NCBI GenBank assembly: GCA_011032825.1
Contig: JAADJZ010000015.1
Coordinates: 744,001 to 808,000, forward strand
Length of the DNA stretch: 64,000 nt
Direction: 5' to 3'
Source of the DNA: Massariosphaeria phaeospora
Taxonomy: Eukaryota > Ascomycota > Dothideomycetes > Pleosporales
Position numbers and translations under genes: made by a program. Shown here in pieces: positions 1-64,000 of this stretch (position 1 is its first letter; every line of letters begins with the position of its first letter). Under the pieces are notes generated by a model. It worked only from the letters and a program-made list of their open reading frames with translations. It was not told the DNA's origin and did no database searches.

Positions 1-199
1 GCCGAGTACCTACGGCTATTAATCGTGGTTCTTCGTGTCGCATGCCATGCGGTGCCAGACGCAGGCCTGTTTTGTTCGCTATGTCTTAAGTCTACCTATT
101 CCTGTCCTTTTCATCTGTACTTTCCCACCATCACGCGGCGTCTTCATTTATTCAATCTAAGCTCCGTCTTCCCTATTCTTCCTCCAATATTCTTTGGAC

Positions 200-2136
200 A
201 TGGCCGAAGAAAGGTATGATGTAGTAATCGTTGGTGCAGGCCCTGTAGGTCTGACATTATCAACGTGTCTACAACGATGGGGCTATCGGATAAAGCATAT
301 CGACAATCGTCCAGAACCTACCTTGACCGGACGTGCAGATGGCATTCAACCTCGGTCCCTGGATCTGCTGCGGAATATGGGTTTGAAGCGCAAGATTATG
401 GCATTTGAACCGGCTAAGGTTTACGAGGTAGCCTTCTGGGATCCAAACTCCAAAGGCATTCACCGGACTGGAACATGGGCTAGTTGCCCCAAGTTTATCG
501 ATGCTAGGTATCCGTTCACAACCCTCTTACACCAAGGATTGATCGAGAGGGTTTTCATCGAGGACGTGGAGAAGCATGGTGGCCACATCCAAAGACCCTG
601 GACCATCACTGGATTCGAGAACGATGGCAAGGATCCCAGTTACCCGGTCGAGGTATCCTTGGCGCATATGGATGGGACACTGTCAGAGACCGTTCGAGCC
701 AGATATTTGTTTAGTGGTGAGGGTGCAAGAAGTTTTGTAAGAGATAGGTTAGGTGTGAAGATACACCACAAGGATCCCATTGCACATGTATGGGGTGTGA
801 TGGATGGTGTTGTTCGAACAAACTTCCCTGATATCAAGGCAAGTCATTCATCAATGCCTACAAAACGATACATGTTAACGGCATCAAGATGAAATGTACT
901 ATTCACTCAGATGCTGGCTCTATCATGGTTATCCCCCGTGAAGACAACATGGTTCGTCTCTATATCCAAATCGCTTCCTCGACAGACTCGGACTGGAACC
1001 CGCGAAAGACAGCCACTGCAGAGGAGGTCCAACAGCGCGCCAAGAACATCCTAAAGCCGTACTCCATTTCCTGGGATCGTGTTGAGTGGTTTTCAGTCTA
1101 CCCGATTGGGCAAGGCATCGCAGAGCGCTACACTCTTGACGAGCGCGTCTTCATGGGTGGAGACGTCTGTCATACACATTCTCCTAAGGCAGGCCAGGGC
1201 ATGAACACTGCGTTCTTAGATGCTGTAAACCTCGCTTGGAAAATCCATCATGTTGAATCGGGATTTGCCCCTCGATCTATCCTATCGACTTACGAATCGG
1301 AGCGCAAACTCATCGCGGAAAGTCTTCTCGATTTCGATGCCAAGTACGCAAAATTGTTTTCTTCGCGTATACCTTCCGCTGGAGAAGTAGCCGGTGCAGC
1401 GAGCAACGAGCCAGAAGAAAACGACTTCATCAAGACCTTTAAAGCATCCTGTGAATTTACTTCAGGATATGGCGTAGCATACAACCCAAACACGATAAAT
1501 TGGGGTCCCGAGCACCCAGTCCAACACCGTCTCTTCCTGCAATACCCAGAAGGCACAAACCTGCGCACCGGCCGAATCCTCACTCCAGCGACCGTGACCC
1601 GAGTCGTAGACGCCAATGTCGTCCATCTCGAGCAACAAATCCCCATGAACGGTGCCTATAGGATGTACGTCTTCGGCGGCGAGCCTGCCAAAACCAAAAC
1701 TGCTCTCCAAGATCTCGCAACACACATGTCGAACCGAACATCCTTCTACAGCATCTTCTCATACCTCGATAAGTCACTAGATCGATACCACGAACTAAAC
1801 AACCCACACACGAACTTCATCACTATATGTACAATCTTCAACTCCCCGCGCTCAAAGATATTCATCCAGGAAATGCTACCTGAGGTCTTTGCACGCTATA
1901 GGGATCATGTGTATGCGGACGACGTGTGGGACCAACGAGTCCCGGATGCGAAAGCCGCCGCACACGCGAAGATGGGATTGGACGAAGAAACAGGTGGTGT
2001 GGTGATCGTAAGGCCGGACGGGTATGTAGGATGTGTGGTCAAGTTGGAGCAAGGAACAGGCACATGCGAAGCTTTAGACAAGTACTTTAGCGTACTTACT
2101 GGCAAGAGGTTAGGCGAAGAGCGGGCAACTCTATGA
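200..2136 (+). CDS. FAD-dependent aromatic hydroxylase (phenol 2-monooxygenase-like)
   Basis: Two exons, 200-838 and 889-2136, give 628 residues. The protein resembles fungal phenol 2-monooxygenase-like flavoproteins, which use NAD(P)H, FAD and O2 to hydroxylate phenolic rings in the cytosol. A dinucleotide-binding motif [10 protein letters not shown] lies near residues 8-17. The second FAD motif, [19 protein letters not shown], lies near residue 304. The C-terminal ~170 residues fit the thioredoxin-like domain of the family, and the length is typical. The start is the first ATG (200); the frame is open a little further upstream but has no earlier ATG. The intron 839-888 is phase 0 and uses a GC-AG donor (AAG|GCAAGT); retaining it causes a stop at 890-892. 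The physiological substrate cannot be read from the sequence. Confidence 0.88.
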
Positions 2137-2569
2137 AGCAGTCCCTACTTTCTTTTCCGATCTCGGTTTCGTAGATGTCGATCTTGGGCCTTCAATCGCC
2201 TAAGTAGTGTTTCTACTATTCCCTTGTATTTTCCCGCATCGGTTTCCCGAGCTGTAAATCTCCTGTAGACGGCTCGCGTTATGCACGTGTGTCCTGGCCA
2301 TATCCAAAGATTGTTTATATTATAGCTGCATCTAAAGGTGAGAATAGTATTAGGCTGCAGGAACGGGGTGCTGAATAACTGCCAGTAAAACGATACAGTT
2401 GAAGGAGTCTACCATGTGAGTACGAAAAATCGAGCACTATGATGTGTACTTCGGGTACTGCTGATCATCTCCTAGGTTCATTGACACGCCCCTGCACTGC
2501 ATGTAGATACTCCGACCGTGTGCTACGTGGCTCGGTAGCACGACATACATCCAATCCTTCCGTCCAGCC
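2137..2569. other. Intergenic: 3' flank of the hydroxylase and promoter of the next gene
   Basis: No convincing coding sequence on either strand. It holds the 3' flank of the upstream gene and the promoter of the downstream same-strand gene. No clear TATA box or repeat was seen. Confidence 0.5.
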
Positions 2570-4498
2570 ATGCATATCTTCATAGCCTTACCTACCAGCA
2601 CCCACAACGACAGTATCACTACTACCCCACCATACCATGACCAGCCTGCCATGCTTTCTCCAAACACAGCCAAACTCGGACACTCTATCTGGGACGGACT
2701 GAGCCGAAAGGTGTTCGAGCGAGACCTCGATGCTCTGTCTAGTACGAACCACGTCCCCGTCTCGCAGACTCTTCAAAGCAACGAGTGGCCTACGGATCGT
2801 GGGCAGGAAATCTTCCCGTTCGAAGTGGAAAAGCAGCTGTGTGATGATATTGCGTTCATTGCCGCGTATGACTACGGCGTCGAGTATGTGAGCGCGGTTA
2901 CCGTAGAGCCGGGCGAGAGTGGAGGCATTGTGGTCCGCCTCGCTGCAAATCAAGGCGTTTCCACGCGTGTCATTGATGCGCTGCAGGAGGTGTTTAGCTT
3001 GTTGAAAACTTGTGCTCGGAAAGGTACCCAAAACCGTCCTGCTAGCCTAAAGGTTAGGAAAGAACGCTGACAAAGCCTTACAGAAATCTCCCTCGGCCCG
3101 TGTGCAGAGCAGATATTCGACATTGTAGTGAAGCTAAACAGGAACAAAGTCCTCGGACGTCTAGCATCGTCGCACTTCAGACCTCGCAAGCATATCAAAG
3201 GACCGCCGCGCGAGCCTCTTCCAGCCCGCCTGAGCCGACTCATGGTACCATTCACCAAAAAATCCACCTCCGAAAACGAAAACTTCCTTCACCAGTTGGA
3301 TGCCCTACATGCCGCCTTCCTCGCCGTAGAAGCCACATCTGGCTCCCTCCCCGCCCTCAAGTCCGCTGTAAAATGCGTCTTTCATCTCACCGACAACGGC
3401 TTCTCCCTGCCTAAAATCCTCGCCGAAACCGGTCTCCCGCCAGCGAATATCCATTCGCGAGACATTTCCGAGATCAACAAAATAGCCAATTACTGGCGCA
3501 TCTGCACCGACCTCGCTCATCTCTCACGCTCGTATCGTGCCCGCTTCTCGACATGCCGGCTACAACCCATTGAGCACTACGCGCCATCAGGCAATAAATT
3601 GAAACGCTACGTCCACGCCGAAATCCAGATCCTGATCTTCTACGAGATCAACAAATCTCAGTCCCTCTGGCCCCGCGCAATAGGCGCCTCGAAGGAAGCG
3701 TGTTTCCTCTGCAACTCGCTGATCCGCACCCACGGCTCTTTCCACCTATCTAAAGCGCACCGCCGCGTATTCCCGCAGTGGACAGTTCCAGATCTCGATT
3801 TTTACAATGCTATAACACTGGAGACGCTACGTAAAGCATTAGTGGGCGTACACAAAGATGTTAGAACTGAGCTTAAGCGGGCAAGGAACAGCAGTAGCTT
3901 TCTGCATCCGCTGCAGAGCTCTGTGAACCTTTGGAGGACATGCCTTCCGACTCCATCGCTGACGACGGTTGATTCTGTGGATACTGTGAAAGGGGGAGTG
4001 GTGACTGATGCTGGTCAGCTGAGGATAGAGGGACAGAAAGAGGGGGACTTCACTCAGCAAGAAAGTAGAGGGTTTCCAGAGTCGAGCAGAAGCCGTTTCA
4101 ACAGTACCAACACCGTCACTCCAGATTTTCCGCAGTCTCGAGCGATTTCATCTCTGTTACAGGCGGCGAACACGGAAGCTCCGCTTACAGCAACACCATC
4201 CCCTTACCAATATACTCGTCTAGATTGGCTAGGCGTCTATGTCCACCCAGACACCAGTTTGCATGATGATCGCTCAGCTTTAAGAACAGATATTAGTCTC
4301 AAATCCGGTCGGAGAGCTCGAGCTCTAGAGGCAGACGTGAGCCATCTTTTTGAAATTGAGAATCTAATTCCCGGAGAGGATGTAATAATTTCGCGACCTA
4401 TGAGATCTAGTAGAAGTGATATTAGAGCAGAAGAAATGGACATTATGCTCACCGACCGGGGTAGTAATCCGATAGTAATGAGTTGTAGGTGGTACTAA
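2570..4498 (+). CDS. OTT_1508-like deaminase-fold protein
   Basis: Two exons (2570-3023 and 3084-4498) give 622 residues. The intron 3024-3083 has a GTACCC donor, a GCTGAC branch and a TTACAG acceptor; it is phase 1 and joins G|AA into a Glu codon. The core has the zinc-dependent deaminase signature: HAEIQIL near residue 329 and ACFLCNSLI near 357, in which the two Cys (CX2C) and the His would bind zinc and the Glu would shuttle protons. The following HGSFHLSKAHRRVFPQW is typical of the fungal OTT_1508-like deaminase family (Pfam PF14441). Members have been proposed to act on nucleic acids or nucleotides, but the substrate is unknown. The C-terminal ~200 residues are Ser/Thr-rich and look disordered. 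A later start at an internal Met (residue 28) is possible. Confidence 0.75.
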
Positions 4499-4841
4499 GC
4501 AAGAATGTCAACTTATAGGCCGGCTTCGTATGATAGAGAATGTATTTTTCTATATGAATATCCTCGGGGGCGACGATGTCACCACCTGTCAACACCTAAC
4601 TCTCAGAACGCCGGGCACCCGATCTCTTGCTGCTGAGCGGTATGATGGACTGGTCGTAGACAGTGCGCGGATGCTCGACAGCCAGGACCGACCCTTGACT
4701 TTCGCGAAAGTCTCGGCCTGTATCCCCAACATGGATCCTACTCTCCTCTAGGACGAAGAGCTGTCGTGCTCGTACAGCTCTCAACATCCCTTTGCTCGAC
4801 CGCAATTACCGTGGCATGCCTTTTCAGGGCCGTCGTGGCTT
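4499..4841. other. Convergent 3' region
   Basis: A 343-bp gap between the 3' ends of the convergent deaminase-like and Tma46 genes. Short ORFs here have no coding features. It probably contains both 3' UTRs. Confidence 0.5.
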
Positions 4842-6105
4842 TCAAGATACTTCAGTAGCGCCTTCGGACTGTGCTGCCAACCCCAACCGCTCCTCCTCTC
4901 TCTTCTGCCGTGCTGCTTCTGTCTCGCGCCGAAGTGCTTCAAGGTTCCACGGATCGTCGTCATCCTCGCTCTCCTCATCGCTATCTTGCCAGTCACCCTT
5001 TTCGAACATAGCTCTACCTGTGGCCTCTTTCAGAGCCTTGGCCTCCGCCTCAGCAGCCTTCTTGTCCAGTCGTTCTTTCTTCCACTTGGCGAAGGTTTCG
5101 GAGTTCACTGGAGTGAGATTCCCTGTGAGCTTGTGGCGTTCCGATTCGAGAAAGTCTTCAAGAGTAAGTGTATTCAGCGGCGATTTGTCCATTAGTGCCT
5201 TTTCTGCTGCGCGCTGTTCTTTCGTTTTAAGAACGAAGCTAGTTCCAATTAGTACAGCCTTTACAACTTGTTTTTGCAAAGAACAGAGCTTGGAGAACTT
5301 ACCCTGGTGGCAGCGAATGTTTATACTTGCACTGGTCGCCTCCGTTCGGACATATCCAAAACCAACCGTACCTCTGGTTCTCAACAGCTTCGATGAAAAA
5401 CTTGCAGACCTTGTCTGTAGTAGTCTTCGGATTGCCATGCTTACTTAGCACAACATTTCGCAGTTTCTCTTCGTCCCATTCTTCCATGCCATCTTTTTTC
5501 TTGACATCCTCCTCTTCCTGCTTCTCGTCGTCGTCTTCTTTCTCTCGATTATCGGTATAGAGTGACCTTTTCTCAGCCTTTCGTTCGACGGCCAGATCGT
5601 GGGAGAATTTGCATTTTCTGCCCTTGTCGCAGTGACCCTTTTTGTAGAACTGGCAAAGCACAGTTTTAGGATCCACCCCAAAAGGAACCTTCTGGACCTG
5701 TACGGGCTTGAAGAGCTCGGCGGTTTCCTTAGCCGCCTGTTCGGCGGCCACTTTCTCCTTCTCTCTCTGTAGCTTCTCAGCTTCTTTCTTCTTCTGCTCG
5801 GGCGTCCCTCCCGAGGCGGCAGCCGATTTGATCGCTTTGATTTGTTTCTGAGCTGCACCTCCCTTTTTCTGTGGTGTGAACTGAGTCAGTGGCGTCCTTT
5901 ACGGAGATGGATGAGGGTGGTGACGGCGCGGCAAAATGCCGCTATAGCGAATTTGGGGAGAGGAGGACGGACGCACGTTCTTCATGCCAAAAGTCTGCAC
6001 AGTATTAGTAACCTGAAATATTCAACCACGCTTTTGGAAACACACCTTGTCCACGGACGACGTCTTCGCAGCCTTCGGCTGCTCTTTCTTTCCTTTTGGC
6101 GGCAT
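4842..6105 (-). CDS. TMA46: CCCH zinc-finger protein Tma46/ZC3H15, translation-associated DRG partner
   Basis: Four exons on the minus strand (6105-6046, 5994-5977, 5868-5303, 5238-4842) give 346 residues; exon 2 is only 18 nt. The N-terminus [14 protein letters not shown] and the following TFGMKN-KKGG segment are hallmarks of ZC3H15/Tma46. Two CCCH fingers follow: CX7CX5CX3H (CQFYKKGHC...H) and a second with a long first spacer (CKFF...[12 protein letters not shown]). The C-terminal part contains the conserved [17 protein letters not shown] block and an acidic [11 protein letters not shown] stretch before the end. In yeast and human this protein binds and stabilises the Rbg1/DRG1 GTPase on translating ribosomes in the cytoplasm. 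It is transcribed divergently from OST4. Confidence 0.92.
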
Positions 6106-6526
6106 GATGAAGGATCCCAACTTCGAAAAGACACTAGGGCGCAGAAGTATCGTGAGAGAGCGTGGGTGAAGTTGGAGTCGACGCTTGGGTTGTCGTTTAG
6201 GCTGTAGAAGATCGAGAATGACGGAGTGTGGAGTGTGCGAGGAGGGGTGGAGCGGAGATCGGTGCGGCGGAATTGTATGCACGGGCCTTCGCCAAGCAGT
6301 ACCCTTGCGAGCTCAAGGTGGCTTCACAGATGTCAGAAACAGCATCCCAAACCTTTCCTTGTTGCGTCTATCAACAGCAATTGGATACCAACTCGACCTG
6401 CTCATACAATCGAATTAACAGTAAGTCCTCTAAACATATCGAGGACAGAACAAAGGGCTAATCCCTCTCCGAAGGCTCCCTGATTCCCAAAGTCCATCTC
6501 GCCAGTAAACCTTCGGCGCGATCAAC
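6106..6526. promoter_or_regulatory. Bidirectional promoter between TMA46 and OST4
   Basis: A 421-bp interval separates the start codons of two divergent housekeeping genes. Three overlapping short plus-strand ORFs cross it, but none has recognisable features and they end before OST4. A GT dinucleotide in acagTAAGTcc near 6420 could be a 5' UTR splice donor. No TATA box is evident. Confidence 0.5.
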
Positions 6527-6679
6527 ATGATAACGGACAACCAACTCTACTCTCTCGCCATCTTCCTCGGAAGCGCCGCTATGCTGCTCATAGTCCTCTA
6601 CCATTTTCTCGAAGTCAATTCAGAAGAGAACGCTCTGGCCCAAAAACTGAAGGTGGCTGCAGGGAAAGTGAAAAGCTGA
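6527..6679 (+). CDS. OST4: Oligosaccharyltransferase subunit Ost4 (50 aa)
   Basis: A single-exon 50-residue ORF, short enough to be missed easily. It starts MITDNQLYSLAIFLGSAAM, continues with a hydrophobic run ending LLIVLYHFLEVN, and ends in a Lys-rich tail. This matches the Ost4 mini-subunit of the endoplasmic-reticulum oligosaccharyltransferase, a single transmembrane helix with a short lumenal N-terminus. In yeast it tethers Ost3 or Ost6 to the catalytic subunit Stt3 for N-glycosylation. The MI(S/T)D-x-QL start is the most diagnostic part of the family. The promoter is shared with the divergent TMA46. Confidence 0.93.
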   Translation: MITDNQLYSLAIFLGSAAMLLIVLYHFLEVNSEENALAQKLKVAAGKVKS

Positions 6680-7119
6680 GCGAAGACAACAGTGTGGCGG
6701 AGGATTGGGTCTCCTTTGTGGGTAGGATGGTCATAACATGGAGAAAGGAAGATTCAGGGAGGAGGGTCGGTGATACCATGCTCAGTCAGGGATGTGTAAG
6801 ATGCTCAACCGTGTATTGTGGAGTTCAGGGCGCAAACAAATGAGTATCGCTGGAAGCTGGAAGCTGCTTCTTCAAACGTGTATACCAAGGTTACCACATA
6901 TGGAACACGATGGGTCATAAATATGCCAATCTTGGTTGACTATCAGATTGGCTACTTCCGGGTCCCTTCTTTACCCTCTATACTAAGAGGATATGTAGGT
7001 GTACACGCAGTCTCTAGCGCCGGGTGAGAGGTATAGATTTGACTATTTCCAAGCATCATTGCGACCTGTGCCATATACCGTGAGAATTGAACCTGCAAGC
7101 CATTCCATTCCTACTTGCT
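6680..7119. other. Convergent 3' region
   Basis: 440 bp between the 3' ends of OST4 and the C2H2 gene. No coding sequence or structured RNA was recognised. It presumably contains both 3' UTRs. Confidence 0.45.
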
Positions 7120-10100
7120 TCAAACTTCAGCATCGACAAACTCTTCCTCCGTCTCGTTGTTATCACTAAACCCTTTTCGTCTCTTTTCGTTGACTAGAGT
7201 TGCGCCTCCACGGTCCATACCGGGCCCACCAACGCGTTTCTTCTGGGAGACCAATCTGTTCTGCACATTACGCGCTTCCTGCTCCTGTGGGTTCTTTGGT
7301 GGCCGTACTCGGCGAGGTGTAGACGTAGAATGGATTAAGGCTCCAGAACTTCCACCACGAAATCGTTCTGGATCAGTCGTAATCCTAGGCGTCACCTGGC
7401 GGCCATGTGCGTCGCTTAGATACGCCTCAGAGTCGTTTGCATCTAGTCGTTTGTTAACAGAGTATATAGTGTGTCAGAAAAGAGTACTACTTACCACTAA
7501 CTCCACTAGCCGGACCATCTCCAAGATCCCAAGATAGTGGACTAAAATGCTTGTCCTCTATGTGATCCTGCCAAGTGGCCTCGTCGGTGAAGGCAAGGGG
7601 TGCGTGGCGTTCGATGGTCATATTCGTAGTTTCATCGTGGCTAGCGACCTGTTTTCCGCAACTGCCCCAGAGACACTCCAATGTGCCTCGAAGGGTTTCC
7701 TTGCGATGGACCTTAAAGACATGCTTCTTCAGAGTTTCCAGGTTGTGCAACTCAGCCTTACAGTTCTGCCAACGGCATTTAAATGATTGGAACCGTTGTG
7801 GCTTGTTGGGGACACTCGGCGAGCGCGAGTCCACGCGAATCGGTTCCTGTCCACCGGTACTCACATTGCGAAGGGCACTCGGCTGCGATGGAACGTGATT
7901 GTGCGGGCCGGTAAAGCCATTAGCGGCAGGTCGCTGCGCAGCAGCAGAGCCATGAATAGCTTTGCGCCATCCAACCGGGCGTCCCTTCTTTTTGGGCAAC
8001 GGCTGTCCATCCGGACCGTACTCAGTAGCAGAGCGAAAAGAAGCGTATCCAACACCTGCAGGAGCAGGGCGTGGGGCACTAGCACTCATAGTTGGTTGGC
8101 CAGGCGTTCGGGACGGTGTCGTGGGTAGGGTAGTCCCAGGGAAACTGTTGCGCGGTGGCCGACCGCGTCTCTTCTGTTTGAAGGGGTTGGTCCCTTCGGG
8201 TAGCGCTTGGGCCCGTGCCCCGCCCGCTTCGCTACCAGCACCAATCATTTGTGCCTGCATCCCCGTCCGTGGCCGACTATCTTCCTCGTCGGAATCCTCT
8301 TCGTCATCCGCATCGTCAGCTAGAGGTTGTACCCCATCTCTGAAGTATCCCCTAGGCGGCTCTCCGGGGTCAATAAGATCCCATCTAATTGTACTCAAGT
8401 CTGAATCGTTGGTGATTTGTGGGAGATGCGTTTTCACGCATTCGAGATGCTCGTTTAACTGCCGTTCTGACGGATGTCTTCCACAAGCAAGGAGAACATC
8501 GCGAGCAATAGTCTTGATGTTATACGAGCTACGCCGTAAAGCGTTCTTCCTGTCTAGCGGTTCCACTATTGTGCGGTACCTCAGTTCATTAACTGGCAAT
8601 GGCGTAGTGGCTAGCTGTTCATAGCTTGCTTGGGCGGCAGGTATGCTCAACGCAACTGGAAAGTTGTTTGAGATAGGTGTGCCTGCATACGAGTCCATGG
8701 CGTCATAGTTGGCCAGGTCGGGAGAGTCGAACGAGTAAGCTGATCTGTTTTGCTTCTTCGGCGCCGGCATTGAATCCTCGTCTTCAGAAAACTGCGTCAA
8801 GTCAATCAGGTCGTTAAAGGTGCGTTTCCTAGCAGCTTCCTCTTTATTCGCGGGAGCTTTCAGTTCTAGTTTGATGGGGACCATCTCTGCGACAGGTGCT
8901 GGCGAATTTGAGGCCGATACATCGTTGTCTGGGAACGGTGGATATGACGATCTGTTCATTGGAGACGGCGCCGCTGGTACATAGTGGGGGCTTGAAGCGA
9001 AAGGTGTGGCAACGTCCTTCCTAGTGAGAATTGCAGGAGGGACTACACGCTGGGCAACTGCACGAGGTACCGCCAGCGCTGGTGCTTGAGTTGGTTTGGT
9101 TGATTGACGAGATGCGCTGTTAACGTCCGGAACTGCTGTAAGTAGATTCTTCGCGAAAGCAGCTCGATCCAGCTTTAGGCCCATGGCTTCCAATTGCTCG
9201 CAAAGTTCAATATATGACGGATTTCCGTCGAGCATGCGGAGAATCCTACCACCATCTAGGAGATTATTAGGATTTTGTAGATTCAGATAGTCCGCCGCTG
9301 CAGTCGCCAATTGAGACTTCTTCTCAGGCGGCCAGATGGTATTCCCACCCGGTCGCGTCGAGGAAACAGCAACTGACGCAGGCGGAGCCTGTAATCGGGC
9401 TGATGCTGGCGGAACGGGAATCGAGGTAGTTGGTTTGGTGGGCACTATAGTTGGAAAATCCTTGGGGACAGCCTTTTTTCTCTGATTGGCAGTCTGCGGA
9501 ACACTGGCTTGGACTTGTACCGCAGTAGCTGGCTGGGGTGCCGGCTTAACTGGAGTAGTGGGAGATTTTGGAGCTTTTGCGCGCCTTTCTTCTTCCCAAA
9601 TTCGAGCCAACAATGCAGGGTCTTTTCCGTTGAGCTCTCTCATCTTGGCCATCATTGCACGAATTTCCGCTTCGAGCATATCGGAGGGCTCGCCGGATGA
9701 CTCTGCTGGCATGACAGCACTGTCATCCGATACTATAGGCTGTGGCCTCGGTGCCTTCTTTTTCTGCTTCGACTGATTTGCCGCTTGCTTGAGCTGTTCC
9801 TCTTCTTCTAATCGCTTCCTCTCTTCTTCCTTTTTCCGTTCTTCTTCTTTTCGCTCCTCCTCCGCCTCCTCCCCCTTCCTCTCTTCCTCCGCACGGGCCG
9901 CATCTTCGATTGCCTTCTGTACACGAAGTGCTTCTTGCTTGCGTTGATACTCAGGCCATGGGTCATATACCGCCATAGGGTCTACCGTGATCGTATTGGA
10001 ATTGTACTCGGGCATGTTGGTGGTCGGAGTTGTGTGTGCAACAGGGGCCGTTGGTTGAACATCGGTATAATTGTTGTAAGGAGCCGATACAGCTGTATTT

Positions 10101-10819
10101 TGGGCACTCCGCGTTGTGTCCACACCTGGCAGTTGCCTCTGGGCATAATCGTGATACTGTGTAGCCGACGTCATAGCCGAAGCCCTGGCCGAGGTAACTG
10201 GTGTCGTGGTGCTGTGACTATATTGGGGCTGTGCTGGAGATGCTGAACGCTGTTGCTGTTGATTGTATAAGGTTTGTGTCCGCTGAGATGGATATCCCGC
10301 TGCCGTTGCTGGAGAGGGAAGGCCCCGGTTAGGCGGATTCTGAGCTCGAGTTGCGTTTACACTACGCGGGCGAGATTGGGACTGCCCATACGCGGGCGCT
10401 GTGTGTGTCTGTTGTGTGCCGGTCGAGTAGCGCGCAGAGTTGGCAGTCGCCGTATTGTTGGTGGCGGTGAAGCCTGGCTGACTGACCGCTGCACTAGAAT
10501 TCGGGGTGTATGCGGGGTTGCTCATGTTGTGAAGGACTTCGGCAGCGCGACTGGTCGTCTCCCGATTTCCGCCATAGTTGTTGCCACTCCAGGAGCTGTT
10601 CTGTCCCGCGCCGTACGTAGTGCCTTGGCCGTTGTACGATTGCGCCGCATACGACATATAATCTGTCGACTGGGTTGTGCCCACTGATGGCGGTTGCTGA
10701 TATTGACGCGACGGCTGCGGTACATTATTCGAGGCAGGCGCTGTCTGGTACCCGGAGTAGTTCTGCGCAGCGCTCTGTTGGTACGGGTAGTTGTACGGGT
10801 TGTAATTGTTGGATGCCAT
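7120..10819 (-). CDS. Large C2H2 zinc-finger / AT-hook nuclear protein
   Basis: Two exons (10819-7495, 7442-7120; phase-1 intron with GTAAGT donor and ACTAG acceptor) give 1215 residues. The frame extends 27 nt upstream but only from a GTG, so the first ATG (MASNNYNPYNYPYQQ) is chosen. The N-terminal third is Gln/Asn/Tyr/Ser-rich. A Glu/Arg-rich helix (EEERKGEEAEEERKEEERK) follows, then a conserved block beginning IWPPEKKSQLA. AT-hook-like stretches (KRRGRPPR, KKKGRPVGWRK) precede two C-terminal C2H2 fingers, the first of CX4CX12HX4H type (CRWQNC...HVFKVH). This architecture is common in Pezizomycotina proteins annotated only as C2H2 finger domain proteins. A role in transcription or chromatin is inference. 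It is divergent from RPL26. Confidence 0.82.
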
Positions 10820-11267
10820 TGTGGCGAGCGTACGGAACTGAGACACCTTCAGATGCTGCTACACGTCCGAAGCTGGGAGACCGCATGAGGGAGCAACGAA
10901 CGCGGTGGGTCAAGGCAGTGGTGGATAATTGCAGCGTCAAGATCGAGGCTGGAGTTGTGCGCGCGAAGAGACGGCACAGTTGCGCAGGTGCAGATTGATG
11001 GGCCGAGTGCGATGTTCGGCTAGGCAGTCCTGACGCGCTGGTAAACGCGTCTCGAGGGAAGCGCGAGCGGGCGGACGGCGTGTATGAAGTGCAAGCACGC
11101 GTTCTTAGTGGAGAAGGCCCGATCGCCGCGGAACAATACATCTGCCGACGCCGACGCGCTAACGCTAGCACTAACCGAAAAGCTTCGCTTCGCCCACATA
11201 CTCTGCAATTTGGCGGCGGAACCTCGACTTGCTGCGACCACGACCACGACCACCAACAGCCTCCACC
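10820..11267. promoter_or_regulatory. Bidirectional promoter between the C2H2 gene and RPL26
   Basis: 448 bp between divergent start codons. The interval is GC-rich with no TATA box. The last ~45 bp before the RPL26 ATG alternate CGACCACGACCACGACC, a simple GACCAC repeat in the 5' leader. Overlapping ORFs on both strands here look like composition artefacts. Confidence 0.5.
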
Positions 11268-11926
11268 ATGACCAAAATCAACCAGGCCGTCTCGAGCTCG
11301 CGCCGCAAATCGCGAAAGGCTCACTTCGGTGCGCCGAGTAGCGTGCGTCGAGTCATCATGTCGGCGCCGTTGAGCAAGGAGCTCCGCGAGAAGCACAACG
11401 TGCGAAGGTAATGGCACACGCTCGCCTTGCTGTCGAATTCTAGCTGACTCTCGTAGCATCCCCCTCCGAAAAGACGTACGGCCCCCATGGTTTCCGCTCC
11501 GGCCGCACTGGTACTGAACTACATCCAGGACGAGATCATGATTGTTCGTGGATCAAACAAGGGACGCGAGGGCAAGATCTCATCTGTCTACCGCCTCAGA
11601 TTCGCCATCCACGTCAGCGGAGGTATGCGTAAATCGACTTTAGTGACACGAGCAAGACTAACACTATCCGTAGTTGTCCGTGAGAAGAGCAATGGTTAGC
11701 CCAGTCAAAACCCACGCAGTCGTCCAGTATCTTACACGTTCTAGGTCAATCCGTCCCGATCCCAATTGCCGCCTCAAAAGTCGTCGTCACAAAGCTCAAG
11801 CTCGACAAGGTATGCTATGGAAGGACTGCATGTGGAATTGGGACTAACAGCGTTCAGGACCGCGAAAAGATCCTGGAGAGAATAAAGGATGGCCGGGAGT
11901 TGGCAGCGAAGAAGCGGGAGTCATAG
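11268..11926 (+). CDS. RPL26: 60S ribosomal protein L26 (uL24)
   Basis: Six exons (11268-11407, 11457-11475, 11529-11622, 11674-11694, 11745-11809, 11858-11926) give 135 residues. Two exons are very small (19 and 21 nt). The product begins [20 protein letters not shown] and contains [20 protein letters not shown], a KOW motif ([15 protein letters not shown]) and [12 protein letters not shown], all highly conserved in eukaryotic uL24. The C-terminus is basic. It binds 25S/5.8S rRNA near the exit tunnel of the large subunit. All five introns have GT-AG ends. High intron density near the 5' end is usual for fungal ribosomal protein genes. Confidence 0.96.
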
Positions 11927-12831
11927 GCACGGAAATCTAGGTGTCTTTTCTCAGGTTGACAACAATTCATGGCTGGGTGCCCGGAACTTCGGCGTGGACT
12001 GTACCTCTTTATCATCGAGCGGACGGAATGCATAACATCTCTTCACAACTTCCGAACATGCGACAACGGTATTGAAAAGTGGGGGCGTTATATCCACATC
12101 TAGTTCGCGCAATGGATTGGCCAGCCGATGGCTTGAAACAACCACTCTGGATTTGTTACGAAAGACATCGTCGTCGAAGTCTAAGTTATGCGCTTTGTCA
12201 TCCGATGCCAGCTGCCTCCTATACTTGACTGCACCAGAACTCTGGTTTGCCACGCTAGAATATCAACTCTTCAACCTACCTAATGGTTGCTTGAAGTTAA
12301 CGACTAGCGAAGATTAAACCCCATGTGACTTATGTCACGCTCGCCTGCAGACCGTTCAGGAGATTTCAATGAAATGAATGGTTTGATGGTGAGATACATA
12401 CCCGTATCAGTTTTGAGTTTCCATATCAAGGAGCTTAACATTGGAGAAGTAAGAAAGCATATCTAGGTAGCTTCTGAGGACGTTATGTTCACAAAGAATT
12501 TTCCTGTAATTAAGCTGTTCCCAAAGGTTCCATCTAGTACTGTCACCTTCCAAGTTGAGGCATGTGTGCATCCACCTTAGTAGCCTTGCAAACACGATGC
12601 TTATTAATCATGACGCCCATTCGGTATCCACGCAACGCGATCTCCGCTTTCTTGTAAATCAAGCACACATCATGCAATCCGAACTGCGTATCACATCATG
12701 AGGGGTCGTTACTAAACTCTATCTTATGACATCTGATCAGAGAATATATATCACAATTCCCATCGTGTGCCTTTCTTCATTCCCCAAATAAGTTCGCTCT
12801 TCCTTCCACACTTCTAGTAGTAGTATCCGCC
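11927..12831. other. Intergenic, no gene recognised
   Basis: 905 bp between RPL26 and the SDR gene. A 100-codon minus-strand ORF (12253-11951) begins with GTG, not ATG, and has no motif. A plus-strand ORF at 12072-12317 lies opposite it. A second small minus ORF lies at 12595-12407. None can be supported as a gene. Confidence 0.4.
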
Positions 12832-13699
12832 ATGGCATCTAAACTCATTGCTATCGTCGCCGGCGTCGGACCAGGTACAGGTGCCGCGGTAGCCCGCAAA
12901 TTCGCTGCTACGTATCCCGTCGTCCTGCTTGCACGCAATCCAGACAGCTTCGAAAGCTTGGCGAAAGAAATCAATTCGGGTGGAGGCAAGGCAGTCGGTA
13001 TCAGCACCGATATCTCCGACTCGAACAGCGTGAAGAGTGCCGTCGAGACCATCAAGAAAGAGTTTGGATCCGATGTTGGCGCGGCGGTATGTCCCCCCAA
13101 TGCGTCTACTCCAGCTTACAGTAGACACCTCCTATGGATCTAACATATGCACAGGCCGCCATCTTCAATGCCAGTGGTGGATTCTTTCGCAAACCGTTCC
13201 TCGAAGTGCCTGAAGATGTGTTCTCCAAGTCGTTGAAAGTCAGTGCCGAGGGCGGCTTTATCTTCTCTCAAGCAACACTTCCGTTACTCCTCAAGGGCGT
13301 AGAGCAGAAGTCGGCGCATCCGCCGTCCCTCATCTTCACGGGCGCCACGGCTTCGGTGAAGAGCAATGCCCTCATGGCCACTTTCGCGACGGGGAAGTGG
13401 GCGCTGCGTGCTCTCAGTCAGTCTTTGGCTCGAGAGTTCGGGCCGCAGGGCGTCCATGTGAGCCATGCTATCATTGATGGTGTGATTGATATCCCGCGGA
13501 CGAAGGAGTGGTTGAAGGAGCTTGGGCCAGAGGGCAAGTTGAGTGCTGATGGGGTATGTTTAGCCTTGCTTGCGAGAATGTGCTTGGATTATCTGGCTGA
13601 CGGGTTTAGATCGCGAATGACTACTGGTGGCTGCACACTCAGCCGAGGACGAACTTTACGTGGGAAATCGATTTGAGGCCGGCGGTGGAGAAGTGGTAG
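12832..13699 (+). CDS. Short-chain dehydrogenase/reductase with an atypical active site
   Basis: Three exons (12832-13086, 13155-13553, 13610-13699) give 247 residues, normal for a single-domain SDR. The N-terminal Rossmann region begins MASKLIAIVAGVGPGTGAAV, a variant of TGxxxGxG. NASGG near residue 89 replaces the usual NNAG motif. GATASVKSNAL carries the Ser region. At the position of the catalytic YxxxK the sequence reads FATGK (near residues 162-166), so Phe replaces the usual Tyr. The end (NDYWWLHTQPRTNFTWEID) is characteristic of a fungal and bacterial SDR subfamily of unknown substrate. Both introns have GTATGT donors. Cytosolic location is assumed because no signal is seen. Confidence 0.88.
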
Positions 13700-14130
13700 G
13701 TGGTTGTTCTCGCCGGACTTTTCCAGGCCCGGGTACTGTGTAACAGATTGGGGAGCATAGCTGTCCTTAGTTATCGAGAGCAAGTAGGGGACGTCAGACA
13801 GCCTCATCCTTGTACACCGCAGCACTGGCTCTTGACTCTGATTGAAGTTTGGAAGAGGGATGCAGGGTTTCGGTTTTCCTTTCGGGCAAGATCGATATGT
13901 AAGACAATACAATTTCCAGCGTTACATTCCAGAACAGGAACCTTGGTTCCACTAGCACATTCTTACCCTTTGTACCTATCAGGAATCTTCTGACTATTGG
14001 CTACACTCTCCTTGCGTACCAAGATCCCTAGGATCCACCACTGTCATCTCTTGGTTTTGTACATATGTACGTCAATCCCACACACAATCAGTCCCAGTCC
14101 GCAAAATCCCCTAACTTCACACTCACAGTC
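13700..14130. other. Intergenic
   Basis: 431 bp between same-strand genes. ORFs on both strands are short and without features. It contains the SDR 3' flank and the promoter of the secreted protein gene. Confidence 0.4.
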
Positions 14131-15066
14131 ATGAAGCTTCTCCCGAACATCCTCGTTCTCCTACCACTAGTGCTCTGCGCACCAACTCATCAGCAAGACC
14201 ACATAGAAGGAACTCACAGCGTCGCCTCTGCGTCTCAAGATGACACCAACCGCGAACCGCAAGCCAACCGCGATTTCGTGCCCAAGTATGACATCAAGAG
14301 CGCTGCTCCTCTACCTAGCAGCATACACCCACCTCTGAACAATCATACCCGCTCCGCCATGCTCATCGTGCCACCACCATGGAGAACCTGTCCAGCCAAC
14401 TCGCTCAAGTGCCAGAAATGCCCACGAGACCCTCGCTGCCGACACCCTACATTGACCGCCCACAAAGCGAAGAAGAACACCAAGAAGACCAAGAATCCGT
14501 GGTCCCTGCAACCCATGGAATTCGGCGCTCTCACCGGGCAGCAGATTCACAACATGGAGGAGGGCATGGCACAAGCGCAGGCGGACGCGAAGGAGGAAGC
14601 AGACTGCACGCTAGCGAAGTGCGACGTCGAGGGAAACGACTGCGGGCTGCACGCAAGCTGTCTCAATGGGTATTGCGCGTGTCCGAGGGGCCGAAAGGGT
14701 GAGACTGGATATGCAGCTCGCGGGTGGAACTTTCCAGAGAAAACGCATGTGTATGTGGATCCGGGCGTAGCATGCAGCGTGTCTTGCCGGAATTTCTTCT
14801 GCTCAGAAATTGAGCGGCTCGAGGGGTGTTTCGCGGGTGCGAATGAGTGGCCAGGGCGGAGTGGGGGGCAGGGGGCTCACAGTGAAGGAGAGGCGACGGG
14901 TTCTGAAGGCTCGTCAGAGCAGGGCCATCTGGATCATGAGCTGGGCATTACATTGGACCAGTCACCGGGACACGGTGCCATCCATTTTCCTGGAGCGGCT
15001 ATGGAAGAAGCGGTGGGGCCTGTGGCTGGACTGGCTGGTACTGGCAGCACCGCAGAGAGAGTATGA
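14131..15066 (+). CDS. Secreted Cys-rich protein with an EGF-like segment
   Basis: Single-exon gene of 311 residues, taking the ATG at 14131. An in-frame ATG lies 66 nt upstream, but the downstream one begins a classical signal peptide, MKLLPNILVLLPLVLCAP. The mature part has a Pro-rich linker and a basic KAKKNTKKTKNPW stretch. A cysteine cluster (CTLAKCDVEGNDCG, then CLNGYCACPRGRKGETGYA) near residues 165-195 resembles an EGF-like module. More cysteines (CSVSC, FFCSE, GCF) follow, then a Gly/Glu/Ser-rich tail. I infer extracellular or cell-wall location. No enzymatic motif was seen. The reading frame close to the stop is of lower complexity, and a missed 3' intron cannot be excluded. Confidence 0.7.
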   Translation: MKLLPNILVLLPLVLCAPTHQQDHIEGTHSVASASQDDTNREPQANRDFVPKYDIKSAAPLPSSIHPPLNNHTRSAMLIVPPPWRTCPANSLKCQKCPRDPRCRHPTLTAHKAKKNTKKTKNPWSLQPMEFGALTGQQIHNMEEGMAQAQADAKEEADCTLAKCDVEGNDCGLHASCLNGYCACPRGRKGETGYAARGWNFPEKTHVYVDPGVACSVSCRNFFCSEIERLEGCFAGANEWPGRSGGQGAHSEGEATGSEGSSEQGHLDHELGITLDQSPGHGAIHFPGAAMEEAVGPVAGLAGTGSTAERV

Positions 15067-15801
15067 GGGACTTCCGCGAAGCTTTGGCCTGGAGAACTGT
15101 GGATTCCACGCCGTTTGTTATGCTCGGAGTTAAACGAAAATACGCCAAAGTCTCCGTGTATCTCTCCGCTGGCAAATGCTTCTACTCACACCGAAGTTGT
15201 AGTTCACCGTCTATGTTAGTGGTCCCGAATGTAATAGCACCAATCGGGTCTGCAAGTTTTCTGGAAACATTAGCCATGAAGTCCGTGGGGGCATCTCGGG
15301 GAAACACGCTCGGATAAACCTGTTGTTTATGTTCACGTTCTCCCTGACTGATATCAACAGTCATTTCCGCCGCCGGGAGCACGCGCCTCAGTAGCAAACG
15401 GATCTTCACCAATGATATACAAAGTCAAGCCCTACACGCGACCTGCTCGTCCAGTCTCTTCTTCACATGTCGGCCGCTGTCGGTTCAACAAATTCCGTCC
15501 AGCTTCCTCAACATTTCCTATAACGTCCAAAACGGCAAGTTTCTCCGCACTGTATGGCGGCTCCGTCACCGCATCTCCTCTTTGTCAGCTGCCCAACAGA
15601 TTCCGTCCGTTCCGGACCACCCCCAACTGTCTTCGATCTCTCCCCTCAGCCTTTAGCCTAATCGAGGAGGAGCTCCGGTTCGTGATGTGTCAGTTACCGC
15701 CAGCCGTCGGCATTTCTTGATGGTAGTGGACCCCTCGTTTGCAGTTGCCGATGCAAGTCACGTCGTCAGGATCGAGCTGCGGCTCTTCGATCGCTCGGAG
15801 G
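15067..15801. other. Intergenic
   Basis: 735 bp with no supportable gene. A 102-codon plus-strand ORF (15412-15720) has no recognisable motif. The last part is the upstream promoter of the gene at 16159. Confidence 0.4.
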
Positions 15802-15808
15802 TATAAAA
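15802..15808 (+). promoter_or_regulatory. TATA box (TATAAAA)
   Basis: A perfect TATAAAA in the context GGTATAAAAGGGTC, about 350 bp upstream of the ATG at 16159. With a start site ~30-60 bp downstream, the gene would have a leader of roughly 300 nt made mostly of pyrimidine-rich sequence. Confidence 0.6.
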
Positions 15809-15968
15809 GGGTCGACCTCTGCCTCTCTTAGATGTTCCATAGCAGTGCTGCTTGTTCCCTCAGCGTTCGATAACAGTATCTCTCGCTCTCTCACTGCAAG
15901 ACACCTTCTTGTATATTACAATCACCACCTTTGACCCCGTCTTCTCGACTGGGTATATAGGGACCCCA

Positions 15969-15990
15969 CTCTCTCTCTCTCTCTCTCTCT
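15969..15990 (+). repeat. (CT)11 microsatellite in the 5' leader
   Basis: Eleven CT dinucleotides in a row, inside a longer C/T-rich stretch (15870-16130) between the TATA box and the ATG of the gene at 16159. CT-rich tracts near the transcription start are common in strongly expressed fungal genes. Confidence 0.9.
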
Positions 15991-16158
15991 GCTCTCGGTA
16001 AGTCATTCCCACTGGAGGTTCCACCATCACCTCAACGCCTCGCCACTCTCTTCTCTCTTTACTATATAGTTCCTCATCTCCCTCCCTCTGCTCTTGCTCT
16101 TGCTCTTTCTCTTCCACTTCCTCAACTCGAAGCTCACGCCGCGTCTAGTACAACCAGG

Positions 16159-17555
16159 ATGGCGTTCTATGGTTCAAGTGCTGGGGCCCCGCCGATAACG
16201 GATGGACCCGAATGCATCGTCCAAGACTTCAGCATGATGGTCATCGACGAGGGTCCCGCCGAACAAGAGGCGATCGAGAGTCTCTCCGAGGATGGGGAGA
16301 TCGAGGATCACACCGAGAATGGGATGGTCGAGAGTCACATCGAGGATGGAATGATCGACCATCAGCACCAGCTGGGGTCTATGAAAGGCCAAGGTGCTTT
16401 CGGGCGGTATTATATCCGTGCGTCACACGCATTGAGATCCTGCTAACTGTCAATCAAGTGTCAAGCCAACTGGTTATGCGGCACCTCCGATGCCTGCCAT
16501 GAGACCTGATGGAGCTTTCAGCGGAGTTACTATCAGCAGCGGTGCTTTCGGCAGTGGTGCGTTTGGAAGTGTCGTCCGACCAATGCAGTAAGCTTACCCC
16601 AGTCTTCCTCGAAACGATCATCTGCTCACCTATGTACAGGCCGACATCTTCGCCTTCGTCTTCAGTCCGGGGTACGGGAGGAGTATATGGAAGTAAATGG
16701 GCTCCGGGAGGCCCAGCTGATATGGGCCCACCTAGTCGGAACTATTCGCCTTCTCGCTCTGGAAGCTCTGGAGGCGCCGAGTGGTTGGCCGATGACGCTT
16801 TAGCAACACGCCCGCGTCAACGTCCGTTCCCGAACAATAGGTACCGTGACTACAACCATCGAAGGCCTATCCGCTCGTACTCTGACCTTGATGCTCCTCG
16901 AAACCATCGGTACACCTCGGGAAACCAACCAGACGTCCTGAACTACGAGGATCCCCCAGTACGCCGAAGCCGATCACCAGAGCTGGAGCAACCAGCAAAT
17001 GAGCTTGTCGATCGAGGCCACGCTGCTGGACGAGCTGCACGGGCACGCATGGACGAGATCGAACGTGAAATCAAGGCTGATCAGTTGAGGGCCGAGCGAG
17101 CGTTCCGGGCTGAGGCCAGATACAGGGCTGACAAATTTCGACCTCAGTATCGAGTCGTGAACCATGGAGAGCTCACCCCTCCCGAGACTGAAGAGGACCG
17201 TGTCCAGCTACAGCGCCAACAGGAAGCTCAGAGAAAGCGCCAAAATGAACTCTTTCTGTACTGGATTCCTGAGAGGATTGACGAGTTCTTCCTCAGGAAG
17301 GCGGACTTGAACTTGAGCTTCCAGGACAAGGAAGTAATCACGGCTGAGATTCAGCACCATCGACTCGAGTCGGAGATTGCTGCAAGAGAGGGTCGCCTTT
17401 ACCGTGCCCCATGGCAGGCGGCTCCCGAGAACTTCGACGACCGCGATCTCTTCGGCATTGGTCTAGGAAAGGAGCATGTCCCAAAGAAGGACATCGACGA
17501 AGAGGGCAGCGGTTCAATGTTGGGCGCGGACACTATCATGAACCTGCTCGACTAG
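16159..17555 (+). CDS. Conserved-looking Gly/Ser-rich protein with C-terminal helical region; function unknown
   Basis: Three exons (16159-16406, 16459-16587, 16640-17555) give 430 residues. Intron 1 uses GTATTA with a GCTAAC branch, and intron 2 uses GTAAGC. I do not recognise the family. Exon 1 is acidic and contains near-repeats of about nine residues (GEIEDHTEN, GMVESHIED). Exon 2 is Gly-rich (SSGAFGSGAFGSVV). Exon 3 starts with a Ser/Pro/Gly-rich segment (SSPSSSVRGTGG), passes an Arg-rich stretch and ends in a charged helical region (RQQEAQRKRQNELFLYW and what follows), probably a coiled coil. No signal peptide or membrane segment was seen. The strong TATA box and pyrimidine-rich leader suggest it can be highly expressed. 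Confidence 0.7.
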
Positions 17556-18317
17556 ATCAGCTCTTCAGTCGACCGAGATGCAGGTCATTTCTCTCAATTC
17601 ATCAACTCGTTCGACGAAGGCCCTTTCACAGACATTGATGGTACAGGGCCAACTTGGATGACAGGATCAGGGGTATATGCGAATGGCATATACCAGGTAT
17701 GAAAAGTGTATTTTATCGATAGAGTTAGTTCCTAGGATCAAGAACAAAATGATGTTCAAACTTATGTCCCATATCTTCGAATGTGTGACTGCTGGTCGTC
17801 CTGTCTCTCCCTAGCTATCCATACCTTAGCAACTCCATGTCATGGGCGATCTGAATGGAGTGAACAATGAACAAAGTGAACAGTGAACAAGAGCCCAAGA
17901 TGGGGATATGTGCAGGTTATGTAGCGGTAGAGACGACGAGTGGGAGTTTCGTCCGGGATATTCCGTAAATAGCCAGAATAGCGTAAGAAGCTAATCTCAA
18001 TCGGGCAGGATCGGCACTGTTGCGTTGGCAACCCATACGGAACCAAATGCACACCACCAACCCGCCAAGAAGGCTCCACCTGCTGGTTGACAACTGAACC
18101 ATTCATACGAGACATTCATTCAGCAGCATTCACCGACAAAGCCCTACTGCAAACAAGACAATTCGTACGTCACCAAGTGCGATCAGGCCACAACCCCGAA
18201 ATAGTCGACTGATCTTTGTTTACAGCCCACCTGTGCACGAATTGACTCAAGACATCCCTCACCGCCGCCGGGCGCATTCATCATTAGCTGCCATACTCCA
18301 GCTCCCAGCTACCGAGA
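17556..18317. other. Intergenic
   Basis: 762 bp between same-strand genes, with no recognisable gene. A direct repeat of GAACAAAGTGAACA/GTGAACAAG type lies near 17860-17890. Confidence 0.4.
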
Positions 18318-19154
18318 ATGCGGAATCGACTCCTCGTTGCCGTGCTCCTCCCCGTCACCCTGGCACTCGCCGCACCCGACTTCGTAGCCGACTTCCTCCC
18401 CGCGCTCGAGGACTCGTCGACGCAGAGCAATGAGACAATCGCCGAGGAAGGCGGCCTCGAGCTCGTGAAGAGACAAACCGGATGCGCCAACGGATATGCC
18501 TCCTGCGGGCGCGTCGGAGCCCCAGGCCTCTGCTGCCGGACAAACCAAGTCTGCTCCGCGGACATCGCCAACCACGTCGCATGCTGTCCTCTCGGCGCAG
18601 CCTGCACTGGCACCATCGGCGGCGTCATCCCCGGCAGCCAGCCCACCGTCATCGCAACAGCAACCACATCCACGGTGCCCTTCGTTATCGCCACCACGAC
18701 GCAGAGCGGGCCCAGCATCGGCACGCAGACCGACAGCTTTGTCCAGCAGACCGGAAGCGCATCCAATGCGCGCTCAACGGTACCGAATGAGTTCTATCCT
18801 TTCGCCGTTATTCCGACCACTTACATCAACGCAGCCGCCTGCTCCTCAGCTTATACGAGCTGCCAGACGGATGCTGCGAGCTGTACGGTTGCTCTAGCGA
18901 ACGGCCAGCAGGGCGTAACCGTCTCGGCGCCGAACGGGGGCGTGACCATCACCGCGATTGCGAGTCTGGGTCCCGAGAGAGCGAACTCCATCTGTGCGAG
19001 TCTGAGCAGTCTGGCTTGCTCGGGGCTGCAGGTAGAGGCTTGCGCGAGCTTCGGAAGCGGGAATGCGGCTGCTGGAAGGAGAGGGTGCATAGCGGATGCG
19101 TATACCATGGGCGCTGCTGTCGCCGTGGGGATTGCGGGACAGATGCTCAGGTAA
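18318..19154 (+). CDS. Secreted Cys-rich protein with Kex2-like site, possible GPI-anchored surface protein
   Basis: Single-exon gene of 278 residues. A signal peptide (MRNRLLVAVLLPVTLALAAP) is followed by a short acidic propeptide ending in LVKR|QTG, a Kex2-type dibasic site near residue 53. The cysteine-rich module after it (CANGYASCGRVGAPGLCC, CSADI, ACCPLGAAC) has a CC-containing spacing seen in many fungal wall-associated proteins. A Thr/Ser/Ile-rich linker (TVIATATTSTVPFVIATTT) and a second cysteine region follow. The C-terminus is Gly/Ala-rich and hydrophobic (GAAVAVGIAGQMLR), consistent with a GPI-anchor signal though short. Location at the cell surface is inferred; no catalytic motif is present. 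Confidence 0.78.
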   Translation: MRNRLLVAVLLPVTLALAAPDFVADFLPALEDSSTQSNETIAEEGGLELVKRQTGCANGYASCGRVGAPGLCCRTNQVCSADIANHVACCPLGAACTGTIGGVIPGSQPTVIATATTSTVPFVIATTTQSGPSIGTQTDSFVQQTGSASNARSTVPNEFYPFAVIPTTYINAAACSSAYTSCQTDAASCTVALANGQQGVTVSAPNGGVTITAIASLGPERANSICASLSSLACSGLQVEACASFGSGNAAAGRRGCIADAYTMGAAVAVGIAGQMLR

Positions 19155-19454
19155 CAAGGGCGAACGCCGGGATGCGTGTCTTCGTGTATTTGTTTTTGTT
19201 TTGGTACATAAAAGGGTGGTGGTTGCGCCATGGGAGCGTGTCCGAGCATGGTATCGGAGTTTATTTGGCTGTTGGGGACGATCTGAAGGACCTAATGATA
19301 TGTCCTGCGGATGAGCTTTTATCATTATGTACAGCCTGTTTTGGCCCCAATTCAGGGCGCATATGCGCCTATTTCCGGTTCAGAAATTTCAAGTGTACTT
19401 CTTTCCATATATTTCAAGTGCACTTGTTCACATTCTGTTTAAGGCTTGTTCACA
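19155..19454. other. Convergent 3' region
   Basis: 300 bp between the convergent secreted-protein and tubulin-cofactor-E genes. No gene or structured element was recognised. Confidence 0.4.
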
Positions 19455-21449
19455 TCACGTCACCTCGACCCGAACAGTGACCTTCTTCCCATCGACCCAG
19501 TTTCCCGCTGCTCTCGTCCCAGGTACAATCTCCACCTCCCTCATAATCCTTTCCCCACCCCTATTCTCCCCTCCCTCTCCCCCACTCTCCGAATCCGAAT
19601 CTTCCTCCTCATCACCATAAGTCCGAGCCGCATGCATCCAGTCCCCAGTCTCCCAGACCATTTTGCATTTCCGCGGCGGTAAGCCAAACGTCTTGCTGAC
19701 CAGCCCGAGCACACTATACGCCGTGAAACTCATCGGCACCTCGGCTTCAAACCTATCCATCTCGGGCCCAGCTTTCCCCGCAGCCTTCGCACTATCGCTG
19801 AGGTAGAACGTAAAGTGGATCAGCCGCGCCGCGAGCGAATTCGGATTCACCGCGTCGGCAGACCGCTGGATCACGGGCTCGCCGTACTCGTCGCACAGCC
19901 ACTGGTAGCGCGGATGCGAGGCGATGATCTGCGCCTGCAGGTGCGCGGGCGCAAACGTGAGTTCCTTAGCGATCAGAGACAGGTAGTACGACTCGGCGTT
20001 GAGGCGCTCTTTCGCGGTGATGGGGCTGAAGTTCAGCGTCGTCAGGTTGGCGAGGCGGGCCAGCGTGAGCATGTAGCCGTCCTCTGCGCTGAGGGCGCGG
20101 CCGTCGGCCGCTTGTAGGGACTGGTAGAGTGGGTTTTGCGAGATGCGCAGGGAGGTTAGGCCGGGGAAGATGGGCTCGAGAGTGTGGATGAAGGACCAGG
20201 TGGCGATGTCGTTGAAGGAGAGGTCGACGAAGGTGAGGGTCGCGGAGAAGATGGGGAGGGGCGTGGCGGGTGTGTGGGTTGCGGAGATCTTGTTGGATTT
20301 GAGGATTAGGCGTTGGAGGTGGGGGAGGTGGGTTAGGGGGGAGAGAGCAGAGAGCGAGGGGAAGAGATTATCTTCGAGGGTGAGCTCGGTTATGGTCGGG
20401 TTGATGGTGTGGGGGGTTAGAGTCTTGTAGAGGTTGCTGGAGGCGGAGAAGGTGGTTAGGGCGGGAAAGAGGGCGGTGATGTCTGCAATCTGCGTGGAAG
20501 GTCAATAGGTGTTTCTGCATAAAGAGGTTCGTATAGAAGTTTACCTGTTCCCACGTTAAAAGGTTCTCCTCTAACTTCAAGATTTTGATGTTTGCGAAAG
20601 CTTTCAGACAACGCTTCTTCTCCGTGTCCGTTAGTGATGTGTCTCTGAAACGAGTGCCACTGGATGGCATGTTAGTATTCGACAACGTAGAAGGGGATAC
20701 ATTTGTGGGCAACATACTCAACGTGCAAACTTCTTAGTCTTTCTAGTTGTTCACATATAGATGCGACTTCCCGCCACTCTTCGAACAGATTCCGGCTCAA
20801 ATCGAGCTCGATAGCCTTGGGACATGCATCCTTGATATCGTGGAGATCGGCTGGCCACGTATCAAGCTCAGATGACCCCTGTCTTTCCCTAAGAGTCGCG
20901 AGAGTTCTCGACATGCACAAGCCATCGAGTATCACATACTTCAGCTCGCTCAGCTCAGCCAGTTGCTTCCGGATTTTGTCGAAGCCAATCTCCTCCACCT
21001 CTTTCCCACTGATCCTGATGGGCTGGTTGAGGCGTGCCAATGGATCCTGCTTTTTCTGTCTCTTCTCCTGCACGAAGACAATGTGCACGTCTGGATCTTC
21101 GAAGTCTTCTGAGGCGTACTTAGCCTTCAGCGCTTCGACGAATGATCGAGGCGTGTCAGCTTTTCGTGTCGGCCGTACGAACGAGCCTGCTGTCGGATGA
21201 GTGCTCAAATCTAAGAAATCAGCTTATTGCCCAGACACGTATAAACTGCGGTGATGTCGTATTTGGTGTTCATTTACATTGGAAGTACTTCACGCCCGCG
21301 TTTTCGCCTGCGTGCTTTCCTCGACTCGGATCATCCCATTCGACCCCCAACCATTCTCCTTTGGTCCCTTCAACTTTTCCCCTGTAGCGTACTGTACACA
21401 GCTGTCCATCGAAAGAGAGACGCTTGCCGATGTAGATATCGGCCGCCAT
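19455..21449 (-). CDS. Tubulin-folding cofactor E (Pac2/TBCE)
   Basis: Four exons (21449-21278, 21210-20718, 20659-20545, 20489-19455) give 604 residues. The N-terminal CAP-Gly domain carries GKRLSFDGQLCTVRYRGKV and GEWLGVEWDDPSRGKH, which bind the tubulin C-terminus. Leucine-rich repeats fill the middle (LKYVILDGL, AIELDLSRNLFEEW, IKILKLEENLLTW, LQRLILKSNKI). The C-terminal region, with a Glu/Asp/Ser linker, fits the ubiquitin-like domain. This order (CAP-Gly, LRR, UBL) is diagnostic of TBCE, which with the other cofactors assembles and disassembles alpha/beta tubulin in the cytoplasm. The frame upstream of the ATG opens only with TTG, so 21449 is chosen. It is divergent from PRP11. Confidence 0.92.
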
Positions 21450-21900
21450 GGGAGACAGCAATTAGGTACGTAGGTAGGGTCTCAACAAATACCGTAAAGC
21501 CTCACAAGAGAGTGGAAAGGCGACGATCGGCTAATAGCATTCAGAGATAATATCACTCTTGTCGACGCCTTGAATGTGTAGTGCGAGAATACGTGATGGG
21601 GGTCGTCGCCTATAGGTGCGGAAAGAGCCGATTCACGTGACCGCCAAGCCAAGAAAGCGCGCTAGCGCGGTTCCTGCATTGCCAGCACATTTTCTCGATG
21701 GACTTCACTTCAGCGCGCCACAACAACATCAAACGCTTTGGCTGCTCCTACACCACGCAGCGACTTCCTTGAAAGGTTTGCGCGACTCTTCTATATAGCA
21801 TGCACCATCTATAATCTATCTACGGTCTTATTTACATCCTCTACTGTAGTCTCATCGAAGGTCTCATCTTCCGGTCTCTTATTCATAGACATTTGCAGAC
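21450..21900. promoter_or_regulatory. Bidirectional promoter between TBCE and PRP11
   Basis: 451 bp between divergent start codons. A TATATA element at about 21792-21797 lies ~105 bp upstream of the PRP11 ATG and could serve that gene. ORFs running through the interval lack features. Confidence 0.5.
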
Positions 21901-22657
21901 ATGGATTATCAGGTTCGTACACTCCGTTCTCTTCTAGTCAGGCCATTGCTAACGAACCTAGAATCGAGCAGGATCAAAATTCGGCGGCGGAGGCGTCGCG
22001 TCGACATCTGCTACCAATGCCGATCGGCGCGAGCGACTTCGAAAACTCGCCCTGGAGACGATCGATCTTGACAAAGACCCGTACTTCTTCAAGAACCACG
22101 TCGGTAGCTTCGAATGTCGGCTCTGCCTCACGGTTCACCAGAATGATGGTTCCTACCTAGCCCATACACAGGGGAGGAAGCACCAGACCAATCTGGCGCG
22201 TCGTGCCGCCAAGGAACAGCGCGAGGGCAAAAAAGACGAAGGAGCACAGACCGGTTTGCTGGCAGGCGTGCAAGTCAAGAAGAACCTCATTCGGATTGGA
22301 CGGCCGGGATACAGGATCACGAAGGTGCGCGATCCGATTAGTCGCCAGAACGGCCTGCTCTTCCAATTCCAGTTTCCCGACATTATCCCGAAGACCGAAC
22401 CGCGCGTCCGCTTCATGAGCGCCTACGAGCAGAGGATCGAGGAGCCAGATCCCAACTATCAGTACTTCGTCGTCGCCGGAGACCCATACGAGACGGTCGC
22501 AGTCAAGCTACAGGCCCGAGAGGTGGATAGGCGTGAGGGCAAATTCTGGACCTGGTTCGATGAGGATAGCAAGGAGTTCTGGGCCCAAGTTCTCTTCAAG
22601 ACAGAGCGCGACGAGCGATTCAGTGCCGTTCCGGGTCTGGCGCCCGGACGCAAGTGA
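21901..22657 (+). CDS. PRP11: Splicing factor SF3a subunit 2 (Prp11/SF3A2)
   Basis: Two exons, a 12-nt first exon (21901-21912, MDYQ) and 21962-22657, give 235 residues. The 49-nt intron has a GTTCGT donor, a GCTAAC branch and a CTAG acceptor. The start MDYQ|NRAGSKFGGGGVAS and the following RRERLRKLALETIDLDKDPY are almost invariant in SF3A2 from yeast to human. The U1-type zinc finger reads CRLC...H...H (CX2CX12HX5H) with SYLAHTQGRKHQTNLARR after it. Conserved GRPGYRITKVRDP and FPDIIPKTEPRVRFMSAYEQ blocks follow. SF3a is part of the U2 snRNP and contacts the branch-site region during prespliceosome assembly. The human Pro-rich C-terminal extension is absent, as in other fungi. Confidence 0.96.
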
Positions 22658-24876
22658 GGGGAAGATATGCATGCTGCAGCATCACCGCCGTGACGAAGGA
22701 TCGGCGATTGCGAAGAGATGGCCACCCACGACTAAGACAATCTCTGCGAATGTGCAGCAATCTTCTTTGGATTCTCGCCAGGATGAAGTTTCTTCAACAC
22801 TTTCTCCGAGGATAGGAGTTCAGGCGTTCCACGGCAGGGGTTGACGTTTCAACGGTGGACTTGATGATAGCATGAGGTGTAGGTAGTCCCCGAAGAAATA
22901 GAGTGGCGCAATCAATAACAGAAGTATTCACAGATTAGACTTGCGACTTTCCAAAGCGGCCTTTTACCTCTCATACCTTAGTAGCTTCGGAGGTTATAGA
23001 GCTATGTACCTACTAAACACAAACCTTCCACGGCCATAATATCCCGGCGCTGTCTACAGGTGTTATCGACAGTAAATCAAGCTTTTGGACGATGTACGCG
23101 TGATGGTTGCCCCGGTTGCTTTCCCGGCTCCACTAGACTGCAGCAGCGGCACCTCGTCCAATCAATATCGTGGAATCGCGTTGGAGTCATCTGATGAGTT
23201 GCGGCGGTATGATATGTTGCTCTGGAACGACGACGACACAATAACCTATCTCCACCTGATCAGCTCTAGTGCGGTGATGGGTGAAACCGGGCCTCTGATT
23301 CGTTCCCGCGACCACAACCACTTAATTGTCCTGCTAAGACCCCGCCACACCTTCCAGGACTATGTGAAAGCGATGCGCCCCTACAGCTATTTTTGAAATG
23401 CAGAACTGACAATGAACACTAGTCAATCGAGGCCGAATTGGACGTGCGAAGCTGCTTCGGCATGGGCATGGTGACATTGGCTTGAATGCGACTGCCGACG
23501 GACATTGCAAAAAACGAAGCGAAGACCTCGGAAAGACCCTAGCTCCTGGAGGTTAATCCGCACCTCGACTAGTCGGATAATTTGGATCCTTTTGCTTGTC
23601 CTGCGATTTCATCTTCCATGAGCATGAGTGAAACAGACATAGAAGCCACCAAGCTAAATGCTCTTTTGGAGCCCAGCCATGCATAGGTATGAGCCCCCTA
23701 GCCTGGTTCAAAGGACTCACAGGCTTATCCGTACCCTCGTCATGTTAGTATTACCCCACTCTTGTTTTTCAGTATTCATGCCGGGGGAAAGCGGCCACTT
23801 CCACCTCACCGCTAAAGCTGTACAACCAGGCTTGCCGCACCATAGTAGTTGGACGACTCATTACAAGCCAGCCCGACCCGGATTCAGAGCCCTGCTAAAG
23901 TCTCCACATGTGCACTAATGATCGGCTGTTATACAGAACGCCAAGTGGACTACCCGTCCTTCGGTACTTTGAAACGACACGACCATCGCAGAACTTCTCC
24001 GACTGGTTGATCAAATTCCTATATCTTCAATTCACTATCTCCAACCCTGCCTCACAGTGCCCGGGAGGTGTGAGGGCCGTTGTCGTACTTTGCCCGGATC
24101 CGCATCCTTGATCAGTATGACTCGAGCATGCCGTCGTTTGTGCTAGGATTCACGTCATATGATCAGAGGCGTCGATAACAGACCGGATCAACGAGATCAC
24201 TCTGCCAAGGAAGAGACTAACTATGCATTCTGGATTCGCAAGACGCTGTTTTAAGCACCTGCCACCTTGCATACACAAGAAAGAAGAGTATGCCAATATC
24301 AAAGTGGCTACCACGAAAACGCTACCAAGGCGATCATCTATCGGCGGCGACCTGGTTACAGTGTGCAGTCTAGATCCATGTATTGATGCAACAGATGTCT
24401 CAATACCCTGCGAGGCGGGATCCTCTCTCTGGTCGTTCCGGTCCATGTTTAGGCTCCTTCTCGAGTTCGGCAGAAAGCCAGTAAGTGTTGTATCGACTAC
24501 TACCTGTCCTGGACAGTGTTCAAGCATACTCGGACCGAGCCGACAGTGTCCAGCTGCAAATAATCCGTCTGAAGAGCCGTAGAAGAGTCATAGAAGGAGC
24601 ATCACAGCTCCCTGTGGAGCACTAGCCAGGCGTTTTCGTACGTTCTCCGCTAGCTTTACTTCGTCATGAGGCCTCCGGCATCTTGACATTGGGCCGTTTC
24701 CTTTGAACACAGGGTTCTGATCGGCCTAACAGGTAGGCCCAGAAGGACATAGGCGGCTAGTTCGGACTTGCTCCTAGCGACCGGACCCTGCAGTTGACAT
24801 ATGACAAAGTCCGCAACTCTCAACTGAGACATCTACCACGGTTGCACAGCCTTCCCGCAGACGCGTCCAAAGCATC
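22658..24876. other. Gene-poor interval
   Basis: 2.2 kb with no gene I can support. ORFs of 86-125 codons (for example 23085-23396 plus and 24527-24150 minus) have no motifs and no splice partners. Base composition is not RIP-like. The sequence shows no tRNA or recognisable repeat. Confidence 0.4.
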
Positions 24877-25312
24877 ATGACGCGCCAGCTGCAGGTGAGT
24901 CTGGATTGGACGTTGAAGCCATAGAATCATATCATAGTACTAATCATCAATTCAACCACGACTTATTCTCGTAGACCCTCTTCCCACAGTCTCCAGGTAG
25001 GTCGGTTTTTCTCCACAAACTCGTCTCATAGGGAGTCATTTTCTATTCTCCACCAAGAAAGATGGACCAGACGACGTTGAAGTGTTTGACGCAGTATTAG
25101 GATGCGGGCATGGCGTTTCAAGCCCCCCGCTCGGCTGCAGTGGCGCGAGCTGCGGAAGCGATGCAAGATACAAGCATGGTAGGGTAGGACGGTGTAGATC
25201 GATTGCAGCACGGGCGAGCCAAGGGTTCACAGACTGTCTTCCCATGTTTGGCGGAGAGCGGGTGTGTAACCGGGATCGTCGACTCATGTCCAAGACGATC
25301 CATACAGGATGA
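24877..25312 (+). CDS. Possible small spliced gene, unknown product (low confidence)
   Basis: Three pieces keep a common frame: 24877-24894 (MTRQLQ), 24975-24996 (TLFPQSP) and 25032-25312 (starting with SHFLFSTKKDGPDDVEVFDA after the junction Gly). The first candidate intron has GTGAGT, a TACTAAT branch and a GTAG acceptor, all good fungal signals. The second would be only 35 nt (GTAGGT to CATAG), shorter than usual. The C-terminal part is Cys/Gly/Ser-rich and less protein-like, and the frame stops at 25312. I recognise no domain. It could instead be a spliced noncoding transcript or chance. Confidence 0.22.
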
Positions 25313-28293
25313 GAGCCACCGTCTACGTTCTAGGGCCTCACGGGATCCTATACGGCTACGGCAGGGTACAGCACCGGCATCGCGGAAACGCCCTCGACGT
25401 CCTTCAGCTGTAGTGAACAAGTAGGCTGCTCATAGGGTACCGGCGGGCTGCCATGACTGATGGCGACGGCTGGCAGAGCAAAAGTTCCGGCAAGGGACAT
25501 CGGCTGCTCGCATAGATTGGCCGACATCGCGGAGATCGTCGTGGAGCGGGCTGGGCAGGCCTGTGGCCGGGGAGAGTTGGGAAATACGAGCAGCCGGGCA
25601 GGCAGCCGCCGAAGCAGGCCAGGGCCTCTATTGCTTTCCCGAACTAATATAGGCCAGCTGCTTGATTCGGCTCTTGCGGCAAGCATTTCGCGGCGGCATC
25701 AAGACTTCCAGGGCCATTGTGCGTTCGCATTGGCGCGGAACTGGCTAGGGAGGAGTCAGACGATACGGCTGGATCGATAGAAGAGGACAGTGAATGCATA
25801 AGCGGCCGTCGTCATGCATGGCCGACGCCAGTCTGTCTCGGGCTACTGCAGCCTGCAGCTGTGAGGCCGGGAGGCAGGCAGTGATTCGGCGGCAGCCTGC
25901 TGACCCCCTCGCCTTGCTCAATCGGCGTTGCGGCGGGGCGTATGAGTGGTGGACATGGGGGAGTCGTTCGTGATGGCCTGCACGCCTGGGCCAGTTTTGG
26001 GCGGACGGCGGCCGAGACGGGCACTGCTGAGCAAGCACCGGAGCAGGTCGTCGGTCGTCTGCGGAGAGAGGCCGCAAGTTACAACATTGGAGGGCAAGCC
26101 GGGCTAGCGCGCACTGCACAGTGAATGGGCGGCGGCCGGGGGCGTGGCGTGGCGCGGAAGCTTGGCCGCGAGCACCTGGGCAGTGCCCTCGGTCAGGATT
26201 CTACGCGCGGCGCCCGCGATATGGCGAGCAAAATGTATCGCGATCCGAGCTGGTGGTCGCTATCAGAGCGCGGGCGCGAGCGCGGCCGAGCGTCCTGCAG
26301 AACATACTGGTGCGAGCGGAGAAGGGCCGTGGGCCATAAGCCACCGGCCGGCCATGCACGCGGCCTGCACCTGCACCTGCACCTGAGCGCTTTTGCATGC
26401 ATTGCGCCTAGCCCGCTGCGACGACTTGACTCTGGCTCTGGCTCTGGCTTTGGCGTTGACTTTGGCCGTGACGTGCTAGCCGGCCGTGGGCGTGGGCGTG
26501 GGCGTGGACGTGAATAATGAAGGCGAAGGCGATGGGGGAGCATAGTCTAGTGGGAGATCCTCAAGCGTGCCCCTCCACCACCCGCCAGTTGCCCAGCACG
26601 CAGCACGCAGCACCGCCGCACGCACGCTCTCTCCCGCGGCGCCTGATCGACTACCACTTACCACTTACCACTTCCCACCGCCCGCTGTCCTATCCCACTG
26701 CCCATCCCTCCCCCCGCAGACGGTCCCATCGCATCGTCTTTGCAGCCCTTTCAGGCCACCGCCGCACGGCTGCAGCTGGCCCAGTCCTGAAGGCCTCAAG
26801 TGCCCGCCCCCGTTGTCGTGCGCCCATTTGCTCGCTACCGTCCGCACCTGCCCGCCGTTGCCGACCGCACACCGCAGCCCGCCAGCAGCAGCAACTGCGC
26901 TGCCACTGCCACTGCCACTGCCAGATCCGCAATTCGCAATTCGCCCATCCGTTTTCCGCCGCAGTCCACGCCCGGCAACAACTCCCAGCGCGGCCCGCCC
27001 GCTTGTCGTCCTCCTCTCGGCGGTGCCCTCTACCATCTATCCGTACCATCGGCCTAGTCCCCTCTAATCACCACGGCGCACTGCGTACCGCAACGCATCA
27101 ACACCCCAGCCTTAGACCCCGCCGCTGCACAGTCGAGTGAGTGCGTGCGTGCGTGCTGCGAGAGGCTGCCGTCCGATTCGCAACCCCAACCCCATCCCCA
27201 ATCCATCCACCCCCCGTCCCCGTTCTCGACGCTGGCTGCGCCGTCTCCCGTCGCGCGCCCATCCAGCGCCCACAGCCGCGGAAGAAAAGGCCTCTGCTTT
27301 CTTTTTGCCGCGACGGCGTCCCGCCAGACCGCACAGCGCGACCCGTACAAGAGCCCGCCCGCCGCCGACTGGCTCGCATCTTATCGTCGAGGGTGCTCCA
27401 TAGTCAGACAGCCCAGCCCAGCACAGCCCCGCCCGCTCCCAGCCTGGCTGCTGCTGCCCCCAAACGGTGCGTCCCTCTTTTCTCCACACGTTCACTCTGG
27501 CCTCGCCGTCCCATCCCGGCACCTGCAAGATTCCCGTGCCCGGGGCCCAGCCTGTGTGTGCGCTCTGCAAGTCAAGCCGCAGCCCGTCGTCCACCGCCGC
27601 GAACCCTTACAGCGGCTGTCCGCATTCACGCCGCGCATCCACATAGGTAGTTCCGCTCGCCGAGCGTGCCGCATCGTGGCCGCGCAGTCCCTAGGCCACC
27701 CTGGGTCGCGTTCCCCAGCACCCCCATCCTCCATCGCATCGCCTCTTCGCGCCGCACTCACGTGGCCGCAGCTTACGTCGCCACTGCTATTGCCATGGGC
27801 ATAACCCGTCGTCAGTGCTAACATTGCTTCCATCGCAGCCTTCCACCAGCGGCCCGTCTCGTTGATCAGCGCCCGCGACTCGTCATTGCAGCCGTCACCA
27901 TTCATACCCTCACAGCCCTTTAGCTCAGCTCGCCAGTGCTACCACTTTCGCCACACCTTGCATCGCACAACCGGTCGCGAGCCTGCCCGCGCCGTCTCAC
28001 TGGCCTCACGTTCGCCGAACTGAGGTTGACACCCGGGTCGCAGAGCTTGGCTTGGACCACGCTCGGGTACGTGCAGCTGTCCGTCGCGTCCTCACCCGTC
28101 GTGGATCCCACATTCAACCTCACTCCAGCCCACCGCATGCCCTACCCGTCGCGCGCCGTCCCTCTCGCGACCTCACCACCGTAGCTTTGCGTCTCGGCCC
28201 CTAAAGTCGCGATATCAGCGATTGGCCTTAACCGGACCTCGACGACCCGCCCGGAGCTGTCGGCCACCTCGGCCGCTCCTTGCGACCCGTGGA
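25313..28293. other. GC-rich, C-skewed region upstream of RSC7
   Basis: 3 kb of GC-rich DNA with many overlapping ORFs on both strands but no recognisable protein; the open frames follow from low stop-codon density. From about 26.55 kb the plus strand is strikingly rich in C and poor in G and contains short tandem repeats. This could be a long promoter/5' leader of RSC7 or a noncoding transcript. Nothing here can be called a gene. Confidence 0.45.
26365..26507 (+). repeat. Cluster of three short tandem repeats
   Basis: Three different hexamer repeats lie within 145 bp: CTGCAC at 26365-26385 (three and a half units), CTGGCT-type units at 26431-26453, and GTGGGC at 26485-26507. The last has three GGG runs and a GG, so it could form a G-quadruplex on the plus strand. 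Confidence 0.8.
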
Positions 28294-30595
28294 ATGTACT
28301 CCATGCATCCAGTCCAAACTTTGTCGAACGGTGGTATTGCAAACGGCATCATGGACCCCTCAGGCACCATCAACCCGGCTGCGCTGGGCTCAGCAGGTAT
28401 GAGATAAGAGTTTTCTAGCCCGAGCGCACATTTTCGTTTGCGTCTTCAAGCTTCATGAGCAAACAGTCGCCAGACAATCTAGTCGCTACATCCTGCATCG
28501 TTACTTCTCTGCAGCGTTTCTCTTGGATCAAACTTGGCTAACTCACTTTCCACCAGGTGTGCTCGTGGGTCCGCCTCAACCAGTCGCGCCGCAAGCCTCA
28601 CGAGGGATCAAGCGCAGTCGTTCCCCGGAAAACGGATATGGAGATGTGCAGAACAGTGACTTTGCTGACGGAGGTACGTTCCCTTCGTTGTGACTGGGCG
28701 ACTCGAGTGTTCCCCAGGTAGATGTTTGTGAGTACAACGCTGATCGGGTAGACGCAGATGAAGGCAAACCCCGGAAGCGCGGGCGCCCACCGAAGACAGC
28801 AAAGGTGTCGTTTGTCGATAGCCCAAACCGCGCCTCGCAGGCTCCTCCCACCCCGTCCCAACTTGGCCCCGCTCCACCCGTGCAGACACCACTACTGCAG
28901 AGTGCTCACCTTCCCCAGTCATCTCCGCCTCAGCCCTCTCCCTCCAAGGCGACTCCCACCAAAACCACCGTCATCAAGGCGCTCCCGACTGTCCGGGATC
29001 ATACAACCGACCAGTTGAACCCCGAGGGTGACGAATATCTACCCCGCGAGATAGACGAAGCCGGAGAGCGGAAAGTGACAGCAACAGGACATCCGCTGGA
29101 CGGACGAGAATATCGGTGCCGCACCTTCTTTGTGCCCAATAGAGGAGACAAGTTGTTCATGCTTGCGACGGAGTGTGCCCGTGTTCTTGGTTATCGAGAC
29201 TCGTATCTGCTATTTAATAAGAACAGATCGCTGTATAAGATCATTGCCACCCAGGCGGAGAAGGACGACTTAATCCATCAAGAGATCCTACCATACTCTT
29301 ACCGATCTCGGCAGATCGCGATCGTAACGGCCCGGTCGATGTTTAGACAATTTGGGAGCAGGCTCATTGTCAACGGGAGGCGAGTGCGCGACGACTACTG
29401 GGAGAGCAAGGCCAGGAAGCAAGGTTTCACAGAGGAAGACGCAGCAGGAGAAAAACGGCCGGGCGCAGCAAAAGCACGGGAAGCCGCAGCTGCCGAAGCC
29501 AACGCTGCCGGTACGCATCTAGCATTCGCACATACGGGGGGATATACCGGCAAACTGGATCAAGACTACCTAGGTACTGCTGGGGTCAACCCCTTGCAGC
29601 CGTTCGGTGGACTGCACGCAGCACCAGGAACCATACCTGCCGCCAACACCGAGCCTTTCAACCAGCGCACCACTACGGACCTGCAGCCTCGAGACTACAA
29701 CAGTGTCCAGCGACCACGGCAGGACCTATCTGGCGTACCCTTCCAGGACATGTCCCGACCAACTGCTTCGGGCGTGATCCTCACCGAGGCTAACCAGTCC
29801 GCAGAGTTCAACAAGCAGCTAGAGCAGCAGCGGAAAAACCGGAAAGAGTATCTGGACAACGTCTGGCATCGCCCACAGGAGCCTCCTGCCCAGGCAAACC
29901 GTCCTCGGACAGCAGAAGGCGAAAATGTCCCGCAAGTCTCGCAGGCTGTCCAGTCTCCCCGAATCCAATCGACAAATACAGCGGTCGCGCCAGGACAATA
30001 CGGTATGACTGCACAGACCCCGCAGAGGACTCAGACCATGCCTCAAGCCTATCGGCCACAGCCACATCCTCAAGGCAGTATGGTGCCATCGCCCATGGCC
30101 CAACAGCACACGCAGTTGCGCCCAGACCAGATGCATCGCCGTCCACCTAGTATGGGACTGCCTCAAGGAATGGCACCCACAGGCATGGCACCCACCGGCA
30201 TGCTCCCAGCGAACCCAGGCCATGGCTATGCACCTCCCCACATGTGGCCCCAGGGTCCACCTCAACCCTCCCCGCTATCCCAGCAACATAACATGCAACA
30301 ATACGCCCAACGGCCGCCGCAACAATCCCCTCATCCGCAGCAATCTCCTATGCATGCCTCTCCTCAACTGCACCACATTCAGAGTAGTGGCTCCATGCAT
30401 AATACACCAGTACAGCAGTATCAAACAATGGGGACCATGGCCGATCAAGGCTATCCTATGGGCCAGAATCCATATCAGCCGAGCCCAAGCCCGCATCAGT
30501 TCATGCAGCATCAAAGTACAGCTGCACAGCAGCCTGGTATGCCCGGGTGGGCTCCGAACGGTCAGGCACCACAGCAAGGATGGCAGTCGTACTGA
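28294..30595 (+). CDS. NPL6: RSC chromatin-remodelling complex subunit Rsc7/Npl6 (Swp82 family)
   Basis: Three exons (28294-28396, 28557-28673, 28758-30595) give 685 residues. An AT-hook (KPRKRGRPPKTAK) near residue 80 is followed by a Pro/Ser-rich stretch. The conserved Rsc7/Swp82 domain (Pfam CRC_subunit, PF08624) then begins at DEYLPREIDEAGERKVT and includes REYRCRTFFVPNRGDKLFML, CARVLGYRDSYLLFNKN and ARSMFRQFGSRLIVNGRRVRD. The C-terminal 300 residues are Gln/Pro/His-rich and probably disordered. In yeast Rsc7 belongs to the RSC complex, which slides and evicts nucleosomes at promoters. The chosen ATG starts MYSMHPVQTLSNGG; all junctions keep phase 1. Confidence 0.9.
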
Positions 30596-33500
30596 AGATT
30601 TGGGTGAACGGGCAATCAACGCGACCAAAACTCCCAACTACGATGCATTCAGGTCGTCAAGGACCTAGGGAAGGTCGCCGACGAGCAGTGGGTTCCAAAT
30701 TGAAATCGAAGGGCCTCACAGAGGCGTTTTCCAGTTCCTTCCTTGTTTCCTTCTATCCTTGTTCGTACCCCTTCATACCCTGTACACTAAGAAGTCGCAT
30801 CTGCCCTTGGTCTCAGTTTGCGCTTCGTTTCGTATCTTAATCAGGGCATGTTCTCTATTGGCATTGTTAGGCTCTTACGCAGCATCGGCTCTTATCTTCG
30901 CCTGGGATATCTACAGCATACCATACCGATAGTCGCAGTCCTATACTCTCCTCTCCTCGAATACGACCGATCTCAAAGCAACGAAGCATCTACGACGCAT
31001 GCGAGACGAACTCGAACATCCCATACATCGAGGATGATGATCGAAATATGCGAACACGAAGGATGCCTCCGGCGCGGCGGGCACACGGGACAGATCACCA
31101 CACTCTACCCTTTTCCTTTCATCATTTCGGTTACTTTCTCCCCTGCAGATTGGTCTATTTTCATTTCACCTGCGTTGCATTGCTCACTATTCTGGACGCC
31201 GTTCGCTTGCAATGTTGCATGGTACGAATCTATTTGTCTAGGATTTATGCATTGCATGGGAACGGGTACACGGCTATGTCGTGTGGGCCTGCGTGTCATT
31301 TGAATCATTGTCCTCCCAGTCGCTTTGGCGCGTTACAGTCTTACTTTATACAGAGTGAAAGTTGACTTATGTTTCCCCTGCGTTTTCGAAGTACTGCGCC
31401 AAGGCCGCCAATGAGTGCCGCCATCGGATCAGATCGATTGATTCCCCATTTTCCTTCTGTTATGTGTGTGTTTATCGCGAGGACTGCTCTTGGGTTGGAT
31501 TATATCACCTGCATATCGGATATGGGACTGGATGGCCGTACGTGGTACACTTTGCATCCAAGAGGACTGACTCTCTGGACTTGGGACAGTAAGGCATTGA
31601 GGGAGTTTCATTCTCTCCTGTTCCCTTAATATCATAATACTATCTTTCTTAGGCAATCGCAACTCCTGTGTTATATGCATGCAATGCACGTCTCTACGAA
31701 ACTATCACAATTGCAGGGGACGAAAGACGGGCGTCGGATTGAAGATGGAAGGTCGATTGAACCATCATCGATGGACTCCGCAGCTTTAACTTTGCACTGC
31801 AGGGAGGGACCGCGCATTGAAACCTAACCTTGTGTTTGGACCTGCAGCTTGCTTGGTGGCTGCCGAACGGAAAAGTCATACCTAGGTTTTAGCTACCTTC
31901 TCGCATGCGGCCGCCTCGCTTCGCTTCATGTTCTGCACCCCAGGTTTTGTGACGGGGACTGCAGATGGGATCACATATTTTGGCGTACATATTGGGCCGG
32001 CCGCAGAAAGGGCTAGAGGGACTGGAAATACCAAGGCGCGCGTAGGTACAGCTGTCAGCCGCCCCCATCCAGATGGGTACCATCGTTGGGGGAGCCTCGC
32101 TTGGACCGTGTCGTGTGCGTGCGCGTGTGTGGTTTTTGCGGGGTGGCGAGGCTGAAAGAAAGTTTGGTACGATCTCGCGCTAGAGATCGATGGTGTATAT
32201 CTAGTCAGTCTGTCTGTGGAAGTCTCACGTGGCTGGAAGGGTTGGAAAGGTTGGAACCTCCCGAGGTCGGAAAGTCTTGACCTCACGTTGACGATCGATC
32301 GATCGATGCGCCGGGATCATGGGATGGGATCATGATTGTAATGGGGTTTGGCGCTACTACTGGCTGGCTCTCTACGATTATGATCTCCTCGATTTTTTGC
32401 CCTGCATGCTATCTCATCTGATTCTACTAGGAGATATCGACGTGGGGAAAGAAGAAGCCGATCGGTTATCTACTAATGATACAAGTAGAGCCTTTGGCAC
32501 CACCTCTACCGCCCACACAACAATCTGTAGCGCAAACAGAACCGACTGATAACAGCATATTACGCTTACGGAGTACTTGTAATTCTTTTAGCCCACGCCA
32601 TGACACGGCCCCAACTAGCTGGCTACTACAGTACTCAGGTGCACGCGTCAACTGCTGTAACGCGCTCGTCGCTAGTATGTGTGTAGCAAGCACAAGGGAA
32701 TGCAATGGAAATGCATGACGACGGCTCAATGTTTGTTTCGGAGCGGTGAGTCGTTCGGTTGGCGCAGGTGAGTTTCGGATGTGAAGAATGAGCTAGTGGA
32801 TAAGTCTAGTCTAGACTCTACTGTAGACGTGACGGGATGGGATGGGATGGGATCGAGGGGGCTGGGCTGGCTAGTCATGATGCACATTCGGAATGACCAT
32901 GGGGCTTTGGGATGTGTGCCGTGATGGGGAAGATTGGAATTCGCCATGGGGTTAGATTGGATTGGCTTCTGTGCCGTGCCGCGTCCGCGTGGTGGCTTAG
33001 ATATCTATCCGATACTTACATCTGTATCTAGATCGATCTACCTACCTGGATGGTGGGAAATGTGGGCACGATAGACGAGACACTCCTTCGAGGGCGATGC
33101 ATCATGCGTGAGCGAATACATGAATGGGCGCTAGAAGACTCCCTCCGTACGGTGAAGTCTCAGCACCGGTAACAAGCACAAGCCAGCCTTGATTGAGCTT
33201 GACGATAGTGTGGCGGGAGAGAACGACCGATCCGATTCGATTGTGAAGTCAATCAGGACTTCCTCAGATGTGGATTGCTGGGCGGTACTATCTATCTACG
33301 ATCACGGGTGGCGGCTGGAGTATTTGAATACAGTGGCATTAGCGGCTTCGTAGGTTCGTTATGTCGAGATGTTAGTGTGGGTATAGGTATAGCTACCATA
33401 CTATAGATGTATCCATATCGCACGAGCAGTACCACTTACCGTATAGCTTCAAACATAGCTTCAACGGTCTCCATCCAATGTCTGGGTGGGTAGCCAGCAA

Positions 33501-33904
33501 CAGATCGATCTCGACCAGCCTATCGGACCTCCGCGCCTCGGGCCGAGTCGTTGCATCGACAGTAGAAAAAGCAAAGAAGGGGTCCCATATCCGAGACGGG
33601 TTGGAGACGGTGCGAATGCAACGGGCACGCGACCATCCTGCGAAATGGGATGCTACTTACCTTTGTACCTCTGTAAGGAAGTGGTTGGTGGATGCGCAAG
33701 GGGACTGATTGACGAGCTAAGGAAAACTTGGAGTATGCGGGCCATACTACTTGTGATGTACTAGGTTCGTCCACTACTCTATCGCCACAGGCCTTCTGGA
33801 GGAGTATACACGTTGCAAGGCAACCCAAGCCTCCGCTGAGTTATACCGACAGGGAAAGACATATGCACTTCTATCTGGTTACCGCAGAGTCCATAGACCA
33901 TGGC
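30596..33904. other. Gene-poor interval with simple repeats
   Basis: 3.3 kb between convergent RSC7 and V-ATPase subunit H. No gene, tRNA or transposon was recognised. Short simple repeats occur, such as GATCGATCGATCGAT near 32296 and GGGATGGGATGGGATGGGAT near 32835. Composition is normal, not RIP-like. A copy of TACGGAGTAC lies at 32567-32576. Confidence 0.45.
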
Positions 33905-35474
33905 CTATCTCATCGGCAGGCTGCTCTTCGACTCGAAGCTGTATCTCATCCATTCTCCCACGGCTCTCAGGCTCTCCCACCTTACGCTCTCATCCGCCTC
34001 TTGCATGAGTTCCATGACCCGTCCCTTCAATCCTAGTTTCTCCAGCTGCTGTCTCTTTTCCGGCACTTCCTTGACTAGACACGCCACATCGTTGCATCCT
34101 ATGGCCAGCACCTGCTTGTCGCTTTCCCAACTCTTGGAGAGAATCTCGGCTAATTTCTTAGGCAGTTCGCCTCTGCTGTCTTCGAGGATACGACGTGCGT
34201 TATCCCGCCAGAAAGTTGGGTTACGGTGTGGTGGTGACCAGCGCAAGTGTCCGGACTGCAACTCTGCCGCGTATTCGTCGAACGTCGTTTGTGTCTTGGT
34301 GTACTCTTCTAAGAGCTCGTTCAGAGACTGGAGGTCTTGAAGGGCATCCTCGTCTGTTAGGTGACGAGACTTGAGACTTCCGAGGAGCGTGGGGAGACGA
34401 GCGAGCACGGCCGCGGGTAGTAGCGATTGGCGATTAGTCTGTAAAAGGTTCATGAGCGTAGAAAGGAGCAGACGGGTCGTCTTTTCCTTCGGGGAAATGC
34501 GTAGGAGGTGCGTGTATAGAATGACTATGTCGTGTTCGCTGAGAAACGTTAGCCAGACTCATGGGTATTGGTTTGTTCAGAAGTCGTACTCTTGAAGCCC
34601 CTCGCCAACCAGCTCGCCTTCGAAGCTTAGCTGCCATATGACAAGGAGAACGTGGTAGAGAAGCTGTAACCCAACGCCTCCTGAAATTGTTCCGTCAGTG
34701 CTGCGGGCACTACTTCCTCCGCTCCAGAGCGTAGAGTCTTGGTCCTTGGTTGCGCCTGACGCGAGCCGGAGGATATCGAAGAGAGGCTCTACCGTCTCTT
34801 TCCGCTGGTCCCAGAACAGCTGACGTGCGTTCTTGGTACGTAGCACCGCAGAATACTCCTGCACAGCGATGTCTTGGAGACCCGCGTCAGAACTCTTCGC
34901 GAGCGCGGCCAGGTAGCTGTAGATCTGCGGGAGTGCTTCGTCGATTTGTGAGGTGCTCTTGGAGGCGATTGTGAGTGCATGGGATAGCAAATTCGACAGC
35001 ACAGAAGACGTCAGGAGTGGTGTAGCTTCTTCGAGGTTCGCAGAGGCTTTCAGAAGGGGCAAGAAAGGCTTGAAAGGTGTTGGGTGCTGGACGAGCGCCG
35101 TGGTGAGGCTCGGGATATCTATGGGTCTGGTCAGCCAACGGCTACTTGCACATTAGATAGCCTTGCGGGGCAGCCGTACCATCAATGAGATCGCCTGTCA
35201 ATACAAGCATGTAGTGAATGATGTCCTGGCGCTTTGCGGCAGCCTCGAAGATGCTTGGCGACCCGCTCCTACCCAGCAAGAGCGTCACGAAGCTGTCCAC
35301 ATCTGCCTCGATGGTCTGTTTCCGCTGCTCCTTGCGCACTTTGTCAATTGACTTGATCTTCTTCAGGTCCGCGTCCGTGATGGTCTTGGCCCGCACTGCG
35401 CCCTCCCATGATATTGGCCGGGCGCGAATGTTGTTCTGCAACGAGAGGATGTACGTGGGCGGGTCCAGCGACAT
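33905..35474 (-). CDS. VMA13: V-type proton ATPase subunit H (Vma13)
   Basis: Three exons (35474-35180, 35118-34590, 34538-33905) give 485 residues, the usual length of subunit H. The protein is alpha-helical with HEAT/armadillo-like repeats. It starts MSLDPPTYILSLQNNIRARP, and near the C-terminus has HRNPTFWRDNARRILED, QVLAIGCNDVACLVKEVP and GLKGRVMELMQEADESVRWE, which are signature blocks of Vma13. Subunit H sits on the cytosolic V1 sector and is needed for ATP-driven proton pumping; it also silences free V1. Introns are GT-AG and phase-consistent (phases 1 and 2). It is transcribed divergently from DIS3. Confidence 0.94.
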
Positions 35475-35919
35475 GGCGAGCAGAAACACTACCCGAGGAT
35501 GCTGCTCGAATGGATGCTGAGTGTTGTGGTGTGGGGAGCAGTGGTGGGGGACCTGTGATGTGACTGCTGTGTTGCTGTCGAGGCCCGCCAGCTGCACTCC
35601 GTCATCTGGCAGCGGAGCTTGGGCCACCAGCGGCCCCAAACTCACCACATGCTCGACGCCGAGGACCCTTGAAGACAGCCCTAGATCTTTATCTTGCTGC
35701 TTACTTCCGTCGTGCAATCACATTTCAGAACGTCCTTGCGTTCTACAACTTAATACACCTTGCGGTGTCGGGGTTGATACCAATGCCTGGGGTGCGCTAA
35801 CCTTATTGGGACTAGATCGTTTCTGGCATCTGATATCTTGGCGTTCGCTCGAAGAATTTAGACAAACACCAACCGCGCCAGCCATCAACAACTATTTCGC
35901 CAACCGCAATACCGCAAGG
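35475..35919. promoter_or_regulatory. Bidirectional promoter between VMA13 and DIS3
   Basis: 445 bp between divergent start codons. Both frames extend into the interval without an ATG that makes biological sense. No TATA box was identified. Confidence 0.5.
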
Positions 35920-38900
35920 ATGGAGTACTTTAGCTTGAAGCGCTCGACTGCTGCCGATCGGGGCCAGTCTAACCTCTCTAGCAAGGTCTATGTCCGCTCA
36001 ACGAAGAGTGGCAAGGTACAGAAGATAGTAAGAGAGCTATATCTACGACAAGACATTCCCTGCTCTTCGAACCTCTGCAAATCGTGCTTGGAGATTGCAC
36101 CTACAGACTACTCAAGCAAAGGTGTGTAGGCCTAACTCGTATAAAGAAGCAAAGCTAAATATAAAAGTGGCACCCTTCGTCCTCTCTGACACACCAGCTG
36201 GATCAAAGAAATTCCCAAATGGACAGTACCTCATCCCGGACACTAATGCATTTCTTACCGGGATGGATCTATTCGAAGTTGAAACCGCTTTCCACGACGT
36301 CATTGTGCTACAGACCGTGTTGGAAGAAGTGAAGAATCGATCATTACCACTGTATCATCGCCTAATCGCCCTGACCAGGAATGAAGGAAAGCGTTTCTAT
36401 GTTTTCTTTAATGAGTTTCGCCAGGAGACCTACATTGCTCGAGATTCTGGAGAAACTATCAACGATCGGAACGATAGGGCCGTCCGAAAGGCAGTCCAGT
36501 GGTACAACCAACACATCACTGAAGCTGTTGCTTCCCGCAGCAAGAAGCAAAAACGTGTTCCTGCGGTCGTCATGATCAGCGATGATCGGGACAATCTAAG
36601 AAAAGCCAAATCAGATGGGGTACCCGCGGACACATGTAAGTCGGTACTGATATTGTCTTGAAGCCTATGTTAACACCCTTAGTGTCGGATTTTGTGTCCG
36701 GACTAGAGAATGCAGACGAACTCCTAGACATGATTAGTGCTGCGCAGGAACAGCGAGAAGTCAGGTCCAAAAAGGCCGAGGTCTTTTATCCGGAACACTA
36801 CTCTATGTCCAAGATGATGACTGGTGTCAAAGCTGGCACTATGTATCAGGGCATTTTCAACGTCTCACCCTATAACTATTTAGAAGCGTCTGTGCATGTT
36901 CCGACCTTTGACAAGTCTCTCCTTGTACTTGGCCGAGAGAATGGCAACCGCGCTGTCTCTGCAGATATTGTGGTGGTTGAAATACTGCCCAAAGATCAAT
37001 GGAAGGCCCCCTCTACTAAGATCATTGAAGAGGAAACCTTGAATAAGAACGACAACCCGGAAGCCGAAGAGGGCGAGAATGTGTTTTCCGAGAGGGAACG
37101 TCGCGCACTCCAAGAGGAAGTTAAGCGGGTACATGGCCAGAGCACAGAAGGCAGGCCACAACCCACTGCGAGGGTTGTGGGCATCATCAAACGGAATTGG
37201 AGACAGTACGTTGGTCACATTGATCGAGATTCCGTTCGATCGGCCTCCAAGTCAAGCAGGCAGCAGCAGCAGGTGTTTCTCGTGCCCATGGATAAGCGCA
37301 TCCCGAAAATTAGAATGCGGACCCGACAGGCCGGTGAACTATTGGGTCAGCGCATTCTAGCGACAATAGATTCTTGGGATCGAGATTCGCGGTACCCTGT
37401 TGGCCACTTCGTGCGCTCTCTAGGGGAATTAGAGTCTAAAGGAGCCGAGACCGAAGCACTATTGTTGGAATGGGACGTCCAGTACAAGCCATTCCCAAAA
37501 ACTGTATTGGATTGTTTGCCTGCCGAAGGTCATGATTGGAAAGTTCCAGCCAGTCTCGACGATCCAGGTTGGAAAGGAAGAAAGGATCTCCAGGATCTTC
37601 TCGTATGCAGTATTGATCCCCCTGGCTGCGTCGACATTGATGATGCGCTGCACGCTCGTAAACTTCCGAATGGTAACTTCGAAGTTGGCGTGCATATTGC
37701 AGATGTCTCGCATTTCGTCAAACCTAACAATGCCATGGACAAGGAAGCTAGCCAACGAGGAACAACCGTGTACCTTGTAGACAAGCGCATTGACATGCTG
37801 CCTATGCTTCTGGGGACCGACTTGTGCTCACTCAAACCATATGTCGAGCGATATGCATTCTCAGTCATATGGGAGGTAACACCCGATGCTGACTTGGTAT
37901 CCTCCGAGTTCTCAAAATCGGTCATCCGATCAAGAGAAGCATTCAGCTATGAGCAAGCCCAGATACGCATCGACGACAAGTCTCAACAAGATGATCTGAC
38001 CAACGGAATGAGGACGCTGCTGATGCTCTCCAAGAAGTTGAAACAAAAGCGTATGGAGGCGGGTGCCCTCAACCTTGCCTCTCCTGAAGTCAAAGTTCAA
38101 ACCGAGTCCGAGACCTCTGACCCTGTCGATGTCCAAACGAAACGGCTTCTCGATACAAACTCTCTTGTCGAAGAGTTCATGTTGTTGGCCAATATAAGTG
38201 TCGCTGCCAAGAACTACGAAGCATTTCCGCAGACAGCTCTGCTGCGTCGTCACGGCGCTCCACCAAAGACCAACTTTGAGGAACTGTCGAACCAACTCAA
38301 AATCAAGAAAGGGCTCGAGCTCCGGACTGACAGCTCGAAAGCCTTGGCCGATTCGCTGGACACTTGCGTCGACCCAAAGGAGCCATTTTTCAACACCCTC
38401 GTTAGGATCATGGCGACGCGCTGCATGATGTCTGCCGAGTATTTCTGCGCCGGCACTCAAGCCTATCCAGAGTTCAGACATTACGGTCTTGCGAGCGAGA
38501 TCTATACTCATTTCACGTCTCCCATCCGTCGTTACGCAGATCTGGAAGCGCATCGTCAGCTCGCAGCGGCGATCGACTACGAACAACTAGACCCCAGTCT
38601 CCAGTCAAAACCCAAGCTTGAGGGGGTCTGCAAGAACATCAACGTACGACATCGCAACGCTCAAATGGCCGGCCGCGCATCAATCGAATACTATGTAGGC
38701 CAGGCACTGAAGGGGAAGGATGTGAAGGAGGAGGGACATGTTATGAAGGTCTTCTCGAACGGCTTCGTTGTTTTCGTTCCTAGGTTCGGCATTGAGAGCT
38801 TGATTCGCCTGCGAGATCTGGCAACCCCAGAGCCAGATGCCGAGTTCGATGCGGAGAACTATGTGCTCAACGTCAAGGGTGAGAAGGCAAGGAGCATTGA

Positions 38901-38985
38901 GCTGTTCGAGAAGGTCAATGTGAGGATCACCGATGAGGTCGAGGCGAGCACGGGCAAGAGGAAGGTGCGGTTGAGCTTAGTCTAA
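35920..38985 (+). CDS. DIS3: Exosome catalytic subunit Dis3/Rrp44
   Basis: Three exons (35920-36121, 36168-36635, 36683-38985) give 990 residues. The N-terminus has the CR3 zinc-binding motif IPCSSNLCKSC within the conserved VRELYLRQDIPC context. The PIN endonuclease domain follows (YLIPDTNAFL; VVMISDDRDNLRKA), with its acidic residues present. Cold-shock domains come next. The RNB 3'-5' exonuclease domain carries DPPGCVDIDDALHA, with the catalytic Asp cluster, and EVGVHIADVSHFVKP. The C-terminal S1 domain ends GKRKVRLSLV. Dis3 provides both nuclease activities of the nuclear and cytoplasmic exosome. Introns are 46 and 47 nt long with GTGTGT and GTAAGT donors. Confidence 0.97.
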
Positions 38986-39221
38986 GAGACCGTGCGCTGC
39001 ACACAGATACTACAGAGTGGACAGGTGTAACGAAGAACATTCACATGCACAGTAACTCATCTCATACGTGACCTGTTTCTTAATACCTAGTAACCAGTCC
39101 TATTCATGTATGGATCTGTAAGTCTGGTCAGCGAGCGTGTTGTATGTAATGTCCGCCTATCTGATCCAACATCCAAAAAGTAGACAGCCCCCTAGCAGCC
39201 AGCAGGTCTCTACCAAAACGC

Positions 39222-39228
39222 AAAAAAA
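39222..39228 (-). terminator. RNA polymerase III terminator
   Basis: A run of seven T on the minus strand, three bases after the tRNA-Ile discriminator base. This is a typical Pol III stop and supports the tRNA call and its 3' end. Confidence 0.8.
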
Positions 39229-39231
39229 GTA

Positions 39232-39352
39232 TGGTCAATGAGGGGGTCGAACCCTCGGCCTAAGGAATGTTAGATAGGTCACTTAACAATAAGTGAGGTG
39301 ACTCACCTTGGCGTTATTAGCACCACGCTCTAACCAACTGAGCTAATCGACC
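39232..39352 (-). tRNA. tRNA-Ile (anticodon AAT) with a 47-nt insertion in the variable loop
   Basis: Read on the minus strand from 39352. The acceptor stem GGTCGAT pairs with ATTGACC, with A as discriminator base. The D arm is GCTC...GAGC. The anticodon arm TGGTG-CTAATAA-CGCCA has the loop anticodon AAT and no intron at the canonical 37/38 site. The T arm is GAGGG-TTCGACC-CCCTC. A-box and B-box sequences are intact. The gene spans 121 nt, but without 39260-39306 it would be an ordinary 74-nt tRNA with the five-base variable loop AGGCC and a G15-C48 Levitt pair. The insertion therefore separates two otherwise perfect halves. Confidence 0.93.
39260..39306 (-). other. Spliceosomal-type intron-like insertion inside tRNA-Ile
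   Basis: On the minus strand this 47-nt segment starts GTGAGTCACC, contains CTAAC with the branch A ten bases before the 3' end, and ends CCTTAG. The flanks are CCAAG| and |GCCGAG. All three signals match the protein-gene introns of this window, and the length matches too (46-60 nt). Between donor and branch is a hairpin, TCACTTA-TTGT-TAAGTGA, with a perfect 7-bp stem. It lies between tRNA positions 45 and 46, not at the site cut by the tRNA-splicing endonuclease. Splicing is inferred, not shown. Confidence 0.7.
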
Positions 39353-42300
39353 TGATTGCATGAATGTTGAAGATTTTCGACCGTACAAAATATATAGCCA
39401 AAGAAACCCTAATATCAGAGCAGCAGGACCGCAACACAGGCCCGGAGAGTGGCAACGTAGTGATTATTTTCGTACAGTCATAGGTTGCTCACTCATTGCT
39501 CTTACCCCACAGTGGAGGGGTCGCAAAATTCATTCGCGCTAGCTGGTGCGGGGCTCAACTCATCTGGGCAATTGTGGTAATGAAAGTGGGAACTAAACTG
39601 TCTGATTGATGATCGGGCGAGAGCCTGCTTATCAGTCTGATTCAGGCTCTCTCCCAGAGCTAATCGTATCTAAGGGGCCTTGGCTCACCCCGTGTTTCCA
39701 CACAGTCGACTCTCAGTACCTTAACACGTCGAACACTTATTCTACATGGTATACTAGCAGGACTGCGATAGATGATTACTGCTACATGTACAGACACCCG
39801 ATTCGTCCAGGATAGCCCGTGCAGGAAAACAGAAGAAACGTGAGGAGCAACTTCTTCACAAAGCGCCAGATGCGCGGTCGTTCGTGCGCACACTTGGACG
39901 CCATACTTCCAGAGTCTTTCCGATGCAAGGAATTCGACTGTTTAATGGACGATAGGTTACTAGACTGCAGAGGCGTCGTTTCTACGATGCAGCTGTATGT
40001 TTTTGAAGCGTGTTTATCAGTTCTGCGCAAGTACTTGGTTGGGCATGTAGCTTCAGAAGCACCGGGAAGGGGGGTGGTTTGGAGACCGAATTGCACGTTG
40101 AGTTACCTGAAGTATCTAAGTGATTTGATGCACACGTGTACTAATTTGGAAGTACGGAGTACATGCTACAGCAAGAACAAGCGCATGCAGACCGACACCG
40201 ACCGAGCTACCTAGTCCATTACCCACCCACAGAAAGCAGTAGACTCCCAACGCAATAACAACGGCGCTTAACAAACACCTCCAAGGAACTTGGAGAAGCT
40301 TGGGGTCGCGGACAGAACGACAGGCTGGGCAGGTCATATGGACATATGAACGAGATCTCTGTGCCACGGTTGCAATTCCGGGACAAAGGGACGCTCGATC
40401 TGCCCTCCAGTCGCACTGGCCGCGACGCTGACCTTGCCACTGCAGTGTCGCTGCAGAAAGCCCATGCATGTGCAATATTCATTTACGGGTTATTGCGGCC
40501 GGGTGTTAGTGTGTGTTGTAGAGTACCCGAGGCGGCGGAAGCGACGGGTATATTGGCTGTAGCAAAGTGGGATGGAGCGCAGCAGGAATTGAATGTCCCC
40601 CACGCGGAGTGGGAGCGGGGTGAATTGGAGATGAGGTGAGATGTATATTTTGCCGGAAGCCGCGTGACGAGTATGTGACATGGTAGGCAGTGAGTTCTAT
40701 TATGGTGGTCCATGTAGGATTTGTTGGTGGTCAGCGTCCTGTCAGATTACTGTACCATGTTGGTGGTGAGGAATTGAATTCACCGTTGACGATGGTTCCG
40801 CGGAGTGCCGTGTGTGGTCAGTCTTCAGGTCTCCCGTTGGAAGGTGGTCATCTTTAGGTGCGGCGGGGCACACTCGTCGGTGATATTGCTGGGATTGGTA
40901 CATTGCCACATGGTAGTTATCACGAACGCGTATGGCGGTTCGCGTCTTCACGAGGTGTGGCCTTGATATTGGGATTTTGCGGATTCGTCAAGGCCTGGTG
41001 ACTATAAGCTTAGACAAGCCTGCTGGAACCGAGATTCGACGACTGTGCCTGGAGGACATGATTCAGCGGATACCCGAGTGGTGGTAGACTGATACTAAAG
41101 TGCCGCAGCTATCCGCTGGTGAAGAGTCTGTGGTGGTCAGCAGGATGGCGGCGGAAACAAGCCCAGCTTCAAACAGTCTCTGTCTGCGACAGTCTGCGAC
41201 AGAGATCACGGCATGTATATGATGAGTTCGTAGGCCTGGTGTGCTGGGAAATGCGCATCCCAACGCTTGACGATACTGGTCACGCCGAGTAGCAGGTTTT
41301 CGACGGAGTCTCGCAAGCTTAGCGTACTTGGTAGAAAGCAGGATGCACTTTGCGAACTATGATTGGCAGAAGTGAAGATTTACTGGACGCGAAGCCACTT
41401 TGTACGACTCCGTACCTTCTCTTTCGGACTTGGTACCGATGACAGCGCTGATCCGAGGCGCCTGGCGTCCGTATTTCCCCAAAGTTGTTTCGCGTCGGGA
41501 AACGGCATCGCTTTCGACACGAACATGGCAAAAGCAAGACAGAGCGCAACATGGCGAGTCTGCGACCTTCAATAACGCCTCGGCCCTCAAGCGGACGACT
41601 GACCGCCAAATGGACTAGCCAGGGTATCCTCGGTATGTGGCGCTGGCGATCGGTGGTCCACGTGCAAGTGGTGCATTTAGCCGTCACGCAATCCAGATTG
41701 CACGGTCCCACTTTCCCAGGAACGGGCGCTTGACGGCTTCACGGCAACGGCAAGACGCAAATCCCAAGTGCTGTTCTACTCGGTGCAGCTACTGTGTCGT
41801 GCCTCCAGCATCTCCCTGTGTTCCTCACCGTCTTTTGTAGACTAACAGTGTTCCGTGGCACTGTTGCGGGAGACTACTCGCACGTAGTTCGCGATCTTGC
41901 CGGGCCGCACTGTGGTGTTAGTGGCTGATCCGAATGTGTTCCTGGGGGATCGGTGTTTCAGACCTCTTCCGGTCAAAGACTCATCTCGGCTCTGGGACCG
42001 TTATGGAGATCATGGAGGGCTCACGCCCCACATGGGAATTTGGGGAAAGAGATATTTGTCTTGACGCTTGTGGTACTGACTCCTGAGTACGAAGTACGGA
42101 GTACAATGAATTGTGATGTGACAAGTTCATCATAACCAGAGCATGCTCCGGTGCCGCTACAAAGGTAAGGGCACGCGCAAGCTACATTTTTGTGATAGGA
42201 TGGTCGCTTTTGGTGTCAAGTCTAGGGTTGCGCGATGATGTGGTCAAAACGGCAAGCCTGCAGGGCCATGATAACCGACAAGCGTTTTTGTTGCGCAAGA

Positions 42301-44221
42301 AGCGCTTCGCTGTAGGATTTTTTCGTCTGCAATAGACTAATCGAGCGTAGTCCTCCCGCATCTCAAGAAATCCAGACTGCGCACTACTGGTAGTTGACCA
42401 TAGCCTAGCCGAAGCTGGCAGGGAATGCGCAAACCAAGTTGTAACATGCAAAGACGGCGGCAGCATCTCACGATAGTGAGCGACAGCGTGGTTCCACATG
42501 AATTCGTCTATGAAGGCATTCCTGTTTCATGTAGGTCTCTGTTGTAGTACAATCTTCCTTTGTAACTGTCATTGGTCCCGGTAGATGGGATATGACTCCA
42601 GAGGGGGAGTAAGCCCTTGTGATATGGCAACTTTGTAACCAAGCAACGGCTTGAGAGTCGGAACAGTCGGTGCTTCTGGTACTGGAATCTGGAGATAGTC
42701 CGACATCTTGATAATGACTAGAGGAATGCATCGGCTTTTCCACACCGTGATGAGTTCACCAGCATGTCGGCCGTCTAAGTGGCGAGTTTTGATTTCGGCC
42801 CCCCTTGCACTTGAGCTTGATAGTAGTAGTTCGGACTCTAACTCGCCAGCATCGCATCAAAGAGTGCCAGCAGACAGTCTCTGGCCCCCGCCAGCGCAGA
42901 GCTGACATTTTGGAACAATGCCGAGTTTGGCTCTGCCTCCGAGCGTAGCCAAGCCTAGGGACGCTACGCGGGACGACGCACCCTAGAGCCCATGGTTCAC
43001 TCGCACGGATTGGCCAGTGCCACTAATGAGCCATACCGGTATCGATATCGATATGCAAGTGGGCTCGCGTCCTGCTGATCCTCCGAGTCAAAGGCACTGC
43101 CGGTCCAGGGCTCGATTCGACCCATGCGCTTTGCTGGAGGCCCGCTCCCGTCCGACACCGAACGGCTCGTCATCTGAAGAAGCAAGGAAATTGACTTTCA
43201 GAAGAAACAGAAAAGAAACCAAGCTGTGAGCGGCGTGCGCACATCGTGGTGTGCGGCCAGCCGCTGCCATTCGGTCTGGCGTGGTGGAGGGGCAGTCGGA
43301 CGCCCCTGAGGACGTGGTACCGTTTTCGTCCTCATCGTGGCGTTCCTGACACCTCATCGACGGCACCTGGCAGAGCGTGCTGGCCTCCATCAACGCCACC
43401 TGGTCGTCGATTGGCACGGTGAGGGCGCAGCGGCGTCCCCTGCAGACACGGTAGGCGAAGGAGCGGTCGAACTGCCTATCGCGGCCGCTGCGCTATGTTT
43501 CCAACGGCGGGGTGATGAATTCAAGGCACGCAAAATTAACCTCACCATGGATGTCCGTCTAGCGCAACACTCACCGATATTTCAGCCTCCCAGGTACGGC
43601 GGACGGTGGTGCCGTACCTTTTCCCACACTTTGCACCCCACCCTCATATATGCAGGTACGTCGCCGCTGGCCAAGACGACCCGTCTCTATAACCTGCACG
43701 ACTGCCCCTCGCTCGGTGCGCCTCTTGCTGTTTCTGCCGTGCGATTGCTCCATTTCCTCTCCGTCTGTCTGCTGGCTGCACACCACCGCTTCTTTTCGTG
43801 GTCTTAGGTCTTGGAGCGTGGAGCTTGCGCATGACCAACATCTTCGCCTGCTGAGCCCCTCCGCTTGTCCCGCAATACTTTACCCGCGTCTCTCCCTACT
43901 CCGTACTCCCCATATCAAGCTGCCTTGGCTCCTCCCAGACGTCCGTTGTTTGTCCATTTGAAATTCTGTCGACTCCCATCATGGACGACTAGCCATCACT
44001 CTCGCTGGTGCTCAATTGAGGCTTTCTCAACTCCGCCCACCACCCCACGTTGGCGCCACCTTCGAGAGACCACCTGCTGTCGTTACGTTTGTTGCTCAGC
44101 CTTATGGTGCTTTGAGGCATCACTGCATCAACCTCAGCAACACTACTTCTTATCATTATCAGTCTTGAGGCAGGACATCAAGAGAAGGGTCACTGGTCTC
44201 TACACGACTGCCGCCGTCGTG
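39353..44221. other. Gene-poor interval
   Basis: 4.9 kb without a supportable protein gene. The longest ORFs (39819-40214 plus, 41711-41319 minus, 43337-43807 plus) have no motifs and mirror ORFs on the opposite strand. Copies of the decamer TACGGAGTAC or its complement occur near 40153, 42094 and 43897. An imperfect inverted repeat built on CTCTGTC...GACAGAG lies near 41178-41206. The last few hundred bases are probably promoter and pyrimidine-rich leader of the next gene. Confidence 0.4.
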
Positions 44222-44851
44222 ATGAATCAGAACGTCTGGATCATTGTTGCTGTAGTGTTGGGCATTTTCGTCTTGACTTTGGTTATTGTCCTGTCTCTCT
44301 TCCTCTGGAAGCGATCTCAGAAGAGGATACGAGGTTTCTCGCTTCGAGCTGTCACCCCTCTAGACGATGCCGAATTTGAATCATGGCGTCGGCCCAGCCA
44401 GTACACACAGCGTCCTGAGAAATATGGAATCACGCCCACTCAGCCGGCAGTGATCCGTACCAACAGGACTCCCAACATGTTTGAGAAAGAAGACAGCCAC
44501 TACGAACCACCCCGGACACCGTCGCCGACACGTTCAGCCATGTCTCCCAAGTCACCATCAACACCAATCCGCAAGCCAGAGAATGTCCACCGGAAATCCA
44601 GTATATCCTCATCCATAGCGGATCGACCACCCACACCTTACTCCCCAGCCTCAGTGTCTAGCGAAACCCAACGATCATCGTACGGGTCCCGCAAATCCCA
44701 AGGGGGCGCATCATCCATCCACTATCCTTCCATGTCCGAGACTTCTGCATTCAACTTCAACTTTGACTCCCCGCCACGGGAGGTCGGCCGCCCTTCGCAC
44801 CAGTCGGACCGCCCTCTGTACTTATCGTATGGATCCGACGATAAGGTGTGA
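44222..44851 (+). CDS. Single-pass membrane protein with a Ser/Pro-rich cytoplasmic tail
   Basis: Single-exon gene of 209 residues. The frame is open upstream to 43865, but that part (Cys/Arg/Ser-rich) does not look like protein, and ATG 44222 places a membrane helix right at the N-terminus: MNQNVWIIVAVVLGIFVLTL continuing to LFLWKRSQKR. The positive residues after the helix predict a cytoplasmic tail. The tail is rich in Ser, Pro and Thr, with many SP/TP sites (PRTPSPTRS, SPKSPSTP), so phosphorylation is plausible. I do not recognise a family. Small N-anchored Ser-rich proteins of this type are widespread in Pezizomycotina but mostly uncharacterised. Confidence 0.65.
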   Translation: MNQNVWIIVAVVLGIFVLTLVIVLSLFLWKRSQKRIRGFSLRAVTPLDDAEFESWRRPSQYTQRPEKYGITPTQPAVIRTNRTPNMFEKEDSHYEPPRTPSPTRSAMSPKSPSTPIRKPENVHRKSSISSSIADRPPTPYSPASVSSETQRSSYGSRKSQGGASSIHYPSMSETSAFNFNFDSPPREVGRPSHQSDRPLYLSYGSDDKV

Positions 44852-45983
44852 AACACTCAGGATGAACGGTCTACCCCACAAACGGACCAAGCAATCTCCG
44901 TTACTGGACGCCCTAACAATTTAGCACCCGGAATACTTTTGTTACATCAGATGGGCGCACAACATACCGACACTGATACAGGCGTCCCATGACGCTCTGT
45001 CGATCCTTGCCTTTGAACCTGTCAGTTTCACATAGCCACCGCACGACGCCGTCGCAAAGACATCAGCTCTGCGAACCCCACTCACGTCATTCGACCATGC
45101 TCTACTTTCCTTATCTACCTTTCGCTATACATATTCACGACGGCACATGACTTACACCTATGGGCGTTTTGGGAGGATTTGTTTGATTTTGTGATACCAG
45201 ACTTCATGTCACCTACATAGGCACCGGCCTTTCCTTTTATGTCAACTTGTTGCAATTTTGAGATGGAGACGACAGATTGACAAATCTGGGCTGTGGGAAC
45301 GAGGTCCAGCCATGCGTGTTGGATGGGGGGAGGGGCGGACGTGTATGCAGGCAGACCAATGCCTCAGTGCCTCTAGGAAAGCGATAATGCAATACTACAT
45401 TGGCCCAATTACTACTTCGTGTTATGGACTTTTGAAACACTTCCTTCGTTCAAACTTCAACGCACGATATGCACTCTCGTTGAATCCTCTTTGGGACGGG
45501 AAGCAGCACCAACGCGATCTACCCAAAGGCAAAGTCCTTCCCCCCACATCGTTCCCACTCCACCAACAGTCTGTTGTAACACACCGCTCCACGTAGCGGG
45601 AGAGCACATATGCAAGCTCCCGGCCAGGCCGTCAGCCATGGTACATCCCCACAATTCGCAAGTCGCATTTCGTGCATTGATGAGACACGGCGTGCGGACA
45701 CAGAGTGGGGTTCCGTTCTGCAGCGGCACAAAACGCCAAGACCTATTATGTGCAGCGCGGAGCGACCCGAGCGACTAGTGAAAGAAACAGAACAATCGAC
45801 AAACAACACGCAACTAGCGCGAGCACCATCCCTATCCTCTTGCGCAGCGCGACCCCTCTATAGCCTCTTCTTGATTTAAATACCCACGTTTACTTACTTA
45901 CTGCGCCATCGTGCAAACCAAAACACCACACCGCCGCTCGATACCCAACCCATTACCACACACAACCACACAACCACACAACC
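44852..45983. other. Intergenic
   Basis: 1.1 kb between same-strand genes. Several overlapping ORFs on both strands, none with features. The final ~100 bp are C/A-rich, ending with repeats of ACACAACC just before the next ATG (45963-45983), a probable 5' leader. Confidence 0.4.
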
Positions 45984-46523
45984 ATGGACTTCATACAAGG
46001 TTCGCATTCAACCCAAAACACCTCCCGTATCAAACGCCCCCCTAATCCACCCGCAGACTACATCCACCTCCTCCCGCGCTTCCTCCCGCCCACGCTCCTC
46101 AGCCCGCTCCTCACCTTCCTCACCACCTCCTTCGGCGTCTTCAAAGCGCTACAAACGCACCTCTCACCGCTCCTCGCGCGGCTCGCGACGCAGCCCGATG
46201 TGGCCTCGATCCTAGTGCTGGTCACCGTGCTGTTCGTGTCGTTCAAGATCCTGGGCATGGCGTACCGCGCCGTCATGTTCTGGGTGAAGTTGGCGGTGCG
46301 GCTGGCGCTGTGGGGCGGCATCGCGCTGGTGGGCCTGTGGGTGTGGAGTCGCGGCGTCGAGGGCTTCGTCGACGATGTGCAGGGCTTGGCGGCGTTTTGG
46401 ATGGGCGAGTATGAGAGGTTTGGGGGCGAGGTCAAGGCGTGGCAGCGGGAGAAGGAGGGCCAGATACGGATGGAGACGGGCGCGAAGGGGAGGGGGAGAG
46501 GTAGTCGGAGGGGTGTCCGGTAG
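45984..46523 (+). CDS. Apq12-like nuclear pore assembly/biogenesis membrane protein
   Basis: Probably two exons, 45984-45999 (MDFIQ plus one base) and 46057-46523, giving 160 residues. The intron 46000-46056 has a GTTCGC donor, a CTAAT branch and a CGCAG acceptor. It is 57 nt and free of stops, so retention would add 19 residues in frame and give 179. The spliced start MDFIQDYIHLLPRFLPPTLL fits the fungal APQ12 family (PF12716). Two hydrophobic stretches follow, around SILVLVTVLFVSFKILGMAY and LALWGGIALVGLWVW, then a charged Gly/Arg-rich tail. Apq12 in yeast is a nuclear-envelope/ER protein affecting pore assembly and membrane fluidity. Family assignment rests on length, topology and sequence pattern only. 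Confidence 0.62.
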   Translation: MDFIQGSHSTQNTSRIKRPPNPPADYIHLLPRFLPPTLLSPLLTFLTTSFGVFKALQTHLSPLLARLATQPDVASILVLVTVLFVSFKILGMAYRAVMFWVKLAVRLALWGGIALVGLWVWSRGVEGFVDDVQGLAAFWMGEYERFGGEVKAWQREKEGQIRMETGAKGRGRGSRRGVR

Positions 46524-46922
46524 ATGGGTATGATGGATGACTGGGACACTGTGAACTGGATTGAGAACGCTGCGGGAGGGCTTGTATATGGTGGCTAGGA
46601 GTCGGACAGCAAGTGGCCGAACGGGAACTACATGGATGGCGCGTTGACACGATAATGCATTTCGCGGTGTTGGGCTGCTACATCGACGGTCTTTGAATAC
46701 TGGACGGTCTTACGGAAAAGCGTAAAGGAAACAAAGGTCTTCAATTGCTTACGCACCCATTGGGCGTCGCAAGGATATCCAGGAACTTCCGCAGCTAATT
46801 AGCTATTTCTACATGATGGTAGATATTTATTCCGCTTCTCTACCAACCAGCCAAGCCCCTCCCCAGAATGTTGCATGACTTCGAGACATATATTGGGGCG
46901 ACGTTTCCCAAAGCGCTATTTT
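46524..46922. other. Convergent 3' region
   Basis: 399 bp between the convergent Apq12-like and CHORD genes. No gene was recognised. Confidence 0.4.
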
Positions 46923-47971
46923 CTAGACCCGTCCAGCACGTCCAACCTGTAGAATCTCGCCCGTAGGCCTGTCATCTGCCCTCAAGACTGGCCAACTCGT
47001 CCCGTCTGCTTTCGCCAGCGTGAGCTCGAGTTTAGTGCCCAGGATCCTGAACTTGCTCTGGGCCGGGTCGATGTTGCCAAACAGAGGGACTTCTGTGTCG
47101 TACCGCTTATTGTCCGTAGTCCGCAGGTCGAGCTTAACGTGTGCTTCCTTGAACTCGATAACGGCGCTCGACTTGTCGATTTTCTTGAGGTAGAGGGAGG
47201 CGATGACTGAGGACCCGGTCTGGTAGAAGTCGTGGCTAGACATTGTTAGTGTTTGCCCCTCATAGTCTAGATCGCAACAGGGCACCTACCGGACAGTGTC
47301 TAGCTTCTCCTCGCCTTTCTCCTTGCCGCTACCAACGAACAGATGCCGATCCTTTGTCTTGCAGCCCTCGATGTTCATGAACTGGTCGAATTCGAGCACC
47401 CGCCTCTTGCAGCATGACCAGCCTTTCGAGCCCTCGTGGAAGATGGGCGCGCCAGGGTGGTGGACACACTTCTCGCCTTCGCGACTCGACCCCCCGCCGT
47501 ATGTTTGCCCGCACCCCCGCCTCCTGCACGATTGGCCTTGCTGCACAGATAGACTCGGATCGTCATCTTCTGACTCGGGTGGGGCAGGGGAGGGTGCGGG
47601 TCTCGCCGTCGCGGTAGGAACGCGGGGTACTGGGGCTGGGAGAGAGTCCTGGAGACTGTCCATGGAAACTCCAGTAGTAGTAGGGACATCGGGGGCTTTC
47701 GCTGGCTCCGGCACGGGCGTGTCATCGATTTCCGAATGTTTGCCTTTCGTGCAGGGCTCGATGTTAAGGAACTCGTCGAAAGTGAGAAAGCGCGGTTTGC
47801 AGCATTTCCAGCCTAGCAATCGCGGTCAGGAGCTATTCAGAACAAACGTAGTAGCTCTCCCGCACCTTTCTGCCCTTCGTGGAAAACTGGTGGGCCGGGA
47901 TGATACACGCACTCTTCGTTTTCGTCCTCGTAAGCCTTGCCGCAGCCTTTGTGGACGCACTTCTTCGCCAT
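46923..47971 (-). CDS. CHORD and CS domain protein (Chp1/RAR1-like co-chaperone)
   Basis: Three exons (47971-47866, 47812-47290, 47235-46923) give 313 residues. Two CHORD zinc-binding modules are visible. The first starts MAKKCVHKGCGKAYEDE and continues ECVYHPG...FHEGQKGWKCCKPR. The second reads CRRRGCGQTY...KCVHHPGAPIFHEGSKGWSCCKRR. Each keeps the invariant Cys/His pattern. The C-terminal CS domain (DFYQTGSSVIASLYLKKIDK to KLELTLAKADGTSWPVL) has the p23-like fold that contacts Hsp90. Such proteins act as Hsp90 co-chaperones in the cytoplasm; the Aspergillus nidulans homologue ChpA has been studied. It is divergent from the glutaredoxin-like gene. Confidence 0.93.
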
Positions 47972-48475
47972 GTCGAGCTTGGAACTGGGTATGAAGCGGG
48001 AGTAGTAATGGGTAGATAGTGCTGGGGTTAGTGAAGGCTACTTTGAGTCTGCCTAGATTTAAAGCTCAACGAATGTTCTGGATAGAGATTCTAGAAACAG
48101 CGGCATGTTCGCTATGTCATACCGTTAGCCTGGCAGAAAAAGGCTTGTTCAAAGGCGGTGAAGCATACCATCCGGAGCCTTGCAAGTCAAGCAATGACGA
48201 ACAAAACTGCTGCGGCAATATGATCATACGAGGTTCAAATATTAACTTTAATAGCCAATATGAAACCCATGGCCTTGACGTATCACGAGCTAATTCACCG
48301 TTTGGTTTTGGTTGTATTTGATTGATTCTCAAGATCTCAAAGTGAACATATATGTATACACGTCTTGGCAGTCGGCCCACGCCGGTATGTACGCTTCCCT
48401 GAGCCTCGCTCTTCTCAACCATCACCGGCCTTTCTCTCAAATCACTGTATCACGCAACACCCTGCAAACGAAACA
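47972..48475. promoter_or_regulatory. Bidirectional promoter between the CHORD and glutaredoxin-like genes
   Basis: 504 bp between divergent start codons, somewhat more AT-rich than the flanking genes. No TATA box or known site was identified. Confidence 0.45.
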
Positions 48476-48831
48476 ATGTTTCGTGCGACTCCTTACCTTC
48501 TTAATTGTCGCATAACGTTCTTCACTCGCAGCCCCTGTATGCTTTGCGACACTGCGAAAACCGTAATCCAGAGCGTCAAGGAGCAAAGACCCTTCGCATA
48601 CCAAGAAATTAATGTCATGGAACCCGGGCACGAGCAATGGAAAGCCGCTTACGAGTTTGACACCCCAGTGGTATGATTATCTACAAATCTATACGTTTCT
48701 TTTGTATACTGAACCGTGAGATCCATATTGACAAATCCGACGCCCCCGAGACCACTACCTCAGCTCTGAAGTTAATGCATCGATTCAAAGAAGGAGACGT
48801 GATGAAGCTGATGGACAAGGCTGAGCAGTGA
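48476..48831 (+). CDS. Glutaredoxin-like (DUF836) small protein
   Basis: Two exons (48476-48670, 48721-48831) give 101 residues. The 50-nt intron begins GTATGA and ends CGTGAG. The N-terminus (MFRATPYLLNCRITFFTRSP) leads into a thioredoxin-fold active site, SPCMLCDTAK, with CXXC at residues 21-24. DTPV|IHID near residue 62 contains the cis-Pro of the fold. The family (glutaredoxin-like, yeast YDR286C type) is of unknown function; a thiol-disulfide or iron-sulfur role is possible. The first ~10 residues could belong to a short mitochondrial presequence. Length fits the family. Confidence 0.85.
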
Positions 48832-49065
48832 TCATCGCTGTCGCATCTTTTTGGGAATCTCGTGCATTGTTAGCGTGATGTGGGGTAGCGCTTGTATTGG
48901 AAAAGAGATAGAGGGGCATGAGGGGTATGATTGTTTTGCTTTGGGACTATGACGATGCGACATCCATTGTTGAGAACTGCAATCTCAAGAAAGGCGTTGA
49001 AGTCCAGCACTCAAACTTATGTACAGTATTCACGCACAAACCCATTCCGCATCCATATCAGAAAC

Positions 49066-50047
49066 ATGAATTCGCTTCAAGAAGCTAGCCGGGTATTCAC
49101 AGCCTTCAAGAAAGGAGGTCCGAGTTTTGGAGCATGGCAAGTATGGGTCTTGTCCTTCTGCTTAGTACAAGTGACGAACACTAATCACGAAGTAGATGCT
49201 CCCAGGTACAAACCTCTCTCGCGCAATTGCACGTTCAGGCGTAGACTGGATATGTGTTGATTGCGAGCACGGCAACATCGATGGTACGGATAACAGTCAG
49301 ACAAGTGCGGCAGAGAGGAAACTGATGACCGGAAGATGGGGAAATGCACGAAGCTGTAGTTGCGATCGCAGCCACAGGAGTCAGTCCCGTAGTCCGAATC
49401 GCAGCCAACGAAGCATGGATGGTCAAGAGTATGCTCCGCAGACTTCCTTTCTATATAAGCTCTCCTGAGGCTAATATTTCCCAGGAGCCCTAGACGCAGG
49501 TGCTCACGGCATTGTAGTCCCCCTCATTTACACAGTCGACGATGCGAAACGACTCGTCTCATCCGCAAAATTCCCACCGCAAGGCCACCGAGGCTTTGGG
49601 TCTCCCTTTAGCCCTCAGACCTTCACTAACGAGCCCTTGACCCATTATCTCCAGAACGCCAACTCCTCTCTTCTAACCATCGTCCAAATCGAAACGAAAT
49701 CCGCGCTAGATTCCGTCCGCGAGATCGCAGCCATTCCCGGCGTCGACTGCCTACTCATTGGCCCTTTCGATCTGGGGAACAACATCGGACGCCCGATTCT
49801 GGGCGAAATGCATGCGGAACTGAAGAGCGCAATTGATAGAATCAAAGACGCGGCGCATGCTGAAGGAAAGAAGGTTGGGATATACTGCACGAGCGGGGAG
49901 CAAGCGAGAGAGTTCGCAGACAAAGGGTTCGATATGGTTAGTATTGCAGCTGATATGATAGTGATTCCGGCTTATTTTAGTCAAACACTTGCTGTTGCAA
50001 GTGGAAAGGGTGAGAAGCAAAAGGGGAGCGGGTATGATAGAAGATAG
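49066..50047 (+). CDS. HpcH/HpaI-family aldolase
   Basis: Four exons (49066-49140, 49196-49283, 49336-49428, 49485-50047) give 272 residues from the ATG at 49066. All junctions keep frame. Family blocks: MLPGTNLSRAIARSGVDWIC, VDCEHGNIDD with the catalytic-type His, PVVRIAANEAWMVKRALDAG, AHGIVVPLI, the metal-ligand region IVQIETK, and IGPFDLGNNIG. These class II pyruvate aldolases cleave 4-hydroxy-2-oxo acids such as 2-keto-3-deoxy-rhamnonate or 4-hydroxy-2-oxoheptanedioate; the substrate here is unknown. The frame stays open upstream with ATGs at 48949 and 48955, giving an Arg-rich extension (MRHPLLRTAISRKALKSS) that looks like a mitochondrial presequence. This is the last gene before the transposon block. 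Confidence 0.88.
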
Positions 50048-50399
50048 AGGAACAGAATGTTACCGTTCGAAGATTCCATTACCAATTGAGACGGACCTTC
50101 ATGCAATCCTGTGGCAGTGTGGAATGCAGTGAAAACAAAAGTATTGTGTATATGTTCTGTTATGTTCGTGCTGCCCTCTCAAAGGGCCAGCAGCAGGGTC
50201 TATTTACATGACGTATCTGTAATCTAGCTAAAGTAAGAGGTACTCGATAAGTGAGGAAGTAGCACTAGAACACTATTACGTGATCTGCTTCTCCTTATAA
50301 CCGCAACACACCTCTTCATCCTGTAGTCGTTTTACGACTTAAAGATGAACCTCTCAAGCGTTGTTTTCTATCGCACGAACTTTCGAACAAACGTCTACA
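50048..50399. other. Transition from gene space to AT-rich transposon block
   Basis: About 350 bp containing the aldolase 3' flank. Composition turns towards TA-rich near 50220. No gene was recognised. Confidence 0.5.
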
Positions 50400-50960
50400 A
50401 GGTGTAGCTGCTGTACAAATTTAGCGTGCTTCTGTCGAGGAAGAATCTTTGTCGTACCGTTAGCGGGCATTTGGTTTGTGGGCCTCTAGTGTACGTATAG
50501 GCGGCTCTCCTCGACCTCTTAGCGAATCTAGTTCTAGTGGATATCAGCGTGTTTGAGCTTAGTGCTAAGCTTGTCTTGCTCCTTCGTGACTATGCCCACA
50601 GTCTGTTAGTTGTCACACTAAATAATAGGCGTCTAGTTGAGCTTCAAAGACAGTCTTTTAAACAGGCGGCACTACTCTTTTATCTTTAATCTAGCAAGTA
50701 ATAGAGCGAGCAGTTCTGCTTTAGTCGTAGATTTCGTGACCGTGCGTTAGAGTGTTGACTTCTAGTCAACTGTTATGCTAAACAGCTGAAATACGTATCT
50801 TTGAGAGCTTCGGCGCGTCTTAACGTCGTTAGCAAAAGAGGCATTAGATGCTTTAAAGAAAATAGAATCGCGATAGTCTTGTAGTGTAGTAAGATACTTG
50901 TGTATCTTCGTTTTGTCAATAGCGTAAGCTTGTAGAGCTTAGTACTTTGTTTCAAAAATG
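50400..50960 (-). pseudogene. Ty1/Copia retrotransposon RNase H remnant (RIP-degraded)
   Basis: On the minus strand, fragments of the Copia reverse transcriptase/RNase H C-terminus can be read: KASNASFANDV, TRRSSQRYVFQLF, TKSTTKAELLAL, then pieces of CDN*QT, TKLKHADIH and the terminal NQMPANGTTKIL. Stops, mostly TAG, fall where Trp or Gln is normal in the family (for example VD*KSTL). Asp-to-Asn changes fit G-to-A transitions. Only the 3' end of pol is recognisable; LTRs were not identified. The copy cannot be functional. Confidence 0.8.
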
Positions 50961-51400
50961 TAACGCTATACTTTTTAAATAGATTCGACGTGTGCTTAAC
51001 TAAGGTTAGTTAAATGTAAAGCGTAAATAACGTAAGGGCGAGCTAGAGTGCCCGTGCGCTACACGAGCTATTACAGTACACGAGCTAACGTAATCCACCA
51101 CCGAGAGCGACAAACCACCAAGAGCGACAAAAAGGCTTGGCAGCACCAACTCATGTTACGCATCTTTAATTTTATCGCTATCAAACAAGAAGCCTGCGTA
51201 CGTCGTGCTAGCATCTAATTCAAAAGCTTCTTCTGTATTCTTTTGGCAGGTTCGGGCATTGTGCCTTGTATCACTACAATTTCTACAGCGCCGTAGAGCT
51301 AGTTGTGCTCTTTCTTAACTCTCTCTACTACGCGCTTTCTTTGATAGCTAAGGCGCTGTAGACGCTTTAGCAGCTACCTGCGCTAATTCGTTACTGTACC
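50961..51400. other. Degraded repeat DNA
   Basis: AT-rich, RIP-like sequence between the Copia remnant and the pogo-like element. CCACCGAGAGCGACAAA and CCACCAAGAGCGACAAA form a close direct repeat near 51097-51131. Ends of the flanking elements may lie here but could not be defined. Confidence 0.4.
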
Positions 51401-53220
51401 GTGCCCGTGCACCCGGCGATCGGAGACGCGCGGCGATCGCAGAACACCAAAACACCAGACACCATCCCAACTTCAACGCGTCGCAACTCCACCAATATGG
51501 AACCAATTGACGCTGCTTTTGCAGCAATCGAATCGCTTAACGACGGAAAACATTTTACGTATACCAAAATTGCTGATCAGTTCAATGTTAGCAGAGTTAC
51601 ACTGGCGCGAAGACACCAAGGTCGTCAAGGGTCCCAAACTGATCAGAAACACTCCCAACAAAAGCTTAACTCACAACAGGAAGCTGCACTCGTACAGTAC
51701 ATTGAGAACTTTACAAGAAAGGCGCTGCCTCTTACAAAAGAGATGATACAAAATTTTGCGTCGCAGATTGCTGCTGAGCCTGTAAGCGAGGCCTGGGTAC
51801 GACGCTTTGTCGGCCGACATGGTGATCATCTCGTCTGCAAATGGACCTCTGGGATGGACGCTGTACGCTACAAAGCTAATTCAAAACACAAGTATGAGCT
51901 ATACTTTGATCTATTACATTAGAAGATGCAACAGTACGATATACAGCAGTGCCACAGCTACAATATAGACGAGAAGGGCTTTATGATTAGTGTAACAGGA
52001 CGCTCAAAACGCGTCTTCAGTCGCCGGCAATGGGAGAAAAAGGAGGTGCGAGCGACGCTGCAGGATGGCTCACGTGAGTGGGTGACCGTCCTGGCAACCG
52101 TCTGTGGCGATGGGAGTGCTCTGTCGCTCGCCGTTATCTACTAGTTAGCGAACAGCTCATTGCAAGCTTCATAAGTAGCCGACGTTGAAGCGAGAAAGCA
52201 CAACGTCTTTGTTACCTCATCTTCATCTGGTTGGACGAATAACGACGTTGGGTTAGCCTAGTTAGAGCAGGTTTTTGACCGCTGCACGAAGGAGAAAGCG
52301 CGGCGCAAGCGTAACTAGCGCTTCTTTATACTCGACGGCCATGGCAGTTACTTTACAATAAACTTTCTTAACTACTGTCAGGCTTACTGTATACTGCTTG
52401 CTGTGTTTTCGCTTTACAGTACTTATACGCTTTAGCTGCTCAACGTTGTTTACTTTAAACTTCTCTCTAACTGCTACACTAAAAAGCTTACTCGCTACTT
52501 TTACAGAACCTAAGAGCTTATTCTAGTTAAAAAAAGAAACTTCTTTCTACTGTTCTAGAGAGCGTAGGTGTTCTCCTTTACAACTAGAACTATTCTTAAG
52601 TTTTTTGAAGCTACTAGTATATAGCCTATAAACCGCGAAGCTATACTTAAACGCTTTGAGCTAGACTAACTTTAGAAACAGAATAAAAGTAAAGCAGCTC
52701 TCTTAGCTCTTAAGCTAAGCAACTAGCGTTAAATAAACTATTTTGTACGCTTTGTAGTAAGGGATACTGCTGCAAAGAAGTTAAAGTTGCTTTCTCAAAC
52801 GCTACACCAACTGCAAGTGCAAAACGAGCTACTTTAGCACGAAAATAAAGGCCTAAGGAAAGCAGCAACTTTTAAACAAAAGCACAAGCAGCTTAGCAAA
52901 GCTTTTAACTTGCGCCGTAAAAAGAGCTACTATAGTAGTGCTACTTTCTAGTTGCTGCGCAAGATAAAAGAAGCACGTGCGCGTAAAGTTAAAAAGCAAC
53001 AACAAAAAAAAGCTAAAATTGCGGCAAAAGCTAACTAGAAAGAGCTTTAAGCTGCTGCTAAGCTACTCTAAAAGTAGAAAAAAAAAAAACGACGTGTAGC
53101 GCAAGAAAAGCAGAAAGTAGTGCGCAAGAAAAAAAGAGCTAGCAAGTTAGCTGCATGCGCTGCTCGAATCGAAGCTCAAAACACTAAAAAACTATCTACA
53201 ACTACTTAAATAGGCAAGCG
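51401..53220 (+). mobile_element. pogo/Fot1-like DDE transposase relic
   Basis: From ATG 51497 a psq-type helix-turn-helix (HFTYTKIADQFNVSRVTLAR) and a CENP-B-like region (EAALVQYIENFTRKALPLTK; EAWVRRFVGRHGD) can be read. A TAG stop at 51920 is followed by QQCHSYNIDEKGFMISVTGR with the first catalytic Asp, then more TAG/TAA stops. LDGHGS (second Asp) is preserved near 52335. The third acidic position reads LLNVV, so Asp appears changed to Asn. A Lys/Arg/Ala-rich helical tail runs to about 53210. The first 740 bp are nearly unmutated, whereas the rest is strongly AT-shifted. The terminal inverted repeats were not located. The element is non-functional. Confidence 0.82.
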
Positions 53221-53299
53221 CAAAGCTTTACGTTTTCTTTTAAGCAACTTTAAGTTAAAACGGCTTAAAAGCGCTGCCGCAGCTGTTCTAGCGTCTATA

Positions 53300-53700
53300 G
53301 AAGCTAGGCTAGTAAATAAGTAGAAATTAAGTTAGAGTTAAGTTAGCTTACGTTAGACTTCAACTTAACTCTAGCTTTAACCTGCGCTAGTTACTAAGCA
53401 GCTTAAGTTAAAGTTAAGTTAAAGTAGTTAAAGCTTAGAGTTGTAGTTAGGTCTTACATAATATTTACAACTTATATTAACATTAAGTTTTCTATGTATA
53501 TTTATTACATTTATTTATTATAGTTTCTTAACTATTTAGGTAACTCTAACTTAACTTTTAACCTAGAGCTTTAACTACTCTAACTCAACTTCTACCTACG
53601 CTAGGTTAACTCTAACTTAACTTTAACTTAAAGTTTGTGCAACTTATAACCTAACCTATACCTATCGATAAGTACTCTCTACTTATTCGCTAGCGTAATA
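53300..53700. repeat. Degenerate TTAAGTT-type repeat block, left
   Basis: Irregular repetition of TTAAGTTAAAGTTAAGTTAG and its complement. An inverted 17-base match (TCTACTTATTCGCTAGC, 53678-53694) has its partner at 55769-55785. This could be a long, eroded terminal inverted repeat. Confidence 0.6.
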
Positions 53701-55649
53701 GAAGCTGCACTAGCACTTCTACCTAAAGTTAACACTTGCGATTAGAAAATTAATCTTCTAGCTAAATATAGATAGTACGAACTATTGGCTATGCTATACA
53801 AAGTAGCTACACTAAGAAATCTTGTAATAATCGCTTTTGTTGCTGTTGCAATAACTTTATCTTTGTAGTAGTAAGCATGTTGTTTTGCGATTGCTACGCG
53901 TTTTCGATTGCTGCGTGCACGAGCACGGTACTCTATCGTACTACTTGTCTAAATTCGCTTCCGTTTGCGCAATTTCTACTTGGTTATTTCTGCTAATTAA
54001 TCTTTAAGCTCTTTAATACGGTAGTTCTTAAGCGCGTTCTAATGCAGCATTAATTTAGCTTCTTTTACAAGCTAGAAGAAGCTGCTTTGCGCTAAAGTTA
54101 GCGATCTAGTAATAGAATCGCGTACTAGCTTTAATTGCGATTCAAATTTAAGCGTATTGCTTAGAGTCTTTAACTGCTACGGCGTTTCTAGTGCGAGAAG
54201 TAGTAGTAGAGTACACAGCTGTACTTTAAAACAATTAAAAACTACTTGCGCGTTAATAAGAACTAGCTCTAAAGCTTTAAAAGCTTTTTTGCAGTTCTTT
54301 GTTGTAAACACTTTAAAAAACGCGCCTTTAAAGGCTAGCAGAAAGCTTTTTTTGTTGATATAAAAAACGCGCTAGCGCGCTAAGTCTTAAATGCGTTGAG
54401 AGTACTTTAGCTTTAGCAGCGAAAAGCAAACTACATCTAGCAGCTAAAGAATATAAAATAAATAAGCTAGCATGCAAAGCGTAAAGATTTTGTTTTTAAA
54501 GCAATAGTTTTTGAAATTCTAAGATTAGTAGCTCTTATAGCCGTTTAAAATAAGTAGCTAATACTTTTTTACCTAACGCGCTTTTGTATGCGCGTTAAAG
54601 TGCTTTAACTATTTAAAACTAAAAGCGTTGTTTGTCTAGCTGTTCTTAGAAACTAAAAGCTTTTAATTGCTAAGTATAAAGTTCTCTTTGTACTATGCTA
54701 AAATGTAAACGCGCTCTTTGTAGATAATAAACAGCGAAATCGCGTACTTTGCGGCGCAAATGCTCTAAATAACTGTTACCTACTCTTAATTGCCTAGCTG
54801 GATAATATTAAGTTGAGTACGTTTTTAAAAGCTTGTAACAACTTTTATAAAGCCAATTACGCTTATTTAAAAGCTAGTTTTGTTAAAGTTGTACACGTTG
54901 TCGTTGTAAACGCTGTACTTAGCTTTAGTATTCTTTACTAACTTAAACTACGCGCTAATTATCTCTAGATTCTTTTAGAGTATTCTTTGCCTATTTTAGC
55001 TTAATTAAACGCTATTTTAAGCTAATCTAAACGCGTTACGAATCTTTTAGCCTAGTGTTTGCCAACTAGCTCTCTACTGCGCACACTTAGCATTTTATTA
55101 GCTATATCTACTACTTTACACAGCTAAAGCGCGAATTCTCGCGAATCGAGGTTAAGTATATATTAGACAATTGTTTGCTCTTTAGTTGCTGTAAGCTTAT
55201 AGCTGTTAGCAGGTAATTTAAAGCAAAATAGAGTTTCTTTAGCGCGTTTAGAAAGAGTATAGTAATTAACGTTAAAAGTAGCAGTAGCAGCTTAATAGCT
55301 TTAGAATTAGCTAGCTTAAAAAGCTGCAAAGGCAATTTAAAGCTTTTTTTTATTTTGCTGTAATAACGCGTTGTTTAGTTAAAGCATAACAAGATAATAA
55401 AAGAAGTAGCAGCTTTAGTAGATTTTGTTGCTTTCGGTAGTTTGTTGCTTTCGGTAGTAGATTACGTTACTCTAACTTCAAAACATATAATCTATTTTAA
55501 CTTTAACACGTTGTTACTTTACTAATATAAATTTAATTAACGCTGCAATTAAAGCAATTAACTTGCGCAAACTTAGCGCATTTTTCTTGTACTACTAAGT
55601 TGCTAAATAGTTTAGCGTTAGTTAATTGCACAACGCTATTGCTAGAGTA
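53701..55649. other. AT-rich RIP-degraded DNA, origin not recognised
   Basis: About 2 kb with no readable protein in any frame for more than ~75 codons. Dinucleotide use is strongly shifted towards TA and depleted in CA/TG, while GC and CG steps persist, as expected after RIP. It lies between two inverted repeat blocks and may be the body of a dead DNA transposon. Confidence 0.5.
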
Positions 55650-55970
55650 GTAAATAGGTATAGGTTAAGTTAAAGTTAAGTTAGCTTACGTAAAACTCTA
55701 GTGCTAACTTAACTTATACCTACGCTAAAACGTTTTAGCGTAGGTATAAGTTAAGTTAGTATAAATAAGCTAGCGAATAAGTAGAAGTTAAGTTAAAGTT
55801 AAGTTGCTTTTTTTATAACTCTAACTCAACTCTACTTATATACTTAATCTTTTAACGCTAGTACAAGATTATAGTTAAGTTAAGTTGTATAAACTTTAGG
55901 TTAAAGTTGAGTTATCTCGCATAGGCTTTAGGTTATAGTTGAGTTATAGTTAAGTTGTTATATTTAGAGT
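55650..55970. repeat. Degenerate TTAAGTT-type repeat block, right
   Basis: Same repeat family as 53300-53700; both contain AAGTTAAGTTAGCTTACGT. Includes the 56-bp palindrome at 55704-55759 and the inverted partner GCTAGCGAATAAGTAGA at 55769-55785. Confidence 0.6.
55704..55759. repeat. 56-bp perfect palindrome
   Basis: Left arm starts CTAACTTAACTTATACC and the right arm ends GGTATAAGTTAAGTTAG. The two 27-nt arms are exact reverse complements around a central CG, with no unpaired loop. It can form a long hairpin or cruciform. Confidence 0.92.
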
Positions 55971-57063
55971 TTACATATTGTATTTCGACGTTAGCAAAGT
56001 ACAAGTTGCTTAAGTTTATTACAAATTGTTATTACAGCGTAGAATTAGTTGCATTTTAATAGCTAAGTACAAAGCAACGTCTACGCTAGGTATTGCTAGA
56101 AAATTCAAAATTATTATAGCTTTATACTGCTAGAACAAGTAGCAACTAAACTTTAGCTTTTACGTTTGCTGCGAACTTTTCTTGTACTTCTTGTAGTATT
56201 TCTGTGCTAGATTTATGTTTCTTGTGTTAATCGTTACTTATTTCGCGTGTATAGCGTTAATATTAGTATCTATTCAAATTAGCTTTGCACCTAGCAACAA
56301 GTAGAAAGCTATACCTTCGAAAATGCTAATTAAAAAAGCCTTTGTTACTTCTTGTATAGCTTTAATTGCACTAGCTTAAAAGCGTAGATTAGGCTTAAAC
56401 TCTTGCGCAATTTTGCGAACTAGCTAACTAAATAGCAGTTTGCGCATAAGAAGCTTAGTTAATTTCTAGTATCGTTGAATTTCGCGCAACGCAACAGCTG
56501 CATGTTGTTAAAAACAAAGCTGCAATTAACTACTATAATAACTTACTTTTTTGCTTTTAGCAGTAAAGCTTCTTTATACTACCTATTGTTAGTTTCTTCT
56601 TGTTCTTGTATAGATTGCTAGATTTGCGAGCTACTTTTGCTACGAAAAGCTTTCGCGAAACCTTGCCGCTAGTAGCAAAGTAGTAGCAGTTAGTTTGCTT
56701 AGTGCGAGCTATTGCAAAAGAATTAATGCGTAATAGGTGTAGTGTAGAGAGTAGAAAGTCGTAATAATTATTCGTAATAATTACGGTAGATAAGAAAGTT
56801 GCAGAAGCTGTAGCAAAAGTGCGTGTTTTAAGTAGCTAGTAGCAAGGCGCTAGCTAAAGCTGCAGCTTTTGTAGTAGCGCACAAGCTACTCTATACAAAA
56901 TCTAGCCTATAAATTCGCTACCTAACTTTTTGCTACTTTACTTTCTACTTCTACTTACCTACGTACTACAACTAGCTTTATTATTACTTACATTTATTAC
57001 AAATACGATAGCTGCAATTAAGCAAAAGCTTAACGACAAGATAAACTACGAGCTTGATAATAA
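55971..57063. other. AT-rich RIP-degraded DNA
   Basis: 1.1 kb of TA-rich sequence with no recognisable protein. A short open frame at 56930-57181 is Leu-rich and runs into the LTR; it is unlikely to be a gene. Confidence 0.45.
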
Positions 57064-57368
57064 TGTTACAAACAAAGACGATACTAGGTATCGTAGACCA
57101 AGCAACGACGCAGAAAAGTTGTCAAGGCTTGCTAGTGCGCAAGGTAAAAGTACAACGACGCGCGAAGCAGGATTAGGTTAGCAAAGGTCACGTAATGCGC
57201 TACGAGTGCTACGAGGCCTTGGCACGTAGCACACCAAGCAGCGGTTGCTACGAGCGCTACGAGTGCTACGGCGTAGCAAGACGTAGCAGGCAAAGCAAGA
57301 CGCTTTTAGCGAAGAATTATAAAACTATATAAATTAGCAGAATTTTCTTACAGTTTGAATTCTTCGTA
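57064..57368 (+). repeat. 5' LTR (minimum extent)
   Basis: These 305 bases align without gaps to 63696-64000. About thirty differences are visible and all are transitions, mostly A in this copy against G in the other. Internal units of GCTACGAGTGCTACGAG type repeat. The LTR probably extends further right (to about 57.4-57.5 kb) but its partner there is outside the window. Confidence 0.9.
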
Positions 57369-57453
57369 GTTAACTCTCCTAAGTACATCTCATACATAGA
57401 TTAAATCTATAGGCAACAAATTGTTACTTTGTTATTCTATCTAAAATAGAATT

Positions 57454-57502
57454 GAGATTGTTCTTTCGTTGTTACCAAGCCCTTCGAACACAGAACAATC
57501 TC
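57454..57502 (+). promoter_or_regulatory. 11-bp inverted repeat near the 5' LTR end, possible primer-binding structure
   Basis: GAGATTGTTCT (57454-57464) and AGAACAATCTC (57492-57502) are perfect reverse complements separated by 27 nt. Some gypsy elements of the Tf1 type prime reverse transcription by folding their own 5' RNA end onto the primer-binding site next to the LTR. This pair is in a suitable place, but the LTR boundary is not known, so the role is inference. Confidence 0.35.
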
Positions 57503-57596
57503 TTAGGCGGAATCTCTAAGTCTAATAACTCGTACCTTCAGTAAAAGAACACCTCTAATAACACGTTAACTACTTTAGGTTTAGAACTAAGACAAC

Positions 57597-58640
57597 ATGG
57601 CAACACCTACGAGCTTACGCACAACGGGCAGCAGCGTTACTGCACCTACAACGAACCTAGCAACTGTAATAGCAAAGCAAGCTAATCAAATACAGCAGCA
57701 AGCGGAACAGATTCAAGAACTATTAGCAGCAGTTACGAAGCTCTAAGGTAGGACAAGAAGAGAGTTAGCAAAAGCACTCTCTCTAGAGAAGTATAGCGAG
57801 AAAAAGAAAAACCTAAAACTTTTTCTTACTAACGTAGACTTCTACTGCCGTTATTATAGCAACAGCTTCTACACAGATTAAGACAAGATTCTAGCAGCTA
57901 GAATGCACATAAAGGACAACGCAGCAGAATAGTTTTAGCTATACGCCGAAGATTACGTTACGCACGTAGAAAACGTAAAAAAAATAAAGCAAGACACGAA
58001 GCGCATTTTTAAAAACTAAAAGTCTTTTAAGCAAGAACTTCATACGATCTACGGCGAAGTAAACGAAACCTAGCAAGCAATAAACCGACTTAGACTACTT
58101 AAACAGAAAAGCTTAGCCGGCGAGTACACAATCAAATTCAAGAGAATTTAGGCCAAGGTGGACAACGTAGGAGAACGCGGCTTATGCGAGTTCTACTACG
58201 CAAGGTTAAAAGAACACGTAAAAGATAAGATCAGTCGAAACAAGAAACTAAAGAAACTCAACGAGTTGATTAAGACCGCGGTACGAATCGACAACTAACT
58301 ATAGCAACAACAGCAGGAACGCAAGTTCACTGTCAAACTATACATACGCCTAGTAACAACGATCAAAAAAACCTATTACTACGACCTAATAGATATCGAC
58401 AGCATTAAACGAATTTAGAACGACAAACTACTACGAAAGCAGTTTAATAGAAAGAACGCTACTTTAACAAAACAAGACCCTAAAAACGGGCTGTTAAAAG
58501 AAAAACACTAAAAGCGTTACGACAATAAAGCATGTTTTTAATGCAGCAAAGACGAACACTTTCGCAGAAACTGCCTAGAAACACAACGGAAAGTAGCAAG
58601 CGCGCAAGCTGCTACTATTGCTATAGTCTAACTACAACGA
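57597..58640 (+). pseudogene. gag remnant of the gypsy element
   Basis: Starts at ATG 57597 (MATPTSLRTTGSSVTAP) and is interrupted by many TAG/TAA codons. A retroviral-type zinc knuckle can be recognised near 58533-58577: CF*CSKDEHFRRNC, that is CX2CX4HX4C with a stop inside. The capsid-like region before it still shows helical, charged sequence. Not translatable. Confidence 0.75.
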
Positions 58641-61600
58641 GTAGCTACACTATATCCAAGAATCCATAAAGAACCAAACAGCAAATAAGCCGAGGTAGAA
58701 AACCTAATAGCAAAGAAACTGTTAGACTAGGAAACAAAGCCTGCTCATATATAAGCAAAAGAAATTACAAATCGACTTTAGAACTACGAGTGCTAGATGT
58801 GCGGTAGAACTACCTACATTGCCTAGTACTACGATCAACAGTTTAAGGAACTACAAATTGAGAAACTACAAGAATAGAAAGCTGCAAAAGCAGCAATAGC
58901 ACAACAAAGACCAACAGAAAAGAAAATAAAGTTCGCTAATTAAGACAATTACGGAAACCTGCCTTAGCACTAGTGCAACGAGAAAAACTGCATATACCAC
59001 ACAAACAATAGAATCCTTGCGCAACAACAGCTAGGATTACTATTACACGTTTTACTCGAAGACAGCGAATGTACAGTAACAGAATGCTACGTACATAACT
59101 ACGACAATTAGTTCAAGAACTACAGCAGCAGCCGCGCATAGGCACAGTGTTACAACAAAAAGTGTCAAACACACTAGTCTAGCAAGCATATTACAAGATA
59201 GTAGCTTATAAGTCTAAAGAACAAGGACTACTTAGAATGCAACAACAAATTATGCACAGAAAACTACGATACGTGCTAAGCAGCACGCTAGCTCTTCTGC
59301 ACCTAAAAATGCGCAATCTATCAGCTATGAAAATACGCAACCGAATAGAATCTTAAAAATCGAGACTACAGCAAACACCTACAGCTATAGGAATGTTTCA
59401 TCGACTAGTGCGAATACTACGATCAATAGAACATTTCAAAAGAACAGGCCTTAAGGGCTTTCCTAGCAAAAAACTAGTAGGCCACTAAACCTACGGTTAG
59501 AATAGTACGAGTGCTCCTAGCACGACCGTACAAAGCGTACAAAAGACGCAACTAGAACGAAATTACATAGAAGTAAAAGCAAAAGTCGCAGGCCGAGAGC
59601 TAATCGCACTACTTGATAGCGAAGCTGCCTAGACATTAGTCTCCCCAGGATAGGTAGAAAGAAACAAGATACTTTATTAAGTTAAGAATTAACTAATACG
59701 AACAGTGTTAGCCAACGGACAACTACTAGAATATAGAAACAGTTTGATCAACCTAGAAACTTAGAAAGTTAAGATAAAAGTTGCGAGCATTAAGCACTAA
59801 CAGTGTATTAATATTATAAACCTTAAAAGTTCCGACATGTATATCGGGTACGACTAGCTACGAAAACACAACCTCGACATTAATTAAGAAAAAGAAACAA
59901 TACGTAGTCGAAGGCTTAGAAAGAAAGTTGCTGTAGTACAACAAAACAAATCGACAATTTAAAGCTTACTCGAGATCGAGAGAATTAGTCTAATCTTACA
60001 CTACAAGATTGCAAGAATCTGTAGAAAAAACTCTTAGCAGGTAGGCGTTATATGAATACAACAAGTCGCGCTGCCAAAAGCGAGCGAACCACGATCCAAC
60101 CTTTCTAAGAAACAGAAAAAGAAGTTTAGAAACCTCTCTACGGAATACCAAGCGAAGTTTGAAAGTTTCTTTAAAAAAAACGAAGAGCACGACCTAGCAA
60201 ACTACCAAGAATAGAATTACGAGATTATTCTTAAAGAAGGAACAAAACTGCGACTAGGACCAATGTATCCTCTAACTTACAACTAGCAAGAGAAATTAAA
60301 AAAATACATTTAAAGAAATATCTAGCGAGGATACATACGACTAAGCGAAAGCTCAATAGCTTCGCCAATATTGTTCGTACTTAAGAAAAACAAGAAATTG
60401 AGACTGTGCGTAGATTTTCGACATCTCAACAACGTTACACGAAAAAACAAATACCTACTACCGCTTATCTAGGAGCTCATGAATTAACTCTAAGAAGTAA
60501 AATAAATTACGAAACTCGACGTACGAAACGGATACTATCGCATTAGAATTGCAAAAGAGCACGAATGGATAACAGCTTTCAAAACTAGATATAGACTCTA
60601 TAAGTACTAGGTTATGCCGTTTAGATTAACCAACGCCTTGGCTACGTTTTAGGCCTTAATCAACAAAGCACTACACGAATACTTGGACATTTTTGTTACA
60701 GCGTACTTGAACGACGTATTGATATACTCTAAAGAAACGCTCGAAAAACATTAGAAGCATGTTAAAAAAGTGCTACAAAAAATAAAGCAGTACCGGCTAC
60801 TTCTTTACCTAAAGAAATGTAAATTTCACGTTACAAAGACTAGCTATCTAGGATTTATTATCTTAAGAAAAAGTGTGTCTATGGACCCAAAGAAGATTTA
60901 GACTATACAAGAATAGCTAACTCCTAAAACAGTAAGAAACGTGCAGTTCTTTTTAGAATTTGCTAACTTCTATTAAAAGTTTATTAAGAATTACTCTAAG
61001 ACTACGACTCTACTCTTAGAAGTTACTAAAAAAGATAAAAAGTTCGAATAGACAGAAACACAGAAACAGGCGTTTCAAGAACTTAGAAAGAAGTTTACTA
61101 CAGCACCGATGCTATAGATGCACAACCTAAAAAAGAAAACTTAAGTAGAAACTAATGCCTTAGACTACGCATTAGGAGCAATACTATTACAACAATGCGA
61201 CGACAGAAAATAGAAACTAGTGTTCTACTATTCTAGGAAGTTCTTAGGAGCAGAACTCAACTACAACGTTTACAATAAAAAGCTATTAGCAATAATAAAC
61301 GCTTTCGAACAATAGAAAGCACAGCTAAAAGAAGCAAGACATTAAGTACAAGTGTACTTAAATTATTAGAACCTCACTAGCTTTACTACAACTAAGAAAC
61401 TAAATTAACGACAAGTCAGATAAGCTGAATTTATAGCAGATTACAATATCAAGATTTACTATCGCAAAGAAACTAACAACGAAGCCGCAAACGCGCTTAG
61501 TCGAAAATTAGATTTTACAGAAACTAACAAACCGGTCACGCACGACCTAGTATTGCGACGGAATTCTAACGAAACCCTCAAATACAACAAACCGCGACTA

Positions 61601-62905
61601 GCTAAGATAGCTAGAGTTACAAGCATTAAAAAAAGAATGCACTAAGAATAGAGCAAAAACGACTAGCAGAGATAGATAGTCACAAACGACACTTAAGCTA
61701 TACAGCTTATTTAGAAATTACATGCTTCACAAGCATATAGACACCTAGGGATTAACAAAATAGTTCGACGAATCTCGAACGAGTACTCAATGCCCTACGT
61801 ACGAAACACAGTTTAGAAAGCAATAGGCAACTATTTAGATTGTTCAAAGAACAAACCTAAGAGACATAAGCTCTATGGATTACTCTAACCGCTAGAACTA
61901 CTCGCACGCCTATGGATTAGCGTTACGATAGATTTCATAGTAAAGCTCTCGAAATCGTTAGAACCCGAATTAGCACGGCTATGCGACTCGATCTTGGTAA
62001 TCGTAAATTGATTAACTAAAGAATTACATTTCGTACCAACAGAAAAGTTAATCACGGCAGAAGAAATAGCTTACGAAGTTACAAAAACACTTGTCGCTAA
62101 TTACAAATTGCTAGAACAGTTTATTACTAATAGAGACAAGCTGTTTACATTAAAGTTTTGAGATACGTTCCTAGCCTAGTTAGAGGTCGCAAAGAAGCTA
62201 TTAACTAGCTTCTACTCGCAAACAAACGGCTAGACAGAACGAACGAACTAAACGCTAGAACAGTACCTACGAATGTACACCAACAAGCTGCAAGACAACT
62301 AGGTTAAACTCTTGTCGACGGCACAATTGGCATACAACAGCACAAGGTCTACGACTACAGAACACTCGCCGTACTACGCAAACCATAGATATAAGCCAGT
62401 AGCTTATCGAAATCTAAAAGATATTAAAAGCATTTCGCTAACAGCGGACGACAAGGCTTTTAGAATGCAAGAATTACACGACGAATTGAGCCGAAGAATC
62501 GCTTAAAGGAACCTCACGACAGCTAAGTTAGCAAACAAGAAAAAGCTTAAGGGACCAACTCTTAAAGAGAGAGATAGAGTTTTCCTCTTACGAAAAAACC
62601 TAAAAACTAAACGACCATGCAACAAGTTAGACAACTTCTGAATAGAACCGTTCAAAATCCTAGAGGTCAAGGAACTTGTATTATTTAAACTACAGCTACT
62701 CGCAAGCATGCACATACACCTAGTTTTTCACAAATCACTCTTTAAACCAGCACTACCAAACGCCGAAGTAGCAACCGATGTCGAACTCGAAGACGAAGAG
62801 TACGAAGTCGAGGAAGTTAAGGACCTACAGAAGTTCGGACGTTAGTAGAAGTACTTGGTCAAATGGCAAGGATAGCCAGAGAGCTAGAACACATGGGAAC
62901 CGATA
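58641..62905 (+). pseudogene. pol remnant: protease, reverse transcriptase, RNase H, integrase, chromodomain
   Basis: Recognisable pieces in order: a protease-like LIALLDSEAA near 59610; reverse transcriptase with [11 protein letters not shown] near 60410 and the catalytic box reading YLNDVLIYS near 60704, where the usual first Asp is Asn; RNase H near 61150-61500 (TNALDYALGAILLQQ, NNEAANALSRK); an integrase zinc region and core near 61720-62400; and a chromodomain at about 62780-62905 (EYEVEEVKDL, YLVKWQG, NTWEP). Stops occur throughout. The C-terminal chromodomain places the element among chromoviruses, which target heterochromatin. Confidence 0.85.
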
Positions 62906-63043
62906 CGGAATCTTACGAACTGCAAGGAACTGGTACGGAAGTATCACTAGCGAAATCTAGAGGCAGAGGATCCGAGTTCTCCAGGAAAGCAGAAAAGTCA
63001 AAAGAAGAAGAAGCAAATAGAGAAGAGTCAGTCTGTAACCAGC

Positions 63044-63529
63044 CTAGGTCAGCCAAAGGCGTTTCGAATAGCGGCGGTACAGGACTATCGGTGGAAGCCG
63101 TACTCTTGGGATCGGAGGAAGCGCCCGATTGCGCCCCTCAAGACGTTCCATCTCTTCAATCGTTGCTAGCTCACGAGCAAACAACTCCTTCTCTTCACCA
63201 ACGGCCGCGTCAACCTGAGCCCGAAGCTCTAGGACACGCCGACGAATCTCAAGCTCTTGAAACTCCACCGCAAGGAGCTCTCGACGCAGAGACCGCTGTT
63301 TCTCAGCAACAGCAGCAAACTCTTCCTCGGAAGGAAAGAGGCTGCACACCGAGCCAGACGAGATACAGTCCAAACAAGTCCCCTCAGGCGAGAGAAGACA
63401 CTTCAGACCCTTTGACAAACAGCGACGGCAAGGCTTCGCTACAGGATGATCTATCGCACGAATACGCGCAAGCCGAGCGTGTTTACGAACAGTCGACTTC
63501 GCGGAAGAAGATACAGGGACCTTGGGCAT
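63044..63529 (-). CDS. Intact antisense ORF in the gypsy element: Zn2Cys6-like cluster plus coiled coil
   Basis: A 161-residue minus-strand ORF from ATG 63529 (MPKVPVSSSAKSTVRK) lies antisense between pol and the 3' LTR. The frame is open a further 41 codons upstream, but only from GTG. After a basic N-terminus the sequence PCRRCLSKGLKC and CLDCISSGSVC gives CX2CX6CX7CX2CX6C, the spacing of a Zn(II)2Cys6 fungal DNA-binding cluster. Next comes a charged stretch of ~70 residues (EEEFAAVAEKQRSLRREL onward) with coiled-coil character, then a Pro/Arg tail. The usual basic RxKxKC run is weak. No stop or RIP-type damage is seen, unlike the rest of the element. Whether it is expressed is unknown. Confidence 0.5.
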   Translation of the reverse strand: MPKVPVSSSAKSTVRKHARLARIRAIDHPVAKPCRRCLSKGLKCLLSPEGTCLDCISSGSVCSLFPSEEEFAAVAEKQRSLRRELLAVEFQELEIRRRVLELRAQVDAAVGEEKELFARELATIEEMERLEGRNRALPPIPRVRLPPIVLYRRYSKRLWLT

Positions 63530-63681
63530 AGTTAGACTCCGGGACTCGAGGGAATACAAGAGGAAGTTACGACACGACGGGGATCGGGGTCGACCTACTC
63601 TTATACGAAAGGGCACCTCTGATGCAAGGCGCGGAAGGAACCGGCACGGCACAGCAGGACAGCTATCGGGACGATATCCTT

Positions 63682-63692
63682 AAAGAGGGGGA
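63682..63692 (+). other. Polypurine tract of the gypsy element
   Basis: AAAGAGGGGGA lies immediately upstream of the 3' LTR, the expected position of the plus-strand primer for reverse transcription. It supports the LTR start within a few bases of 63696. Confidence 0.7.
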
Positions 63693-63695
63693 TAA

Positions 63696-64000
63696 TGTTA
63701 CAAACAGAGACGATACTAGGTATCGTAGACTAAGCAACGACGCAGGAAAGTTGTCAAGGCTTGCCAGTGCGCAAGGTAGGAGTACAACAACGCGCAGGGC
63801 AGGATTAGGTTAGCAAGGGTCACGTAATGCGCTACGAGTGCTACGAGGCCTTAGCACGTAGCACACCGAGCAGCGGTTGCTACGAGCGCTACGGGTGCTA
63901 CGGCGTAGCAGGACGTAGCAAGCAGAGCAGAACGCTCTTGGCGGAGAATTATGGAACTATATAGATTAGCAGGATTTCCTTACAGTTCGGATTCTTCGTA
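63696..64000 (+). repeat. 3' LTR, cut by the window edge
   Basis: Gap-free match to 57064-57368. This copy keeps G or C at most of the positions where the 5' copy has A or T, so it is less mutated. Confidence 0.9.

What the first reader, a model, noticed from the sequence alone, without database searches (positions are those of the whole stretch)
39232..39352. A spliceosomal-type intron inside a tRNA-Ile gene, in the variable loop
Directly seen: both tRNA halves are perfect, and removing 39260-39306 leaves a 74-nt tRNA-Ile(AAT) with all stems, a five-base variable loop and the G15-C48 pair. The removed 47 nt start GTGAGT, contain CTAAC ten bases before the end (counting the branch A) and end TTAG, matching mRNA introns in the same window in signals and length. 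Established: eukaryotic tRNA introns sit at 37/38 and are cut by the tRNA-splicing endonuclease; spliceosomal introns in other noncoding RNAs are known (U6 snRNA in fission yeast, rDNA in ascomycetes). Inference: the spliceosome, not the endonuclease, would have to mature this Pol III transcript, or the gene is dead. I know of no described example in the variable loop of a fungal nuclear tRNA.
Basis: partly seen in the sequence, partly recalled or inferred. Interest (0 to 1): 0.88.

Follow-up and report, generated by a model that had tools for sequence, protein, structure and literature searches.

The report
Spliceosomal-type introns inside fungal tRNA genes
In a filamentous fungus, several nuclear tRNA genes, including every copy found of two essential tRNAs, are interrupted by introns that look like messenger-RNA introns, which suggests that the spliceosome, not only the usual tRNA-splicing enzyme, is needed to make tRNAs.

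Summary
Window 39352..39232 (-) is a tRNA-Ile(AAT) gene; removing 39260-39306 (47 nt, GTGAGT...CTAAC...TTAG) leaves 74 nt identical to the mature form of a sibling gene. The fungus is Massariosphaeria phaeospora. An incomplete survey gave 69 terminator-bearing tRNA genes; 11 of 69 carry an insert outside 37/38: 24/25 (Gly-GCC x3, Arg-TCT), 45/46 (Ile-AAT, Pro-TGG), 52/53 (Glu-CTC), 53/54 (Ser-TGA, Leu-CAA), 58/59 (Ala-AGC, Gly-CCC). Ten of 11 are GT-AG, one is GA-AG; all are 47-56 nt with a CTRAY branch A 11-13 nt from the 3' end. Nine of 11 also keep a 37/38 intron. All three intact Gly-GCC genes and the only Arg-TCT gene found carry it, so removal seems essential. No strict bulge-helix-bulge is present in 11 of 11. 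Best explanation: U2-type spliceosomal introns, gained several times, spliced from Pol III pre-tRNAs. No RNA evidence was available; removal is inferred. Ten literature searches listed no described example.

The parts
39232..39352 (-). tRNA-Ile(AAT) gene with a 47-nt insert
   Evidence: Rfam RF00005 51.7 bits; own-genome tRNA search; ARAGORN tRNA-Ile(aat) only after removal of the insert
39307..39352 (-). 5' exon, tRNA positions 1-45
   Evidence: identical to L019 exon sequence
39260..39306 (-). spliceosomal-type intron at 45/46, 47 nt
   Evidence: only GT..AG register among 4 equivalent ones; shuffle control
39301..39306 (-). 5' splice site GTGAGT
   Evidence: sequence
39269..39273 (-). branch-like CTAAC, branch A 11th from the intron end
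39260..39263 (-). 3' splice site TTAG
39232..39259 (-). 3' exon, tRNA positions 46-73
   Evidence: identical to L019 exon sequence
39243..39253 (-). B box GGTTCGACCCC, contiguous in the DNA
   Evidence: pattern hit C7:783243-783253
39334..39345 (-). A box region TAGCTCAGTTGG, positions 8-19 (name by my reading)
   Evidence: sequence
39389..39396 (-). upstream TATATATT at -44
   Evidence: TATA at -58..-28 is also seen in 35 of 44 ordinary tRNA genes
39222..39228 (-). Pol III-type terminator T7, 3 nt after the gene
   Evidence: 44 of 44 ordinary tRNA genes have T5+ within 45 nt
36122..36167 (+). mRNA intron 1 of the Dis3 gene (comparison), 46 nt, GTGTGT..CTAAA..AAG
   Evidence: P0001 alignment
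36636..36682 (+). mRNA intron 2 of the Dis3 gene (comparison), 47 nt, GTAAGT..TTAAC..TTAG

Best explanation
These are U2-type spliceosomal introns that were gained independently by several Pol III-transcribed tRNA genes of Massariosphaeria phaeospora. The nuclear spliceosome recognises the GT 5' site, CTRAY and YAG in the uncapped pre-tRNA, as it does with the U6 intron of fission yeast, and joins the exons. In 9 of the 11 genes the tRNA-splicing endonuclease and ligase separately remove the ordinary 37/38 intron. The window gene lacks the 37/38 intron and depends on the spliceosomal step alone. Shown: anatomy, signals, exon identity, recurrence, absence of a strict bulge-helix-bulge, promoter-like and terminator sequences. 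Inferred: transcription by Pol III, removal by the spliceosome, order of steps, independent gain.
For: (1) Ten of 11 inserts are GT..AG, 11 of 11 have CTRAY with its A 11-13 nt from the end. Per-gene shuffle frequencies are 0.0011-0.0081 for the ends and 0.023-0.037 for the branch. Of 28 introns that ARAGORN drew in other tRNA genes, boundaries imprecise, 1 is GT..AG and 0 hold CTRAY. (2) Removing exactly the insert yields the right cloverleaf: 9 of 9, Pro-TGG and Ala-AGC. Unspliced, 9 of 9 were missed (3) or given a wrong anticodon (6; one of these, L047, with the right amino acid). (3) Ile-AAT exons equal those of a sibling without the insert. (4) No uninterrupted intact Gly-GCC or Arg-TCT gene was found. 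(5) Between Gly-GCC introns L047 and L094, 17 of 18 positions that I set as splice signals are identical, against 16 of 33 others (Fisher P 0.0008). (6) All 11 have an upstream TATA and T5+ within 45 nt; random points have both in 0.6%. No insert has more than 4 T in a row. (7) mRNA introns in the window have similar length and ends. (8) Precedent: S. [quoted passage not shown]
Against: No RNA data. One of 11 (Gly-CCC L154) begins GA, so that one may be unspliceable. The six U6 genes found have no intron, so there is no in-genome proof that this spliceosome handles Pol III RNA. The two protein-proven mRNA introns (Dis3) do not carry the exact CTRAY at the usual distance, so the match to host introns is not tight. 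A cap helps splicing of mRNA (recalled) and would be missing here. No relative's genome could be searched, so age and conservation are unknown.
Confidence: 0.86

Rival explanations
1. Ectopic tRNA introns removed by the tRNA-splicing endonuclease, as in Cyanidioschyzon merolae and some archaea; the GT..AG look is coincidence.
For: Such introns occur at 25/26, 45/46, 53/54 and 59/60, among others, in archaea, and in the D and T arms in nucleomorphs, with similar ones in C. merolae (PMC4090602, passages, section 5). Ala-AGC has 8 of 10 possible BHB pairs, shuffle P 0.066.
Against: No strict bulge-helix-bulge in 11 of 11; pairing is not clearly better than in shuffled inserts (P 0.066-0.67). GT, AG and CTRAY together in 10 of 11 are not explained. 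Lengths of 47-56 nt exceed the introns that ARAGORN draws in the tRNA genes of this genome (5-35 nt).
Confidence: 0.05
2. Decaying tRNA genes with non-removed insertions; the functional supply comes from other copies.
For: Siblings without the insert exist for Ile-AAT, Glu-CTC, Ser-TGA, Leu-CAA (L045, anticodon by my reading), Ala-AGC and Gly-CCC. PMC4090602 says arm insertions in eukaryotic tRNA genes are mostly in one of many synonymous copies and so supposed pseudogenes. Decayed tRNA-like copies are present here (L152, L153, L159; by eye).
Against: Exons are intact; 11 of 11 keep TATA and terminator; all three intact Gly-GCC genes and the only Arg-TCT and Pro-TGG genes found carry the insert; signals are conserved where the rest of the intron diverged.
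Confidence: 0.06
3. The introns are spliceosomal, but these loci are read by Pol II as part of longer capped transcripts.
For: Would supply a cap and the usual coupling to splicing. Nothing in the data speaks directly for it.
Against: TATA mostly near -44 and T5+ terminators as in ordinary tRNA genes of this genome; A and B boxes in place (and by eye).
Confidence: 0.03

Closest known systems
mRNA-type intron of U6 snRNA in fission yeast
   Same: Pol III transcript, intron of mRNA type, removed by the spliceosome (PMC8917221, passages)
   Different: U6 is not a tRNA and has no second, endonuclease-type intron; the six U6 genes found in this genome have no intron
Ectopic (D-, variable-, T-arm) tRNA introns of Cyanidioschyzon merolae, nucleomorphs and Crenarchaeota
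   Same: Same kind of positions, including 45/46 and 53/54; often with a second intron (PMC4090602; PMC9602550, start of abstract only)
   Different: The archaeal and C. merolae ones are attributed to the tRNA endonuclease on BHB-like structures (how the nucleomorph ones are spliced is called unknown); here there is no strict BHB and there are GT-AG and branch signals
Canonical 37/38 tRNA introns
   Same: Sit in nuclear tRNA genes; 9 of the 11 genes also have one
   Different: Position, length and signals
mRNA intron in the nuclear 18S rDNA of deuteromycetes (Rogers et al. 1993)
   Same: Spliceosomal-type intron in a structural RNA gene (seen only as a reference title)
   Different: rRNA, a Pol I transcript (recalled), not a tRNA
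Introner-like elements of Dothideomycetes
   Same: Spliceosomal intron gain in the same class (PMC4457414, search listing with start of abstract)
   Different: No family of similar copies seen: inserts match only themselves or the sister Gly-GCC copy in 330 kb of held DNA

Membership tests
U2-type spliceosomal intron | GT...AG ends | tested here: met
   10 of 11 inserts; L154 is GA...AG
U2-type spliceosomal intron | branch-point CTRAY at fungal distance from the 3' end | tested here: met
   11 of 11, A 11-13 nt from the end; shuffle frequency 0.023-0.037
U2-type spliceosomal intron | size range of host mRNA introns | tested here: met
   47-56 nt against 46 and 47 nt (Dis3, protein-proven) and 68 and 56 nt (motif-picked, frame-supported) in the window; small sample
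U2-type spliceosomal intron | excised by the spliceosome as a lariat | not testable with these tools
   no RNA data
canonical eukaryotic tRNA intron | position 37/38 | tested here: not met
   positions 24/25, 45/46, 52/53, 53/54, 58/59 (numbering by my count)
BHB-type ectopic tRNA intron | 4-bp helix flanked by 3-nt bulges at both junctions | tested here: not met
   0 of 11 strict; best partial case Ala-AGC 8 of 10 pairs, P 0.066
group I or group II intron | ribozyme core detectable by Rfam | tested here: not met
   only tRNA reaches threshold in the window; inserts are 47-56 nt
tRNA pseudogene | drift of exons, promoter or terminator | tested here: not met
   Ile exons 74/74 identical to sibling; 11 of 11 called correctly after removal; TATA and T5+ in 11 of 11
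introner-like element | many near-identical copies in the genome | tested here: inconclusive
   no copies in 330 kb held; the rest of the 42 Mb was not searched for it

The most novel reading that the evidence does not exclude
A nuclear genome in which the spliceosome is an essential tRNA-maturation machine: at least 11 of 69 surveyed tRNA genes, including all intact Gly-GCC genes and the only Arg-TCT gene found, need it, and most of these pre-tRNAs are matured by two unrelated splicing systems. tRNA supply would thereby be coupled to spliceosome capacity.
Probability: 0.8. Interest if true: 0.94.

Novelty: new variant of a known kind. Interest (0 to 1): 0.91.

Why it matters
tRNA introns are taught as the domain of a protein endonuclease and ligase, mostly at one position. 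The tRNAscan-SE 2.0 paper (PMC8450103, passages) calls eukaryotic tRNA genes limited to one intron. Here tRNA genes that look essential carry a spliceosomal-type intron in the D stem, variable loop or T arm, most often beside the ordinary one. If removal is shown, the spliceosome becomes a required tRNA enzyme in this lineage, splicing of Pol III transcripts gets a second natural system beside U6, and intron gain can be studied in genes whose insert-free sequence is known to the base. There is a practical side: tRNA searches miss or misname these genes (ARAGORN called the unspliced window gene tRNA-Asn), so tRNA sets of other fungi may hold similar errors.

Tried and rejected
Endonuclease/BHB hypothesis: nine inserts scored, all 11 in every equivalent register against shuffles; rejected. 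One search's comparison introns use ARAGORN boundaries that are off by one or more in several rows (L015, L019, L032, L043-L045 and others), and its single 'A-I' pair is present in 7 of 9 inserts, so it does not separate the classes; one search is the one to use.

Selection for Pol III promoter integrity: every insert leaves the A box whole (by eye) and the B box 9-11 of 11 in the DNA (Pro-TGG's own B box is 9 of 11 even when spliced). I first took this as selection, with the intron's AG or GT restoring B-box letters; with random ends the same score arises in 25-100% of trials, so it is only compatible, not evidence.

Mobile intron family: no similarity between insert families, within held DNA only.

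Relatives: the exact Gly-GCC 5' half plus GT gave 0 in viral contigs and genome contigs; these are viral and prokaryote collections, so this says nothing on conservation. Plasmid search of the gene: no match.

Intron-motif searches TAAC../TGAC..AGTTCGANYC gave 18 and 50 places against 69 and 94 for the reversed patterns. re-found L048 and L133, and an ordinary Ile gene (L140) by chance; I recognised none. The other places were not fetched.

Unresolved tRNA-like loci, not counted: L132 (gap of about 185 nt, no T33 by my reading), L145 (32.5 bits), L101 and L102 (no T5 run within 45 nt), L046 (two repeats called SeC and Stop). I found no elongator Met gene.

Full report
Observation. The tRNA covariance model of Rfam matches window 39352-39232 (-) over its whole length at 51.7 bits with a long insert in the variable loop. 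The insert, 47 nt, starts GTGAGT, holds CTAAC with the branch A eleventh from the end, and ends TTAG. Four registers would give the same product; one of them is GT..AG. The spliced product is 74 nt and ARAGORN calls it tRNA-Ile(AAT); unspliced it is called tRNA-Asn(GTT).

Organism. The Dis3 reading frame 36658-38985 is 100% identical to a protein of Massariosphaeria phaeospora on a contig of 1,186,318 bases, the length of contig C7 that holds the window. This is a Dothideomycete of the order Pleosporales.

Siblings. The 26-nt 5' end of tRNA-Ile(AAT) with up to 3 mismatches occurs 3 times in 42 Mb: the window gene, L019 and L140. L019 and L140 have a 15-nt intron at 37/38 and no insert at 45/46. 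The mature form of L019 equals the spliced window gene at 74 of 74 positions. So the window copy lacks the canonical intron and has another one, eight positions further on.

Survey. The genome was searched for tRNAs with Rfam (49 matches; 63 of 1281 first-look candidates scored), with B-box and B-box-plus-terminator patterns (one search lists 100 of 102 places, a capped list of 159, 64, 76), and with 5' halves of Gly-GCC, Ile-AAT, Arg-TCT and Pro/Ala. None of these patterns contains splice signals. Held loci yield 73 distinct ARAGORN calls once the inserts are removed, 69 of them with a T5+ run within 45 nt. This is a lower bound: I found no elongator Met, and genes with a broken B box turn up only through a shared 5' half. 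Some ARAGORN anticodons in that list are wrong by my reading (for example L025, L030, L032, L043-L045), which does not affect the count.

The class. Eleven of 69 carry an insert outside 37/38: Gly-GCC L047 (C10:278759-278888), L094 (C20, about 202,834-202,965) and L097 (C20, from 484,481) and Arg-TCT L130 (C51, about 939,372-939,519), all at 24/25 in the D stem; Ile-AAT (window) and Pro-TGG L155 (C6, from 91,338) at 45/46; Glu-CTC L122 (C48, near 1,821,527) at 52/53; Ser-TGA L048 (C9:884012-884172) and Leu-CAA L133 (C10, near 494,225) at 53/54; Ala-AGC L157 (C1, near 214,072) and Gly-CCC L154 (C11, near 125,185) at 58/59 in the T loop. Position numbers are standard tRNA numbering by my own count. 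Nine of the 11 also have a 37/38 intron; the window gene and Ala-AGC L157 do not.

Signals. Ten of 11 are GT..AG; Gly-CCC L154 reads GAACGT..CAG. All 11 have CTRAY with the A 11 to 13 nt from the end; lengths are 47-56 nt. Shuffling each insert gives GT..AG in any equivalent register with frequency 0.0011-0.0081, and the branch motif in place with 0.023-0.037. Counting Gly-GCC once there are nine families, eight of them GT..AG; multiplying the per-family values by hand gives less than 1e-30 if they are independent and the shuffle model is accepted. In a mechanical test every GT..(CTRAY)..YAG span of 40-75 nt in 330 kb of held sequence (959 spans; 162 records, rich in tRNA loci by design) was removed; tRNAs spanning the junction appeared at exactly ten loci, the ten GT-AG genes above (21 hits, several overlapping spans a locus). 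Control motifs gave 8 hits of 932 spans (GA; at L154, L001 and overlapping spans of L155, L027, L094), 3 of 1075 (reversed motif; spans of L155 and L157) and 0 of 1003 (CA).

Function. All three intact Gly-GCC genes found carry the intron. Of the other four places, L152 and L153 are decayed fragments, L154 is Gly-CCC and L001 Gly-TCC (fragments by eye). L152 keeps the exon spacing without the insert, by eye, so an insert-free state probably existed. The only Arg-TCT gene found carries it. Unless an uninterrupted copy lies outside the assembly or beyond 3 mismatches in the 5' half, the organism cannot read GGC/GGU and AGA without removing these inserts (decoding rules recalled). Between two diverged Gly-GCC introns, 17 of 18 positions that I set as splice signals are identical against 16 of 33 others. 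All 11 genes have TATA within 60 nt upstream and T5+ within 45 nt downstream; among 44 ordinary tRNA genes 35 have TATA in -58..-28 and 44 have T5+; random points have both in 0.6%. No insert has a T run above 4, so none would be expected to stop Pol III (recalled rule).

Mechanism. The strict bulge-helix-bulge of an ectopic endonuclease intron is absent in 11 of 11, and partial pairing does not clearly exceed shuffles (the best is Ala-AGC, 8 of 10, P 0.066). The anatomy is that of U2-type introns. mRNA introns in the window have similar length and ends: Dis3 46 and 47 nt (protein-proven; the first with CTAAA and AAG, the second with TTAAC and TTAG, so neither has the exact CTRAY there), and 68 and 56 nt in a dehydrogenase-like gene (CTAAC and CTGAC; picked by motif, supported by an open frame). 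Fission yeast U6 shows that a Pol III transcript can be spliced this way (PMC8917221, passages). I therefore read these as spliceosomal introns in pre-tRNAs, with the 37/38 intron left to the endonuclease. The order of the two steps and the enzyme are inferred. The six U6 genes found have no intron.

Literature. Ten searches listed no paper whose title or abstract start reports spliceosomal introns in tRNA genes, nor did the passages I read in five papers; that holds only for the open-licence library searched. A review (PMC4090602, section 5 read in full) treats D- and T-arm insertions in eukaryotic tRNA genes as mostly pseudogenes outside algae. PMC8450103 (passages) describes non-canonical intron models for archaea. 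PMC9860276 on introners has no mention of tRNA, Pleosporales or Massariosphaeria (term search of its text).

Verdict. The weakest points are the lack of RNA data and of relatives.

Noticed in passing
L135, L136, L137, L141, L149 (G000 C12:126190, C12:1320390, C23:85540, C14:635525, C12:505310): TATA-like box, then 100-200 nt on a T5-T8 run, then a B-box-like GTTCGA within about 25 nt and a further T run; no Rfam match. Three of six U6 genes here also have GTTCGA just downstream, so these may be unknown small Pol III RNAs with a downstream B box.
   Followed up: partly
L150 (G000 C9:113440-113790): U5 snRNA (Rfam 59.4 bits) followed at once by a B-box-like sequence and T7, with TATATA upstream: possibly a Pol III-read U5.
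   Followed up: partly
L154 (G000 C11:125010-125230): Gly-CCC with a T-loop insert that begins GA instead of GT but keeps CTAAT and CAG: a possible natural splice-site loss.
   Followed up: partly
L152, L153 (G000 C20:464480, C20:549890); L159 (C1:1331500): Decayed Gly-like and Ala-like tRNA copies, by eye; L152 has the exon spacing without the 24/25 insert.
   Followed up: partly
L132 (G000 C2:973810-974160): tRNA-like ends with paired acceptor and T stems around a gap of about 185 nt; isotype unclear.
   Followed up: no
L043/L044 (G000 C19:367945, C21:448382): Two identical Leu-type tRNA genes on different contigs with similar downstream sequence, probably a recent duplication.
   Followed up: no
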